This document shows, in pieces, positions 1 through 64,000 of a stretch of DNA of 64,000 nt. Position numbers and translations under genes: made by a program. This DNA is from Thermogutta terrifontis (GTDB lineage: Bacteria > Planctomycetota > Planctomycetia > Pirellulales > Thermoguttaceae). The stretch is from contig NZ_CP018477.1 of the NCBI RefSeq assembly GCF_002277955.1, positions 3,121,206 through 3,185,205 on the forward strand, written 5' to 3'. Positions within the stretch are counted from its first letter, which is position 1; the number at the start of each line of letters is the position of its first letter. Below the pieces are notes generated by a model, which saw only the letters and a list, made by a program, of their open reading frames with translations, was not told where the DNA came from and searched no databases.

Positions 1-85
1 AGACACGCGAACAGCTAACAGTATATTTTTGAACTGCCAAATGCAACGCCGGGGATCCCGCCCACAGGAGATTGGCCGTCAAACA

Positions 86-2122
86 TCAGTGCGGAGTCTG
101 CTTCTTGCCCAATTCGTCCAATCCGTAGCGACGGATCTTGCGTTCCAGGGTGGAACGCTCGATGCCGAGGATCTGGGCCGTTCGGCTTTTGTTCCAATTG
201 GTGTGTCGCAGGGTAGCGAGAATGTGCGCCCGTTCGAGCTCCTCCAGTGAACAGGGGCGATAACCGCGTTCCTGAATGAGGGCCTCGGCCGTGTCACCGG
301 TGGTCGGCAAGGTGGAAAGCAGCAGGTCATCCACATCGATATAATCCCCGCGACAGAGGACCACCGCTCGCTCGATGACGTTTTTAAGCTCCCTCACATT
401 CCCTGGCCAGCGATACGAGGTGAGCCGTTCCATGGCCTGAGTGGTGAAGCCTTTAATCTTGCGGCCGGTCTCTTCGCGGAACTTGTTGAGGAAGTAATAA
501 GCCAGTTCAGGGATATCTTCGATCCGTTTCCTCAGCGGTGGCACAACGATTTCCAAGACCCGCAGCCGGAAGAACAAGTCTCTGCGAAACCGTCCCGCAG
601 CCACTTCCTGCTCCAGGTCGCGGTTCGTGGCGGCAATGACCCGGACGTCTACCTTGATGGGCTTGCTTCCGCCCACCCTTTCAAACGGATGCCCCTCCAA
701 CACTCGCAGAAACTTGGCCTGGATGCTGGGGCTCATCTCGCCGATTTCGTCGAGCATGAGCGTTCCCTGGTGGGCCAGCTCGAACTTCCCAATTTTGCGT
801 TCATAGGCGCCTGTGAAGGCCCCTTTCTCGTGTCCAAAGAGCTCGCTGGCCAGAAGTTCCTCAGACAGGGCAGCGCAGTTGATGCAGACGAACGGTCCAC
901 TGCGTCGCGGGCTGGAATAGTGGACGGCCCGGGCCACGAGTTCCTTTCCCACCCCACTTTCCCCCCGGATAAGAACCGTAGCTTTACTGGCCGCCGCGCG
1001 AGCGATTTCCTCGTTGATTTTCCTGATCGCTTCACTTCGCCCGATCAACTCGCTGTGGACACCCAGCCGCTCGCGAAGCTGCACGTTCTCCGTCTTGACC
1101 TGAGTGAGATTCTCCGCCAATTCCTCCTGCCGGTTGAGGTTCGCGAGAGCCACGGCGAGGGTGTCCGCCGCTGCCAGCGTGAACTCGAGATCCTCGGGAG
1201 AAGGACCACGGCTCGTATCGGTGGAGTAAAGATGGATCACGCCAAGAGCCCGCTTTCCCTGCCGCACCGGGGCACAGATGACGCTCGTGGCGTGGATTTC
1301 CCCGCGACTATCCCGGCTGCCGATGGCGCTATCGTCGAGGACGTTACGGGCCAAAACTGCCTCTCCCTCCCGAAGCACCGTGCTTGCCAGGAAATTGGAA
1401 ACCCTGTGGTAGGGCCATTGCGATGTTGTCTTGGAAGCGACCACGTGGAGGTCGCTGCCCGTGGGATTCCCCACGAAATCGCGAGGGACCAATAACACGG
1501 CGCCCCCGTCCACGGCCGTCATTTCAAACAAGGCTTCCAGAGTGAGTTCTGCCATCCGCACGGCGGTGGGCGCCTTGCCCAGCTCGAACGCGAGGCGGCA
1601 CAACCGCGCGGCAGCTCGGCCGGCTTCTTCGAGGCTCAGTTCCTCGCGATTCTCCGATTCGAGAAGCCGGGTTCGATTCCGCCGATGGGTGATGGTGGTG
1701 GGCTCGTATTCGCCGAGAACCTCCTCGTCGCTTTCGGAGGGGGCCTTCTCGGACGCCTGGGGAGTATCGAGAACCGGCTCCCGTCCCGGTATGGTGCCCG
1801 TTTCCGGGAAAGCGTCGCTGAGATGTTTGACGAAAACGAGCTGAGACCGCCCGATGCGGATGACATCGCCAGACTGCAAGGGCCAATCCGTCTTGATGAG
1901 CTGGTTGCCGACAACCGTGCCGTTCCGACTCTCCAGATCGCGGATGACCCACCGGCCCTCGGACATGAAGACTTCCGCGTGGCTGCGGCTGCAGCGTTCG
2001 TCTTTGATGACGATCTGGTTTGTCGGCGCCCGACCGATCGTGATCACCTGGCCCGGGACGAGACGAAACACGTCCGTCCACTTCGAGCCTTCACGGATGA
2101 CGAGGTAGGCAACGTCCGACAA
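86..2122 (-). CDS. FHA-GAF-sigma54 interaction-HTH transcriptional activator
   Basis: A 678-residue enhancer-binding activator of sigma-54 RNA polymerase. An N-terminal FHA domain (about residues 5-95, with the GR...S..H phosphothreonine-binding pattern) is followed by a GAF domain (about 170-330), the AAA+ sigma-54 interaction domain with Walker A GESGVGKE at 387-394 and the sigma-54-contacting GAFTGA loop at 434-439, and a C-terminal Fis-type helix-turn-helix (about 640-670). There is no phospho-acceptor receiver domain, so the input is probably a phosphothreonine partner (FHA) plus a small ligand or redox signal (GAF). The start is TTG, preceded by GAGGG at 7-nt spacing. It is transcribed alone, divergent from the DUF1598 gene. 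Target promoters are not identifiable here. Family assignment is secure; the signal is unknown. Confidence 0.93.
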
Positions 2123-2680
2123 TGGTCAACCCTCGCTCTCGTTGGTGCAGACCGAAAACCGCGTCCGAAAACCGCCTTACATTCTATTTTCATTCTAATG
2201 GTTTTCCTCGCGATTCGGAGCGCATTACCAGGAGCGGTTCTGAAGCGGAGAAACGCGTCTTTGCCGGAATGCTGGGGTTCCTGGTGGCAACGCCGCGTTT
2301 CCCTGAGACGAACCACGGACCGGGATCCGTCCTTTGCCAGGGGGTGACGGAATAGAGTGTTGGCTCCCGCGGCTTCCCGGCAGATTCGCTAATTCCTGCG
2401 ACGCTGGTGGAGCCGTGAACTGAGCCACAGCCTGAAAACGGGGAACTTTCAGGCAAAAATTGTCAACCAAAAAGGGGATGCAAAAGAAAGTTGAAAACCC
2501 CGCGGCAGCCAATTAGCCTAAAATTGTAGTGGCTCAGTATGGAAGTAATTCCTCAACCAAAGCGTCCTTGGGAACCGGGAAAATCGGCAGAGAGTACCCT
2601 GCTGCTCAAATTGCTGTCGAAATTGCTGCTGTCATTGTGACGAAAAGTTTACTTTACCGCGTGGTTTGGGAGATTTTCGT
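2123..2680. other. Divergent intergenic region
   Basis: 558 bp between two divergent genes; no convincing small gene. A TTGAAA hexamer at 2491-2496 with a poor -10 (TAGCCT at 2514-2519, 17-bp spacer) is the only promoter-like pair noted for the rightward gene. I see no repeat element here. Confidence 0.4.
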
Positions 2681-4060
2681 ATGATTCGCGTGCGGGGAAT
2701 CGGTCGTCGGGTGGGCTTGCTTACCGCTTTAGCAGCCTTGCTAGCCGTGGGCACCTGGTTGGGCCAGGCTCAGGCACAAACCAACAATACAGGGGGAGCC
2801 GTGCTGGCAACCCGAGCGGTTGGAGGAGTCATTATCGACCAGTCCGGCGTGATTCGCTCGGCGTCACGGCAGGATCTTCAGGAATTGGCCAAAACCTGGC
2901 AGCAGTTCCATCGCGATCTCCCTGAGGAGTTGCGGCGGCCGTCGGCCAGCCTGGCGATCTCCCTCAAATCGCTGGACGCTGAGCTCGCCCGTTCCATGCG
3001 GGAGGGTACACCCCTTCCGGAAGAGGTTTGCTTCCTCGGCGGCCTGACACGGATCGATTACGTGCTCGTTTATCCCGATAAGCAGGACATCATCATCGTG
3101 GGTCCTGCCGAGCCGTGGCGGCTCCACGAAAAAGGCTATCCAGTGGGAACACAGACCGGCAAGCCGATCATGTTACTGGATGACCTAGTAGTGGCCTTGC
3201 GGGCGGCATTTCAGCCGCAGCGAACGGTCATCAGCTGCTCCATCGATCCCACGGCCGAGGGCATTCAACGCCTCAACGCCTTCGTTCGCGCACGCCGGGG
3301 AAATGTGGATCCGGTGGCATTTGCCCGAGCTCTCGAAGAGACCATTGGCCCGCAGGTTGTCACGCTCACAGGTGTCCCGGAATCCACCCATTTTGCCCGC
3401 GTCCTCGTGGCGGCCGACTTCCGCATGAAGCAGATCTCCATGGGTGCGGAGCCCGCGCCGGTGCCGGGGCTGCCGAGCTTTGTTTCGCTGGTGGCCAGTT
3501 CCGGCTTCCGGCCGAATAACATGATGCCCCGATGGTGGCTTGCACCGGACTATGAGCCGCTGGCCCGCGACGAAGCAGGTTTAACGTGGAAGTTCCAGAA
3601 GGCGGCCGTCAAAACAATGGCCGAGGCAGATCTCTACAACAGCCAGGGTGAACGTGTGAAGACCGAGGAAGCGGCTCCAATTTATCGCAAATGGGCCGAA
3701 CTGATGACCACGCGGTATGAGGAGCTCTCCAAGGCTGATCCGGTGTTTGGGCAGGTTCGCAACTGCATGGACCTCGCCACCCTGGGTGCTCTCATTGCCC
3801 AGGAAAGACTGCTCGAGAAGGCTCAGCTTTCTCTGCCGGCCCTTCTGGGTGAAGACGTTGTGGCCACTGCCAAATTGACCCCCGCCCGTCATGTCTCGCC
3901 GACCGCGGTCTTCGCCAGGATTCGCGGCGGCACGATGTTCGTGACCGGCGGTGTGCAAATCAATGCCTGGGAAATCGTCTCCAAGCAGGTCAATCGGCCG
4001 GAGCTTGCTGCCGCGAGAGCGAGTCTGCCCGTGCCCAGCGGGAGTTGGTTCGCGAATTGA
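2681..4060 (+). CDS. Secreted DUF1598 domain protein
   Basis: A 459-residue exported protein of the planctomycete DUF1598 family, function unknown. The ATG at 2681 is preferred over an in-frame TTG at 2666, because it gives a clean signal peptide: basic n-region MIRVRGIGRR, hydrophobic stretch, then a cut after the AQAQ region near residue 34. Family landmarks are a conserved LAGLTRI-like segment (here LGGLTRIDYVLVYPD), IVGPAEPW, and a SCSIDPT segment in the central domain. It has no membrane segment beyond the signal, so a periplasmic or extracellular location is likely. It stands alone and ends before a clear intrinsic terminator at 4104-4142. Confidence 0.85.
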   Translation: MIRVRGIGRRVGLLTALAALLAVGTWLGQAQAQTNNTGGAVLATRAVGGVIIDQSGVIRSASRQDLQELAKTWQQFHRDLPEELRRPSASLAISLKSLDAELARSMREGTPLPEEVCFLGGLTRIDYVLVYPDKQDIIIVGPAEPWRLHEKGYPVGTQTGKPIMLLDDLVVALRAAFQPQRTVISCSIDPTAEGIQRLNAFVRARRGNVDPVAFARALEETIGPQVVTLTGVPESTHFARVLVAADFRMKQISMGAEPAPVPGLPSFVSLVASSGFRPNNMMPRWWLAPDYEPLARDEAGLTWKFQKAAVKTMAEADLYNSQGERVKTEEAAPIYRKWAELMTTRYEELSKADPVFGQVRNCMDLATLGALIAQERLLEKAQLSLPALLGEDVVATAKLTPARHVSPTAVFARIRGGTMFVTGGVQINAWEIVSKQVNRPELAAARASLPVPSGSWFAN

Positions 4061-4103
4061 GGGCAACCAGTTCGGCGATATTTGAAGGCGAATACACCTC
4101 CAG

Positions 4104-4142
4104 AAGGCGTGGTCCTAGTGCAGGCCACGCCTTTTAATTTTT
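4104..4142 (+). terminator. Rho-independent terminator of the DUF1598 gene
   Basis: Perfect 9-bp stem AAGGCGTGG (4104-4112) / CCACGCCTT (4125-4133) with a 12-nt loop, followed by the T-rich tract TTTTAATTTTT. It starts 44 bp after the DUF1598 stop codon. Confidence 0.85.
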
Positions 4143-4173
4143 GTCGAGAAAAAGCGACATTTTGCTTTTCAAC

Positions 4174-4986
4174 TTACGCTGGGTTTGGACGCCGGCATAC
4201 GGCGATCCAGCCGTTCGCGCGCATCCAGCCGAAAAACCATGGGAAAGGCAACGGCTCACGCCTCCCCACAGCGAGGGGAATGAGCTCCTCGATAACCAGT
4301 CCCGCACTCCGCAAATCTTGAACAAATTCACGGCGAGTAAAAGCGTGAACGAAAACGTTGGGGATGCCATGATACTCAAAAAATTTATCGCCAAACTCGG
4401 TGCGGCGGAGAATACGGGCTTCCACCCAGTGGGGAATCAACCAGTCGCGACCGCCGGGTGTCAGGGCATGAAACCACACATTGTGAACATGGACGATGAA
4501 TTTTCCGCCCGGTGTCAGAATCCGCGCCACGTGCCGCAGCACCTGGCGGCGTGCCTGCCGCCCTCTCACCATGCCCAGCGTGCTGAAGAGACAGAGACAG
4601 TAATCGGCGATCGAGTCTTTGAGACACCCCAGCTCCACTATATTTGCGTGAATTGCCCAAACATTGCATCCTTCCTGTTTTGCTTTCTCGCGGAGGCGGA
4701 CCAGCATTGGTCGGGATAGGTCGACTCCGATTCCGACAAATCCCCGCTTGACGAGAGGGATGACCGCCCGGCCGGTGCCACATCCCAGGTCCACCACCAC
4801 GCCTGGCCGGCGGCAATGCCGTGCAATGACCTGCTGGTCAAAAACGGTGAGGTCGTTTCCCGAGATGGTGTCGTCATACTCTTCAGCGATATGGGGGGCC
4901 TGCGCGTATTCCCATACGCCCTTGGGAACCCCGGCAGGTAATTGCCAACTGGGAGGCGAATTCATGACATGAGTTACTGTGGACAC
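4174..4986 (-). CDS. Class I SAM-dependent methyltransferase
   Basis: A 270-residue cytoplasmic Rossmann-fold methyltransferase. Motif I is VVDLGCGTGRAVIPL (about residues 63-77), motif II GVDLSRPML, and the post-II region carries DSIADYCLCLFSTLGM, typical of Methyltransf_11/25-like enzymes. The substrate cannot be read from sequence. The GTG at 4986 is supported by GGGAG six bases upstream; an ATG at 4965 is the alternative. It is a single-gene unit on the minus strand, convergent with the DUF1598 gene and divergent from gap, with a repeat element just upstream. Confidence 0.85.
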   Translation of the reverse strand: MSTVTHVMNSPPSWQLPAGVPKGVWEYAQAPHIAEEYDDTISGNDLTVFDQQVIARHCRRPGVVVDLGCGTGRAVIPLVKRGFVGIGVDLSRPMLVRLREKAKQEGCNVWAIHANIVELGCLKDSIADYCLCLFSTLGMVRGRQARRQVLRHVARILTPGGKFIVHVHNVWFHALTPGGRDWLIPHWVEARILRRTEFGDKFFEYHGIPNVFVHAFTRREFVQDLRSAGLVIEELIPLAVGRREPLPFPWFFGWMRANGWIAVCRRPNPA

Positions 4987-5004
4987 GTCGCGCTCCCGTT
5001 GTGT

Positions 5005-5201
5005 CGTCCCCCCTTTTCCTCTGCCGTCGGAAAGAAACCCGAACCTCGCCGAGACCTTCGGCAGGGGTGAAAGTCAGTTCGGAGGGACCTGCCTGTCAGG
5101 TCCGCATTGTGACGTTGGACAATCCAAATCATGGACCGATCTTTCTCCACGCGGTTCAATTCCCGTAAAAACGTAAGGGCAATTCATGAGTTGTCCCTAC
5201 C
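5005..5201 (+). repeat. Composite hairpin repeat element, copy 1
   Basis: A short version of the window's intergenic repeat family. It has a left block rich in CCCCTTTTCCTCTGCCG, one GGAG-headed hairpin at 5080-5103 (stem GGACCTG / CAGGTCC, loop CCTGT), a linker resembling those of the longer copies, and a decayed TCATGA-centred palindrome at 5178-5199. Copy 2 (6520-6763) is the same arrangement in the opposite orientation, so the two bracket gap. A stretch near 5150 looks like a tRNA T-arm but is part of this repeat. Confidence 0.8.
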
Positions 5202-5228
5202 GCACGCCATGCCCTTAAGCTCCGATAA

Positions 5229-6398
<1,170 letters not shown>

Positions 6399-6477
6399 GT
6401 CTTGATCAGTTCTAGCGGCCCTGGCTTCTGCCAGAACGGTCCAGGCTGAGTTGAGATTCTATCGTTGAATCACGTGG

Positions 6478-6512
6478 AGGACGGATCATTCGGTGGTCCG
6501 TCCTTATTTTAT
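6478..6512 (+). terminator. Rho-independent terminator of gap
   Basis: 8-bp stem AGGACGGA (6478-6485) / TCCGTCCT (6497-6504), 11-nt loop, then TATTTTATT. It lies 80 bp after the gap stop codon. Confidence 0.85.
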
Positions 6513-6519
6513 TGCTGAC

Positions 6520-6763
6520 CCATCCCCGCTTTTTGTTATGGACCTGTGAGAATCCAACGGTCTGGCGTAGGGGCGATTCATGAATTGCCCGTGCCGTTAA
6601 ACTGGAATTGAACTGAACGGACGAAAATCGGTTCGTGAATTGGATTCTCCAAGGTCCCAATGTGGCCCCAACAGGCAAGTCTTCGAGCTGACTTTCACGG
6701 CCGCAAAAGTCTCGGGAAGGTGCGGAGTCTTTACTGGGTGCGGAGGAAAAGCGGGGATGACTT
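6520..6763 (-). repeat. Composite hairpin repeat element, copy 2 (inverted)
   Basis: Reverse-orientation partner of copy 1. From the left it contains a CATCCCCGCTTTT block also seen at 10608, the palindrome module near 6570-6590 (GGGCGATTCATGAATTGCCC), the linker, a decayed GGAG-type hairpin around 6660-6690 and the terminal block near 6741-6763. Bases 6764-6910 downstream hold no gene or clear structure. Confidence 0.75.
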
Positions 6764-6910
6764 GGGTTTTTGTGATTGGCAAAAACTTGAAAAACTTTGT
6801 CAGTTTGGGCGACCTGGAGGCGAACCTTGCCCCGCAGTCCCAAGTGCGGCTATGGGGGACCTGTCGGGACGACCTGGCTTATCTTCTTCCAATGAGTCTT
6901 CGAACTCGTT

Positions 6911-7519
6911 TTATCGCTCGGCGGCGGAGAGGCTGGGCCAACGCTCGGCACTGTGAATGAGGCGGAGTTGATTGGTCGCTACGAACACGTTCTCGTGCTG
7001 GAGCTTCACCGTGAAACCGAGTTCGGTTCCCATCTGCTCCAGATCCGCCTGGAGAAGCCGAATATCCCATTTGGTGGGGATCTCGATCTGGCCAATCAAA
7101 ACGAACTCGTCGCCGGAGCGATCGCCGTAAAGATCGACTATGTTGATGTCTTTGCTTGCCAAGTACTGGCTGAACCGCCGGACAATTCCCGGCTGGTCCT
7201 GACCGAACGCCGTGATCACGAAACGATCGCAGGGGACCTTTTCGGAATAGTTTTCCACAGGAGCGGCCCGCCGGGCGAGGACCTGGAGGTTCCAGGCACC
7301 ACCGGCTTTCCGAACGTGTTCAGCGAGCGCATCTGGATCGATGGGGCGGGGCAGACTGATGATCATGATCAGGGTGAAATAGCCGCCCAGGACTGTTTGG
7401 CTGCACGCGTCGATATTGGCTCCCAGCTCCTCCACCGCGGCGCTCACGGTGGCCACAATGCCGGGATGATCGTCGGACATTACATCAAGCACGTAGGCGT
7501 GTTCATATCGGCTGATCAT
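6911..7519 (-). CDS. Double ACT-domain protein (GcvR-like)
   Basis: A 202-residue protein with two tandem ACT domains: the first about residues 5-80 (DDHPGIVATVSAAVEELGAN), the second about 95-175 (QDQPGIVRRFSQYLASKDIN). ACT domains usually bind amino acids, and the DxPGIV pattern marks both ligand loops. The arrangement resembles the glycine-cleavage repressor GcvR and related formyltetrahydrofolate-type ACT regulators. There is no DNA-binding or catalytic domain, so action through a protein partner is likely. The ATG at 7519 follows GGGAGGG with a rather long gap. It is a single gene. Confidence 0.85.
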   Translation of the reverse strand: MISRYEHAYVLDVMSDDHPGIVATVSAAVEELGANIDACSQTVLGGYFTLIMIISLPRPIDPDALAEHVRKAGGAWNLQVLARRAAPVENYSEKVPCDRFVITAFGQDQPGIVRRFSQYLASKDINIVDLYGDRSGDEFVLIGQIEIPTKWDIRLLQADLEQMGTELGFTVKLQHENVFVATNQLRLIHSAERWPSLSAAER

Positions 7520-8130
7520 AGACGTGATTTTTCCCTCCCGTCATTCTGCTTGTGGGCAACACCCCTTTCCAACGGGCATCTGAACGGAAGACACTCACCC
7601 GAATTCTCCGAGGTGCCAGCGGTGAGACACGGCACGATGTGACGAGGAGTCGTCACGACCAAGGCTGGCCTCGTTTTGAACTTACCTATCCCCAACGGGA
7701 TCGCGGCAAAATGGCATCAGCGTTTATTGTAATCAGGGGATCGCTGCTGAAGGTAGATAACGGTTGGGGCCTTGGAGGGGCAGAGGGGCATGGTTATTAG
7801 CCCAGCAAATGCGAAATGGGCCATCCCCCATTGAGAAATGGCCGGGGCAAACAGGTCGCTCCGACAGACGGAAGAGCATTTCTGTCGGGCCCGCCTGGGG
7901 CCTGTCTCGCTAACCTCGACCTGAACATCGACATCGAAATCCCCATTCTCACGATTGTCCTGGGTTGCCTGCTCTTGCTGGTGCAGATTCTTGAGCTGCC
8001 GCTTCCGGAAGTTCTCAGGCCAGAGGAGAAGAATCAATCGGAGTAACCTTCAGACTCTCTGGTTTTAATAGTGGGAAAACCCCACCACCGAATTGGCCAT
8101 GGCGCTGTTGCTGGAATGGGCATTTCGCAT
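7520..8130. other. Intergenic region without a supported gene
   Basis: 611 bp between two minus-strand genes. A 76-codon plus-strand reading frame (7816-8046) includes a hydrophobic stretch (about ILTIVLGCLLLLVQIL) that could be a small membrane peptide, but it has no ribosome site and the opposite strand is also open. I do not call it. No hairpin repeat module is present. Confidence 0.4.
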
Positions 8131-10500
8131 TCAGTCGGCGTATGCCGGCCGAAGTTGAGCGAAGGAATCCGCCAATCGGGTCACCTGGTCTTTGAGATTT
8201 TCCGACTGCTGGAGTGCCGCTTGACTGTAGGCCTGATACGTGGTCGGTGGACTCTCGCCATACCGTTTGAGTGTGTTGACCGTCCGCATGAGGGACTCCA
8301 GAAGTTTCACGCGGTTCTGGTCCACATGCGGGCTCTGTTTCAATGCATTGAGACGTTGATCCAGGTTCTTGGTGCAGAAAGCGAGAATCTCTCTGGCTTC
8401 GCTGGCATCGAGGGCCGATCGGATTTTGCGGGCTTGGTCCTCGGGCATCAGTTCAACCAATTTGACCTTGCCGGCAGCCAACCTTGGGACCCCCCGCATC
8501 CGCACAACTTGCTCTTGGGCACGCACTTCATCCGGAACATTTGCAGCGAACTTGAGGAGATACAGGACACCCGCCACGGCCAGGTTCTCAAATATAGCCC
8601 GTTCCGCGTGGAGGTCAGCGGCTCGACCAGTAGGCTGCTGCAATTCTTTCTCGGCCTCTTCGATGGCTTTGACAAGAGCATTCCCCGGAATGGAAAACGC
8701 CATGCCTCGCCGAATCACTCCGGGCATGATTTTCGCAAAGCTCTGGTCCAGATTGCGAAGGGCCTGCCCCAGCTCGCGCTCGCCCTCCTCCGTGGCCTTC
8801 ATGGCAATGACACCCACGACCTCACCCTGCCAGTTGAACAGCGGTGCCCCACTGCTTCCAGGATTGACGTTGGCGGTAATCTGGTAGAAATCGTAACCCT
8901 TCTTATGGACACGGGCTGCAACCTGACCCGCTACCATGGCATTACGCAAGATCAGTTCCGTGTTTCCCAAAGACGGATTGCTGATGATCGCCACTTTATC
9001 TCCCGGTCGCAATTCGGTGACGAACGCAATCGGAATGGGTTTTTGAGGACAATCGACGTAAAGGATCGCCAAATCCCTTGCCGGATCCTCATAGAGTAGC
9101 TTCTGGACTCGATAACGTCCCTCCTGTGCCCCGGCGAATGTGATCTCAAGGTCTTCGACAAATGCGCCCTCGATGACATGGGAATTGGTTACGATCAATT
9201 TCTCCTTGGCGACGAACCCTGTGCCGGAAGCGAGGGGAAACTCGATCAAACCGACCGAATCTTTCCACTGGGTGACCTCTTCGGGTGGCTGTTCGTCAAA
9301 GTGCGTGATCGGCGGACCTGGCAATTCCGACCTTGGACGCACGCCCGCTGTCTCCGGTGGTGACGGTGTCTCTTCCGGTTGGGTCTGAGGTGGCGATGAT
9401 GGAGGTGGCCCTGCCGACAACCACGGAGGAGACCCGAAGGGGCGAGATGGCCTCCCCATTCCCGGACCACCGGGCCGCGCTCGAGCGAAATCGGGGCGGT
9501 ATCTCGCGCCAATGGGGCCAGGCAACAGTTCAACACGATCAATGACAAAAACCGTCTCCGCACGGTAAACGCTCAAAGCAATCCTGCGTGGCGGGATGTG
9601 AGACCAGAACCGTTGATCCAGGCTCAAACGAGACGCATCACCCTGCCATTGAATGATCAGTTCTTGCGATGCGCGTACGTGGACGTAGTCGGGGGCAGAA
9701 GCGAACTCCAGCGTGACCGGTGCATCCCCCTGGAAGATTCGCCCAAAATAAGTCGTTTCGTTATGATCAGCCGTTGCTCCCGACACCAGGGAAAGCCCGC
9801 TAACGAGCCGCCCATATCCCTCGAGGACGACCATCGTTTGAGAGTTCCCCACCGGGAGCGTGACATTCAGAGACTCGCGGCCCTGAACACGTCGTGCCAC
9901 GATAACCAGCCTGAACTCCTGAGGTGGGTCAAAAGGAAAAACCAGCGTTGTCCGTGCTTGACCAGGCGAACGCAAGGACTTGCCTTCTCGTACCCAGTTA
10001 CCCAACATACAGTGAACTGTTGGATCAACGAGTGCCAGCAAATCTTGTGGTGGCCCATAAACAGGGGCGGGCGAGGACACCTGTTCCATCCGTGGATTTT
10101 CTGCCTCTGAAACGGGCGGACCACCAGTTGTCTGTGGCGGCACGTTTGTTTGACCGGAGGAAGCCGGTTGTGGGGCTGCCGTGGAGAGGGCTTGGGGAAC
10201 CCCACCACCACCGGCCAATTCCGCACTCGGTTCCGCACTCGGTGCTTGCGGAACTTGTTGAGCGCCAACTGGCATTGCCGGGGCTGCCTGTTGCATCTGA
10301 GACCTGCTGGCGACGGTATCCCCCTGATCTGCTTGTGCGTTCGCAGCGTCTTGGGCCGACGGGGACGATTCCTGCGAAGATGTCCGAGTCGGTGGCGAGA
10401 CCCGAAACGAGGAAGGCGACGCCGGACATCCGACCGCGAAAACAAGCAACGCGAGTGCGACAAGGCATTCCCAGCGGCACACTGATGTGCTATTCGCCAT
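8131..10500 (-). CDS. Trypsin-like serine protease lipoprotein
   Basis: A 789-residue envelope protein. The signal peptide ends in a lipobox-like LVFAVGC, so Cys25 or so is probably lipidated. A Pro/Ser/Gln-rich region (about 26-145) leads to a beta-rich domain (about 150-340) of unrecognised type, then a second Pro-rich linker. A trypsin/HtrA-like catalytic domain follows with triad His441 (TNSHVIEG), Asp476 (ARDLAILY) and Ser550 (NPGSSGAPLF). The spacing fits S1C proteases. No PDZ domain is apparent after it; the tail (about 610-789) looks alpha-helical. GGAGG precedes the ATG. It likely acts as a surface or periplasmic protease; the substrate is unknown. It is alone in its transcription unit. 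Confidence 0.85.
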   Translation of the reverse strand: MANSTSVCRWECLVALALLVFAVGCPASPSSFRVSPPTRTSSQESSPSAQDAANAQADQGDTVASRSQMQQAAPAMPVGAQQVPQAPSAEPSAELAGGGGVPQALSTAAPQPASSGQTNVPPQTTGGPPVSEAENPRMEQVSSPAPVYGPPQDLLALVDPTVHCMLGNWVREGKSLRSPGQARTTLVFPFDPPQEFRLVIVARRVQGRESLNVTLPVGNSQTMVVLEGYGRLVSGLSLVSGATADHNETTYFGRIFQGDAPVTLEFASAPDYVHVRASQELIIQWQGDASRLSLDQRFWSHIPPRRIALSVYRAETVFVIDRVELLPGPIGARYRPDFARARPGGPGMGRPSRPFGSPPWLSAGPPPSSPPQTQPEETPSPPETAGVRPRSELPGPPITHFDEQPPEEVTQWKDSVGLIEFPLASGTGFVAKEKLIVTNSHVIEGAFVEDLEITFAGAQEGRYRVQKLLYEDPARDLAILYVDCPQKPIPIAFVTELRPGDKVAIISNPSLGNTELILRNAMVAGQVAARVHKKGYDFYQITANVNPGSSGAPLFNWQGEVVGVIAMKATEEGERELGQALRNLDQSFAKIMPGVIRRGMAFSIPGNALVKAIEEAEKELQQPTGRAADLHAERAIFENLAVAGVLYLLKFAANVPDEVRAQEQVVRMRGVPRLAAGKVKLVELMPEDQARKIRSALDASEAREILAFCTKNLDQRLNALKQSPHVDQNRVKLLESLMRTVNTLKRYGESPPTTYQAYSQAALQQSENLKDQVTRLADSFAQLRPAYAD

Positions 10501-10599
10501 GGCACATCCTCCGTTTCGCCAAGACTAGCGGAACGCTACCCGTTTTGGACGGTATTGTACAACCCCGGTATCGGCACGTCATCCAGCACGTGCCCTGCC

Positions 10600-10990
10600 C
10601 CATCCCCACTTTCTGTAAGGACCTGTGAGGGGCCAAAGGCTCAATGTGTTGGAGGGGCAATTCATGAATTGCCCCTACCCCCTCGGAGGGACGTGCTTGT
10701 CACGTCCGCCGCTTGACGTTTGATCATCCATCCTCTATCACCGGGCACGACAAGCGTGCCCCTCCGGAAAAAATCTCGGAGGGACCCGCTTGTCGGGTCC
10801 GTGTTTTAACGTTGCGTATTCCGTTTTGCACGAGTGGGCACGACAGGCGTGGTCCTCCGAAGCGCCCCTCGGAGGGACCTGCTTGTCAGGTCCGTGTTTT
10901 AACGTTGCGTATTCCGTTTTGCACGAGTGGGCACGACAGGCGTGCCCCTCCGAAGCGCCCCTCGGAGGGACCTGCTCGTCAGGCTCATCT
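10600..10990 (+). repeat. Composite hairpin repeat element, copy 3 (array form)
   Basis: The densest repeat cluster in the window. In order: CATCCCCACTTT block, palindrome module (about 10655-10676), GGAG hairpin at 10684-10707 (stem GGACGTG), reverse hairpin 10743-10766 (stem GGGCACG), forward hairpin 10777-10800 (stem GGACCCG), reverse 10836-10859, forward 10870-10893 (stem GGACCTG), reverse 10929-10952, and a truncated forward hairpin 10963-10986. It fills the gap between the protease gene and rsfS. Apparent reading frames through it are repeat translations, not genes. Confidence 0.85.
10777..10986 (+). repeat. 93-bp tandem duplication inside repeat copy 3
   Basis: Two near-identical units (10777-10869 and 10870-10962) and the start of a third (10963-10986) with an exact 93-bp period. 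Each unit is a forward GGAG hairpin, a linker GTGTTTTAACGTTGCGTATT and onward, and a reverse hairpin. Differences are concentrated in hairpin stems and loops. Confidence 0.9.
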
Positions 10991-11140
10991 GCCCGAAGGG
11001 CGAAAACGCCATCCGCGGTATCAGATTATCACAACGCGCGAACGTTTTCGACCGGGGAAACCTCGTGTAAAATAACAAAGGGAGGGAAAACAGGGTTCTG
11101 GTTCTGCGTGATTCGATCCGGGTTTCTGGAGAATCAGAGA

Positions 11141-11557
11141 GTGAACGACTACGACAACGCGATGCCGGCCATCGAAACCACAACGTCTTTGGAGCGGGCA
11201 CTTCTGGCGGCACGGACAGCCGAGGAACATCGTGGGCAGGACATTGTCATCCTCGACATGCGGGAGCTGACCACGTTTTTTGATTTCTTCGTGATCGTTT
11301 CGGGAACCAGTCGCCGTCAGCTCCACGCCATGAGTGAACACATCGACGAAGCCCTCACCCAGCAAGGGGCTCGGCGGCTTGGGATGGAGGGGTTTGGGGA
11401 AAGTCGATGGATCCTGCTGGACTACGGAGACGTGGTTGTCCATCTCTTCGACCCGGAAACCCGCCGCTATTACGCCCTCGAAGATCTCTGGTCGCATGCC
11501 CGTCAGATCCCCTTCTCCCCCGGGGGTGACGGTTCCGCGAGAATGGCGTCCGTGTGA
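11141..11557 (+). CDS. rsfS: Ribosomal silencing factor RsfS (Iojap family)
   Basis: A 138-residue RsfS/DUF143 protein, which binds ribosomal protein uL14 on the large subunit and blocks subunit joining in starvation. The family core is clear: DIVILDMRELTTFFDFFVI, GTSRRQLHAM, and the C-terminal WILLDYGDVVVHLFDPETR with YYALEDLW. The GTG at 11141 is preferred because GGAG lies about nine bases upstream; the ATG at 11162 has no ribosome site. The reading frame stays open much further upstream, but that part is repeat DNA. argS follows 101 bp downstream on the same strand, so co-transcription is plausible. Confidence 0.92.
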   Translation: MNDYDNAMPAIETTTSLERALLAARTAEEHRGQDIVILDMRELTTFFDFFVIVSGTSRRQLHAMSEHIDEALTQQGARRLGMEGFGESRWILLDYGDVVVHLFDPETRRYYALEDLWSHARQIPFSPGGDGSARMASV

Positions 11558-11658
11558 GGACGCTCTGGCTTCCCGTTCTTCGCCTCAGGCCAGGTAAGAC
11601 CTGGCATCGGAAAATTGTGTTGATGGAGGCCTCATTTGGTGCCAAAGGAAGCTGCACG

Positions 11659-13626
11659 ATGAACATTCTGGAGGAACTGCGAGTCCGTTTTCGTCCCATT
11701 CTCGCTCAGTTGACGTCCGATCCGGAGTCCTACCTCAAGCTGCTCCGCCCTACCCAGGATGAGCGATTAGGTGATTACCAGGCCGACCTGGCGATGCCAT
11801 TAGCTAAGGCGCTTCGGAGAAAGCCACGGGAGATAGCGGAAGAGATTGTGGCAGCGCTGGATGTGGCCGACATGGCCCACCCACCCGAGATCGCCGGGCC
11901 AGGATTTATCAACTTTCGACTCCGTGACGAATACCTGGAAAAGTGTTTGCAGGCCCTTCTCGAGGATCCCCGTCTGGGTGTGCCGCCGGTGGAAAAGGTG
12001 GAAACCATCATCATCGACTATTCCGCGCCCAACGTGGCCAAGCCAATGCATGTCGGCCATATCCGCTCCACGGTGATCGGCGATGCGATCTACAGGACGC
12101 TGCGTTTCGTCGGTCATCGCGTGATCAGCGATAACCACATCGGCGATTGGGGCACCCAGTTCGGCATGATCATTTACGGTTATCGCCATTTTCTTGACGA
12201 AGACGCCTACAAGAAAAACCCCACGGCGGAACTTGCCCGACTGTATCGCTTGGTGCGGCAACTCATTGATTATCAGGAAGCAGTACAAAAAATTGCGGAG
12301 CTGGAGGGGCGTTTGCAGGCAAAAGAGCAGGAACTCGCCGGGGTGAGCTCGAATCAGACCTCTGCGGCGGCCACCAAGATGGAAGATAAAAAACGTCGCG
12401 AACTCCAGGAGGAAATTGAGGAACTGCGAGAAGAGCTGGAAGAATTGCGCCGCAAACGCGCCGCCGTCGAGGACAATCCCACGCTTTACGAGTGGGCGAA
12501 AGCCCATCCCAACATCGAGCAGGACGTCCTTCAGGAAACCGCGAAGCTGCACGCGGGGGACGAAGAAAACCTCCGGTTATGGCGAGAGTTTCTACCCCAC
12601 AGCCTGGACGAAATGAACCGCATTTACCGGCGATTGGGTATCCGCTTCGATTACACGCTGGGAGAGAGTTTCTATCACGATCGGCTCGGGCCACTGGTGG
12701 AAGAACTTGTTCAAAAGGGGCTCGCTCGGGAGAGCGAAGGGGCGATTTGCATCTTCTTCCCCGATATTGACACACCCATGATCATCCGCAAACAGGACGG
12801 AGCCTTCCTGTATGCCACGACGGATCTGGCGACCCTCCGCTATCGCATGGAAACCTGGAATCCAGACGCCATCCTCTATGTCGTGGATTTCCGACAGAGC
12901 CTCCATTTTCGCCAGCTTTTTGCTGCCGCTCGCATGATGGGATATGACCGGGTTAAGCTCGTTCATGTGAGTTTCGGCACCGTGCTGGGCGAGGATGGAC
13001 GACCTTTCAAAACCCGTGAAGGCGACGTAGTTGGGCTGGAATCCCTGCTCGACGAAGCAGTCCGCCGAGCTTACCAGATCGTTTGCGCCAATGACGATGC
13101 CAAACCCACAGGGCCGGAATTGTCCGAGGAAGAGCGGCGTCGCATCGCGGAAGTCGTCGGGATCGGCGCCCTGAAGTACGCGGACCTCTCCCAAAACCGC
13201 ACCAGTGACTACGTGTTCAGCTACGACAAGATGCTGGCCATGACCGGAAACACGGGAACTTACATGCAGTACGCCTATGCCCGGATTCAAAACATCTTCG
13301 CGAAAGGCGGGGTAGATGTGACCACGCTTCGCAAACTGGACGGCCCCATCCACCTGAAACACCCTGCCGAGCGAGCCCTAGGGCGCGAGATTCTCCGTTT
13401 TCCCGAAGCCATCCAATTGGTGCTCGAGGATTACCGTCCCAATCAGTTGACGGGCTATCTTTTCTCGCTGGCTAACCGCTTTTCCACCTTTTACGAGTCC
13501 TGTCCCGTCCTTCAGGCCGCAGACAGTGAAGAACGGCAAAGCCGGTTGCTTCTCTGTGACCTTACGGCACGGGTCATCCGCCAAGGGCTGGAACTTCTGG
13601 GAATCGAGGTGGTTAACCGTATGTAG
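11659..13626 (+). CDS. argS: Arginyl-tRNA synthetase
   Basis: A 655-residue class I aminoacyl-tRNA synthetase that charges tRNA-Arg. It has an N-terminal Arg_tRNA_synt_N domain, the HIGH-type motif HVGH (about residue 131) in APNVAKPMHVGHIRST, a KMSK-equivalent loop PFKTREGD (about 450), and a C-terminal DALR anticodon-binding domain (about 540-655). A strongly charged coiled-coil insertion, roughly residues 205-275 (repeated EELREELEELRR pattern), interrupts the catalytic domain and makes the protein longer than the common bacterial form. The ATG at 11659 follows AAAGGAAG. The gene is convergent with the MFS gene, with only 8 bp between the stop codons. Confidence 0.96.
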   Translation: MNILEELRVRFRPILAQLTSDPESYLKLLRPTQDERLGDYQADLAMPLAKALRRKPREIAEEIVAALDVADMAHPPEIAGPGFINFRLRDEYLEKCLQALLEDPRLGVPPVEKVETIIIDYSAPNVAKPMHVGHIRSTVIGDAIYRTLRFVGHRVISDNHIGDWGTQFGMIIYGYRHFLDEDAYKKNPTAELARLYRLVRQLIDYQEAVQKIAELEGRLQAKEQELAGVSSNQTSAAATKMEDKKRRELQEEIEELREELEELRRKRAAVEDNPTLYEWAKAHPNIEQDVLQETAKLHAGDEENLRLWREFLPHSLDEMNRIYRRLGIRFDYTLGESFYHDRLGPLVEELVQKGLARESEGAICIFFPDIDTPMIIRKQDGAFLYATTDLATLRYRMETWNPDAILYVVDFRQSLHFRQLFAAARMMGYDRVKLVHVSFGTVLGEDGRPFKTREGDVVGLESLLDEAVRRAYQIVCANDDAKPTGPELSEEERRRIAEVVGIGALKYADLSQNRTSDYVFSYDKMLAMTGNTGTYMQYAYARIQNIFAKGGVDVTTLRKLDGPIHLKHPAERALGREILRFPEAIQLVLEDYRPNQLTGYLFSLANRFSTFYESCPVLQAADSEERQSRLLLCDLTARVIRQGLELLGIEVVNRM

Positions 13627-13634
13627 CTGTCGGG

Positions 13635-14996
13635 TTATTCCTCGCCCGGGATTATTTTAGACGGCAGTTTGGCGTGGAGGCTGGTGCGCGGTTCGGGCAG
13701 GAAGATACTCATGGCTCCGGCCAGGGAAATCACCACAATGGCGGCATGGAGCAGTCTTTCGAATCCCCACAGTTCGATGATCCAGCCCCAGAGGGGAGAT
13801 GCCAGAAGGGGAAGCGTGATGGCCACCTGAAGTCCTGCCGTAGCCACTGCATGCTCCTGGGCTGGGACCAACTCCAGCGCGTAATTGACGGCCAGACGCG
13901 GCGTAAGAGTAGTGAATGCCAGAGTGAGAAACGTGAACCAGATTCCGCTTTCCACCCAGTTTCGGGGAAGGTGGAGCATCGCCAGGCACCAGGCCGGTGT
14001 CATGGCCGAACAAAACACGAGGAGGGCGAACGTCAGGCGATTTCCGAATCGATCGGCCAGCCAGCCCACAAGGATGCTGAACACGCCGACGCTCGCGCTC
14101 TGGGCGATGACCCAGAGGTATTGCTGGTCGGCGGAAATGTGGAGGCGCTCTCGGGCGAATGCCTGGTAGTGCGGGACCAGCGCGAGAGAAAAGCTGTACA
14201 CCATACCGACAAGCCAGAGACCTCTCAATCCGGGCCGAGTCCGAAATGACCTGATGAACGGTTCCCAAAAGCTGACGGTGGTCACCTCGTGCCCGGTTTC
14301 GTTCCTGACTGGTTCACGTAAAAGCAGGCACAGAACTCCCGAAAAAATGAACAGGCAGGCGCTGGCCGCGAAAATGATATCGTAATGGGGAAAATTTCCC
14401 GACAACCAGGACCGCAGTAATAAGAATCCCACGAGGACTGCTGGAATCGTTCCCCAGAACGTGGAATAGCTCATCAGTCGGCCGCGGTAATCCGGGCGGA
14501 TGAGTTTTCCCTGGACAGTATTGAACGCGACCTGGTACAGGCCGTAGATGCCGGAAAAAAGAAAATAAACCGCAAGGAATGTCACGGCGGCGTTGCGGCG
14601 ACCGATCTCCCCATGTCCCAAGGCCAGAACGGCCATCAGTCCGAGCGGAATAGCGAGCAACGCGGAAAAGATAACGAGTGTGAACCGCTTGGTGGGAACG
14701 TGGTCCATCAACCTGGCAAGGAAGATGGGGAAGACGCCCTGGCCCGCGCGATTGAGAATCGGCAAGAATCCCCGGTAAACGCCCGCCCCGGGACCGACGA
14801 GAAAATCCAGAAATCCGGGAAGGACGACGCTCTCGGTTTTGAATGTCCACCCCACGCGAAAAATGATTTGATGAAAAATGAGTAACCAGAGATTTGCCCT
14901 GTGCGAAGCAGGATCGGGCGCGCACTGGGTGCGGGGGCGAGAATCCCTTTCCTGACAACCCTTTCTGCTCGCATCCAAAGGGGGAATGTCCTGCAT
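13635..14996 (-). CDS. Major facilitator superfamily transporter
   Basis: A 453-residue membrane protein with about twelve hydrophobic segments, a cytoplasmic loop near the middle (after LLLREPVRN) and an MFS-type loop motif GWLADRFGNR. The YRGRLMSY segment is the matching loop of the first half. The substrate cannot be inferred. The start is uncertain: I use the ATG at 14996; a GTG at 15035 is in frame and equally lacks a strong ribosome site. It is a single minus-strand gene convergent with argS; the CYTH gene upstream on the same strand is 170 bp away. Confidence 0.8.
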   Translation of the reverse strand: MQDIPPLDASRKGCQERDSRPRTQCAPDPASHRANLWLLIFHQIIFRVGWTFKTESVVLPGFLDFLVGPGAGVYRGFLPILNRAGQGVFPIFLARLMDHVPTKRFTLVIFSALLAIPLGLMAVLALGHGEIGRRNAAVTFLAVYFLFSGIYGLYQVAFNTVQGKLIRPDYRGRLMSYSTFWGTIPAVLVGFLLLRSWLSGNFPHYDIIFAASACLFIFSGVLCLLLREPVRNETGHEVTTVSFWEPFIRSFRTRPGLRGLWLVGMVYSFSLALVPHYQAFARERLHISADQQYLWVIAQSASVGVFSILVGWLADRFGNRLTFALLVFCSAMTPAWCLAMLHLPRNWVESGIWFTFLTLAFTTLTPRLAVNYALELVPAQEHAVATAGLQVAITLPLLASPLWGWIIELWGFERLLHAAIVVISLAGAMSIFLPEPRTSLHAKLPSKIIPGEE

Positions 14997-15166
14997 GAGT
15001 GCGATAGCCCACCGCGAAAGCCGGGCAACGTTCACAATCTGACTGTACGCCCTTTGATTTTACGCCAAAGTGTTCAGCGGCAGGAAATCGAAGCACATAC
15101 TCGCAAATTTTTACGGGGTTGACAGCTTTTCGGAGGATTTCCGAAAGTGAGGGCTCATATTGTCTG

Positions 15167-15724
15167 CTATTGCTTTTGGAGCAACAATTCCAGATAGCTT
15201 CTCCGTTCAATTGTTCGTAGGCCCAGTTTTGCTGCCAGGCGGGTAAGGGCTTCCCGGGCAACCGCCATTTTCTCGTGTTCGCACACGATCTCCAGTTCCA
15301 CGAACGCTCCCAGATCCACCACTTCGTCGAGGGAAATCTCAACGGTCCATCCTTCCCAACCCAGGCGGAATCTTTTCCGCCGCTTGGCGACCTGGCGAAC
15401 CGGCTGAAATCCCAGGCGTTCCAGCAGGGTTTTCCATCTTTCCCATGCTTCGCGACCATCCGTCAGGGGCAGCTCGATTTCGTCTCGCGTTTTGGACACC
15501 GTGTCGATTTTGGGGCCTTTGTACGTTATCCAGTTGCGATCACCAATTCGACGGATTCGAAGGGCTTCGTCCGTTTGTGAAAAATCACGTGCCGGATGGG
15601 CGAAGTACAGATCCACTTCTTCCCGGATTCCCTCCGGGACGGCGCCAAGTCCGGCGAGTTGTTTTTCCACGGTGGGAAGATCGACCTCTCTGAACTTGAA
15701 TTCCACTTCAAGCGTTGAACTCAT
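15167..15724 (-). CDS. CYTH-domain protein (class IV adenylate cyclase / thiamine triphosphatase-like)
   Basis: A 185-residue CYTH-fold protein. The signature ExExK is present as Glu6-Glu8-Lys10 (LEVEFKFR), followed by conserved charged strands RIRRIGDRNWITYKGPK and the acidic strand DLGAFVELEI. CYTH enzymes hydrolyse or cyclise triphosphorylated substrates in a beta-barrel tunnel with divalent metal. The length and N-terminus are closest to the CyaB/class IV cyclase-like group, but thiamine-triphosphatase or inorganic triphosphatase activity is equally possible. It ends in a Leu-rich tail. It is monocistronic. Confidence 0.85.
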   Translation of the reverse strand: MSSTLEVEFKFREVDLPTVEKQLAGLGAVPEGIREEVDLYFAHPARDFSQTDEALRIRRIGDRNWITYKGPKIDTVSKTRDEIELPLTDGREAWERWKTLLERLGFQPVRQVAKRRKRFRLGWEGWTVEISLDEVVDLGAFVELEIVCEHEKMAVAREALTRLAAKLGLRTIERRSYLELLLQKQ

Positions 15725-16029
15725 ATCGGTCAGCCATATTCTCCAGGGCTTATCAGGCCGAAATGACCGCGGTTAATCCTACGACCGGTGTGCCAGGACC
15801 GGCGCGGGCAAGTGTTCAGTCCCTGATAGGTGAGGTAGGATCAAGAAAAAGCCAGTTGATTTGGCACAAAAACTGAATGCATGATACCAGAACCAGAACA
15901 GGGCCGAAAGTTATAGTGATGATCGCAGAGGCGGCAGTGCGTGCGGAGCGGGCTTCGGCGGCCCAGGCACACTGACCGATGCACCGCCTCTGCCATAGCC
16001 TCGCACGGGTGACCTCGGAAAAGGCCACA
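15725..16029. other. Divergent intergenic region
   Basis: 305 bp between the CYTH and Hsp70-like genes. No small gene, repeat module or convincing promoter hexamer pair was recognised. Confidence 0.4.
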
Positions 16030-18303
16030 ATGAACGCCGCAAGTAAACCGGTCGGCATCGATCTGGGAACCTGGAAGATCTGCGCGGCCTCCCTGGACGC
16101 CACCGGCCACTCGGAGATGGTTCGCGATGAGAGGGGCGATACGTTCTTGCCCAACGCCGTTCGCTTCACAGAGACGGACATCATCGTGGGCAGGGAAGCC
16201 AGGAGCGTCATGTTTCTCTATCGTGACGAGGTGGCCTACTGGATGAAGCGGGAGCTGGGGACGGCCCTCTACAGCCGACCGATCCGTGGCCAGAAACTCC
16301 CGCCCGAGGTAGTCCAGGCCTGCGTGTTGCGACGATTTCGGGAAGTACTGCAACGGCAGATACCGGGAGAGTCACGGTGCGTTTTCGCGGTGCCAGGGCA
16401 CTTTGATCAGTGGCGTCAGCGCGCGGTGATCGACGCGGGTGAGATCGCAGGCTTGAATGGATTGGGGGTCGTGCCAGACCACGTCGCTGCCGTTTTGGCG
16501 TTCCTGGAGGCGACGGGCGAAAGTATCGAGCGAGCCGGTTCCCGTCAGCGTATGTTCTTTGTTTTCGACCTTGGAGGTGGGGCCTGCCAGATGGCCACTC
16601 TCGTTCTCCACGAAGGAGTGTGCCGGACTCTTTCTTATGAAGTGAATCCGCAGCTTTCCGGATACGATTTTGACCTACGATTGGGGGAACTGGTTGCGGA
16701 ACGGATGCTCGCCGACGGGTTTTCTGATCCCCGGGGCAATCCCGTTTTGTGGAACAAGCTCTATGCGGCAGTGGTGGAAGCCAAGCATAATCTGAGTGCC
16801 CGGGAACGGACGTACCTGGAGGTGGAACTCGAGGCCACCCGTTTTGAAATGGTCATCAGCCGCCAGGAATTCGAGAGCCAGTGCGCTGATCTGACTGCTT
16901 CTCTGCAGCGCAAGCTCACCCGTCATCTGCAGCGAGTGTCATCCGAACCGGGTCGGTCGATGGTGCCGGTTGTGACGGGTGGGGGGGGCCGCATGCCGGT
17001 GATTCAGCGAGTTTTAGGTGACGTCTTCGGGCGGAGTATCCACTTCACAGTCAACCCGGAAGAAGCAGTCGCCCGGGGAGCCGCCCTCTATGGCGCCCTG
17101 CGTTTGGAAATCCCGTGCTCTCTGTCCAAGCCTTCCGCCCGTGCGAGGTCTCCAAAAGAAAAGTTTGCTCAGTTGAATATCGAGAGCGTTCTCCCCTTCA
17201 CGCTCTTTCTGGTCCCCGATTGGGATCCGGAAGCGGAAAAAATCGTCATCGCAGGCGAGGGCACGGCTCTTCCGGCTCAAACCGTACATCAGCTCGTCAT
17301 TCCCCATCCGGTGAGCGATGCGCTCAGTCTCTCCCTGTGGAGAGAGGTTGCTTCTCGCGGCGAAAAGATGGGCGAGTTACTGATCAAAGGGCCTCCGCAA
17401 CCGACAAGTCCTTTGACTATTCAGCTCGAAGTGACCTGTAAGGAAACCGGGGAGTTGGCGTGGACCGCCCGACGGCCTGGCACGACGGAAAAATTGGAGG
17501 TCGTGTTTATTCCGGCGTCAGGTTTGGAGCGGGAAACCGTCACCCAGTGGCGGGAAACACTTGGCTCGGCGAAGTCGTGGGCTCATGTTTCCGACGGGTT
17601 GGCCAGGACGCGAACTTCGGCGGATCGGCAGCCGGAGGAAAGCGCATCAGGCTCAGGTCTTACAGGCCAGGCGGAAGCCAGCGCTTCGGCAGCCGATTCA
17701 CGCCCGATGGCGACGCCGCCATCCCGACCACGTCACCCGCGATTGGCCGCGGCTCAGGCACAGGGCCGATGGACGCCCCTGGAAATCGCGCCGCCACCCG
17801 CCGTTATCCCGGAACATACTCCTTCTTCCGAGTTTCCCGAGGTTGAGAATGCGACGGCCAAGTTACCGGTGCAGAAAGGAACGGAAAGCGTGCCGGAAAC
17901 CTTTCCTGCACCAATATCCGAGCCTGGTCCACTGATTCGACGGAATGTCGCTCGCGTCACGCGGGAAGATCTCCTTCAAGGCCAGCCGGAGGCACTTGCC
18001 GATTCAATAAAGCCGATCAACGTTTTGCACGGGCGACGCAGGGAAATTTCGCCAGTGGAAGGGGCGGGAACCCGACCGCCCCACGAACAGGGCAGTCCAG
18101 ATCTGGGGATCTCTCCACCGGGTTCGGCAGGCGTGCGATCACGGGCAGCTGGCGATCGTGTTCGAGTGGGGTTTGGGATCACACTTCCGCGTGTCTTTGT
18201 CGGTATTATCGGATTTGTTGTCTCGGGACTGCTCGGGCTGGCAATCGGGTACTGGCTGGTCAGCAAATTGTTTCCCGAAAGCTGGATCCTTCGGCCATGG
18301 TAA
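16030..18303 (+). CDS. Membrane-anchored Hsp70-like ATPase
   Basis: A 757-residue protein with an Hsp70/actin-type nucleotide-binding domain (about 8-365). Phosphate-1 is VGIDLGTWK, phosphate-2 FVFDLGGGACQMATL, and the adenosine motif VVTGGGGRMPVIQ. A shortened beta-rich substrate-like region follows (about 390-510), then a long Pro/Ala/Ser-rich, probably disordered stretch (about 520-710), and one C-terminal transmembrane helix (about 722-745, GIIGFVVSGLLGLAIGYWL) ending just before the stop. Classical DnaK lacks a membrane anchor, so this is a paralogue with a membrane-linked role. The ATG at 16030 is preferred; an in-frame ATG at 15979 has no signal. No dnaJ or grpE is adjacent. Confidence 0.85.
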   Translation: MNAASKPVGIDLGTWKICAASLDATGHSEMVRDERGDTFLPNAVRFTETDIIVGREARSVMFLYRDEVAYWMKRELGTALYSRPIRGQKLPPEVVQACVLRRFREVLQRQIPGESRCVFAVPGHFDQWRQRAVIDAGEIAGLNGLGVVPDHVAAVLAFLEATGESIERAGSRQRMFFVFDLGGGACQMATLVLHEGVCRTLSYEVNPQLSGYDFDLRLGELVAERMLADGFSDPRGNPVLWNKLYAAVVEAKHNLSARERTYLEVELEATRFEMVISRQEFESQCADLTASLQRKLTRHLQRVSSEPGRSMVPVVTGGGGRMPVIQRVLGDVFGRSIHFTVNPEEAVARGAALYGALRLEIPCSLSKPSARARSPKEKFAQLNIESVLPFTLFLVPDWDPEAEKIVIAGEGTALPAQTVHQLVIPHPVSDALSLSLWREVASRGEKMGELLIKGPPQPTSPLTIQLEVTCKETGELAWTARRPGTTEKLEVVFIPASGLERETVTQWRETLGSAKSWAHVSDGLARTRTSADRQPEESASGSGLTGQAEASASAADSRPMATPPSRPRHPRLAAAQAQGRWTPLEIAPPPAVIPEHTPSSEFPEVENATAKLPVQKGTESVPETFPAPISEPGPLIRRNVARVTREDLLQGQPEALADSIKPINVLHGRRREISPVEGAGTRPPHEQGSPDLGISPPGSAGVRSRAAGDRVRVGFGITLPRVFVGIIGFVVSGLLGLAIGYWLVSKLFPESWILRPW

Positions 18304-18320
18304 ATGTTGTCGCCTCTTCC

Positions 18321-18348
18321 AAAAAAACGCTTCCCAATTTGGGAAGCG
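18321..18348 (-). terminator. Rho-independent terminator of the PatZ-like gene
   Basis: On the minus strand, an 8-bp perfect stem CGCTTCCC / GGGAAGCG (18328-18335 with 18341-18348) and a 5-nt loop are followed by seven T (A-run at 18321-18327 on the plus strand). It lies 38 bp past the stop codon of the minus-strand gene. The plus-strand side lacks a T tract, so it serves the leftward gene. Confidence 0.88.
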
Positions 18349-18386
18349 CGAGGATGCTGAAAGGTCGAAGGATGTAAAGCTGCCTG

Positions 18387-21074
18387 TCAGGCGATTGTTT
18401 TGGTCACCAGAACGACGTCCTGATCGGCCTTTTCATTGAACTCAAAGCCACGGTTACGGAAAGTGGCCAGCATCCGTGCGTTATCCTTGGATGTTTCGGC
18501 CACGACTTTCTTGATGCCCCACCGCTTGGCCACCTCCAGGCAGTAGTCGGTGAGCAAACCGCCCAGACCTCGCCCGTGCCAGCGATCGGCTACCAGGACC
18601 GCGTATTCCGCAACTTCGTGGTTGGCATCGGCGACGAGTCGCCCCACCCCGATCAGTTTCCGCTGGCCATCCTCTTCCACTTCCGCCACGATGGCCATTT
18701 CCCGGTCATAGTCAATGAAGCAATATCGGGCGGCCATCTCGTGCGTGGTCTGTTTGAACAGATAGCTGAAGCGGAACCAGATCGATTGCGTGGAGCAGCT
18801 CGCCAGGAGTTCGTGCCACATCGGTTCGTCTTCCGGCTTGATCGGCCGGAGGATGACGCGCGTCCCGTCCTTGAGTTTTCGCTCGGTGACAAATTCCTCC
18901 GGATAAGGCCGAATTGCAAGATGGGCATACGGCCGGACGCCGTGAGCCAGGATATCGCGATCAACGACGACACGGGCGTCGAGGGCGATGACATCTTCCG
19001 GTGTGACAAGAAGCGGGTTGACGTCCAGCTCCTTGATTTCTGGATAGTCTGCCACCAGGTAGGAAAACCGCATAAGCACTTCAATGAGCTTATCGATGTT
19101 GACGCCCGGCCGACCACGATAACCGCGGAGCAATGGCCACGACTTGAGGGATTCCAGCGCCCGCCGGGCAAGCGTTTCATTAAGCGGCGGAAGGGCAAGG
19201 GCGTAGTCGCGGAACACCTCGGCCGCCACACCACCCATTCCCACCATGATCACCGATCCGAACACGGGATCCCGCTTCGTTCCGATGATCAGCTCGAAAC
19301 TGTTCGGGTAACTCACCATTTGCTGGACGGTGCAGCCGAGGATCTGCGCATCCGGCCGCTTTTCCTGGGCACGCCGCACCAGCTTTTCGAAGCCCTCGCG
19401 AACGGCCTGTTCGTTGGCGATATTGAGAAGCACACCGCCCACGTCGGTCTTGTGGGTGATCTGCGGCGAGTGAATTTTCATTACGACCGGGAAGCCAATT
19501 CGCTTGGCAATTTCCACGGCCTGATCCGCCGTGCGAGCGAGGTAGGGCTTGGTGACGGGAATCCCATAGGCTTCCAGGAAGGCCTTGGACACGCTTTCCG
19601 TCAGGATTTCCGCACCCTCGGTCAGCAGGCTTTCGAAAACGCCGCGGAGTCGCTGGCGATCAAAGGAGAATGACACCGGGATGTCGCGAGGCGTTTCGTG
19701 GAGCAGCGAAAGATTCCGCGCGTAGGATACCAAATGCATGAACGCGCGAACCGCCTTTTCGGGAGTTGTGTAGCAGGGGATGTTGTTTTCACTGAGAATC
19801 TGCATCCCCTCGGCGACAGTTCGTCCACCCATCCATGCGCCGAGAATCGGCTTTTTGTGTTTCTTTGCGATTTCCGCCACCGCCCGGGCCGTGCCAGTGG
19901 AGTCCGTCATTGCCTGAGGGGTAAGGATGACGAACACCGCATCCACGTTGGGATCGGCGGCCACCACATCGATCGCCTTGGCGTAGCGTTCGGGCGGTGC
20001 GTCTCCCAGCACATCCACCGGGTTATTGTGCGACCAGAATGGCGGCAGAAACTCGTTGAGCTTCTGCATGGTTTCTTCGGAAAGTTCCGCCAGATGACCA
20101 CCCAGCGCAATGAGGGCATCGGTCGTCATGACGCCCGGACCGCCGGCATTCGTGACAATGGCGACGCGGTCACCCTTGGGCGGTTGCTGCCGGGCGAGAA
20201 GCTCGGCACAGTCGAACATGTCTTCGATCTGAAAGATCCGCTCGATGCCCGCCCGTTGGAACGCCGCCTCATACACCGCATCGACACCCGCCATTGCCCC
20301 GGTGTGCGAGGCCGCTGCCGCCGCTGATTCCGCAAATCGGCCCGATTTGAAGGCCACAATTGGCTTCGTGCGGGCGAATGCCCGGGCTGCCGACATGAAT
20401 TCCCGGGCTTCCGTGATGGACTCGATGTAAAGAATGATGGACTGGGTTTCTGTCTGGGAACCAAAGTAGTCGATCAGATCGGCAATTGTCACGTCGATCA
20501 TATTGCCGACCGACACAAAATAGGAAAATCCAATTCCCTGATCGATGGCCCAGTCCAGCACCGAGGTGCACAGCGCGCCCGATTGGGAGATGAACCCGAT
20601 ATGTCCCTTAGGCGGAGTCGCTGCGGCGAAACTCGCGTTTAGGGAAATGCCGGGGACAATGATCCCCAAACAGTTCGGCCCGATAATCCTCATGCCAGGG
20701 AATTTGGCCTGTTCTTCCAGCACCTGGTTTTCCAGTTTGCGGCCTTCTTCCCCAATTTCCCGGAAACCGGCGGAGATGATGACGATCCCCTTTGTGCCGG
20801 CCATCCCTAATTCGCGGATGAGCCCGGGCACGGTTTTCGCCGGCGTGCAAATGACGGCCAGATCTGGCGGATTGGGCAAACTCGCTACATCTTTATAAGC
20901 ATGAATCCCCTGGACGGCCTCCCGCTTGGGATTAACCGGGTAAACCACCCCGCGGAACCCCGATCCCACTAGATTCCGCAGCACCGTGTAACCGACGCTG
21001 GTGGGGGTATCGCTGGCACCGATGACCGCCACGCGATGCGGATTGAAGATCTTATGCAGGTTTTCGATACTCAC
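18387..21074 (-). CDS. PatZ-like ADP-forming acyl-CoA synthetase / GNAT acetyltransferase
   Basis: An 895-residue fusion. It contains a CoA-binding domain (about 8-135, [20 protein letters not shown]), a succinyl-CoA-synthetase-like flavodoxin domain (about 150-300, with [14 protein letters not shown] and SHTGAMAG), a second ligase-CoA segment, an ATP-grasp domain (about 490-710, [19 protein letters not shown]) and a C-terminal GNAT domain (about 730-890) with acetyl-CoA loop [14 protein letters not shown]. This is the architecture and length of PatZ/YfiQ protein lysine acetyltransferases. The SHTG histidine resembles the phosphohistidine loop of active ADP-forming acetyl-CoA synthetases, so ligase activity is possible. 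The GTG start follows GGAG. It is monocistronic with its own terminator. Confidence 0.92.
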
Positions 21075-22119
21075 GGTCAGCTCCTACCATGTCTCCCAGA
21101 ACCCTGTCCCCGTCCTCGCGGAGACGACTGTCTCTTCATACCGGAAGCGTTCCAAAAAGACCAAACGCCCTCCCCTCGTAGTTCAAGATAGCCAATTTAA
21201 GAATTCGGCGAAAGTAGCACAAAATGTAAGTGGTGCCGAAACCTTGCGTAATTCGCTGAACAATCCGCTTTTCGCGGCCGGTTCGTTTGTGTCAATGGAT
21301 GCGGGTATGTCACCCCATACGCGAATACCCGACAACGCCCTTGTAATTGTACGCCGAGCTTTGGCGAATAGTTTTTTCCTGTTTTCGCTATTTTTTGCTA
21401 ACACATGGGCGTAGGCAGATGGGCTTCGATCATCCATGAAGAGGCTTAAAGCAGGGCACCACCGCGGCGTTGCCTCCACGATTTGATCAGCCTTGGCGGA
21501 GGGCTTTTTATACGCCTGTCCAAATCTTTGGTAATGGACCACGCCGCGTTTGCGCGAGAGTCGGCCGCAGCAAAAACAGCGTTAAAGAAACCATGCCCCC
21601 CTGATTTTTGACTGAGGCAAGATTTTTGCAAGAAATAAAACTTTCGCAGAATACGAGTTCCAATCCTCGCCGGTAGGCCGTCCGATCGCCGAGTTGCGAC
21701 TTTTTCCCTTGACAGACTTTCATTCATAACCTAGGGTTGTCATGACGCCTTGAGTGAGGTTTCGCCAGATTCGGGTGTTGGCCGGCCGTGGGCAACCTTG
21801 AGAAGCATCTCTTCTAAGAGGAACGCTGACGCCAGGATCGAAAGAGATACGGCAGGCCACTGATTTGCCAGGAGCGGCTTCTTCTGAAGTGACCCAGGTA
21901 ACCCGGGTTATTCCACCAGGGAGAAAGTGCCGTCTCAGGGAGCGTAAACACGCAAAATCGGGTGGCAGAATTGTCGGGCACCGGCGCATCGTGGACCGGT
22001 CCCCATACGGATGGATGTGCAATTGACGGGACACGGATGGCCCTGATGCCGGGGCACGCCCGGGACGATGCCCGGTTTTCCCAAGCTCAATCATCGGCTT
22101 ACTGGGAGGAGATCGAGTG
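21075..22119. other. Long leader/intergenic region before the PilZ-like gene
   Basis: 1,045 bp with no convincing coding frame; minus-strand frames here have no recognisable family or ribosome site. The left half is AT-richer than its surroundings. The right part begins with a near-consensus promoter (21709-21737) and a roughly 375-nt segment with several short complementary runs up to the start codon. No c-di-GMP riboswitch consensus was recognised. Confidence 0.45.
21709..21737 (+). promoter_or_regulatory. Candidate sigma-70 promoter
   Basis: Perfect -35 TTGACA (21709-21714), 17-bp spacer, weak -10 TAGGGT (21732-21737). It points toward the PilZ-like gene and would give a leader of about 375 nt or a separate small RNA. 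Confidence 0.45.
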
Positions 22120-22542
22120 ATGAGCCTCGCTGATGTCACATCACCAGCCAGTTACTGGCAACCTTTGTGGTCGGAATCATCGGGCGGGTCGGTGCAGGCC
22201 GCTGTCCGGCGCGTCCTTGCCACGATTTATCCCGAACCCTATGAAAATGAGCGGCGACAGTCACCGCGATTTCCGTTCCCTTATCTCGTGCAACTCCAAC
22301 CTATGAGTTCCGACGGTAGCTCTCGGCAGGGCGCCTCGCTGGTTGTGGTTGGGAAGCATTTATCGGAGACTGGGATTGGCTTCTATCACCCGCGGCCGTT
22401 ACCCAGCCGAATTGCCTGCGTGACGCTGGAAAACGCAGGGCAGCGGGCGTCGCTCCTTCTGGAACTCCTCTGGACGCAATTCACTCAGCATGGTTGGTAC
22501 GAGAGCGGCGGCCGATTCTTGCGGGTCCTGGAGTCCTGCTGA
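22120..22542 (+). CDS. PilZ-like domain protein
   Basis: A 140-residue protein. The region from about residue 40 matches the PilZ pattern: an RxxxR-type start (ERRQSPRFPF), then a D/NxSxxG-like turn (HLSETGIGF) after about 40 residues. PilZ domains bind cyclic di-GMP through these two motifs; here the first Arg pair is present and the second motif is slightly altered (Ser-Glu-Thr-Gly). Cyclic-di-GMP binding is therefore plausible but not certain. GGAGGAG lies upstream of both GTG 22117 and ATG 22120; the ATG is preferred on spacing. It is a single gene, convergent with hisH. Confidence 0.65.
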   Translation: MSLADVTSPASYWQPLWSESSGGSVQAAVRRVLATIYPEPYENERRQSPRFPFPYLVQLQPMSSDGSSRQGASLVVVGKHLSETGIGFYHPRPLPSRIACVTLENAGQRASLLLELLWTQFTQHGWYESGGRFLRVLESC

Positions 22543-22623
22543 TCAGACTCTCGATGTAACCCCCTGAACACAAGCATACCGACCATCCGGCCAATGATTT
22601 CTCGGAATATTTTCGCCCCGCAA

Positions 22624-23298
22624 TCAAGGTTGTACCGAAATCGAGGAGGCCGGTGACGTTGGGGCGGCAAGGCCGGCAAAGTTGGCGAGAAGTTTGAGGC
22701 CCAGGGCCTGGCTTTTCTCAGGGTGAAATTGGGTGGCAAAGACATTATCCTGCCGGACCATGGAGCAGAATCGGATTTTGTACTCGGTGGTCCCGGCAAC
22801 GACTTCGGCGTCCAGCGGAACGACGTAATACGAGTGCACAAAGTAGAAGTAACTTTCGTCCGGGATGCCCGTCATCAGTGGATTGGGGCATTCCTGTCGC
22901 ACCTGATTCCAGCCCATGTGCGGGACGCTCCATCCGTGCGGCAATTCAAAACGAACAACCTCGCCCCGCAACAGTCCGAAACCGGGAATTGGACCGTTCT
23001 CGTAACTTTTTTCGAAAAGGAGCTGAAGTCCCAGGCAGATTCCCAGAAAGGGACGCCCAGATTCGATGAAGCGGAGGATCGGCTTGACGAGTTCCCGCCG
23101 TTTTAACTCCGCCATCGCATCGCCGAAGGCCCCCACGCCGGGAAGAACAAGCCGCTCGGCATTCATCACCCGATTTGGATCATCAGTGACCTCCGCGCGG
23201 AGTCCCAGCCTTTCGAACGCCTTTTGGACGCTCCTCAGATTCCCCATTCCATAATCGACGATCGTGACACTGCCAGGTTCGAATTGGGGTGCCGTCAT
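22624..23298 (-). CDS. hisH: Imidazole glycerol phosphate synthase, glutaminase subunit
   Basis: A 224-residue class I glutamine amidotransferase that supplies ammonia to HisF in histidine biosynthesis. It starts with the family hallmark VTIVDYGMGNLRSV. The triad is Cys88 (FLGICLGLQ), His192 and Glu194 (FHPEKSQ). An insert-free length and PGVGAFGDAM oxyanion region confirm HisH over other amidotransferases. hisF and other his genes are not adjacent. The next gene upstream on the same strand is a protein kinase, 39 bp away, so the two may be co-transcribed without sharing a pathway. Confidence 0.95.
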   Translation of the reverse strand: MTAPQFEPGSVTIVDYGMGNLRSVQKAFERLGLRAEVTDDPNRVMNAERLVLPGVGAFGDAMAELKRRELVKPILRFIESGRPFLGICLGLQLLFEKSYENGPIPGFGLLRGEVVRFELPHGWSVPHMGWNQVRQECPNPLMTGIPDESYFYFVHSYYVVPLDAEVVAGTTEYKIRFCSMVRQDNVFATQFHPEKSQALGLKLLANFAGLAAPTSPASSISVQP

Positions 23299-23337
23299 AG
23301 GACTCCGCCAGTTTCACCAAGCCTGACGAAAACCACC

Positions 23338-24231
23338 TCACAAATCAGTTGATTCCAGGTGCGCGATCATTTCCAAAAACCGTCTCATGGAAGGACACCG
23401 CTTTTCTTTATTGGGTTCAATGCAGGCATGGATGGCCGCCGCCAGGTCGGGATGGATCTGTGGCCGATAACGTCGAATATCCGCTGGCGGCTTATCATGC
23501 GCCATGGCCGCCATGCCGGTTGTGCCCCGCTCCCATGGGAGTTCGAATGTGAGCAGCTCGTACATGCTCACTCCGAACGAGAAAACATCCAGACGTTGAT
23601 CGGTGGGGTAACGCCGCACCAACTCAGGCGCCATGTAGTTGGGTGTTCCGCTGCGGTTTCCCGGCGCCATGAACGGCGGTGTGGCTGGTACGCTCAGACC
23701 GAAGTCGGTCAGTTTGAGAATGCTGAAGTCCCGATTGAACATGAGGTTGCGGGGACAGATATCGCGGTGAATGAAGCCGGCTTCATGAACGACGGCCACG
23801 GCTTCTGCCACCTGTCGGATATACGGCAAGAGAGGCCGTTGGAACAAAAACGGACTTTTCGCCACGAGATGGCCATTCAAACCGCCGCCCTCAAGATACT
23901 CCATGACCAGATAGGGTTCGTCATTCGTTGTCCACCCGTATTCGTAGGTCATCACGATGTAGGGGTGGACGAAGAGTGTGGCGATTTCGCCTTCGCTGGG
24001 TTTATTGAGGCCTTTAAAGCGGGCTTCGTACGCGGCTGTTTTTTGGGGATCGCAAATTTTCAGGCCTACGATTTCGCCCCGTTCGCGGTCCATCGCCACA
24101 TAGAACTTGGACATCGTTCCCGCCACGCCTTCTCGGAGGATTTTGAATCGGGCGGCAATATCGACCTTCTTCCGGGGCTTGATGCCTTTGGAAGAGCGTC
24201 CGAATAAGGATTGAAGGAGCTTAAGTACCAT
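23338..24231 (-). CDS. Serine/threonine protein kinase
   Basis: A 297-residue Hanks-type kinase without extra sensor domains. The kinase core runs about residues 25-290: ATP Lys in EIVGLKI, catalytic loop HRDICPRNLMF, DFGLS metal-binding motif, YMAPEL substrate loop and DVFSFGVSMYELL. No transmembrane helix is visible, so it is probably cytoplasmic. A short basic N-terminus (GRSSKGIKPRKK) precedes the core. The ATG at 24231 is chosen as the first start giving a compact N-terminus; an in-frame start at 24285 exists. It lies directly upstream of hisH on the same strand. Confidence 0.9.
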   Translation of the reverse strand: MVLKLLQSLFGRSSKGIKPRKKVDIAARFKILREGVAGTMSKFYVAMDRERGEIVGLKICDPQKTAAYEARFKGLNKPSEGEIATLFVHPYIVMTYEYGWTTNDEPYLVMEYLEGGGLNGHLVAKSPFLFQRPLLPYIRQVAEAVAVVHEAGFIHRDICPRNLMFNRDFSILKLTDFGLSVPATPPFMAPGNRSGTPNYMAPELVRRYPTDQRLDVFSFGVSMYELLTFELPWERGTTGMAAMAHDKPPADIRRYRPQIHPDLAAAIHACIEPNKEKRCPSMRRFLEMIAHLESTDL

Positions 24232-24345
24232 GTTTGATCCGTCACTGATCTTCCCAGAAGCCCCCTCGCGAACTGCTGGCCCCAATCACCCTTATGGCTA
24301 GTTTAAATGGCTCCTACCGCTCGGGCAAGAAAGCTCCGAACTGAG

Positions 24346-24660
24346 TCAGCCCCACTTTTCTCCTGCTGGAAAAGGGGGCGGACCTCGACGACACCTTGAT
24401 CAGGAGCGAGATTCAGTCCGATGACACCCGCTTTCGGAGGGACGTACCTGCCACGTGCGCTTTGCAGCGTTGGATCATGGATTGCCTCTCCGCGGGCACG
24501 ACGAACGTGCCCCTCCGAGGCATTTGTCGGAGGGACGTGCTTGTCACGTCCGCTTTGCAACCTTCCGATTATCCCTTTGACCGACCGGATTCTAACTCTT
24601 CGGTTCAGTCACCGGTTGGAACGGTCGGGGCAATTCATGAATTGCCCCGACCGGCTGGTA
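24346..24660 (+). repeat. Composite hairpin repeat element, copy 4 (full length)
   Basis: One of three full-length copies. Module order: CAGCCCCACTTTTCTCCTGC block, variable spacer, degenerate forward hairpin 24435-24458, reverse hairpin 24494-24517 (stem GGGCACG), forward hairpin 24528-24551 (stem GGACGTG / CACGTCC, loop CTTGT), a linker with CCGGTTGGAACGG, and the palindrome at 24622-24653. A block of roughly 65 bp around 24459-24526 is identical or nearly so in copy 5. With copy 5 in the same orientation it brackets the lyase-like gene. Confidence 0.88.
24622..24653. repeat. 32-bp perfect palindrome module
   Basis: Each half reads CGGTCGGGGCAATTCA and its exact complement follows, with no unpaired centre (TCATGA core). 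This is the best preserved version of the palindrome found in seven of the repeat copies. Confidence 0.95.
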
Positions 24661-24806
24661 TCGCGGTCGAGGGCGCGACGGGGCTCATAGCAGTTGACTG
24701 AATTAACCACCATTCAAACAGGGGACCCGACAGGCCCGTGCTGCCAGGAGATGCGCGGAAGGGCGCGCTCTTCCTGCCCGTTCACACTTTCGATCTCGGG
24801 TTGAGC

Positions 24807-26810
24807 TCACTCGGCATTCCGTGGTGTCGGCCTGATCGTCGCCGACCATTCCGCGATGACGTCCCCCGCGTGGAAATCACGGGGTCCCGAAAGGTGGTTG
24901 AGAATGAGCCGATCGGTGGCGCGGCCTCGCTCGGGCTGAGTGGCGCCAACGTAGAGCACATCCCTCGGTGGAAAGAGTTCGATTTCCATCATGTGATCGA
25001 TTCCCACATGATCGGTCTGGGGCGCTTCCCACCGGACACTGGAATGGGCGGGGATCGTTTTCGAGACACTGCCTAGCCGGATTTCCCGCTTTCCCTGTTC
25101 GAAAATCCATCGCTGATTGTTTAAAACGCCTATCAATCCCGTGGCCATTTCCTGGATCGTGCAGTCCCGCTGGACGACGAGTTTTTCAGCGATGCACACC
25201 TGGCCTGAAGCGTCTCCGTTAATGGTCCATTCGGCGATGACATTATCCCCATGGCTGATGTGGAGAATTCCTTGAAACGATTCTTTCTTCTCGGAAAACT
25301 CCGCGCGAAGAAGCTTTACGGGGAGCGGTCGCGTGTTGCCCGATAGCTTTATCGATCCCACCAGACTTTGTTGATCTGGGGAAATAAGGCGGTCGCGCTG
25401 GTTAGGGGTGAATGTTCCCATGATCACCGAGCCGTAGCTTATGGCAGTGATCAGGCGAGGTGTTCGGTAAAGAAAGATCTTCCCGAAACGGAGATGCTTT
25501 GCCCCCAGTCGCGGTTGATAAGTCCCGATCGCTGCGGGATCGGCGAAATGGAGGTGGAGCCATGCTCGGGCGAGGGCCTCGGCGATATCCGTTTGCGTGG
25601 AAGGGAAAAAGAATTCGGAGGGGTCGTAGATAGCTCCCTCCGGCGATCTGGCCTGCATCTTCTCGATAACACCAACGGTCTGGGTAGCAAGGTCCCACGC
25701 TTCACCATCTCGCCCGTAAACAAACATCAGGACATGGGCAGAAAGCCACGCAGGTTGCCGAAAGATCGTCCAATCCTGTCCGCTCGGATACACGAATCCC
25801 ATATCGGGAAGGATGAACCACTTTAGGTTTTCGTAAATTCCTCTCACATTCCACAGAACGGATTGAGGTTCGCGCCGGCCGGTCATCCGAAAATCCGTCA
25901 CGCAACCCAGTGATAGCGTGAAAGTGGACATGTAATCCGGATGGACAAATCCATGATTTTCGAGGGTGAAGTCATCGAAGATATTGGCCCCTGTGAATTG
26001 TTCCGCCACCGGTCGACCGTCCACCTCATCGGTCGTATTTTGATCGGCTGGACGGAGAAACGCCGACAGCGTCCAGCGCTGGAACTGCGACATCCACTGG
26101 TCGGCCTGGGGATCGTGGGGCATTAGCAGCCAGGCGACAGACAAAATCTGTGCGTTCCAGGCGTTTTCTTCGGCTTTGGTATCGCCGCGAAGCTGAGCTG
26201 GTGGCTGGCTGTGGGCGATGCGTTCTGCCTCATGCCGCACGACTCGCCGGACAGCGGACCGCAGATCTTCCGGCAGGTCATTCCAGATGAACCAGGCCCC
26301 TCTCCCCAGCATTTGCGCCCAGTGGGCCGACTGCCAGGCGTCTCCCCACTTTCGCCCGTCGCCGGTTGGTCGGCTTCCCGTCACATGTGTTTCGGTCAGA
26401 TAACGGATCATGGGGACGATGATGTCCCCTAGAAGCGTCGCGCGCGACATTCCAACGAGTTTTTCGTCGTAAGGTCCAAACCGATAAAGAAAACAGAACG
26501 CCTCCACCGCCCCCGTGTTAGGACGGATCCAATGTTCCGCGCTCCGGCTTTCGGTAAGCAGTTTGTACCGCGGATCACCGTTCCACGGTTTTACCAAACC
26601 CAACAGATAGTGCGATTGCTTTTCCAGAATCACATACAGTCTGTCGGCGAGATTGGCCAATTGCGGGCTGGGAAACTCCGGCAACATGAGCGGGGCCACA
26701 GCAGGCTCTTCGCTGAATGTTGGCTGTTCCAGTGCTGTGCACGCGAGAAACCCAATCACCAAGGTGAAAAGAGCATGAGTCAACCCTTGGCGGCTCCTGA
26801 AAGTTTTCAT
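24807..26810 (-). CDS. Secreted polysaccharide-lyase-like protein (putative)
   Basis: A 667-residue exported protein not securely assigned. A signal peptide (MKTFRSRQGLTH, then a hydrophobic run to about residue 28) is followed by a long helical, Trp-rich region (about 45-420, with motifs such as NAWNAQILSVAWLLM and FDDFTLENHGFVHPDY) and then a beta-rich region (about 430-660). This is the layout of alpha/alpha-toroid plus beta-sandwich polysaccharide lyases (PL8/heparinase-like). The NHGFVHPDY segment, with Asn, His and Tyr, is a candidate active site. AGGAG precedes the ATG at 26810. It is a lone gene with direct copies of the repeat element on both sides. Confidence 0.6.
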   Translation of the reverse strand: MKTFRSRQGLTHALFTLVIGFLACTALEQPTFSEEPAVAPLMLPEFPSPQLANLADRLYVILEKQSHYLLGLVKPWNGDPRYKLLTESRSAEHWIRPNTGAVEAFCFLYRFGPYDEKLVGMSRATLLGDIIVPMIRYLTETHVTGSRPTGDGRKWGDAWQSAHWAQMLGRGAWFIWNDLPEDLRSAVRRVVRHEAERIAHSQPPAQLRGDTKAEENAWNAQILSVAWLLMPHDPQADQWMSQFQRWTLSAFLRPADQNTTDEVDGRPVAEQFTGANIFDDFTLENHGFVHPDYMSTFTLSLGCVTDFRMTGRREPQSVLWNVRGIYENLKWFILPDMGFVYPSGQDWTIFRQPAWLSAHVLMFVYGRDGEAWDLATQTVGVIEKMQARSPEGAIYDPSEFFFPSTQTDIAEALARAWLHLHFADPAAIGTYQPRLGAKHLRFGKIFLYRTPRLITAISYGSVIMGTFTPNQRDRLISPDQQSLVGSIKLSGNTRPLPVKLLRAEFSEKKESFQGILHISHGDNVIAEWTINGDASGQVCIAEKLVVQRDCTIQEMATGLIGVLNNQRWIFEQGKREIRLGSVSKTIPAHSSVRWEAPQTDHVGIDHMMEIELFPPRDVLYVGATQPERGRATDRLILNHLSGPRDFHAGDVIAEWSATIRPTPRNAE

Positions 26811-26937
26811 TTGCTGACTCCTGTGGTCTGGTTTCGCAGTTCGGAGTGTCGGCCAGTTTTTCAGATGGCGACACATCTTGATGGTGCAGCCCTATTGTGC
26901 CGATTGCGGTTAGGTCTCACAAGCCGTTGCGCGCCTG

Positions 26938-27275
26938 ACCCAGCCCTGCTTTTCTGCTGCCGACGGGGACGCGAACCTTCACAGGGGGCCGCCTGGGAGT
27001 GGGATTCAACCCGGAGGCACCTGCTTTCGGAGGGACGTGCTTGATAAGTGCACTTTGCAGCGTTGGATCATGGATTGCCTCTCCGCGGGCACGACGAACG
27101 TGCCCCTCCGAGGCATTTGTGGCAGGGACGTGCTTGTCACGTCCGCTGTGCAACGTTGCGATCATCATCTTTGACCGACCGGATTCCGACTCTCCGGTTC
27201 AGTTACCGGTTGGAATGGTTGGGGCGATTGATGAATTGCCCCTGCAACACCTCGTGCCCGTTGTGTGTCTTGGGC
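26938..27275 (+). repeat. Composite hairpin repeat element, copy 5 (full length)
   Basis: Same module order as copy 4: CAGCCCTGCTTTTCTGCTGC block, degenerate forward hairpin 27028-27051, reverse hairpin 27087-27110 (stem GGGCACG), forward hairpin 27121-27144 (stem GGACGTG, head altered to GGCAG), linker, palindrome 27221-27242 with one changed half. Right of the palindrome a further segment (CTCGTGCCCGTTGTG) matches the corresponding flank of copy 6. Confidence 0.88.
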
Positions 27276-27433
27276 TTTTGCAATCGCGAGGATACGTCAG
27301 CAGTACGACGACTTGACCTACTTGATACACTGAGTAGATTGCTCAACAAATCTAGAATCTGGCTCCGCAAACCGGGAGCGCTCAGAAAAACCCGTCAGGT
27401 GATTCGCTGTTTCTGTTGGAAGGAGGATGTCTG

Positions 27434-27652
27434 ATGTCTGATGTCGTGATCACGGTTCGACCGAACGGTCCTTATCTTGTCCAGGGGAAGGTGCGCGTTG
27501 TGGATGCGGATGGACGAGAATTCCCGACTGATCCTTCCCGGCCGATTGCTCTCTGCCGGTGTGCACACTCAAAACAGCGCCCATTCTGCGACGGATCGCA
27601 CAAGACGTGCGGATTCCAAGCGGATGACCGGGCTCCCGCAGGTGGCGGGTAA
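27434..27652 (+). CDS. CDGSH iron-sulfur domain protein
   Basis: A 72-residue protein with a single CDGSH domain. Ligands are in CRCAHSKQRPFCDGSH (about residues 43-58), matching the C-x-C-x2-S-x3-P-x-C-D-G-S-H signature that binds a redox-active 2Fe-2S cluster through three Cys and one His. The small size indicates a soluble single-cluster protein. AAGGAGG seven bases before the ATG at 27434 fixes the start. Role: electron or cluster transfer, partner unknown. It ends before an intrinsic terminator, so it is probably monocistronic. Confidence 0.92.
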   Translation: MSDVVITVRPNGPYLVQGKVRVVDADGREFPTDPSRPIALCRCAHSKQRPFCDGSHKTCGFQADDRAPAGGG

Positions 27653-27688
27653 TTGGCAGCTCGCCAGATTTTTTGCCGAGGTTTGCCA

Positions 27689-27728
27689 CGGCGGGGGTGA
27701 GGTGCGGCTCCCGCCGTTTTGGTTTCTT
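27689..27728 (+). terminator. Rho-independent terminator of the CDGSH gene
   Basis: 7-bp GC stem CGGCGGG (27689-27695) / CCCGCCG (27710-27716), followed by TTTTGGTTTCTT. It lies 36 bp past the stop. Confidence 0.7.
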
Positions 27729-28055
27729 GTCTAAACGGTTGAAGTGATTTTTCGGATGTTGCCGGCTCCAGTCGGCGGTTCTTCCGTCTTTTCAGGGCAG
27801 CCGGCGGAGTTGGAAGTGCCCAAAAGCTTTTCGCAGGCGCCAAGGTTGACTAAACTAAAAAGGACGCCCGGGAGGTCAGTCTCGGGGGTTATGGGCCAGC
27901 GAGTGGAATCAATGGGCATTGGGAGATCAGGCAATCCGCACCATCCGTGTCGTGTCGTCCGCATCCTTGCGCAGCAGCATTGATCGTCGGGATTGCTGGA
28001 AAGTACGTGACAATGGGGTGCCTCACCCGATGAGGGAGAGGAGGGATCGCGAATC
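27729..28055. other. Intergenic region, nothing recognised
   Basis: 327 bp between the CDGSH terminator and the next gene. GAGGGAGAGGAGG near 28030-28043 is purine-rich and lies just before the next start. No gene or repeat module is seen. Confidence 0.4.
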
Positions 28056-28838
28056 ATGAGTTCCTGGATGTTTGGTGTCATTACTCACAAGCCGGCGGAC
28101 CTGGCCCTTTCGCTCCATGAGGGTTCGCCGACAGGCAGTGGCGGTTTATCGCCGGCTTTGGCTTGGGGAGTAGGTTGGTACGAGGGGGCCCGGCCCAAAA
28201 TCACCAAGCAGGTCCAGGCTTCGGCTGCGCGGCCCAGCAACGCCGCCCGGTTTGCTCCCGGGACTTCCCGAATCTACGTGCTTTTCCTGGATGCCGGTGT
28301 TTCCGGGGATGAGGACGAGCGGAATCTCTCACCGTTTCATTATCGGAACTGGTTGTTTGCGCAGCAGGGGCATCTCAATCGAGAAGAACTTTTTCGGCTG
28401 CTTGATCCTCCGCACGCGGAGTCTCTGGACGGGGAAAGCGGGGGTGAGGTCTTTTTTCACTGGATAGTTCAGAACATCAAGAAAACAAGGGACCTTGTGC
28501 CCAGCCTGCTTGATTCGCTTCGCCAGGTCGGGGATGATGGCGTGGCCTTCCTGCTGAGCAACGGCCGATGGCTTTTCGCTTACCAGAACGGTCATCCCCT
28601 TTATTATTTGGAGAGACGCTTTTCAACCAGTGAGCACTCCTTTCATTACCACGTCTCGGAGCTGGAAGCCGACATCAACAGTTCTACCTTGGCTACAGAA
28701 AGCGCCATTCTGATTTCGTCGAAGAAGCTCAGTGGTGAACCCTGGTGTGAAATCCCCGAAAGTCACCTGCTGGCGGTAACGCCCCGACTCGACGTCATTC
28801 TTGTGGATCTTGCGGAACGAGCCACGGAAACGGCATGA
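28056..28838 (+). CDS. Class II glutamine amidotransferase-like protein lacking the nucleophile
   Basis: A 260-residue protein resembling the YafJ/GATase class II family. It has AWGVGWYEGARPKITK (the DGWGIAFY region), SPFHYRNWLFAQQGHL (the HPF...W..AHNGQL region) and an acidic GESGGEVFFHWI in place of TDSE. Active members begin MC, the mature Cys being the nucleophile; here the N-terminus is MSSWMFG with no Cys in the first 25 residues. The glutamine-site AHNG is also altered to AQQG. It is therefore probably not a glutaminase; it may bind ligand or partner. Convergent with the CoA-disulfide reductase gene. Confidence 0.75.
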   Translation: MSSWMFGVITHKPADLALSLHEGSPTGSGGLSPALAWGVGWYEGARPKITKQVQASAARPSNAARFAPGTSRIYVLFLDAGVSGDEDERNLSPFHYRNWLFAQQGHLNREELFRLLDPPHAESLDGESGGEVFFHWIVQNIKKTRDLVPSLLDSLRQVGDDGVAFLLSNGRWLFAYQNGHPLYYLERRFSTSEHSFHYHVSELEADINSSTLATESAILISSKKLSGEPWCEIPESHLLAVTPRLDVILVDLAERATETA

Positions 28839-28891
28839 GACTTCCATGGCCTCTGCACCGAGCAGATTGGACATTTGTGGGGAGAGACGGT

Positions 28892-30565
28892 TTATCCGTT
28901 GCTCTTGGGCGTCCCCCGGCGATAGGCACGATAGATGGAGTATCCGCCAGATAGATTGCGTGCTCGGAAGCCCTTCTGGTTCAGGATGCGGACACCATAG
29001 TAGGAACGCTGGCCGCCAGCGCAGTGGACCCAAATCTCGCGATCCCGGGGCAGTTCGTGGAGGCGGCCGCGGAGTTCTCCCAGCGGTATGTTGACCGCAC
29101 CCGGCAGGGCTCCCGCGGCGAACTCTCCGGGAGTCCGCACATCGAGAATGAACGGACGCCGCTCCTCGGGAAAACGGTCCAGCTCATCCCAGTGGGCGGG
29201 CGCCACATCGCCTCGAAGAATATTTCCTGCCACAAATCCCGCTATATTGACCGGATCTCTCGCACTGCCTACTTGCGGTGCATAGCAGAGCTCCGCTTCT
29301 TCCAGATCGTACACGGTGCCGCCTTTCTGGATCATCGCCGCGATGACGTCGATGCGTTTGTCAACGCCTTCGCTTCCTACCGCCTGGGCTCCCAGCACGC
29401 GTCCATCGCGGGGATCGAAGAGCAGTTTGATGGTCATCGGCTTGGCGCCCGGATAATAGGTGGCATGGCTGGCGGAGTGGGTGAAACTTTTTTGATAGGG
29501 GATTCCAGCCCGTTGAGCAGCCTTTTCGGTGAGCCCCGTCTTGGCAATGTCCACACCGAACACCCGAACAAAGGCGGTTCCCAACGCCCCCGGGAAACGG
29601 CTGGGACGGCCGCAAATGTTGTCAGCGGCCACTCGCGCCTGTCGAGAAGCAGGCCCCGCCAACGGCACCCAGGTCGGCTGACCAGTGACCAGGTCCTTCA
29701 CTTCGACCGCGTCTCCCACCGCCCAGATCGTTGGGTCGCTGGTTTGCATGTGCTCGTTGACGCGAATGCCGCCTAGGGGGCCAATTTCCAGACCGGCCTC
29801 CTGGGCCAGGGTTACGTCCGGACGAACGCCAACGCTCAGAATCACCGCCCCACAGTCGATTTTTTCTCCCCCTGCTGTCACCAGAAGCTGGGAACCGTCC
29901 GCCTCAATGGCCTGGAGGGGGTGCCCAAGCAGCAGACGAACGTCGTGGGCGGCCAGTTTGTCGTAGATGGGCACGACCATTTCCGGATCGAAGCCGGGGA
30001 GAATCTGCGGCGCGGCTTCCACGACGGTGACAGTGATGTTGCGATTGGCGAGATTTTCCACCATCTCCAGGCCGATGTAGCCCGCTCCCACGACAACCGC
30101 CCGGGTGACATGTCTGTCCTGAAGCCAGCGATAAATGCGCTCTGCGTCCTCAAGCAGCCGGAGTGTGAAGACCCCGGGCAGATCAACGCCGGGAACATCG
30201 GGGACAATGGGCTTGGCTCCCGGTGCCAGAACCAGGGCATCGTAAGGCCGGGTGAAGCGGGCTCCCGTTTGGCGGTTGCGGACTTCGACGAGGCGATTTT
30301 CGCGGTCGATGCGGGTGACTTCGTGATTGACCCGAACCTCCACGTTGAAATAGTCTCTGAAGCGTTCAGGCGACGCGACGAGTAATCTTTCGCGAGGGGA
30401 GATAACCCCCCCAATGTAGTACGGCAGGCCGCAATTCGCGAAGGACACAAAGCCGCCGCGTTCGAACACATAAATCTCAGCGTTTTCGTCCAATCGTCGC
30501 AATCGGGCAGCGCAGGAGGCCCCGCCCGCCACTCCGCCCACGATCACCACGCGCCTGGAGATCAT
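28892..30565 (-). CDS. CoA-disulfide reductase / rhodanese fusion
   Basis: A 557-residue flavoprotein. Residues 1-450 form the FAD/NAD(P)H disulfide oxidoreductase fold: FAD site VIVGGVAGGASCAARLRR, single redox Cys45 in FANCGLPYYIGG (the CoA-disulfide reductase/NADH oxidase type), NAD site AVVVGAGYIGLEM, and the dimerisation domain. Residues about 465-550 are a rhodanese domain with active Cys515 in HCAGGQRS. Such fusions reduce CoA-disulfide or CoA-persulfide and handle sulfane sulfur in the cytoplasm. GAGGAG precedes the ATG. It is a single gene; the nearby CDGSH gene may be functionally related but lies in a separate unit. Confidence 0.93.
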   Translation of the reverse strand: MISRRVVIVGGVAGGASCAARLRRLDENAEIYVFERGGFVSFANCGLPYYIGGVISPRERLLVASPERFRDYFNVEVRVNHEVTRIDRENRLVEVRNRQTGARFTRPYDALVLAPGAKPIVPDVPGVDLPGVFTLRLLEDAERIYRWLQDRHVTRAVVVGAGYIGLEMVENLANRNITVTVVEAAPQILPGFDPEMVVPIYDKLAAHDVRLLLGHPLQAIEADGSQLLVTAGGEKIDCGAVILSVGVRPDVTLAQEAGLEIGPLGGIRVNEHMQTSDPTIWAVGDAVEVKDLVTGQPTWVPLAGPASRQARVAADNICGRPSRFPGALGTAFVRVFGVDIAKTGLTEKAAQRAGIPYQKSFTHSASHATYYPGAKPMTIKLLFDPRDGRVLGAQAVGSEGVDKRIDVIAAMIQKGGTVYDLEEAELCYAPQVGSARDPVNIAGFVAGNILRGDVAPAHWDELDRFPEERRPFILDVRTPGEFAAGALPGAVNIPLGELRGRLHELPRDREIWVHCAGGQRSYYGVRILNQKGFRARNLSGGYSIYRAYRRGTPKSNG

Positions 30566-30873
30566 TGTTAGCTCCTCTTTGAACGCCGTCTCGAAGTTTG
30601 GATGGTGGTTTCCGCCAGAAAAGGGGGAAACGCCAATTTTTTCTAGCAGATTTCCATTTAGTGCTTATTTCGATTGTAGATTGTTGTGGATGGTCTGTCA
30701 CGGAAGGTGGCAAAAATACCGCAGAGATACCAGAAAAAGGGGCATGCGGAATTTTAAAAGCACGCCGTGGAAATCGCAGGTGGATTAAGCTATATAGAGA
30801 AAGCGAGCCTTGTGGTCCGTTGACCGCCGGAAGACTTGCGGAAACCAAGTACTTTTCAAGGGGACTCGGCACT
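30566..30873. other. Divergent promoter region for rfbB
   Basis: 308 bp, AT-richer than the flanking genes, between the reductase and rfbB. It must hold promoters for both directions, but no hexamer pair stands out. Open reading through it on the plus strand is continuous with rfbB but lacks coding character. Confidence 0.4.
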
Positions 30874-31962
30874 ATGGACACCATTCTCGTCACAGGAGGG
30901 GCCGGATTTATCGGCAGCAATTTCGTCCGGTACTGGCTGCGGGAAGAACCGGGACGATTGGTCAACCTGGACAAGCTCACTTACGCCGGCAATCTCGATT
31001 CGCTGGCGGATGTGCTGGATGATCCCCGCCACGTGTTTGTGCAGGGGGACATCTGCGATGGGCCCATGGTACGGCAACTTCTGGAGGAATTTCGACCATG
31101 GGCGATTGTGAATTTTGCGGCCGAGTCTCACGTGGATCGTTCCATCGACGGACCCGCGGAATTTGTTCAGACCAACGTGGTGGGCACGTTCCGCCTGTTG
31201 GAAGCCGCCCGGGATTACTGGAGTGGCCTGTCCGCCGACGAAAAGGAGCGATTTCGTTTCCTCCATGTCTCCACCGACGAGGTTTATGGATCGCTCGGCC
31301 CCACGGGATACTTCACCGAGGAAACGCCGTACGCACCCAATTCGCCCTACTCCGCATCGAAAGCGGCAGCCGATCATTTCGCCCGGGCTTATCACCATAC
31401 CTATGGGTTGCCGGTCCTGGTGACCAATTGCTCTAACAACTATGGACCCTATCAATTTCCGGAAAAACTCATTCCCCTGATGATTCTCAATGCCGTGGAA
31501 GGTAAACCGCTGCCCGTTTATGGAGATGGACAAAACATTCGTGATTGGCTGTACGTGGAAGATCACTGCCGGGCGTTGCGGCTGGTATTGAAAAAAGCCA
31601 AGCCCGGCAGCGAGTACAACATCGGGGGCAACTGCGAGCGGACCAACCTCCAGGTCGTTCACGCGATTTGCGAGATCGTGGACCGTCTTCGCCCGGATTT
31701 ACCCCATCGGCCCTGCTCTCAATTGATCACGTTCGTGCAGGATCGCCCCGGTCATGACCGCCGTTATGCCATCGATGCTAGCAAAATTCGCCGCGAATTG
31801 GGTTGGGAACCCCAGGAAACTTTCGAAACAGGGCTCGAACGCACCGTCCGCTGGTATCTTGAGAATACCACCTGGGTGGAGCGGGTGACTTCCGGGAAAT
31901 ATCGGCGGGAGCGCCTCGGGCTGGGGCGGCTCAAAAGCGAGCAGAGCGTCTCTCGGGACTAG
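30874..31962 (+). CDS. rfbB: dTDP-glucose 4,6-dehydratase
   Basis: A 362-residue short-chain dehydrogenase/reductase that converts dTDP-glucose to dTDP-4-keto-6-deoxyglucose, the second step of dTDP-rhamnose and related sugar synthesis. The NAD site [12 protein letters not shown] is at the N-terminus, the STDEVYG motif carries the catalytic Asp-Glu, and [10 protein letters not shown] carries the Tyr-Lys pair; [15 protein letters not shown] is the family substrate segment. The ATG at 30874 follows AAGGGGA. rfbA starts 25 bp downstream, so the two form an operon. rfbC and rfbD are not in the window. Confidence 0.96.
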
Positions 31963-31987
31963 GCCGCGGCTTTGAGGAGGGCTTCTC

Positions 31988-32878
31988 ATGACCATCTACT
32001 GCAAAAAAGGGATCGTTTTGGCAGGTGGCGCGGGCACGCGATTGCATCCCCTGACACGGGCGGTAAGCAAACAACTCCTGCCGATTTACGATAAACCGAT
32101 GGTGTATTACCCGCTTTCCACCCTCATGCTCGCGGGGATCCGCGATATCTTGCTTATTTCCACCCCCGAGGATACCCCCCTGTTTGAGCGCTTGCTGGGC
32201 GATGGCTCGGACCTGGGAATTTCCATTCGCTACGCCGTGCAGCCCAGGCCCGAAGGATTGGCGCAGGCATTCATCATCGGACGTGACTTCATCGGGCCCG
32301 ACCACGTGGCCATGGTACTGGGCGACAACATCTTTTACGGACAGGGATTCCAGGCGATGCTTATGCGGGCGGCTTCCCGCCCGGAAGGTGCCACAGTCTT
32401 TGCCTATCTTGTCAAAGACCCGCAGCGCTACGGGGTGGTGGAGCTAGACGAGCAGGGCCGACCTGTTCGAATCGTAGAGAAGCCCAAAGATCCCCGGTCG
32501 AACTACGCGGTCACCGGTTTGTACTTTTATGACAATGACGTTGTGGAAATTGCGGCCCACCTTAAGCCCAGCGCCCGCGGGGAGTTGGAGATCACCGACG
32601 TCAACCAAATCTATCTGGAGCGCGGACGCCTCCACGTGGAGATTCTCGGTCGCGGTTTTGCCTGGCTCGACACCGGAACGCACGAATCGCTCCTGGAGGC
32701 GTCCAACTTCGTGGAGACCATCGAGCATCGTCAAGGCCTGAAAATCGCTTGCCTTGAAGAAGTGGCCTACCGCAAGGGGTTCATCGACGCCACCCAACTC
32801 GAACGGCTCGCTCGTCGCTACAATAACAGTTACGGGCAGTATCTGCTCGATCTGTTGAAATACCCTGGACTGAAATGA
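31988..32878 (+). CDS. rfbA: Glucose-1-phosphate thymidylyltransferase
   Basis: A 296-residue nucleotidyltransferase that makes dTDP-glucose from dTTP and glucose 1-phosphate. The nucleotide loop [13 protein letters not shown] is at residues 10-22, followed by [24 protein letters not shown] and the sugar-binding YFYDNDVVE and [13 protein letters not shown] segments. Size matches homotetrameric RmlA. GAGGAGG is well placed before the ATG. It is the second gene of an rfbBA pair, giving the start of an activated deoxysugar pathway for cell-surface polysaccharide. Confidence 0.96.
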
Positions 32879-33020
32879 CGCGGCGCCAGATGGAGGCGTG
32901 ATCGGCCAGTTCGGGCAGATGTCGCCCGCGCCCTGGTCAGAGCCGAGCGGCACAACGTCAGTGCCAAGTTGGTAGATTGCAGGCCACAGCGAAGGGCTTC
33001 CTGTTGTTCCGGAAGAGATC

Positions 33021-33515
33021 ATGGCGAAGGGCAATAAACCAAGCGACTCAGAACACAACAACGAACGCGTCGTGACCCAAAATCGGCGCGCCAAGCGGGA
33101 CTACGAAATCCTCGATACTCTCGAGTGTGGTATCGCCCTTTTGGGCAGCGAGGTGAAAAGTCTGCGCAACGGGAAAGTTTCCATCGAGGAAGCCTTTGCA
33201 CGGGTCAAAGACGGTGAAGTGTGGCTTTACAACTGTGACATTCCGGAATACCCGCAGGCCAATCGTTTTAACCACGACCCCAAGCGTCCGCGAAAGCTCC
33301 TCCTTCATCGACGAGAAATCAAACGATTTGCCGGACAGGCGTCGCAAAAAGGGTTCACGCTCATCCCGTTGAAGATTTATTTCAAGCGGGGACTGGCGAA
33401 GGTCCTGCTCGGATTGTGCCGAGGGCGCAAGGAGCACGACAAACGAGAAATCATTAAGAAGGAAGAATCACAGCGGGAAATCCGCCGAATCATGCAGCGG
33501 TATCAGAACCGTTGA
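33021..33515 (+). CDS. smpB: SsrA-binding protein SmpB
   Basis: A 164-residue tmRNA-binding protein needed for ribosome rescue by trans-translation. The core reads NRRAKRDYEILDTLECGI, GSEVKSLRNGKVSIEEAF, and HRREIKRFAGQASQKGFTLIPLKIYFKRG; the basic C-terminal tail (KKEESQREIRRIMQRYQNR) is the helix that enters the decoding site. GGAAGAG precedes the ATG. It follows rfbA by 142 bp on the same strand. No tmRNA gene was seen nearby. Confidence 0.96.
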   Translation: MAKGNKPSDSEHNNERVVTQNRRAKRDYEILDTLECGIALLGSEVKSLRNGKVSIEEAFARVKDGEVWLYNCDIPEYPQANRFNHDPKRPRKLLLHRREIKRFAGQASQKGFTLIPLKIYFKRGLAKVLLGLCRGRKEHDKREIIKKEESQREIRRIMQRYQNR

Positions 33516-33653
33516 CCCTGGGCGGGTTCTCCACGCATTAACTGCTCATCTTTGACGCACTTTGCGAATCACCAAGAGCTTCGGCCGTTGAGCAGCAGTT
33601 CCCGCTGAAATATTGCTTGCGGCCACTGCATTTGTCGCGTTGAAGTCCCGCCT

Positions 33654-34817
33654 TCACGGAGACCACTCCGGCCAGGGTTCTCTCAGGACTTCAGGCGCCG
33701 TCGCCCCCTGCAACCGGAGGATCTCGCTCCGCGCGTTCGCGACCGCATCAGAGCTGCAAAGAGCCGACACGCTAACCGTGAAACTCCGCGCTTCAGCAGG
33801 CTGAAGGGTGATGACGCGGCCTTTAGCCTTTTCGAAGGAGCGGCGGTTGGGAAAATTGACGGCGGGCTCCAAACCCGTCACGTATCCATCACAGGTGGGC
33901 TGCTCGTTCTTCCACAACGTGAAATAGGGCAACTCCTGAACATTGAATCCCACGCGAACACCCCGAGTGCCCGTCTCGTTGTGCAAAACTGCCTGCGTAA
34001 AACCTTTGCCATCGCCGAGTGGCTGGATGAAATAGACCGTTTCGGGCTTGCCGGGTGTTTCCGCACCGTAGCTGTCCCAGCGATCGATCTCCGGGGCCGC
34101 CACGGCATCGCGGGGGGCCATTCGCTTGATCGGCAGGATGACGCGCGATCCCGGCTCAAGGAGCGGCCGACCAAAGTTGATGTGGTAGAGAAGCTCCATC
34201 TCGCCAGGCACGGCGGCCAGATTGGTGACTGTGTCGGTAACGGAAAACTCGCAGGAATTGGGCAGGGTACTGATGATTGTGGAAAGTTTAAGTTTGTTGA
34301 AGAAGAGGCGGCTTTCCAAGACTTCTCCGCAGATTGAAAGCTCCCCGGTTTCGTCATCCGCCACGATTTCTACCCGGGAAGCCGGCAGATTCGCAATCTT
34401 GCCGTGAAGCGGATAGCGCAAAATGCCACGCTCGTCAAATTCTGGGGCTCCGTTGCTCTCCAAACCGCAGCGCACGAAGAGTTCGTCGAAGCCATCCAGC
34501 CAGCCCAGGCCGCTTGGTTCCCAGAGATTGACCCAGCGGGGATGGACCGGGCCGCGGATCGGTGCCTTCCAGCCCAGCTCCAGATCGCCGCACCATGCTC
34601 GCCAAATCCCCATTCCGCGAGTGGGGAGCACCACCAAGCGCAGACGCCCGTTGTTGAGTTCGATGACCTCCACACCTTCAGAACGGCCACCGTGCAACGT
34701 CCGCTTGCTGATCGTGACCCCTTCCGGAATGGCAGGGGCGATATCGTGCGTGAGTGTCAACTGTTCCACCCAAATACCGCGGCTCACATCGGTGATGACC
34801 CATTTTTGTTTCGCCAT
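33654..34817 (-). CDS. DUF4432 / aldose-1-epimerase-like protein
   Basis: A 387-residue cytoplasmic protein of the galactose-mutarotase-like superfamily, DUF4432 group. Landmarks are VEVIELNNGRLRLVVLPTRGMGIWRA in the first half, a substrate-cleft-like GWLDGFDELFVRCGLESNG, and a C-terminal PAVNFPNRRSFEKAKGRV with VTGLEPA. It presumably binds a sugar or sugar acid; related proteins occur with carbohydrate-use genes. Mutarotase activity is not established for this group. It is a single gene, convergent with smpB, with a repeat element upstream. Confidence 0.8.
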   Translation of the reverse strand: MAKQKWVITDVSRGIWVEQLTLTHDIAPAIPEGVTISKRTLHGGRSEGVEVIELNNGRLRLVVLPTRGMGIWRAWCGDLELGWKAPIRGPVHPRWVNLWEPSGLGWLDGFDELFVRCGLESNGAPEFDERGILRYPLHGKIANLPASRVEIVADDETGELSICGEVLESRLFFNKLKLSTIISTLPNSCEFSVTDTVTNLAAVPGEMELLYHINFGRPLLEPGSRVILPIKRMAPRDAVAAPEIDRWDSYGAETPGKPETVYFIQPLGDGKGFTQAVLHNETGTRGVRVGFNVQELPYFTLWKNEQPTCDGYVTGLEPAVNFPNRRSFEKAKGRVITLQPAEARSFTVSVSALCSSDAVANARSEILRLQGATAPEVLREPWPEWSP

Positions 34818-35004
34818 GGCCGATCCGTCTCCGTGTTGTGGTTTTGATCATTAACTGATCACCAGGGATTTGGGCTGGAAGTCTGCGCGGATTTTGTAAC
34901 CCACAACTCCTGGATCCCTCTCCTAAAGCACCATCACTGTGGCGTTAGTTTACCTGCTGAAAAGTGCCGAGGAAAGCATGGTCTTAGCCATCTGCAGAAG
35001 GCTA

Positions 35005-35343
35005 CCAGATGCCACGGGCACAATGTGGTGTAGGGGTAATTCATGAATTGCCCCTACCATTCTAACCGGCAACTGAACCGAAAAGTTGAAATCCGCTCGA
35101 TCAAGGAGCATGATCGCAAGGTTGCAATGCAGACGTGACGAGCCCGTCCCTCCGAAAAATGCTTCGGAGGGGCACGCTTGTCGTGCCCGCGGAAGGGCAA
35201 TGCATGATCCAACGCTGCAAGGCTGTCGTGACGAGATCGTCGCTCCGAAAGGGAACCTGACCATCAGTTCCCCCTGGGTTGAATTTCGCTTCCACGCGAA
35301 CCCCTGTGAACGTCGTCGGGGCCGGAAGAAAAATGGGGATGAG
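35005..35343 (-). repeat. Composite hairpin repeat element, copy 6 (full length, inverted)
   Basis: Reverse-complement version of copies 4 and 5. From left: flank CACGGGCACAATGTGG, palindrome 35033-35054 (one mismatch), linker, hairpin 35131-35154, hairpin 35165-35188 (stem GGGCACG / CGTGCCC, loop CTTGT, intact CGGAG head), decayed hairpin 35224-35247, and the terminal block ending AAAATGGGGATGAG at 35343. Confidence 0.87.
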
Positions 35344-35464
35344 TCGGAAACGTGGCGGTTGAAGTTCCGACTTCCTCAAACGCAGTCCCAAGTGGGGCCG
35401 GAGAGCGCGATTTGGCCTGACACGTGTAACCCTGTTTGCTTGGCCAGGATCGCACGATCGCCGG

Positions 35465-35486
35465 AGGGCTATCCCGGCCCTTTTTT
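35465..35486 (+). terminator. Orphan terminator-like hairpin upstream of the PfkB kinase gene
   Basis: 5-bp stem AGGGC (35465-35469) / GCCCT (35477-35481) with 7-nt loop, then five more T. No plus-strand gene precedes it for two kilobases. It may end a small RNA or act as an attenuator in the leader of the kinase gene, 124 bp downstream. Confidence 0.5.
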
Positions 35487-35609
35487 GTTGTGCTGGGCAG
35501 AGGCCGCAAAAGTCGGTATCCTTAGAAAGACGTCCAACGCCCGTTCGAGGCAGTTCGTATCGCGTCGAGGAGAACTGGAGAAGGTACTTGGTAACGGAGA
35601 GCAGGGTCC

Positions 35610-36512
35610 ATGCCGCTTGTTGTTGTGGGTTCCGTTGCTTTGGACAGTGTCGAAACGCCCGAAGCCAAACGAGAGAACGTTCTCGGAGGATCAGCGGTCT
35701 ATTTCTCACTGGCCGCACGCTTTTTCACGCGTGTCCGCCTGGTTGGGGTGGTGGGGGAAGACTGGCCTGCCGAGCACACGAAGCTCCTCGAAGATTCCGG
35801 GGTCGATGTGAGCGGTCTGAGCGTGGTGCCGGGGGCAAAGACCTTTCGCTGGCGCGGACGCTATCTCCCTAATATGAATGATCGCGAGACGCTTGAGGTC
35901 CAGCTCAATGTGATGGAGCAGTTTGACCCTGTGCTGCCCGAGGAACATCGGCGGTGTCGCTTCCTTTTTCTGGCCAACGGATCGACCCGGATGCAGCTCC
36001 GCGTCCTCGAGCAATGCGTGGGGCCCAACCTCACCGTTGCCGACACCATGGATCACTGGATCCGCACGGAGCCCCAGGAGTTGCGGACGCTGCTCCAGCG
36101 AATCGACGGATTGGTGCTCAACGATTTCGAAGCCACGCTGCTGGCAGAAGAGCAGAACCTCATCCGTGCCGGTCGAAAAATCCTGGAGATGGGCCCCAAC
36201 TTTGTCGTCATCAAAAAGGGCGAACATGGGGCCATGTTCTTCAGTCGCCACGAAATGTACGTGTTGCCCGCCTACCCCACGGCCGATGTGATCGATCCCA
36301 CCGGAGCCGGTGACAGTTTCGCCGGTGGGATGATGGGCTATCTGGCGGAGCAAACTGAATTTTCGCCAGAGGATCTCAAAACGGCCATGGCCTACGGAAT
36401 CGTGGTGGCCAGCTTTACTGTGGAAGACTTCAGCGTGTATCGGCTTCTCAAGATCCGACGCCAGGACATCGATGCTCGACTCGACGCCTACCGGAAGATG
36501 CTGACGTTCTGA
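35610..36512 (+). CDS. PfkB-family sugar kinase
   Basis: A 300-residue ribokinase-like phosphotransferase. The N-terminus carries the substrate-binding strand VVVGSVALDSV and GGSAVYFSLAARFF; the C-terminal signature DPTGAGDSFAGGMMGYL contains the catalytic Asp and anion hole; KKGEHGAMFF is the ATP-side strand. It phosphorylates a sugar, nucleoside or related alcohol; the exact substrate cannot be told. GGAG lies upstream of the ATG. It is not coupled to a transporter or aldolase; aceE follows after 255 bp. Confidence 0.92.
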   Translation: MPLVVVGSVALDSVETPEAKRENVLGGSAVYFSLAARFFTRVRLVGVVGEDWPAEHTKLLEDSGVDVSGLSVVPGAKTFRWRGRYLPNMNDRETLEVQLNVMEQFDPVLPEEHRRCRFLFLANGSTRMQLRVLEQCVGPNLTVADTMDHWIRTEPQELRTLLQRIDGLVLNDFEATLLAEEQNLIRAGRKILEMGPNFVVIKKGEHGAMFFSRHEMYVLPAYPTADVIDPTGAGDSFAGGMMGYLAEQTEFSPEDLKTAMAYGIVVASFTVEDFSVYRLLKIRRQDIDARLDAYRKMLTF

Positions 36513-36613
36513 ACGCCATCGGATGGGGATACGTGCTCTGCTGTCGCAGGGAAGAACTTTAAGTTTTTCCATTGAAAAGACTTGCGATTCGGACCGACAA
36601 ATCGGAAAACCTG

Positions 36614-36641
36614 CTTGCAGGTGAGCAGTGCCAGATATAAT
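36614..36641 (+). promoter_or_regulatory. Candidate promoter of aceE
   Basis: -10 TATAAT (36636-36641) preceded by CTTGCA (36614-36619, 16-bp spacer) or TTGCAG (15-bp spacer). It is about 130 bp before the aceE start. Confidence 0.5.
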
Positions 36642-36767
36642 TGAAAGATTGCGAAAGAGCCATGTCGGCCAGGATGGTGGCCGGCCGGGAGGTCGTTGGC
36701 CTTCCGGGCACCGAGAAGAACGGGACTAAGCCATTGACGCGAGGGGTTAATCAAGGAGTCACGCCTG

Positions 36768-39512
36768 ATGTCCGCCCTAGATGTTCGGCAACAGGAAACA
36801 CAGGAACGCCAGCCGACCAACGGACAATTGCCGGAAGGTGCTATTCCTCAACTGGCCAAGGACATCGATCCCGAAGAAACCCAGGAATGGCTGGACGCGC
36901 TGGAGTATGTGATTCGCAAGCACGGGGGCGAACGGGCGGTGTATCTGCTGGAACGCCTGAAAGAAAAAGCCTTCCGCAGCGGCGTGCCGTGGGTCTCTGC
37001 CGCCACGACGCCTTACATCAACACGATTCCTCCTGAACAGGAGCCCGAATACCCAGGCGACCGCGCAATCGAGCGGCGAATTAAGAGCATTATCCGCTGG
37101 AATGCCATGGCGATGGTCGTGCGGGCAAACCGGGTTAGCTCGGGAATCGGTGGTCACATCTCCACCTTCGCTTCGGCCGCTACGCTGTACGAAGTGGGGT
37201 TTAATCACTTTTTCCGCGGCAAGCAGGGGAATCATCCGCCAGATTTTGTGTACTTTCAGGGGCACGCCAGTCCGGGAATTTACGCGCGGGCATTTCTGGA
37301 AGGCCGAATCACTGAAAAACAACTGGAAAACTTTCGTCGCGAGCTGGCCGAGGGCGGCGGATTGAGCTCTTATCCTCATCCCTGGTTGATGCCCAATTTC
37401 TGGGAATTTCCGACCGTTTCCATGGGACTGGGGCCGATCATGGCGATTTACCAGGCGCGATTCAACCAGTACCTGGCTGACCGGGGGATCCTGCCCGAAG
37501 CCCGGGAATCGAAAGTCTGGTGCTTCTTGGGCGACGGCGAATGTGACGAACCGGAAACGTTGGGGGCGATCACCCTGGCGGGCCGGGAACGCCTGGACAA
37601 CCTCATTTTCGTGGTGAATTGCAATCTGCAACGTCTGGATGGCCCTGTTCGTGGGAACGGTAAAATCATCCAGGAGTTGGAAGGGGCCTTCCGCGGCGCC
37701 GGTTGGAACGTGATCAAGGTGATTTGGGGGTCCGATTGGGATCCGCTGCTGGCCAAGGACAAGGACGGGTTGCTTGTCCGTCGCATGAATGAGGTGGTGG
37801 ATGGCCAGTATCAGAAGTACACGGTCATGCCGGGGAGTTACATCCGCAAGCACTTCTTCGGCGTGGATCCCCGGCTGGAGGCCTTGGTGGCCGATCTGAC
37901 CGACGAGCAAATTCGCCGCCTCAAACGCGGCGGACACGATCCGGTCAAAGTTTATGCGGCATATAAAGCCGCCGTCGAGCACAAAGGTTCCCCCACGGTC
38001 ATTCTGGCCAAGACGATCAAGGGTTATGGGCTGGGAGAGGCTGGGGAAGGGCGAAACATCACCCATCAGCAGAAGAAACTGAACGAGGAAGAGCTCCGTC
38101 GGTTTCGGGAGCGATTCGACATCCCCATTCCGGATGATAAAGTGGCGGAGGCGCCTTTCTATCGTCCTCCCGAGGACAGCCCTGAGATTCAGTATCTCAA
38201 GGCCCGCCGCAAGGCCCTCGGCGGACCCGTGCCGAGTCGTCGTCAGCCGAAAGTCAAGTTGAAGCCACCCAAGTGGGAGGACTTTGCTGAGTTCTTTGCC
38301 GGAAGCGAAGGCCGCGAAGTTTCCACCACCATGGCATTTGTGCGGTTGCTTGCCCGTCTGATGCGGGACAAAAACATCGGTCGGTACATCGTTCCTATTG
38401 TCCCCGATGAAAGTCGCACCTTCGGAATGGAAGCGCTGTTCCGGCAGTTCGGCATTTACTCCCACGTGGGTCAGCTCTATGAACCTGTGGACTCCGACAC
38501 GGTGCTGTACTACCGCGAGGCGGTGGATGGGCAAATTCTGGAAGAAGGTATCACGGAAGCCGGGTCGATGGCGTCGTTCATCGCCGCCGGGACGGCACAT
38601 TCCACACACGGAATCAACATGATTCCGTTTTTCATCTTCTACTCCATGTTCGGGTTCCAGCGAATCGGGGATCTCATTTGGGCCGCCGGCGATATGCGAT
38701 GCCGGGGCTTTCTGATGGGAGGCACTTCCGGCCGGACGACGCTCGCCGGAGAAGGCCTCCAGCACCAGGATGGCAACAGCCATCTGTATGCCCTGGCTTA
38801 CCCCACCTGCCAGGCTTACGACCCCTGTTACGCGTACGAAATGGCGGTCATCGTGCTCGATGGCATTCGCCGAATGTACTACGAGGAAGAAGACATCTTC
38901 TATTACATCACGCTCATGAACGAAAACTACGAGATGCCGATCCTGCCCATGGGTTCCACGGAAGGAATCTGCAAGGGCATGTACCGGCTCTCCGTGCGTG
39001 ATTTGGGCCCCGACCGTCCCAGCGTGGACCTCATGGCCAGCGGGGCCATACTGCGAGAGGCCCTTCGGGCACAGGAAATTCTGGATCAAAAATTCGCCGT
39101 TTCCAGCCGGGTCTTCAGCGTGACAAGTTGGAAACGTCTCCTGGAAGATGCCCGGGAGGTCGATCGCTACAACCGGCTCCACCCCGAATCCGCCCCTCGG
39201 GTCCCCTATGTGCAGCAGGTGCTGGAGGGCTCCCAGGGAACGGTCGTCGCGGCTTCAGACTACGTATCGGCCGTGCCGCTCACTCTTGCCCGATGGATTC
39301 CCGGCGATTACGTCGCGCTGGGGACGGACGGCTTTGGTCGGAGCGAAGCCCGCCGAGAACTCCGCCGTTTCTTCGAGGTCGATGCCGAAAATATCGCGCT
39401 GGCCGCACTCACGTCCCTGGCGGAACGGGGACTTTATCCGAAAGACCGCCTCGCGTCAGCCATCAGAGAACTGGGGCTGGACCCGGAAAAGCCCGTGCCC
39501 TGGAAAGTTTGA
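36768..39512 (+). CDS. aceE: Pyruvate dehydrogenase E1 component, homodimeric
   Basis: A 914-residue thiamine-diphosphate enzyme that decarboxylates pyruvate and acetylates the lipoyl group of E2. N-terminal segments match AceE ([41 protein letters not shown]). The ThDP motif is GDGECDEPE...NLIFVVNCN, with [15 protein letters not shown] after it; the transketolase-like middle domain has [13 protein letters not shown]. Length is slightly above the E. coli enzyme because of an N-terminal extension. AAGGAG nine bases before the ATG fixes the start. E2 and E3 genes are not adjacent, so the complex is assembled from separate loci. Confidence 0.96.
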
Positions 39513-39553
39513 GTATTCGCTCAGGTGCTCCAACGGGCACGTGATAAGGCACC

Positions 39554-40618
39554 TCAAGCCACGCTCGTGTCGCGGGCGTGAGCATTGTTGTGTTCCACGA
39601 TGCGCTCGAATCGACCGAAGATCATGCGGCCGGCGCTCGTCTGAAGCACGCTGGTCACATTGAGAACCACGGTTTTCCCGACGTATTCCCGACCGTCTTC
39701 CACCACCACCATCGTCCCGTCGTCGAGATAGCCGACGCCCTGGTGTTCCTCTTCTCCCGGCTTGACCAGGCGGACCTGGATCTGCTCGCCGGGGAGGAAT
39801 CGCGGCTTGAGGGCGTTGGCCAGGTCGTTGATATTGATCACCCGAACGCCGTGGACCCGAGCTACCTTGTTGAGGTTGTAGTCGTTCGTGACCAGTCGCC
39901 CTTCCAGATGTTTGGCCAGAGTGACCAGCTTGACATCCACGGATTGTCCGGCAAACTCGGGGAGGTCCCGGTCCCAGATGGTGAGTTCCACGTCGGGATT
40001 ATTGCGGAGACGGTGGAGAATATCGAGCCCCCGTCGCCCCCTTGCCCGCTTGGAGCGATCGGCGCTATCGGCGACGGCCTGCAGTTCATTAATGACGAAT
40101 CGGGGAATCACCAGTCGGCTGTCGAAGAGATTGGTTTCCACCAGATCGGCAATGCGGCCGTCGATAATGACGCTGGTGTCCAGGATGTACGGTCGGCGTC
40201 CCTTGACCTCCTTGGTGAACTCGACGTAGGGGATGATGAATCGGAAATCGTCTTTGGTCTGAAATAGGAAGCTGATGCACACATAACAGAGGACCGCTGC
40301 CAGGATCAGCTGCACTACGTTCCGCACCCGCTCCTCGGTTTGGAGGCTTTCGAAGACGGGGGTCAGTGCCAGCCCCGCCACGTAACTGAGGAAAAGCCCC
40401 ACGATCAAACCGAAGTAAACGGAGCTGATAATCTCCAGCGGTTTGCGCGGGATCAGAATGTCCAGCAGGATAACCGCCCCGCCAATGGCCATGATCCCCA
40501 GCACAATCAACCAGGCTGTCCACTGAAGGTCCTGGGGATACAGACCGGCCTTCACAACGATCACCGCCACACCCGCCAGAACAATAAGGAAGGTGAGGCG
40601 CAAAAAAGTGAGAACCAT
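39554..40618 (-). CDS. PIN-TRAM domain membrane protein (YacL-like)
   Basis: A 354-residue integral membrane protein. Four N-terminal transmembrane helices (about residues 3-22, 30-54, 60-85, 95-120) are followed by a PIN domain (about 140-260) with acidic metal ligands in LDTSVIIDGRI and TNDYNLNKVA, and a C-terminal TRAM domain (about 275-345, PGEQIQVRLVKPGEEEHQGVGY). PIN domains are usually RNases and TRAM binds RNA, so an envelope-tethered ribonuclease is likely. The ATG at 40618 is supported by GAGGG seven bases upstream; frame continues further but without membrane-protein character. Confidence 0.9.
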   Translation of the reverse strand: MVLTFLRLTFLIVLAGVAVIVVKAGLYPQDLQWTAWLIVLGIMAIGGAVILLDILIPRKPLEIISSVYFGLIVGLFLSYVAGLALTPVFESLQTEERVRNVVQLILAAVLCYVCISFLFQTKDDFRFIIPYVEFTKEVKGRRPYILDTSVIIDGRIADLVETNLFDSRLVIPRFVINELQAVADSADRSKRARGRRGLDILHRLRNNPDVELTIWDRDLPEFAGQSVDVKLVTLAKHLEGRLVTNDYNLNKVARVHGVRVININDLANALKPRFLPGEQIQVRLVKPGEEEHQGVGYLDDGTMVVVEDGREYVGKTVVLNVTSVLQTSAGRMIFGRFERIVEHNNAHARDTSVA

Positions 40619-41670
40619 GCTGGTGCCCTCTCTGTTACCGAATGTGCAACCTTGAAGCCATACAGAAGGATAGGTTACAGACCCATGAGGATGCCGACGA
40701 CATATCCCCCGTCCAGGGTAACGCTTTTTTTTTGAGTTCGCCGGCCTCCCCGGGCGTTCGCCCTCGGCTGCCGCCTCCCTGGGCTCGAATGTTCCTTCGT
40801 CGATTCTAGCCGAAACGAGAGCCATCATAAAGCCTTTTCGCATCCGGGAAAGCCGGTGGCTCTGGTTTCATCATGGCCAACTCGCTGGATCGCGAAGGTC
40901 AGTGAATTTGGGAATGGTTTGGAAAGTTTATTTCCCGCAAGGGGAAATAGCCGTTTGTCGCGGGGAACCCTCCCGCCGTGCCCGGGGAAACCTCGTGGCT
41001 CATCCATCCCTGACGACATTGCTATGACGAGTAGCGCCGTCATAGGGCCGAAGGATCGCGCCCGTCCCGCCCGTTCCCAGCCGCAGCACCAACCCGTTAA
41101 CAGGACCTTCGTTGCCCAAGCAAGGTTCATCATCGGTTAACTGTATTTCGGTTTCAGTTTGCTTAAATTTTGCAACTGGTTCGGGCTGAGAAATTGTCGA
41201 TCCCAGCCCTTGCTTGGCGGCCGAAGCTGAGTAGAATGAGGCGGCAAATCCAACAGGCAATTATGGATCTATTTCGAGGTCTTTAAGGCTTCCAACCTTC
41301 ACTAGCCACATCCAAGCATTCAGCACAAGACAATACTCTCCCAACCAGACGAATAAACTCCGGCTTACGCCCGGTTACCAAGAATCCCGCCCTTGCGTTC
41401 CGACGATGATTGCCTCGCGGCGCAGAACAGATCTCAGGCACAGCAGGCAAACAGACAGCGGTTTCCTCGCTGTCTTTCACGAGGGAAGTGTTTCAACCCA
41501 AGTGTCCACTCGCCATTTCTCGCCGATGGTCTTGGGTGAGAGTTGTGCGAAATCCAGCATTGCGGCGTTTATTTACGAGAAATGTGCCCGATGCCCGTGT
41601 CCCGACATTCAAGGATAGGCGGAGGGTTTGAGTTGACAGTTGAGCAGGTCTTATTTGGGGGAGCGAAACG
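40619..41670. other. Long intergenic region upstream of the DUF1501 operon
   Basis: 1,052 bp with no supported gene. Small frames at 41000-41260 (minus), 41283-41480 (minus) and 41406-41631 (plus) have no recognisable family or ribosome site. A run of nine T at 40727-40735 and AT-richer DNA near 41140-41270 stand out. It may hold the operon promoter or a decayed gene. No hairpin repeat module is present. Confidence 0.4.
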
Positions 41671-42999
41671 ATGGCTCACACCAATTGCCGCGGTAACACA
41701 TTCTTCCAGGGCAATCGTCGGGAATTTCTCACCGTGGGGGCCCTCGGTTTCCTGGGTCTGACGCTCGGTGACCTCTTGCGTCTGGAGGCTGCCAAAGCAC
41801 AGGAGGGGAGTGCTTCAGCAGATCCAACGTTCGGCAAAGCCAAGGGGTTGATCCACATCTTTCTTCCTGGCGGAATGGCTCAGCAGGAGTCTTTTGACCC
41901 CAAGCCCTATGCCCCCCTGGAATACCGTGGCTCCTTTGGGACTGTGAAAACCAACACGGGAGAATTGTTCTCGGAAAACTTCCCAAAACTCGCCCAGGTG
42001 GCTGATAAGTTCACGGTCATCCGCTCCATGAGCCACGGCGAAGCGGCGCATGAGCGCGGCACGCACAACATGTTCACGGGGTATCGACCCAGTCCCGCCG
42101 TGACATATCCCAGTCTTGGCAGTATTGTCAGCCATGAGCTGGGGCCACGGGAATCGCTGCCTCCCTATGTGTGCATTCCCAATGAACCTAACCCCTATGC
42201 CGGGCCGGGTTATCTCAGTTCGGCGTATGGTCCGTTTTCACTGGGGGCCGATCCGGCGGGAAGAGGTTTTCGGGTTCGCGACCTGAGTCTTCCCCCAGGA
42301 GTGGACGAGCAGCGATTTGCACGGCGTCGTACCCTCTTGGAAGCGGTCAACGCCCACTTTGCCTCGCTGGAAAAGGCGGACGCCATTCAGGCGATGGACT
42401 CATTTTACTACCGGGCATATGAAATGCTCAGTTCTGCGAAGGCCCGGGAGGCGTTTAATCTGGATGCGGAGTCCCCCCAAATCCGCGAACGGTACGGTTA
42501 TACCCAGGCTGGGCAGCGGTTTCTGCTGGCACGGCGCTTGATCGCCGCCGGTGTCCGCGTTGTCACAGTCACCTACGGCGGATGGGATTTCCACGAGCAG
42601 ATCGTGCCGGGCACGAAGCGGCTCGCTCCCGCTCTCGATCAGGCCCTGGCGGCTTTGTTCTCGGACCTTGACGCCTCAGGGCTTCTGGATGAAACCATCG
42701 TGATGGTTTCCACAGAATTTGGACGAACTCCCAAAGTCAATGGAACGGCAGGGCGCGATCACTGGCCCAAGGTCTTCAGCATTCTCCTTGCCGGAGGCGG
42801 CGTGACCCGCGGCCAGATTTTTGGTAGCTCGGATGCCACGGCGTCCGAACCGGCCAGCGAGCCCATCGGGCCGGAGGACCTTTTTGCCACGATTTACCAT
42901 CTGCTGGGGGTGGACTACGAGAAGCGCTTGATCGGCCCGGGCAATCGGCCGCTCAACATCGTCCGCGATGGCCGGGTTCGCCGGGGCCTGATTGCCTGA
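41671..42999 (+). CDS. Exported DUF1501 protein
   Basis: A 442-residue protein of the DUF1501 family, which has an alkaline-phosphatase/sulfatase-like fold. A twin-arginine signal (NRREFLTVGALGFLGLTLG, Arg16-Arg17) predicts Tat export of a folded, probably metal-bearing protein. Landmarks are HIFLPGGMAQQESFDPKP, RSMSHGEAAHERGTHNM and VSTEFGRTPKVNGTAGRDHWP, the last holding conserved metal-type residues. Function is unknown. GGGGGAG precedes the ATG. It opens a same-strand cluster with the PPC, DUF1549/DUF1553 and cytochrome-WD40 genes, a grouping repeated in planctomycetes. Confidence 0.92.
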   Translation: MAHTNCRGNTFFQGNRREFLTVGALGFLGLTLGDLLRLEAAKAQEGSASADPTFGKAKGLIHIFLPGGMAQQESFDPKPYAPLEYRGSFGTVKTNTGELFSENFPKLAQVADKFTVIRSMSHGEAAHERGTHNMFTGYRPSPAVTYPSLGSIVSHELGPRESLPPYVCIPNEPNPYAGPGYLSSAYGPFSLGADPAGRGFRVRDLSLPPGVDEQRFARRRTLLEAVNAHFASLEKADAIQAMDSFYYRAYEMLSSAKAREAFNLDAESPQIRERYGYTQAGQRFLLARRLIAAGVRVVTVTYGGWDFHEQIVPGTKRLAPALDQALAALFSDLDASGLLDETIVMVSTEFGRTPKVNGTAGRDHWPKVFSILLAGGGVTRGQIFGSSDATASEPASEPIGPEDLFATIYHLLGVDYEKRLIGPGNRPLNIVRDGRVRRGLIA

Positions 43000-43053
43000 T
43001 GACCCTGCCCTCCAACGCTCGCGTTGCTGTCTACGAGTTGGGATTACCTCGCC

Positions 43054-45585
43054 ATGAAGCGGAACAATCGCTCATTTGCCTGGGAAAAAACTCTTGCGGG
43101 GTCTCGCCCGATCCCGAACGTCCCCCGACGGAGACACGGGAGTTGTCTTGTTAGGAGTAAGAATGGCCCGGGGCCGATCGTGCGTCTGTTCGGGTTTGCC
43201 TGGCTGGGAGTTGTGCTGAGCGTGATTTTCTCCGGAGTTGCGTGGGCGGCCGACCCGGTGATCACGCGTGTGAGTCCAATCAGCGCCCAGCAGGGGACGG
43301 AGATTGAGTTGACGATTACAGGCTCCCGTCTGGCTGATGCGGCGGAGCTTCTCTTCACGGGTCCTGGCTTGTCGGTGCGGGAAATCACGACAAAGGCGGG
43401 CGACCGCCTGGTGGCGAAGGTGGCCGTTGCTCCCGATTGCCCGGTTGGAGAGCACGGCCTCCGCGTGCGTACAGCCACCGGAATTTCAAACCTCATCACT
43501 TTCCACGTGGGACTGCTTCCGGAAATCGATGAGCAAGAGCCCAACAACGATTTCCACAATCCCCAGGTTATCCCCCTGAATACAACCGTCCGAGGAGTTG
43601 TTGAGAACGAGGATGTGGATTACTTTGCCGTAGAACTCAAGGCCGGGCAGCGACTATCGGTGGAAGTTGAGGGAATGCGACTGGGAAAATCCTTCTTTGA
43701 TCCCGCGGTGGCCATCCTGGATTCTAAGCGTTTTGTGCTGGCTACTGCGGATGATACGGCTTTCGGTGGTCAGGACGCCGTTTGTGCGGCCGTCGCGCCG
43801 GCGGATGGTCGGTACATCGTGCAGGTTCGGGAAAGTGCCTTTGGCGGATCCGGAGATTCTTTCTACCGGCTCCACGTGGGCACGTTTCCACGACCTCTGG
43901 CGGCATTTCCACTGGGCGGTGCGGCTGGTCAAACTCTAAAAGTGCGCTGGGTCGGTGACCCGCTCGGTCCTTGGGAGGAGGATCTGACGCTTCCCACCCA
44001 GCCTGCAGACCGGTGGCCGATATTGGCCCACCGGGATGGTCAGGCAGCCCCAACACCCAACTGGATGAGGGTGAGTGCGAGCGGTCCCGAAACCGCGGAA
44101 GTTGAGCCCAACGACGTTCCGGCACAGGCCACGCCAGCGACTGCGCCAGGGGCGTGCAACGGCGTGCTGGAACGGCCGGATGATCGGGACTTCTTTCGTT
44201 TCTCGGCCAAAAAAGGCCAGGCTTATGAGATCCGCCTCCTCGCCCGGCAGTTGCGGACCCCTGTGGACAGCGTCTTGACCGTACATGCGGCGGACGGTCG
44301 GCAGCTGGCGGCCAATGATGATGCAGGTAGTCCGGACAGCATCATCCGGTGGACGGCTCCCGACGATGGTGAGTATCTGGTTGGGGTCCGTGATCACCTT
44401 AAAGCCGGCGGACCCGAGTATGTTTATCGCCTCGAGGTCACACCCGTTCAACCGAAGTTGCGGCTGAGTCTGCCCGAGCGGCAACAATTCCGTGACATCG
44501 TGGCAGCGGTCCCGCGAGGGAATCGCTACGCTTTCCTGGTCTCGGTCGCGCGCGAGGATTTTGACGGCCCAGTGGACCTGCGCTTTGAAGACCTGCCTCC
44601 AGGGATCAGTGTGGAAACATTTCCCATTCCGCCAGGTCAGTCAGTCGTGCCCGTCATCCTCACTGCCGCGGCCGAAGCCCCGCTGGAAGGACGGTGGGTC
44701 AGTGTCAGAGGTGTTTCCAAGATCGGTGAGCAGGAGATTGTGGGAGAACTGCTGCAGCGGACTTCTCTTGTTCGCGGCCAGAACAATCGCGAGTACTGGA
44801 ACTTTTATTCACACCGCCTGGCAACGGCGGTGACCGAAGCCGTGCCGTTCCGGGTGACGATTCAACAGCCCAAGGTACCGCTCGTTCAGGGGGGAACGAT
44901 GGAACTCGTCATCAAAGCGGAACGGGATGCGGGATTCGACGGACCGATCACCGTGGCGATGCTGAACTTATCGCCGGGTGTGTCCGCGCCCACCTCGGTG
45001 ACGATTGCGCAGGGAGCCCAGGAGGTCCGGATGCCGCTCACCGCCAATGGGCAGGCAGCCCTGGGGACCTGGAAAATCGTAGCCCTTGCGTCCGCCGATC
45101 TTGGCGGGACGGTTGAGGTGGCCACGCCTCCCGCCGATCTGACGGTCGCCGCGCCATTTGTGGCGATGACCTTCCCGCAGGTTTCCCTGGATCAGGGACA
45201 GTCAGGAAACTGGCAGGCGCAGGTCGAGGTTCGCACCAAGTTTAACGGGAACGCTCAGGTGGAGCTGCTCGGACTTCCTTCCGGCATAAGCTCGGAGCCG
45301 CAGACGATCACAGCCGACACCCAGCAGTGCACGTTCCCCCTGCGAACAGAACCTACTGCCCCGGTGGGACTTCACAAATCGCTCGTGGTGAAGGTGACGA
45401 TCATCCAGGACGGCGAGCCCATCGTCCACCTGTTGTCGGCCGGGGAACTGCGGATCCAGAAACCGCGGCCAGCCCAGGTGGCGCAGGCCGCTCCACCTCC
45501 CCCGCCTCCCCAACCGACGGAAAGACCGCTCAGCCGACTGGAGCAACTCCGGCAGCAGCGTCAGAATCAAACGGCCACGCCGTAA
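43054..45585 (+). CDS. Secreted PPC / IPT-like multi-domain protein
   Basis: An 843-residue exported protein. A hydrophobic signal (VRLFGFAWLGVVLSVIFSGVAWA) lies about residues 43-65, unusually far from the ATG at 43054; the GTG at 43180 gives a normal signal and may be the real start. Domains: an IPT/TIG-like Ig fold (ITRVSPISAQQGTEIELTITG), two PPC-type beta-sandwiches marked by DEQEPNND...VDYFAVELKAGQRLSVEVEG and VEPNDVPAQATPAT...DRDFFRFSAKKGQAYEIRL, then several Ig-like domains and a Pro/Gln-rich tail. It is likely a binding or scaffold protein for the cluster. DUF1549/DUF1553 follows 30 bp downstream. Confidence 0.87.
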   Translation: MKRNNRSFAWEKTLAGSRPIPNVPRRRHGSCLVRSKNGPGPIVRLFGFAWLGVVLSVIFSGVAWAADPVITRVSPISAQQGTEIELTITGSRLADAAELLFTGPGLSVREITTKAGDRLVAKVAVAPDCPVGEHGLRVRTATGISNLITFHVGLLPEIDEQEPNNDFHNPQVIPLNTTVRGVVENEDVDYFAVELKAGQRLSVEVEGMRLGKSFFDPAVAILDSKRFVLATADDTAFGGQDAVCAAVAPADGRYIVQVRESAFGGSGDSFYRLHVGTFPRPLAAFPLGGAAGQTLKVRWVGDPLGPWEEDLTLPTQPADRWPILAHRDGQAAPTPNWMRVSASGPETAEVEPNDVPAQATPATAPGACNGVLERPDDRDFFRFSAKKGQAYEIRLLARQLRTPVDSVLTVHAADGRQLAANDDAGSPDSIIRWTAPDDGEYLVGVRDHLKAGGPEYVYRLEVTPVQPKLRLSLPERQQFRDIVAAVPRGNRYAFLVSVAREDFDGPVDLRFEDLPPGISVETFPIPPGQSVVPVILTAAAEAPLEGRWVSVRGVSKIGEQEIVGELLQRTSLVRGQNNREYWNFYSHRLATAVTEAVPFRVTIQQPKVPLVQGGTMELVIKAERDAGFDGPITVAMLNLSPGVSAPTSVTIAQGAQEVRMPLTANGQAALGTWKIVALASADLGGTVEVATPPADLTVAAPFVAMTFPQVSLDQGQSGNWQAQVEVRTKFNGNAQVELLGLPSGISSEPQTITADTQQCTFPLRTEPTAPVGLHKSLVVKVTIIQDGEPIVHLLSAGELRIQKPRPAQVAQAAPPPPPPQPTERPLSRLEQLRQQRQNQTATP

Positions 45586-45615
45586 ACCTTCCTATTTCAG
45601 GAGGGCCTTCAAGCC

Positions 45616-48090
45616 ATGAATCGAGTACGGTTGCCTTTTTTCAGGTTTCCTCAGCGTGCGAACCCGTTGACTGGGTTGGCCACTCTTGCTGGTTTGATTG
45701 CGTTCTGGGGCGCGATCGCGGTCAGCCGTGCGGCGGACGTCGTCCGCCTGGAGATCTATCCGTCTGACACCCTGCGGCTGGAAACGAAGGACGATCGGCA
45801 GTCGTTTGTGGTGGTGGCTGTGACGGCCGACGGTGTTACTCAGGATGTGACAACGCAGGCCAATCTTCGTCTGGAGAACCCAGCCCTCGCCCGCCTGGAA
45901 AACGCCACTCTTTATCCACAGGCCAACGGCGAAACACGGTTGGTCGCGGAGTATGCCGGGCAGAGTGCGGGCGTACCCGTGGTGGTCAAAGATGTGGAAA
46001 AGGAACGTCCCCTCAGTTTTCGATTGGACGTCATGCCCGTGTTCATGCGAGCGGGTTGCAACACGGGCACCTGTCACGGGGCTGCTCGCGGGAAAGACGG
46101 TTTCCGACTGTCGCTCTTTGGGTTTGATCCCGAGGGCGATTATGAACGGCTCATCCACGAAGTGCCGTTCCGCCGGGTCAATCTCGCCGTTCCCGAGGAC
46201 AGTCTCATCCTGCAAAAAGCCATCGGAGCTGTCCCGCATACGGGCGGCAAACGCTTTGAAAAGGAGAGCGAATTGTACCGCACTCTCTACCGCTGGTTGG
46301 AACTCGGGGCCCCGCGTGACAGTGGAGACGTGCCCAGCGTGGAGAAAGTCGAGGTTTTTCCGCCGCAAAGTGTGCTGCAAGGAGAGAACGCGACCCAGCG
46401 GCTGGTGGTGCGGGCCCACTACTCGGACGGCACGGATCGAGATGTCACCCACCTGGCCGTTTTCCTCAGCAATAACGACTATGCGGCTCCCGTCGACGAA
46501 AACGGGTTGGTCAAAGCGGCCCACCGCGGCGAGGCGTTCATCCTGGCACGCTTTGACACAAAAGTGGTGGGAAGTCAGGTCCTTGTGCTGCCTGCCGATG
46601 TGCCGATGGTGGCCACCGATGAACCCGCCAACTACATCGACGAACTGGTCAATGAAAAGCTGCGCAAGCTCCGCATCCAGCCGAGTGCTCTGTGCAGCGA
46701 TGCCGAATTCCTCCGTCGCGTGACGCTGGATATCATCGGCCAGCTTCCCACCGAGGAAGAGTATACGCGGTTCCTTGCGGACACCCAGCCGGACAAGCGG
46801 ACACGGTTGGTGGACGAACTCCTCCAGCGCAAGGAATTCGCAGAGCTTTGGGCGATGAAATGGGCAGAAGTTCTGATGGTCCGTTCCAATGTGAACGTGA
46901 GCTACAAGTCGGCCTATCTCTACTCCCAATGGCTGACGGAAAAGATCGCTTCCGGAGAACCATTTGACGAGATCGTTCGCGAGTTGCTGGCTTCCGAGGG
47001 TGGTACATTCACCAATCCTGCCACGAATTTTTATCAAGTGGAAACGGACACTCTTAAAACTGCCGAGAACGTTGCCCAGGTGTTCATGGGTCGTCGAATT
47101 CAGTGTGCGCAATGCCACAATCATCCGTTCGACCGCTGGACGATGGACGATTACTACAGTTTTGCCGCATTTTTTGCCCAGATCGGCCGCAAGAATGGAG
47201 AAGACGATCGGGAAACAATCGTCTTTAACCGCGGCAGCGGCGAAGTGCGTCATCCGGTGGACAATCGCGTGATGGCCCCCAAGTTCTTGGGTGGCCCGCA
47301 ACCCCAAATCAACGGTGGGGATCGTCGCAAGGTCCTCGCCGAGTGGCTCACCTCGCCCGACTGCCCGGACTTTGCCTGTAACGTCGCTAATCGAATCTGG
47401 GCGCACTTTTTCGGAGTCGGGATCGTTGATCCGGTGGATGATGTCCGCATGAGCAATCCGCCCAGCAATCCGCAACTGTATGAAACGCTTGGAAAAAAGC
47501 TCATCGAATACAAATACGACTTTAAACGTCTGGTGCGGGATATCTGCCTGTCCAAAACCTATCAGCGATCGGCGATTCCGAATGAGAGCAATCGCGAGGA
47601 CACGCGTAACTTCTCCCACGCCAATGTGCGCCGTTTGCAGGCGGAAATCCTGCTGGATTGTATCTGCCAGGTTACGGAGTCGCCGGAAAAGTTCCGCGGG
47701 TTGCCCCTCGGTGCTCGGGCGATTCAGATCGCGGATGGAAGCACGACCAATTACTTTCTCACGACCTTCGGCCGGTCACCCCGAGATACAGTCTGTGCGT
47801 GTGACGTGCGTACCGATCCAACACTCTCGCAGGCCCTCCATCTAATCACTGGCAATACGATCGAAAGCAAGATCAAACAGGGTGGCCTCATTGACCGGTG
47901 GCTGAATGAAAAGGTATCCCCAGAAGACATCGTGAAGCGGCTGTTCATCCGCACACTGACCCGCGAACCGACCGAACAGGAAATGCAGGCCGTTAGAGAA
48001 GCGCTCAAAGACCAGGCTGATCCGCGGCCGGTTTTACACGACGTCTTTTGGGCACTTTTGAACTCCCGGGAGTTCTCCTTCAACCATTGA
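45616..48090 (+). CDS. Exported DUF1549/DUF1553 protein with haem-binding-like motifs
   Basis: An 824-residue protein with a signal peptide (cut near residue 39), an Ig-like domain (about 43-127, BIG2-like), a region with C148-x4-C153-H154 (AGCNTGTCHG), a second Ig-like domain (about 230-325), DUF1549 (about 335-530) containing C497-x2-C500-H501 (IQCAQCHNHPFDRW) and DUF1553 (about 575-810). The CxxCH motif is a standard c-type haem site; the CX4CH site is an unusual variant. The family is planctomycete-typical and of unknown function, probably periplasmic electron transfer or substrate oxidation. GGAGGG precedes the ATG. Confidence 0.92.
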   Translation: MNRVRLPFFRFPQRANPLTGLATLAGLIAFWGAIAVSRAADVVRLEIYPSDTLRLETKDDRQSFVVVAVTADGVTQDVTTQANLRLENPALARLENATLYPQANGETRLVAEYAGQSAGVPVVVKDVEKERPLSFRLDVMPVFMRAGCNTGTCHGAARGKDGFRLSLFGFDPEGDYERLIHEVPFRRVNLAVPEDSLILQKAIGAVPHTGGKRFEKESELYRTLYRWLELGAPRDSGDVPSVEKVEVFPPQSVLQGENATQRLVVRAHYSDGTDRDVTHLAVFLSNNDYAAPVDENGLVKAAHRGEAFILARFDTKVVGSQVLVLPADVPMVATDEPANYIDELVNEKLRKLRIQPSALCSDAEFLRRVTLDIIGQLPTEEEYTRFLADTQPDKRTRLVDELLQRKEFAELWAMKWAEVLMVRSNVNVSYKSAYLYSQWLTEKIASGEPFDEIVRELLASEGGTFTNPATNFYQVETDTLKTAENVAQVFMGRRIQCAQCHNHPFDRWTMDDYYSFAAFFAQIGRKNGEDDRETIVFNRGSGEVRHPVDNRVMAPKFLGGPQPQINGGDRRKVLAEWLTSPDCPDFACNVANRIWAHFFGVGIVDPVDDVRMSNPPSNPQLYETLGKKLIEYKYDFKRLVRDICLSKTYQRSAIPNESNREDTRNFSHANVRRLQAEILLDCICQVTESPEKFRGLPLGARAIQIADGSTTNYFLTTFGRSPRDTVCACDVRTDPTLSQALHLITGNTIESKIKQGGLIDRWLNEKVSPEDIVKRLFIRTLTREPTEQEMQAVREALKDQADPRPVLHDVFWALLNSREFSFNH

Positions 48091-48193
48091 GCGTCCCCCC
48101 GGCGGACGAAATAGTAAAACCAGCAAATGATTCGTGCCAATCGGGTTTCATCAAACCTGCGGCGGCATGCAGTATCCGAGGAGTAAGCGTTCC

Positions 48194-49645
48194 ATGCGAA
48201 GGTGTTTTTCACGTGGCTGGTTCGTAGTGGTGGCCCTGGCGTGTTTCGGATGGTTGCGGATGGGGTTTGCCGTTGCGGAGGAGGCCAAAATCACGTACGT
48301 GGATCATGTCCGACCTATCTTCCGCGAGCACTGCTTCGCCTGCCACAACCAGAACAAGGCCACCAACGATCTTGCCCTGGATAGCTACGAACGGCTCATG
48401 GAGGGTGGCGCCAGCGGGGCGGTTATCGAACCCGGCGATCCCGACAACTCCTATCTCTGGATGCTCGTCTCTCACAAAGAGCAACCCTACATGCCCCCGA
48501 ACCAGGACCCACTTCCCGCGGAGAAGCTGCAAATCATTCAGAAATGGATCCAGGGTGGGGCGCTCAAGGACAGCGGGAGTTCGGCCGCTGCCGCAAAACC
48601 CAAGGTGGATCTCTCCATGACGCAGGTGACGCCGGCGCAGCAGGGCACGCCCATTATGCCCGAGAATTTACCCCAGGAGCCGATCCTCGTCACCCGACGG
48701 CCGGCTCCCGCTTATGCCCTGGCGACGGCCCCTTGGTCGCCGTTGGCGGTTGTCGCCGGTCAAAAGCAACTGGTGTTCTACCACACCGAAAGCGGCCAGC
48801 GATTGGGTATTGTGCCATTTCCGCCAGGTGTAGCGTACGACCTGAAGTTCAGCCGCTCAGGAGCAGTACTGGCAGCCGGCGGTGGCATTGGGGCCAAGGT
48901 GGGAAATGTCGTGTTGTATGACGTGAAAACGGGCAAGGAATTGACCACTATTGGCGACGAGCTGGATGTCGTCCTCGCCTGTGATGTCAGTCCGGACCTC
49001 AAGTTTGTGTTGCTGGGAGGCCCGCAGAAGATCGCCCGCGTCTTCAACGTGGAGGACGGCTCTCAACTCGTGGAAATCAAAAAGCACACGGATTGGATTT
49101 ATGCAGCCGCCATTAGCCCCGATGGCGTTCTGATGGCCACAGCCGATCGTGCGGGAGGACTGTGGGTTTGGGAGGCGGGTGCGGATCGCGAGTTTGCCAC
49201 TCTGGATGGCCACAAGGCTGCTGTGACAGCCCTGGCGTGGCGGCCGGATTCGAACGTTTTGGCATCGGCTTCGGAAGACGGAACAATCAAGCTCTGGGAT
49301 ATGAATAATGGTCAGCAAATCCGCAGCATCAACGCCCACAGCGGGGGCGCGACCACCGTCGCTTTCATGAACGATGGCCGCCTGGTGTCAGGGGGACGCG
49401 ACAAGACCGTAAAAATCTGGGATATTTCTGGACGAAATCTGAAGACTTTGCCCGCGTTTCCCGATCTGATCCTGCGAGTGGCCGCCACCTACGATAACAA
49501 GCGAGTGGTGGCCGCCGATCTCTCGGGGGAGGTACGCCTCATCGATATTGAGTCGGGTAACGTGGTGGCCAATTTGCCGGCAAACCCTGCCCCAGCATCG
49601 GCATCACCACCGGCCACGGCCCAGGCCACTGCTTCCACGAAATGA
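48194..49645 (+). CDS. Cytochrome-c-like domain / WD40 repeat protein
   Basis: A 483-residue exported protein. The signal peptide (cut near residue 28) is followed by a planctomycete-type cytochrome C1 domain (about 35-115) with haem motif C47-FA-C50-H51 and likely distal Met in PYMPPNQDPLP. A linker (about 120-165) leads to a beta-propeller of WD40 repeats (about 175-465; repeats contain VLASASEDGTIKLWD and LVSGGRDKTVKIWD). The tail is Pro/Ala-rich. The ATG at 48194 is preceded by GAGGAG; an in-frame ATG at 48134 gives no signal. It is last in the four-gene cluster, 104 bp after DUF1549, convergent with ftsH. Confidence 0.92.
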   Translation: MRRCFSRGWFVVVALACFGWLRMGFAVAEEAKITYVDHVRPIFREHCFACHNQNKATNDLALDSYERLMEGGASGAVIEPGDPDNSYLWMLVSHKEQPYMPPNQDPLPAEKLQIIQKWIQGGALKDSGSSAAAAKPKVDLSMTQVTPAQQGTPIMPENLPQEPILVTRRPAPAYALATAPWSPLAVVAGQKQLVFYHTESGQRLGIVPFPPGVAYDLKFSRSGAVLAAGGGIGAKVGNVVLYDVKTGKELTTIGDELDVVLACDVSPDLKFVLLGGPQKIARVFNVEDGSQLVEIKKHTDWIYAAAISPDGVLMATADRAGGLWVWEAGADREFATLDGHKAAVTALAWRPDSNVLASASEDGTIKLWDMNNGQQIRSINAHSGGATTVAFMNDGRLVSGGRDKTVKIWDISGRNLKTLPAFPDLILRVAATYDNKRVVAADLSGEVRLIDIESGNVVANLPANPAPASASPPATAQATASTK

Positions 49646-49711
49646 AGCTCCGCGCGGCTATCTCGATCGCGCTTGCGATTTCTTTTGCAATCGGAACGGC
49701 AACGGCATTGC

Positions 49712-51895
49712 TCAGGAGGACGCCTCGCTTTCCGCTTCTGGAGCTTCGTTATTCGCTCGCTCCGTCACCGAAGTCGGCATCACCCGCTTTGGTTTTACGT
49801 CTTCGGTTCCGGGAACGACGAATGGGCCGGGGGAGTGAGTCTCCACGATTTCCCGCAATTCTTCCTGATCAATGACCTCCTTTTGCATGAGCCGCTGGGC
49901 CAAGGCTTCCAAGGCTGGGCGACGCACCTCCAGAATCCGCCGAGTTCGCTGAAGGGCTTCGTCGATGATCCGCCGGATTTCGCGGTCGATTTCCTCGGCC
50001 GTCGCTTCGCTGTACCAGCGAGGACGTCCCAAATCGCTGTAGACACCCAGATGAGTGGGCACATCATCGCGGAACGCCAGCTTTCCAAGGCGGCTCATCC
50101 CAAATTCCGTGACCATGCTCCGCGCGATATCGGTGGCCCTCTGCAGGTCGTTCTGCGCACCCGTGGAAACATCTTGGAACACCAGTTCCTCGGCGACACT
50201 GCCTGCCAAGAGCACCTGGATGCGGGCTTCCAGCTCGCTTTGCGTCAACAGATAGCGGTCGCCCTCCGGACGCTGGAGAGTGTACCCCAGACCAGCAATT
50301 CCCCGCGGGATGATGGAGACTTTGTGGACCGGGTCCGTATTCGGCAGGGAATAAGCCACCAGGGCATGGCCACTTTCATGATAAGCCACCCGAAGTTTTT
50401 CCTCTTCACTCATCACCCGCTGCCGTTTTTCCAGCCCGGCCGTCACCCTCTCCACAGCTTCCGTGAACTCCTCCATGGTGACCGCCTCTTTGTTTTTGCG
50501 GGCGGCAAGAAGGGCTGCCTCATTGACGAGATTGGCCAGGTCCGCCCCCACGAAGCCCGGGGTTAATGCGGCGATTTCGCTGATGTTCACCGACGGATCC
50601 AGCTTCACATTTCGACAATGGACCTTGAGGATGGCCTCGCGTCCACGGACATCAGGACGATCAACAAGGATGTGCCGGTCGAATCTTCCCGGCCGCAACA
50701 AGGCGGGATCGAGCGTCTCCGGTCGGTTCGTCGCCGCCAGGACGATGACACCGCTGTTGGAGTTGAATCCATCCATTTCCACAAGCAGGGCGTTCAGGGT
50801 CTGTTCCCTTTCTTCGTGCCCGCCCACGATGCTCGTCCCGCGCATCTTGCCTAAAGCGTCGAGCTCGTCGATAAACACGATGCAGGGAGCGCGGGCCTGT
50901 GCTTGCTGGAACATGTCCCTGACCCGCGCGGCGCCCACTCCCACGAACATTTCCACAAAATCCGATCCGGAAAGACTGAAGAAGGGCACACCGGCCTCTC
51001 CGGCGATGGCTTTCGCCAGCAGCGTTTTTCCCGTGCCTGGCGGTCCCACCAGCAACACGCCTTTCGGGATGCGGCCGCCCAACGCCCGAAATTTTTGCGG
51101 GTTTTTGAGAAACTCCACGACTTCCTTCACTTCCTCAACGGCCTCGTCAATGCCCGCGACGTCCTTGAACGTCACACCGACGTCTTCAGGAGCATAGAGC
51201 CGGCTGCGGCTCCGGCCGAACGCAATCGCCGAGCCGGGGCCTCCCATCCGACGGAGGAGAAAGAGCATCAACAGGACAAAGACCAAAAGCAGGATGATGT
51301 GAGGTCCGTATTGCTCCCAGAAAGTGGGTGGTTCCCCGCCCCGGACGTCGCGGAATCCTTTGTTCAAAAGCAATTGCAGGAGGGCGTTGTTGTCGTTTTC
51401 GAATCCCAGTCGAGAGGAACGAAAAGTGACTTCTTCCGGCTTGGAACGTTTACTGACGGGATCCAGGATCTCCCGCGTCACGGTACCGACGACTTCGTGG
51501 GGACGGACGACGAGATCGCGCAGGCCCGAATAGCGTATGCGATACAGTTCGTTGCCGACTTTCTTGGTCACCACGATGGCCGCCTTCGGATTCTCCTCCG
51601 GGCTTCCCTGCTCGATCAGTCGCACGAGTTCCAGGTATGGAATATCCTCGGTAATGGTCGGTCGCACCAACCCGGCCAAAAGGAGGCTCACGGCAAGGGC
51701 AATCAGAAGATACCAAAGAATGGCAGGGCCACCGGGACCTCGGCGTTCGCGGGCTTTCTTGTCACCCAGGGGTGACTGCTCCCCTTTATTCGGATCGTTT
51801 CGGTTACCGGAGTCTCGCGAAAAGAGGTTCCGGAGTCGTTGCAGGTCGTTGGGTATTAAATACCAGGCTTTCTCGCCGATTCTCGATTTCATCAT
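49712..51895 (-). CDS. ftsH: ATP-dependent zinc metalloprotease FtsH
   Basis: A 727-residue membrane AAA+ protease that degrades membrane and some soluble proteins. A Lys/Arg-rich cytoplasmic start (about 60 residues) precedes the first transmembrane helix (about 62-80), a periplasmic domain (about 85-210) and the second helix (about 215-235). The AAA core has Walker A GPPGTGKT at 284-291, Walker [11 protein letters not shown] and the arginine-finger region [19 protein letters not shown]. The zinc site is His506-Glu507-x2-His510. The N-terminal extension is longer than in E. coli FtsH. It is a single gene. Confidence 0.96.
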
Positions 51896-52581
51896 GCGTG
51901 TGAGCAGGCCATCTGTAAAACGGGAACGACTGTCCGCTTTTCCCCCAAACTTCTGCCCTTTTCTAATGATAGATCACAGTCGGCGTTGAGGTACTCCTAA
52001 GGGAGGGGAATGAGGGCCCAATCCTCTGGAGCGGTTTTTTAGCCGGCAAATCCTGGGCGGACGGGTGGGTGGGCCCCGACATTATTTACCTTCATTATCA
52101 CACTTGCGGGAAAAGAGGCAAATAGTCCATGAAATGACTCGTCCCCGTTTTTGGTACGGGGTTGTAATAATTTGATCCGGTGGCATGGCAGTGGGTCGTC
52201 GGAATTGTGTCGGAGGTGGGGGAGTCGCAAGTCTCGCAATTCCACAGCTAGCGACTAGCCAAACTCTCATCGTGCCAACATCAGGAACCGAAGTGTCTGT
52301 CTTCCTCTAATTGTCCAGTGGGCTACGTTGCTTGGCCCTGGCGCGAGTTAATGGGCGGACCAGCCAGGCAAGTCCGTCTAGAAGTAGCGCTTGTTGTGCC
52401 CGGCGACACAGCTTGTTTTCAACGGGCACAACTGTTGCAAGGCGGGCGGACGCAGAGTTAAGAACCGTCAAACAAGATATAATGCAGTGTTTAGGCATGC
52501 CTTTGTGTCTCGGTGTTCCAATTCCTGGACAGCGAGTTTTCGGGGCGGATTTCGGACTGATTTAACATTCGGGGCAGTCTT
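51896..52581. other. Divergent intergenic region before trkA
   Basis: 686 bp between ftsH and trkA; no convincing gene. A TATAAT at 52478-52483 without a good -35 (GAGTTA at 52455-52460, 17-bp spacer) could be a -10 for trkA, about 100 nt before its start. No repeat module is present. Confidence 0.4.
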
Positions 52582-53949
52582 GTGATTGCAGCCATGCCCA
52601 ACACTATGCGAATATTGATCCTGGGAGCAGGTACGATTGGAAGCTCGATTGCTGAGTTCCTTTCCCCACACCACAGGGTGACGTTGATCGATCAGGACCG
52701 CGAGACTGTCGATCGAATCAACGCGACCATGGATGTGCGGGCACTTGTGGGATCGGCCTCCGATGCGGTTCTGCTCTTCCAGGCGGGAGCCACGGACGCT
52801 GACCTGTGTCTGGCGGTGACCAACTCCGATGAGGTGAATCTTGTTGGGGCCAGCGTGGCCAAAGCGATGGGAACGCGGCGAGCCATCGCTCGGGTGTATT
52901 CCCCCAACATTCTGGATACCAGTACCTTCGACTACCGCGATCACTTCCGTCTTGACAGGCTCGTCAGCCTGGAGCGTTTGGCCGCCCTGGACCTTGCAAG
53001 GGTGGTCCGCGGTACCGGTACCCTGAGCATTGAAATCTTCACTGTGGCCGACTTGGAAATGCAGGAAATTGAAATCCGCGGAAAAGCCCCTGGAGTGGGG
53101 GTTCCGCTCCGGGAACTCCGGTTGCCTCGGGGCGTCCGGGTGGGGACGGTACTGCGACAGGGCAAGCTGTTCATTGCCGGGCCGGAGGATTCGATTGAAA
53201 TTGGCGATCGAGTCGCGCTCTTAGGCAGGCGGGACGAGCTGGATGTCGTGAAAACCTTGTTCGAGACGGAGACCCCCCAGCGTTTGGGGGTGGTTATTGC
53301 GGGAGGTGGGGAAACCGGCTTTCAGTTGGCTCGCCTCCTCGAAGGACCACGCCACAATGTGGTCCTGATGGAGTCGAATCGAGAGCGTTGCGAGTATTTG
53401 GCCAGCCACCTCCGCGACGTGACGGTGGTCTGCTGTGACGTTCGAAGTCGGGCGGCATTGGAAGAGGAACGCGTGGGCAGTGCCGACTATTTCGTAGCCT
53501 GTACGGGCGACGATGAGAACAACCTTCTGGCATGTGTGGAAGCCAAAGAACTCGGGGCCCAGAAGGTGGCGGCAGTGGTTGCCCGTTCGGATTACCGTTA
53601 CATTCTGACAAAGCTTGGCGTGGACCACGTCACGACTCCTCCCGACGTTGTGCGGAGAGAAGTGGAAGCCCATCTCACCACCGGGGTGGTGGTCTCCAAA
53701 AAGCCGCTCGTGCCCGGCTCGAAGGTTTTCGTCATGGAACTCGAGGTCGTGGAAGGGGCACCGGTGACCGAACACGTGCTGGCACGAGTGGGATTGCCGA
53801 GACAGTGCCTCATTGCGGCGGTCATCCGCGAGGGCTTTGCCATGCTTCCGGCAGCTGACGACCGCATCAAACCGCGTGACACGGTGATCGTCCTGGTCCA
53901 CGAAGACATGATCGATGAGATGCTCACGTTCTTCCAGCCGCCGGAGTGA
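52582..53949 (+). CDS. trkA: Trk system potassium uptake regulatory protein TrkA
   Basis: A 455-residue peripheral regulator of a Trk/Ktr potassium channel. Two RCK units are present: an N-terminal Rossmann domain (GAGTIGSSIAEFL, then LIDQDRE with the acidic ribose-binding residue) plus TrkA_C, and a second Rossmann domain (about residues 233-370, VIAGGGETGFQLARLLE) plus TrkA_C. This matches full-length TrkA. Possible starts are GTG 52582 (GGGG upstream), ATG 52594 and ATG 52606; I use the first. No trkH/ktrB gene is adjacent. Confidence 0.93.
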   Translation: MIAAMPNTMRILILGAGTIGSSIAEFLSPHHRVTLIDQDRETVDRINATMDVRALVGSASDAVLLFQAGATDADLCLAVTNSDEVNLVGASVAKAMGTRRAIARVYSPNILDTSTFDYRDHFRLDRLVSLERLAALDLARVVRGTGTLSIEIFTVADLEMQEIEIRGKAPGVGVPLRELRLPRGVRVGTVLRQGKLFIAGPEDSIEIGDRVALLGRRDELDVVKTLFETETPQRLGVVIAGGGETGFQLARLLEGPRHNVVLMESNRERCEYLASHLRDVTVVCCDVRSRAALEEERVGSADYFVACTGDDENNLLACVEAKELGAQKVAAVVARSDYRYILTKLGVDHVTTPPDVVRREVEAHLTTGVVVSKKPLVPGSKVFVMELEVVEGAPVTEHVLARVGLPRQCLIAAVIREGFAMLPAADDRIKPRDTVIVLVHEDMIDEMLTFFQPPE

Positions 53950-54133
53950 AGCGTGTCGCTTTACCCCGGACTGCCCTCCGGCTGGAGCATCTCCAGCATG
54001 GCACGGTTTTCTGACCGGACGTCACCTGCCCTGAGTCATGGGTCCGTTGGTCCCGCTCGTGGGAATCGGGAGGAGGGGCTGAGGCCACAGTGTTAACGCA
54101 GACCAGCGAAAAACCCTTCTTGGGGATAATAAT

Positions 54134-55303
54134 ATGGCCACGAAACGCATTTATCTCGATAACGCAGCCACAACCTGGCCGAAACCACCAGCCGTTTATG
54201 AAGCGGTCGAGGCCTATCAGCGGAACCTCGGTTGCTCGCCGGGGCGCAGCACATATCGGGATGCCATGGAGGCCGACCGCGTGGTGGCTGAGGCGCGTCG
54301 GGCAGTGGCCCGGTGTCTGGGCCTATCGGATCCTCATCGCATTGTTTTCGGATTCAACGGCACGGATGTGCTCAATATGGCGATTCGGGGTGTGGTGCGG
54401 CCGGGCGATCACGTCATCACGACGGCGGCCGACCACAACTCTGTTCTTCGCCCGCTGCGGTTTTACGAGGAATATCATCACGTTCAGGTGGATCGCATTC
54501 CTTGCGATCCCCGCGGGTTTGTGATTCTCGAAGAACTGGAAAAAGCACTTCGCCCGGAGACGCGTCTGGTGGCGGTCAACCACGCGTCCAATGTGGTGGG
54601 AACACTTCAGCCGCTGGAAGAAATCGTCAAACTGGTTCGGCGGCATTGCGAGGCGATTATTTTGGTGGATGCGGCTCAGTCGCTGGGACATCTGCCACTT
54701 TTTCCCAAGGAATTGGGAATCGATTTGTTGGCGGCTCCCGGCCACAAGGGGCTCCTTGGACCGATGGGAACCGGCGTCCTCTATCTTGCTCCCAGGATCG
54801 AAGAGAGATTGGTGCCGCTGCGGATGGGAGGAACCGGCTCCCGCAGTGACGAAGACCGCCAGCCGGACTTCCTGCCCGATAAGTTCGAGCCCGGCAATCA
54901 CAACGCACCTGGGCTAGCGGGCCTTGTGGAGGGCATTCGCTACCTGGAAGCCCGTACCCTGGAGGAAATCCGCCAGCATGAAATCGCCCTCACCGCCCAG
55001 CTCATTGCTGGGTTGAAGGAAGTGCCGGGGGTAACGCTCTACGGTCCTCCGTCTGCAGAACAACGGGTGGGCGTGGTGAGCCTTAATATTGAGGGGTATT
55101 CTCCGGAAGAAGTAGCGGGTATCCTCGATCTGCACTACGGCATCCAGGTGCGATCGGGGATCCACTGTGCTCCCCTGATGCACCGGACGCTGGGCACCGT
55201 GGAACGAGGTGGGGCCGTCCGCTTTAGTTTCAGTCCCTTTACCACACGGGAAGAGATTGATGCAGCAATCCAGGCCGTTACAGAAATCGCTCGCCACAGT
55301 TGA
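54134..55303 (+). CDS. Cysteine desulfurase family class V aminotransferase
   Basis: A 389-residue PLP enzyme. The cofactor Lys205 is in AAPGHKGLLGPMG, His101 in ADHNSVLRPL stacks on PLP, Asp179 in LVDAAQSLG pairs with the pyridine nitrogen, and candidate catalytic Cys345 lies in RSGIHCAPLMH. N-terminal IYLDNAATTWPKPPAV is the family entry. It belongs to the SufS/CsdA-like group that releases sulfur from cysteine or selenium from selenocysteine. No iscU, sufU or other suf genes are adjacent, so the sulfur acceptor is unknown. ATG at 54134 with GGGGAT upstream. Confidence 0.92.
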   Translation: MATKRIYLDNAATTWPKPPAVYEAVEAYQRNLGCSPGRSTYRDAMEADRVVAEARRAVARCLGLSDPHRIVFGFNGTDVLNMAIRGVVRPGDHVITTAADHNSVLRPLRFYEEYHHVQVDRIPCDPRGFVILEELEKALRPETRLVAVNHASNVVGTLQPLEEIVKLVRRHCEAIILVDAAQSLGHLPLFPKELGIDLLAAPGHKGLLGPMGTGVLYLAPRIEERLVPLRMGGTGSRSDEDRQPDFLPDKFEPGNHNAPGLAGLVEGIRYLEARTLEEIRQHEIALTAQLIAGLKEVPGVTLYGPPSAEQRVGVVSLNIEGYSPEEVAGILDLHYGIQVRSGIHCAPLMHRTLGTVERGGAVRFSFSPFTTREEIDAAIQAVTEIARHS

Positions 55304-55339
55304 CCACCCCCGCGTTTCCGGGATCTGCTACCGGCGCCA

Positions 55340-55530
55340 GAGACTCGCCGTCTTGCGGAGGCAATCCGTGAATTGCCCGTAGGTGTAACCGCAGTCCTGA
55401 ACTAAGCGTAGAGTGCCCACTCGGTGAAGGGGCCACTATCCAGCGCTGGAACGGGGATCTGGCGAGCGGATCTCCGGAAGGGCACGCTGGTCGTGTCCAG
55501 AGAAAGAGAGGTGAATTATCCAAACTGACA
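55340..55530 (-). repeat. Composite hairpin repeat element, copy 7 (decayed, inverted)
   Basis: The palindrome module at 55357-55378 is degenerate (GAGGCAATCCGTGAATTGCC); the hairpin at 55475-55498 keeps the CTCCGGAAGG head region and a stem related to GGGCACG / CGTGTCC. The remainder between them is diverged from the other copies. It fills most of the convergent gap between the desulfurase and GHL10 genes. Confidence 0.65.
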
Positions 55531-55578
55531 GCCGAACGTGATGGGCAGGTGGCTCCGTGTTTCTCCAACGCGTTGTGG

Positions 55579-58053
55579 TTACCGCCGCGTGCGGTGGGGC
55601 GGTGTCGCCGGAGTGCGGGTAGCGCCCATCTTCACCGCGGGGAAGATCGTCTTGGGAGACTGCTCATCGAGGTTGAAAATGGTGAAGCCGGGAACACCGG
55701 CAAGCCGGGCAAGCGCAATCTGTGCCACCACCTGATCGGGACCATCCAGTCGGTAAGCGCCGATCCCGGGATACATGGGAATTTTTCCCTGCGTGGCCTG
55801 CCACTGGTTTTTCACCCAGCGGACAAACTGTTCGTGGTTGTTCGTGTAGTCCATGGGACACACGAAGTCGAGGTAGCCCGCATGAACCCAGCTCACCCAA
55901 TCCTGACCGACAGAATCCCTGCAGGCCGGATACTCGGCAAACACGGCAGCTGAGATTTTGATTCCCGGCCGAATCTGGCGGGCTTCCCGGGAAACAGCCT
56001 CCACCACCCGCGTGATATTCCGCCGTCGCCATTCCAGATATTGGGAACGCAGGGGGCCCGAGACACAATCGTGTGGCCATTGGGCGACCTTCACACCCAT
56101 TTCGGCTTCAAATCGCTGGCGGCAGCCCGGGCAAAAACAATTGTCAGGACCGGGATAGCGGATGTAGTCAAAATGGATGCCGTCCACCGGGTACTTGCGG
56201 ACGACCTCCAACATGGTCTCCACTTCCAGACGCTGATTCTCTGGATGCGAGGGGCAGAGCCAGTTGCTGGGTTCGCCGCGTCGTGTCATTTGGGTCCGCC
56301 CCGCTGCCCGCATCTGATCAATGAACGATTGCGGGGCGTTACTCAAATTGAAATTGACCTTCCACACGTGCACCTCCAGGCCGTGCCGATGGCAGGCCGC
56401 CACGCATTGCTCAATTTGGTCCCCGTATTTTTGGAAGGCTTCGCTTCGTGGAAGGATGTCGCTTGCATAGTGAGCCAGACCGGCCCACAGCATATTGGGC
56501 AGCACCATGTTGAAGCCCGCTTCGGCAAGTTCCCTGGCTGTGCGTTCCCAATTGCCAGGGTAGGCGCCCAGCCCGGAATGATTCCAGTACGCTCGGCCTT
56601 CGACATGGGGGCTTGGCTGGGCGGACAGGTACGCCTGAATAAGTTTTCCCCGAAGTTGCTGGAGTTCTCGCAAATTGATGGAAGGTGCTTTTCCCTGCGA
56701 TTGGGCCTCACGAACGGCAAGAAGTTTTTGTTCGGCTTCTGCGAAAGATTGCCAGGCTGGATGGGTGGAATCGGGGAGATACGTCTTCAACCAGGCGCGC
56801 AACTCATCGAGACTGGTCAGATGCCCCACCTGAACCGCTCGTGTCAAAAGTCCCCGGGTGATTTCGGTTTTCAGTTCGGGAAGCAGTGCGGAGAGAACGG
56901 CGGCCAGCATCAACCGCTGATTCTCTGTGTCCCCGTCTAGAAGAATATGGCTGAAAAACGCACCCCGGGGTGAAAGAATCATGGCCGGTTTTCGCGTCGC
57001 TTCACCTGAAGCCGTGTACCACCATCCAATCACTTGCGCATCGGCAGCGGCCGGTTCCGCTTCCGTGACGTTCCACGAGCTTTGACGCATTACCTCGGGC
57101 AGATCGGGAAGAATTTGGCGGTCGAAACGCACTTCCGCGAACTGGCCCGGGAACTGCTGTCCCACCCATCGGGTCTTTCCAATTCCCAGCAGCCCGAGCA
57201 ACTCCGCCGGCGCCTGGTAGTTGAGAAACACCCGGGTTCCCTGTCGGATGGCCTCGGCCAGCGCCTTGGTCGCGTCCGGGGTCAGACGTGGATGATAGGG
57301 CACAATGATGACCTTCTGTTCCGCCCAGATCTGTGGGTTCGGGGAGGCATCGTCCCATTCGTCGTACTCAAGGCCGAGGTCATCAAGCAGCCTGGCGAAT
57401 CGCTGGAGGGTTTCCCTCGCGGTGCGGTATTCGGGATCGCGGCCGTAAATCGCTGCGGCTGGCCCGAGAATCGCGATGGCGTGCCGGACGGCAACGAGGC
57501 GATAAATTCGCGCCCGGCCATCCAGGTTCTGGCCCCGCCAAAATGAAATACGGATACCGTCGATCTGGTGCCACCCTTGAGGACGTTCCTCGGTACGGAA
57601 GTCGGATTTGCGGAATCGCAGTACCTGACGCCCCGGTCGCGTCACACTACCCGAGGCAGCATACCAACCCTCCCCGCTGCGAAAATAGAGCGAGATATAC
57701 CCAACAGCTTCCACCGGCTCTACCGAAACTTCCAACAGGAACTCGCCGGGGCGCGACAGATCCAGCGATACCCGGCGGTCATGGACGCTTCGCGGCCAGG
57801 CTGGCTGAGACGCAAACGGCAGGGCGACTTCCAAAGCCACCGTGCCGTCCTCGCGGACAAGCCGTACCGGTGCCGTACGTTCACTGGGATGCCACGCCCC
57901 CTGAGCCTCCGCTTCGTTCCCGTAATTTACGCCTTCCAGGACGATTTCCTGCGTCCCCGCGGTTTGCGCCGTCGCTACCACGGGCAGGGTGAGCAAGCCG
58001 AGCAGGGCAAGTGTCAAGCCAATTAGATTTTGTCGGCAGACCAGCGGTTGCAT
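55579..58053 (-). CDS. GHL10 glycoside-hydrolase-like secreted protein
   Basis: An 824-residue exported protein. The signal peptide ends near TAQTAG (about residue 25). A beta-rich carbohydrate-binding-like region (about 30-190) and a Rossmann-like/trimming domain (about 195-390) precede the GHL10 (DUF187) TIM-barrel (about 475-805). Barrel landmarks are ELAEAGFNMVLPNMLWAG, HRHGLEVHVWKVNFN, YPVDGIHFDYIRYPG and FVCPMDYTNNHEQFVRW, with carboxylates placed like glycosidase catalytic residues. The substrate is probably a polysaccharide, type unknown. GGGAG precedes the ATG at 58053, 16 bp after the ribD stop, so the two genes form an operon. Confidence 0.88.
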   Translation of the reverse strand: MQPLVCRQNLIGLTLALLGLLTLPVVATAQTAGTQEIVLEGVNYGNEAEAQGAWHPSERTAPVRLVREDGTVALEVALPFASQPAWPRSVHDRRVSLDLSRPGEFLLEVSVEPVEAVGYISLYFRSGEGWYAASGSVTRPGRQVLRFRKSDFRTEERPQGWHQIDGIRISFWRGQNLDGRARIYRLVAVRHAIAILGPAAAIYGRDPEYRTARETLQRFARLLDDLGLEYDEWDDASPNPQIWAEQKVIIVPYHPRLTPDATKALAEAIRQGTRVFLNYQAPAELLGLLGIGKTRWVGQQFPGQFAEVRFDRQILPDLPEVMRQSSWNVTEAEPAAADAQVIGWWYTASGEATRKPAMILSPRGAFFSHILLDGDTENQRLMLAAVLSALLPELKTEITRGLLTRAVQVGHLTSLDELRAWLKTYLPDSTHPAWQSFAEAEQKLLAVREAQSQGKAPSINLRELQQLRGKLIQAYLSAQPSPHVEGRAYWNHSGLGAYPGNWERTARELAEAGFNMVLPNMLWAGLAHYASDILPRSEAFQKYGDQIEQCVAACHRHGLEVHVWKVNFNLSNAPQSFIDQMRAAGRTQMTRRGEPSNWLCPSHPENQRLEVETMLEVVRKYPVDGIHFDYIRYPGPDNCFCPGCRQRFEAEMGVKVAQWPHDCVSGPLRSQYLEWRRRNITRVVEAVSREARQIRPGIKISAAVFAEYPACRDSVGQDWVSWVHAGYLDFVCPMDYTNNHEQFVRWVKNQWQATQGKIPMYPGIGAYRLDGPDQVVAQIALARLAGVPGFTIFNLDEQSPKTIFPAVKMGATRTPATPPHRTRR

Positions 58054-58069
58054 GCGATGTCTCCCTGTA

Positions 58070-59212
58070 TCAATCTGTCGTGCCTGCCAAATGATTGATA
58101 TCCGACGCGGAACGCGAGATGTAGCCGTGCAGATACAGATCATCCCCGACGCGTTCCCAGGTTACATTCGAGAGGTGGAGGGCCTCCGCCATCTTTGTCA
58201 CACCCCTCCCCGCTACGGGTGTCCGCCCATTTTGACCGCCCACAATTTTGGGAGCAACAAACACGTGCACCTCGTCCACGAGTTGATGGTCGAACAGCTC
58301 ACCGAGCACCTGGCTTCCGCCTTCAAACAGGACGTTGGTCATGCGGCGGCGTCCCAGTTCGTCAAGGAGGGCCTGCAAACGCTCGGACCGTGTTTTACCG
58401 GGGCATTCCAGCACTTCGCATCCGGCAGCCTCCAGCTTCCGGCGAGCCTCGCCGTCGGCTTGTGCTGACACCGCGACCAGGACAGGGAATTCCCGGGCGG
58501 TCTGAACGAGACGACTGTGGGGCGACAGCCGGGCACGTGAGTCCAGAACGATGCGCACGGCAATTCTGGGGCCAGGCGGCCGGGCCGTCAGCAGCGGATC
58601 GTCCGTTTCCACTGTGCCAATCCCTACCGCGATTCCATCCACACGGCCGCGAAGTGCGTGAACCTTTCGACGCGATTCTTCCCCACTGATCCATCGGCTT
58701 TCCCCAGTCGCCGTGGCGATCTTCCCATCAACCGTCATCGCCCACTTGGCAATCACCCACGGCCGTTGCGTGGAAAGCAACTTGAGGTAGGGGGCGTTCA
58801 AACGTCGCGCTTCCTGCTCCATGAGGCCGACAACGACTTCGATCCCGGCTTCTCGCAGACGAGCGATTCCCTGGCCGTGGACAAGCGAAAAGGGGTCCGC
58901 CATGGCGGCCACCACACGACGGATCCCCGCCCGAATAATGGCATCCGTGCAGGGGGGCGTTTTACCAAAATGGCAGCAAGGCTCCAGCGTGACATACATT
59001 GTGGCTCCGGCTGCCCGGTCGCCTGCCATGCGAAGGGCTTCCACCTCCGCGTGCGGCTGACCATAAGCGCGGTGCCACCCCTCGCCAATAATCTCGGCCC
59101 CTCGTGCGATGACACAGCCCACCATCGGATTGGGCTCCACAGCGCCCTTGCCCAGAGCCGCCAAGCTTAACGCTCGCCGCATGTGCCAGGCATCGAGTTC
59201 CATCTGATCCAT
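58070..59212 (-). CDS. ribD: Bifunctional riboflavin biosynthesis protein RibD
   Basis: A 380-residue enzyme of riboflavin synthesis: the N-terminal half deaminates the pyrimidine intermediate, the C-terminal half reduces its ribosyl chain with NADPH. Zinc ligands are His54 (HAEVEAL), Cys79 and Cys88 (LEPCCHFGKTPPC), with Glu56 as proton shuttle. The reductase half starts near residue 155 (RPWVIAKWAMTVDGKIAT) and ends with LFEGGSQVLGELF and DEVHVFVAPKIVGG. GGGGAG precedes the ATG at 59212. No FMN riboswitch was recognised upstream. Other rib genes are elsewhere; the next gene downstream is GHL10. Confidence 0.95.
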   Translation of the reverse strand: MDQMELDAWHMRRALSLAALGKGAVEPNPMVGCVIARGAEIIGEGWHRAYGQPHAEVEALRMAGDRAAGATMYVTLEPCCHFGKTPPCTDAIIRAGIRRVVAAMADPFSLVHGQGIARLREAGIEVVVGLMEQEARRLNAPYLKLLSTQRPWVIAKWAMTVDGKIATATGESRWISGEESRRKVHALRGRVDGIAVGIGTVETDDPLLTARPPGPRIAVRIVLDSRARLSPHSRLVQTAREFPVLVAVSAQADGEARRKLEAAGCEVLECPGKTRSERLQALLDELGRRRMTNVLFEGGSQVLGELFDHQLVDEVHVFVAPKIVGGQNGRTPVAGRGVTKMAEALHLSNVTWERVGDDLYLHGYISRSASDINHLAGTTD

Positions 59213-59769
59213 GGTGCTCCCCTTTGCTGCAAACAAAAATGTTGTCAACGCGAGCGAGAACAAACGCTGTTATCTTGCGTCGCGCTCACTTTTGTTTTCC
59301 CGCGACCGGAGCTTGGTCCGGACTCTTACTTTCCGGGACCATCGCGCACGTGGCGCATTCTGTCCGCTGTGAGATCGCAGCCCCTTCGATCCCGAGCGCC
59401 CTGTACATTCCCGAAGAAAGACGCAGCCTCCGTCCCGACCATATTTCGTCTCAGCGCACCGGTCGGGCTGAGCACCGGGTCAGCTCGCGGCTTCCCCTCC
59501 GCGGGATATACTGCTCGTCACATCAGGACAGCTACTACTTCAGTCGAAGAACCCACGCCGGATATTGTACCGAAACAGAAATCTTTTTGGCTAGGACGAG
59601 ACCAGACGCCGTCAGATTTCGGGAGGGATAATCCGCAAATTTCCCCGGCGACGCATTCAAGCTTCGCTTTTTCCTAACTCCTTAACAAAGGAATAGGTCA
59701 GAAGCAGGCTGGTATCCCGATCGACGCTGATGGCAGTTCGACACACTCGCTGAATTGTTGTGCCTTATA
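59213..59769. other. Intergenic region upstream of ribD
   Basis: 557 bp between ribD and the radical SAM gene; the only long frame (59183-59677, plus) has low-complexity, frame-shadow-like composition. No FMN riboswitch consensus, repeat module or terminator with a T tract was found. Confidence 0.4.
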
Positions 59770-61212
59770 TCACTTTGTCACTGGCGCGAACTCTGGAACC
59801 TGCCACGTCACATGATGCCCGGCGTCTCGTAACATGGCCACCACCTCTTCCACCGGACGTCGGTCCACCACGGGAAACTGACCACCGTCCTGGTCTTCCA
59901 CAGCCTCTGCACCTGCGCGATAACCGCCGGGCACCGTGGAACTGGCGGCGCTCATTTGGGTGATACATGTTTGGGCGAGAAGATCTCGCAGTGAGGGCGG
60001 CTCCCGCGTGGAAAGGACCAATTCGGCCTGAGGAAAGGCGTGCCGCAACCCACAGTAAAGGCGGATGAGAGTTTCGTCATCCACAGGATGCGGAATCACG
60101 AAGTCGGCCGGCCCTTCGTGAATCCGCGGCAGGCTGAACGCGATGCGACGATCAGCAAATCGCTCTTTCAGATAGGCCGCGTGGCGGACCATGGCTTTGG
60201 CATCGGGCAAAGGATCGCCCAGCCCAAGCAGAATTCCCAACCCCAAACGCTTCACCCCGCCTTCCGCCGCTCGCTCGAGGCCTTCGAGTCGCCAGGCATA
60301 GTGCGATTTGGGCCCGCGGGGATGGAAATGTTGATAAAGCTGCCAATCGTACGTCTCCTGGTAGAGGGTCACCCCAATGATGCCGGCTTCCACCAGGGCC
60401 GCATATCCGGCCGTGGATTGTGGGGCAATCTCAACCGCAAGACTGACGGGAAATTGCCCTCGAATCGCCCGGATGATCTCGCTGTAGTATTCAACGTCGG
60501 TTTTCTGAGGATAATCTCCCGCAACAAGCAGGATGTGTCGCATTCCCCGGTTTGTGAGGATTTGTGCCTGCTCGAGGGCCTCTTCCGTCGTGAGCCACCG
60601 CCGCGGTACCTTTTCTGGAAAGCGGAATCCGCAGTACAGACAGTAGTTCACGCAGTAGCTCGATAAGTAAAGGGGAGCGTACACAAGAACCCGCCAGCCC
60701 GTCGAACCGTTCGGACCGGCCTGATCCTGTTCCCGTCCTCCATGCACGGTGGGAGAGACAGCAAAATGCTCGCGGGTCAGCCGTCGGGCACTGGCCAGCA
60801 CATCTTCGAGAGGTCGCTGGCGATCCAGACATGCCTCCAGTTGAGCCACTGCTTCCGCTGCCACGCTCTCGTCATGAACCACCTGGATTGCCCGGCGCGG
60901 AGTTCGATCACCTTGGCCACTGAGCCGGGCGAACAGGAGGTCCAGCATCTCGGCGGCACGAAAGTCCTCCCCGTCAAGGACTTCTTCCCGCTCATGGAGA
61001 AGCTGGTAGCGCAGTCGCTCCACACGCTCGGCGAAGGAGGAAGCGATGGTCTGTCCGGTTTCTCCCCGAGAAACGATTATATTCTCTTCGAGACTCGCCC
61101 GGGCCTCGCGCAAAAGCTCCCAGTGCCGGGCAAAATGGGGATCCCGCTCGGCGAGGTATCTTTCTAAAAACCCCCAGTCGATGTTCTGTTCAATAACGGT
61201 GTTTGTGCTCAT
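59770..61212 (-). CDS. ThiH/HydG-like radical SAM enzyme
   Basis: A 480-residue radical SAM protein. The 4Fe-4S motif is C187-x3-C191-x2-C194 (SYCVNYCLYCGF), followed by ThiH/HydG-type segments: LVAGDYPQKTDVEYYSEII, LYQETYDWQLYQHFHPRGPK and ISVG-like GLGILLGLGDPL. These enzymes split tyrosine to dehydroglycine and p-cresol. The C-terminal tail ends with a BATS-like domain and STREPPSLRDLL, like ThiH, and lacks HydG's extra Cys cluster. It carries about 100 more residues before the Cys motif than E. coli ThiH. Start: ATG 61212; a GTG at 61260 is possible. No thiG, thiS or hydrogenase genes are adjacent. Confidence 0.82.
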   Translation of the reverse strand: MSTNTVIEQNIDWGFLERYLAERDPHFARHWELLREARASLEENIIVSRGETGQTIASSFAERVERLRYQLLHEREEVLDGEDFRAAEMLDLLFARLSGQGDRTPRRAIQVVHDESVAAEAVAQLEACLDRQRPLEDVLASARRLTREHFAVSPTVHGGREQDQAGPNGSTGWRVLVYAPLYLSSYCVNYCLYCGFRFPEKVPRRWLTTEEALEQAQILTNRGMRHILLVAGDYPQKTDVEYYSEIIRAIRGQFPVSLAVEIAPQSTAGYAALVEAGIIGVTLYQETYDWQLYQHFHPRGPKSHYAWRLEGLERAAEGGVKRLGLGILLGLGDPLPDAKAMVRHAAYLKERFADRRIAFSLPRIHEGPADFVIPHPVDDETLIRLYCGLRHAFPQAELVLSTREPPSLRDLLAQTCITQMSAASSTVPGGYRAGAEAVEDQDGGQFPVVDRRPVEEVVAMLRDAGHHVTWQVPEFAPVTK

Positions 61213-61484
61213 AAAGCTGCGGTCGTAAGTTCGCCGGTCGATTATCTCGGGAAGAATCACCCGTCACAAATATTCTTGGGACTCTTTGATGAACGGTTAC
61301 CCGCAAGGAAAGGAACAAAAGTTTCTGCGAAACTTTGAGTGCCGGGCCGGGCCGGGATTCGCGGTACCAGATCGTGATGTCCCTTTTTTCCCGATCCTTG
61401 TTCAATTTTAGGAACCGTGGAACACAAAGGACAAACCACCCCATGATCACCACAAAGCGAATCATTTACGTTGTGGGTGGCTTA

Positions 61485-62363
61485 TTACTCCAGCATTTCG
61501 CGACTGCGGACAATGGTTCCGCTCATGAACTTGCGCACGCCTTCGGGTGTTTCCAGGAGAATGGCACCTGTGCCGTCGATACCGCGGCAAATTCCTTCGT
61601 ATTGCTGTTTCTCTGTCTCCAGGATGAGTTGATGCCCTTTCTGGAGACAGAGGCGATCTGCCTCACTGGTCAGGCCTGCGGGATTGTGCGAAAGAGCTTC
61701 GAGATGGCTTTCCATATGACGAAGAATGCTGATCAGCACGTCGGTTCGGTCCAAGAAGGTACCGCAGATGTCGCGGAGGCTGGTCACGATAGGCTGAAGC
61801 TCCTTGGGGGCTTCCCGAGCCATATTATTCACATTCACCCCAATCCCAAAAATGGCGCGCTGGTTGGCGGCCACCTCGACGAGAATTCCAGCGATTTTTC
61901 GTCCCGCCACGTACACGTCGTTCGGCCAGTGAAGCCCCACGGGAACTGTCGGTGGCACGAGGGGCCGAATGGCCTGGCAGACACTCAGAGCCCCCAGGAG
62001 TCCAAGAAAGCCCGCGGTGGGTCCTTGCCCGGACTCAGTTTCTTCAGATGTTTTCAGCCGATTGTGTTGACCCGTTGCCTCACTTGGGGGGGTAGGCGTT
62101 CTACTGGGTGACATGGGCGGGGCCAGGATCACTGAGAAGGCGAGGCTTCCCTGCCCGGTCCACCAACGGCGGCTGCCCCGTCCCCTTCCCGCTGTTTGAT
62201 GCTCGGCCGCCACGAGAAATGGCAGTGGGAGATCGGGGCGTAGAATAAGTGTCTTGGCCCAATTGTTTGTAGAGTCTATTGTTTGCCAAACTTCACCATC
62301 TTGAACAAAAGTTTCTCGGATGACTCTAGCAAGGTCCAATGGTGGTGGGCAACTCTCTTGCAT
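61485..62363 (-). CDS. birA: Biotin-[acetyl-CoA-carboxylase] ligase
   Basis: A 292-residue biotin-protein ligase that activates biotin as biotinyl-AMP and transfers it to carboxylase carrier proteins. The biotin loop is GRGRGSRRWW (about residues 74-83), followed by VGLHWPNDVYVAGRKIAGIL and GIGVNVNN, the dimer and biotin-binding strands; DSTNNWAK is the N-terminal substrate motif. There is no N-terminal winged-helix domain, so it is a non-repressor type. A low-complexity insert (about 105-135, Ser/Thr/Pro) sits in the core. The ribosome site before the ATG is weak. Single minus-strand gene. Confidence 0.93.
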   Translation of the reverse strand: MQESCPPPLDLARVIRETFVQDGEVWQTIDSTNNWAKTLILRPDLPLPFLVAAEHQTAGRGRGSRRWWTGQGSLAFSVILAPPMSPSRTPTPPSEATGQHNRLKTSEETESGQGPTAGFLGLLGALSVCQAIRPLVPPTVPVGLHWPNDVYVAGRKIAGILVEVAANQRAIFGIGVNVNNMAREAPKELQPIVTSLRDICGTFLDRTDVLISILRHMESHLEALSHNPAGLTSEADRLCLQKGHQLILETEKQQYEGICRGIDGTGAILLETPEGVRKFMSGTIVRSREMLE

Positions 62364-63371
62364 TGGTCGATTCCTTTCTCACGTTTGGTCTGGTACAACA
62401 TTCTCGCCCCGCTTGGAACCCGCTTGGAAGTCGGAAATCCGTGCTTACGGCTTCTCAGGTTCCGCCCTTCCTCCGATCGGGATCGTACGCCTTCGCCGAA
62501 ACCCGAAGAACAAGCGTCCGCGGATCATCCCTCCTGGAAAAATGGACCTGACAAGCAGGTCCCTCCCAGGGGGGCACGCCTGTCGTGCCCGGTCTGTGTG
62601 GAGAAGCCCGTTACAGGCTGTGAAACTGCGCAAGCGTTAAAACGCTCATGCAAGATGACGGTCTGCGCGGAGTGAGCATTACAAGCCCACAAAACGCCGT
62701 TCCGAGGCATTTTTTCCTTCAAGGATCAGCTTGCTGTCTCTCAAATACACCTATTTCCAGCCTGCCTGCCCGACGCACCCACTGATTCTTCTCCTGTGAC
62801 CTTTCCTGATTTGTCCAGTTTCAATCTCCTAACTCGCCTTCTGGACGAAAGCGTCTGCAACGCAAGGGGCTCCACCCTCTCTGCTGCCTGGGTTTTTGTC
62901 TTCCACCACTGGCCTTCTGCTACCGCATGCTCTTCTTCCTCGCAGTTCCCGGGCCATGCTCGGATTTTCAATCTCCTCGAGCACGCTTCCGCCAGGAAAA
63001 CGAGTCGGAAAACCGTCCGCCGAGACGTGGTGGCTCCAGAAAACTGATTTTGCCAACCGGGCAGCTTGGAGAGTTATCCCCCAACGCGGCAATCGACACC
63101 AGACTCCACCGAGCGTCACTCGACACCGCGCTCCGCCACATGGGGGGTATTGACACTTCTCGGCAAGTGGCATACGCTCATCGTCGGCTTAAGGTGCTAA
63201 CATTTCTCGAGTGGTCGGCAAGGACTGATCTGCACTGTGCCTAACTTTTGTCACCCCGCTGAGCTTTCGCGTCGCCGGGAAACCAATTGCAATAATCGTG
63301 CACTGCCTGGAGCCGAGGGATAAGTATTAAGTGTACGTTTTACAACCTCGTGGCCATGGGGGAGGTGCGCT
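62364..63371. other. Long intergenic region before the right-edge gene
   Basis: 1,008 bp. It contains one pair of GGAG-type hairpins (62544-62590, listed separately). The rest has no supported gene; small frames on both strands are uncorrelated with any ribosome site. A ribosome site GGGGGAGG lies at its right end. Confidence 0.4.
62544..62590. repeat. Head-to-head hairpin pair, copy 8
   Basis: Two GGAG-type hairpins in opposite orientation separated by a few bases: reverse hairpin with stem GGACCTG / CAGGTCC and loop ACAAG (62544-62562, CCTCC head to 62566), and forward hairpin with stem GGGCACG / CGTGCCC and loop CCTGT (62572-62590). This resembles the paired arrangement of BIME elements without the other modules. 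Confidence 0.8.
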
Positions 63372-64000
63372 ATGAAATGGTTTAGCCATCTCGTGTGCTG
63401 GTTGGGGAAGCAGGCGGGGCTGGTTCTGCTGCTCGCCTTGGTGACGTTTGGAATCGCTGCCGGCCAACCGCCGGAGGATCGCTGGGAACGGCTGGGCCGT
63501 GTTGCGGCCGCCCATGCACGTCACAGCGACGCCCTTATGGAGTTACCTGACGTGGTGGGAGTCGGTATCGGGGTCGACGCCAAGAACAATCCTGTGCTGA
63601 AGGTCTTTACCAAGCACGGCCGGCCTGCTGGAGTCCCGCGGAAGCTCGATGGGGCCGACGTGGAAATTGTTCCAACCGGAGAATTCCATGCCCTTGCTCC
63701 CGCTGCACCGGCCGCTGTGAAACCATCGGCGACTAAACCCTCGGTCGATAAGCCCCCGACCGTAACGTTCGTCTCCCCGCAGCACGGAGAAACCGTGGTG
63801 GGAGAGGTAACGCTCCAAGTCAACGCCACGGATGACAAGGGTGTTACGAAGGTCGAATTCTACTATCAGCAGTACGATGCGTACTATAGCGGTAAAGTTC
63901 CACAACTGCTCGCTACGGATACGAACGGCGGCGATGGCTGGTCGTGTACATGGAATACGACCGCAGTACCGGACGAACGTTACATCCTCTGGGCAGTTGC
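63372..64000 (+). CDS. Secreted Ig-like domain protein, N-terminal part (cut by window edge)
   Basis: An open frame of 209 codons that runs off the window. A signal peptide (MKWFSHLVCWLGKQAG, hydrophobic run, cut near AAGQ about residue 31) leads to a short domain (about 40-110) with DVVGVGIGVDAKN and a PRKLDGADVEIVPTGEF strand, like pro-regions of some exported peptidases. An Ala/Pro-rich linker and an Ig-like domain (about 128-209: PPTVTFVSPQHGETV and VNATDDKGVTKVEFYY) follow. GGGGGAGG before the ATG supports the start. It is likely the front of a larger secreted multi-domain enzyme; identity is uncertain. Confidence 0.7.
   Translation, partial: MKWFSHLVCWLGKQAGLVLLLALVTFGIAAGQPPEDRWERLGRVAAAHARHSDALMELPDVVGVGIGVDAKNNPVLKVFTKHGRPAGVPRKLDGADVEIVPTGEFHALAPAAPAAVKPSATKPSVDKPPTVTFVSPQHGETVVGEVTLQVNATDDKGVTKVEFYYQQYDAYYSGKVPQLLATDTNGGDGWSCTWNTTAVPDERYILWAV

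Follow-up and report, generated by a model that had tools for sequence, protein, structure and literature searches.

The seven GGAG-headed hairpins at positions 10685-10986 of the window, by which we mean the whole 64-kb stretch of DNA analyzed here, belong to a family of REP-type elements, termed type A, whose modules form BIME/REPIN-like heterodimers. We consider it probable, at roughly 70%, that type A represents the orphaned REPs of a GGAG-guided RAYT clade that has since been lost from this genome.

An alternating cluster of GGAG-headed hairpins

A type-A hairpin consists of GGAG, followed directly by a 7-bp stem with a 5-nt loop, and occurs mostly in two stem forms, F (GGAC) and R (GGGC). 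The cluster at 10685-10986, which lies between divergent genes (trypsin-like on the minus strand and RsfS on the plus strand), holds seven hairpins in the order + - + - + - + with a period of 93 bp. When three of these were folded as single-stranded DNA, GGAG was unpaired at the foot of the stem (z -3.2 to -3.6). Pairs are inverted with GGAG at their outer ends, an arrangement termed HH in the text of Di Nocera 2013 (PMC3733652). Across the window, GGAGGGRCNNGCNTGTCNNGYCC was matched 22 times at up to 3 mismatches, compared with 0.49 matches expected from shuffles and 3 in the largest shuffle. The cluster, the palindrome that adjoins it, and the other type-A sites in the window are as follows.

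10685..10707, plus strand: type-A hairpin, F form, GGAG with stem GGACGTG and loop CTTGT (pattern match, folded)
10743..10765, minus strand: type-A hairpin, R form, GGAG with stem GGGCACG and loop CTTGT (pattern match, folded)
10778..10800, plus strand: type-A hairpin, F form, stem GGACCCG (pattern match, folded)
10836..10858, minus strand: type-A hairpin, R form, 2 mismatches (pattern match)
10871..10893, plus strand: type-A hairpin, F form, stem GGACCTG (pattern match)
10929..10951, minus strand: type-A hairpin, R form, loop CCTGT (pattern match)
10964..10986, plus strand: type-A hairpin, F form, decayed, 2 mismatches (pattern match)
10651..10678, no strand assigned: C-type palindrome GGGGCAATTCATGAATTGCCCC with one end GGAG and the other GTAG, adjoining the A cluster
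5081..5103, plus strand: lone type-A hairpin, F form, with a MAG-77 counterpart at the matching place (L102:54-76)
24436..24551, no strand assigned: A cluster + - + (24436, 24494, 24529; mismatches 3, 2, 0)
27029..27144, no strand assigned: A cluster + - + (27029, 27087, 27122; mismatches 3, 2, 1)
35131..35188, no strand assigned: A pair - + (35131, 35166; mismatches 2, 0)
62544..62590, no strand assigned: A pair - + (62544, 62568; mismatches 0, 2)

Two stretches of the window, 24403-24648 and 26996-27242, lie 2593 bp apart and are 88-89% alike in the parts compared. Each contains an A cluster as well as a palindrome around ATTCATGAAT or ATTGATGAAT, and the stretch at 34993-35251 is related to both in inverse orientation.

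Type A is a high-copy family of covarying, paired hairpins

The genome, a single contig of 4,810,751 bases that is 99.98% complete, contains 965 copies of GGAGGGRCNNGCNTGTCNNGYCC at up to 2 mismatches, compared with 2 for the backwards pattern used as a control. At up to 3 mismatches, 420 type-A hairpins, 175 of them distinct, were collected from approximately 902 kb of the genome (S1+S2+S3). The F form accounts for 267 of these and the R form for 139, with 14 having other stems, and the loop CTTGT is present in 287 of the 420. Stem positions covary: among 169 distinct rows (S1, S2), the Watson-Crick fraction was 0.79 at pair 9-19 (0.34 when shuffled), 0.68 at pair 10-18 (0.44 shuffled), and 0.79 at the half-free pair 7-21 (0.51 shuffled), and for each pair the observed level was reached in 0 of 1,000 shuffles. 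The remaining four stem pairs are fixed by the search pattern and thus give no covariation signal.

Copies are also paired in a regular manner. Of 105 close neighbors facing each other as + -, 76 had a spacing of exactly 58 bp, and among 91 pairs spaced 54-62 bp, 81 joined one F with one R, compared with about 38 reckoned from the form frequencies. Tandem copies on the same strand are present as well, at a spacing of 28-33 bp, and here F was joined with F in 48 of 58.

These properties were set against what is expected of REPs. Type A falls within the short-hairpin rule as worded in the text of PMC6006769 (tetranucleotide 0-2 nt from the hairpin, stem of at least 7 nt, loop of 2-5 nt) and shows the inverted pairing of BIMEs, and it departs from the GTAG/GTGG head of REPs in being headed by GGAG. 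The two bases preceding GGAG are mostly TC; therefore, type A has no GTAG or GTGG head further out. The family is both high in copy number and mostly extragenic: hairpins within crude ORFs numbered 155 of 288 and 37 of 78, where ORFs cover 86-88% of the sequence and also extend across repeats. An earlier, first-pass annotation of this DNA had described GGAG at the foot of hairpins, head-to-head or alternating BIME-like pairs, and REP identity. All three descriptions were borne out by the seven hairpins with GGAG before a 7-bp stem, by the strict alternation and F/R heterodimers, and by the genomic copy number together with the RAYTs elsewhere that have hairpins of the same kind at their flanks.

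Genomic position and a possible role in RNA

Among 88 clusters, 47 were tandem with respect to the adjacent genes, 22 divergent, and 12 convergent, while 6 lay within ORFs (of at least 150 amino acids) and 1 was unassigned; the background of gaps was 183 tandem, 88 divergent, and 59 convergent. By these crude ORF calls, the 88 clusters displayed no preference for gene orientation, including no avoidance of divergent gaps. This result bears on the idea that the hairpins are not mobile DNA at all but RNA-level devices, such as terminators or mRNA 3' stabilizers, multiplied by recombination and kept by selection. The hairpins are indeed stable, covarying, and mostly outside genes, and an action of REPs in mRNA has been proposed (Di Nocera 2013, PMC3733652, in its text). 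A role as terminator or mRNA end is disfavored, however, because divergent gaps are not avoided, and the cluster at 10685-10986 itself occupies such a gap. With hairpins of the same format flanking RAYT genes in other genomes, as described below, we consider an RNA-level explanation very improbable.

A known RNA family was sought at this cluster and rejected, as all six Rfam matches at E<=1 were far below their gathering scores.

Distribution of type A in other genomes

Of 119 genomes of the bacterial family searched at up to 2 mismatches, only this genome (965) and its sister genome, Thermogutta sp. isolate MAG-77 (G087; 465 copies), were rich in type A; the others had 0-6 matches, like their controls. 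In a phylum sample of 392 genomes, drawn without MAG-77 and searched at up to 1 mismatch, this genome gave 829 matches and 16 others gave one each; no genome of the sample but this one exceeded a single match. The exact pattern was found in at least 115 stretches across approximately 85,000 species genomes. Among the matches listed, 32 stretches were from outside Thermogutta and came from 17 MAGs, counted by title: 14 titled Verrucomicrobia, Spartobacteria, Lentisphaerae, Victivallales, or Kiritimatiellae, two titled "uncultured bacterium," and one Paludibacteraceae. Despite four free stem bases, the stem was fully paired in 35 of 36 pattern matches within these listed non-Thermogutta stretches.

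RAYTs flanked by type-A-format hairpins form one clade

Twelve of the 17 MAGs were searched for RAYTs, and the NCBIfam model NF047646 (REP_Tyr_transpos) gave matches in all 12, above its cut-off in 3. Headed hairpins were then sought around 78 RAYT loci, which represent part of all matches. The A format was taken as GGAG directly before a GGAC stem, with a partner whose stem starts GGTC, GGCC, or GGCG, and it was found at 4 of the 78. L231 (G515, a Verrucomicrobia MAG) has both forms on both sides, with the loop CTCCGT or CTCTGT; these same loops, unlike CTTGT, occur at L234 (G516, uncultured bacterium), which has both forms on each side and 30-bp tandem copies as in Thermogutta. L265/L242 (G514, Lentisphaerae GWF2_50_93) carries F and R on each side, one F being exact and two hairpins decayed, and for one L265 hairpin copy an alternative reading of the head is GTGG, at a distance of two bases from the stem. 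At L233 (G518, Kiritimatiellae), hairpins with a 9-bp stem and a 2-nt loop are present in both forms downstream, a pair lies inside the matched stretch, and only an R-like hairpin is found upstream. That the loops at L231, L234, and L233 are not CTTGT, and that the upstream side of L233 is R-like only, counts against type A being the orphaned REPs of such RAYTs.

A fifth locus, L199 (Verrucomicrobia Tb.RUG.75), was recovered by comparing RAYT proteins with the 32 listed non-Thermogutta A loci, only 2 of which contain a RAYT: L140, which is the place of L242, and L199. The small number of RAYTs among these A loci, like the choice of MAGs for their exact A hairpins, counts against the orphan reading. 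Exact type-A F hairpins lie at 895, 964, 1505, and 1541 of L199, where the RAYT frame ends at 1456, and R-like partners with stem GGCCGAG and loop CTCGT occupy 865, 934, and 1475, with AGAG in place of GGAG at 1475. Both proteins pass NF047646 (81.5 bits for L199 and 89.8 for L242, cut-off 80); with Pfam Y1_Tnp (cut-off 23), L242 passes at 29.6 and L199 is just below at 22.3. Their HUH motifs are PDHIH (L199) and PDHVH (L242), and each has Tyr at the catalytic place, before NPVRK. RAYTs flanked by like hairpins, as is characteristic of REPs, are thus present outside the phylum at L199, L242/L265, L231, L234, and L233.

Several further observations were made at these loci. In L199:203-1456, the RAYT frame is continuous, through two REP pairs, with an upstream frame that appears TetR-like by eye, and the two can be read as one protein. 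In G514, which has 19 NF047646 matches in all, a second RAYT, L265 (G514:C51:2183-2587), lies approximately 1.6 kb from the A-flanked one and has hairpins of a different kind, GGAG-TT(CACAACT), at its flanks.

A tree of 75 RAYT proteins placed the five A-flanked RAYTs on one side of a branch (100/100) that was present in 100% of 200 bootstrap trees. The A-format trait required 1 change on this tree compared with 4.9 in shuffles, 0 of 500 of which were as low. Of the 78 RAYT rows, 6 were left out of the trees for being short or having no HUH match, with L069 restored in the 75-row tree; an earlier 72-row tree with four A rows gave the same grouping. RAYT1, the intact RAYT of the present genome, grouped with L055, L260, and L053 (100/98), outside the A clade. 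The grouping and the shuffle test indicate that the type-A format tracks one RAYT clade, with RAYT1 outside it, in a set where the choice of MAGs was biased by picking them for exact A hairpins and where RAYT adjacency and the near-but-inexact hairpins of L231, L233, and L234 were unselected.

Resident RAYT genes and companion hairpin families

Within clusters, A hairpins are interleaved with hairpins of two other families. Family B (GGAG-T, an 8-bp GCGG stem, and a 2-nt loop) has 217 matches in this genome, 69 in MAG-77, and 0 in both G086 and G088. Family C comprises GTAG-ended palindromes around CATG, with 436 matches here, 202 in MAG-77, 3 in G086, and 0 in G088, where a palindrome may match on both strands, so that counts can double. 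Of the genus's four genomes, only this one and MAG-77 are rich in both A and B. An intact RAYT goes with B and a broken one with C, while none was found for A, the largest family.

Profile searches of the genome at E<=10 returned only RAYT1 and RAYT2 with NF047646, and only RAYT1 with PF01797. RAYT1 (C1:896562-896966) is intact, scores 83-84 bits with NF047646 (cut-off 80) and 25.9 with Pfam Y1_Tnp (cut-off 23), aligns to E. coli TnpAREP 4er8 (E 2e-7), and has HYH as its HUH motif. Its own hairpins are GGAG-headed too, and RAYT1 could conceivably move A modules in trans, in which case type A would not be orphaned. The integrity of the gene, the interleaving of the three families, and the joint abundance of A and B in the same two genomes would agree with such cross-action, but the hairpins on both sides of RAYT1 are B and not A, differing in the spacer T, the 8-bp GCGG stem, and the 2-nt loop. 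RAYT1 also stands outside the A clade, and MAG-77, with its 465 A modules, gave no RAYT match, whether searched with NF047646 (E<=0.001) or PF01797 (E<=10), a result whose weight is lowered by an assembly of 1120 contigs. We therefore regard RAYT1 as an unlikely mover of type A. For the B format, the tree required 2 changes with L001 and L260 alone (72-row tree) and 1 change when L055, which has one GGAG-T copy, was included (support 70/13), a weaker case than that of A.

RAYT2 (C1 ~3676212-3676898; L035:4713-5398) is frame-broken: the beginning of the gene and the part downstream of it are in separate frames. With NF047646 (cut-off 80) the downstream piece reaches 51 bits, and Pfam gives it no match. 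Its coding region contains the GTAG palindrome GTAGGGGCACGGCATGCCGTGCCCCTAC, which is of C format. RAYT2 might be the former mover of the A modules: a broken frame fits a lost mover, the palindrome includes the R-form 7-bp stem GGGCACG/CGTGCCC, and downstream of L069, another RAYT of the genus, lie hairpins that combine a GTAG head with GGGC stems and CTTGC or CTCGC loops. That the palindrome is headed by GTAG rather than GGAG, occurs without an F form, and fits the C pattern argues otherwise, as does the distance of RAYT2 from the A-flanked RAYTs in the tree, where its own placement is unsure; we consider this origin quite improbable. The downstream hairpins of L069 (G088:C325) are near the R form of type A, head excepted, and the neighbors of this RAYT are, by eye, type I restriction-modification methylase-like genes.

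No RAYT of the A-fitting clade was seen in any Thermogutta, and A-format flanks were found at 0 of 29 RAYT loci from other genomes of the bacterial family (part of all matches). The first-pass annotation had placed the mover, if any, elsewhere in the genome, and this expectation was not supported: RAYT1 goes with other hairpins and another clade and the broken RAYT2 with GTAG. Its REP reading was to be refuted by the absence, from this and close genomes, of a Y1_Tnp protein between matching hairpins. Taken at its word, such an absence is what this genome and the close ones examined show, and the matching proteins came from outside the phylum.

Turnover of type-A clusters between two Thermogutta genomes

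To compare this genome with MAG-77, 35 intergenic hairpin sites anchored on both sides were used. Type A was found at 31 of the 35: both species have it at 25 and one of the two at 6. Unit content differed at 23 of the 25 shared A sites and agreed at 2, and at 21 of the 25 the length difference was at least 25 bp. Two one-sided sites are large: own coordinate 374147, with 837 bp here vs 77 bp in MAG-77, and own C1:3142606 (window ~21401-21648), with 248 vs 715 bp, where MAG-77 carries a B/A hairpin cluster that is missing here and is bordered by ~45-bp direct repeats that end in CGGATAGTCTCT. The composite unit L110:6048-6298 is lacking at the orthologous site of MAG-77 and has an 86% match to a non-orthologous MAG-77 site.

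Base-exact insertion was considered at 374147 and 3142606 and rejected, as neither site aligns cleanly to the base. The other four one-sided sites were rejected as cases of presence or absence; they involve decayed hairpins (3-4 mismatches) or a single unit.

Among 78 orthologous hairpins, 51 were fully paired in both species, and stems differed in 18 of these 51. Over all 78, the loop differed in 29 and the head in 12, and stem changes affected one side at 58 places and both sides at 17, an excess of one-sided changes that speaks against type A being orphaned REPs. Taken together, the site comparison and the changes in orthologous hairpins indicate that A clusters turn over mostly at old sites, with decay as well. 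Differences at 23 of 25 sites exceed what a family long out of action should show, unless turnover is driven by recombination or another RAYT; the source of turnover could be recombination between copies, cross-action of RAYT1, late loss of the A-RAYT, or, in part, collapse of repeats in the MAG assembly.

Residue H101 and the guide tetranucleotide

E. coli H101 is discussed among guide-contact residues in the text of PMC6006769. In a first labeling, His was present at this position in 12 of 14 GTAG-labeled vs 0 of 7 GGAG-labeled RAYTs; after L236 was relabeled as GGAG and L265b and L199 were added, the counts were 12 of 13 vs 0 of 10, with L238 as the exception, where labels were set after seeing the data, a single hairpin underlies the label of L055, and only about three lineages account for the ten GGAG rows. 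GGAG may be a switched guide, such that several RAYT lineages recognize GGAG in place of GTAG and the switch accompanies loss of His at the H101 position. We put this forward as a hypothesis that is less likely than not, its odds being lowered by the post hoc recount and by some known REPs that have GGAG beside the stem, preceded by a GTGG head. If it is true, the guide-pairing scheme given in the text of Corneloup 2021 (PMC8266576) predicts that a CT cut (positions 3 and 4) would stay, whereas its CA alternative (positions 2 and 4) would become CC.

A proposed history of type A

Past transposition, loss of a RAYT gene, and the cleavage chemistry of type A are what we infer from these comparisons, in the following form. 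The hairpin would fold when the DNA is single-stranded, presenting unpaired GGAG as the guide tetranucleotide, and an HUH/Y1 RAYT would cut next to GGAG and copy or move the F/R pair. Single-stranded GGAGGGACCTGCTTGTCAGGTCC is the predicted binding and cutting target of an A-clade RAYT such as L199. The fitting RAYT would be of the clade now in Verrucomicrobia-, Lentisphaerae-, and Kiritimatiellae-type MAGs; judging from its occurrence there, it was probably active in the ancestor of this species and MAG-77 and lost later. The remaining REPs would now be changing mainly by gain, loss, and mosaic reshuffling of units at old sites.

REPs are widespread among bacterial repeats, but recognition of REPs by RAYTs has been dissected for few pairs, all GTAG in the text of PMC8266576. 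Having its own RAYT clade, a GGAG-headed class would offer a natural guide change for testing recognition rules, and a species pair with approximately 965 and 465 orphan copies would provide a view of the fate of a REP population after transposase loss.

Comparison with known REP systems

Planctomycetes are named among REP carriers in Di Nocera 2013 (PMC3733652), and the heads given in its section 5 are GTAG, GYAG, GYRG, GTRG, GTMG, and GTGG. GTAG REP families and BIMEs, as described in the texts of PMC3733652 and PMC2817692, have a hairpin of 20-40 bp with an unpaired foot tetranucleotide and inverted dimers mostly 20-100 bp apart. Type A resembles these (Di Nocera 2013, Nunvar 2010) in its many copies, inverted dimers, preferred heterodimers, and mosaics; it differs in its GGAG head and in that no RAYT for the family was found in the genome. 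Some Pseudomonas REPs (GTGGGAG..., Nunvar Table 1, PMC2817692) do place GGAG beside the stem, with GTGG as the head in front of it, whereas in type A no GTGG head is seen outside GGAG. As the start of a word, GGAG is absent from the main text, apart from figures and supplements, of PMC3733652, PMC2817692, PMC6006769, and PMC8266576, and these texts, whose heads are GTAG, GTGG, and related ones, do not support the first-pass statement that known REPs are headed by "GTAG or GGAG." A limited literature search found no paper combining GGAG, RAYT, and "repetitive extragenic palindromic." Earlier work already describes REPs, BIMEs, heterodimers, and REP populations that lack a RAYT; in the portions of the literature searched, no head of the GGAG type was found.

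REPINs, as Bertels and Rainey reportedly described them in 2011, are pairs of inverted REPs that behave as a single short mobile unit. Type A is similar in having two inverted hairpins as a unit and unlike REPINs in that it joins two stem types, F with R, and shares its clusters with two other hairpin families. The loci of the A-clade RAYTs, in turn, resemble REPtrons, in which, according to the text of Corneloup 2021 (PMC8266576), an HUH/Y1 TnpAREP/RAYT lies between REPs with a guide tetranucleotide 5' of the hairpin: here, too, an HUH/Y1 protein lies between REPs and a tetranucleotide is found 5' of the hairpin. These RAYTs differ in having T, R, or V where aligned GTAG RAYTs mostly have H, and in the GGAG head of their hairpins.

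According to the text of PMC3686654, REPs that are abundant although their RAYT is missing "appeared quite often," and RAYT loss is offered there as a model. For most RAYT-less REPs treated in the texts of PMC3686654 and PMC6006769, the RAYT persists in related strains or the strain itself encodes one for a related REP class. Type A differs from the orphan REPs described in that its fitting RAYT was found only outside the phylum, and it is like them in being abundant in a genome that lacks a fitting RAYT.
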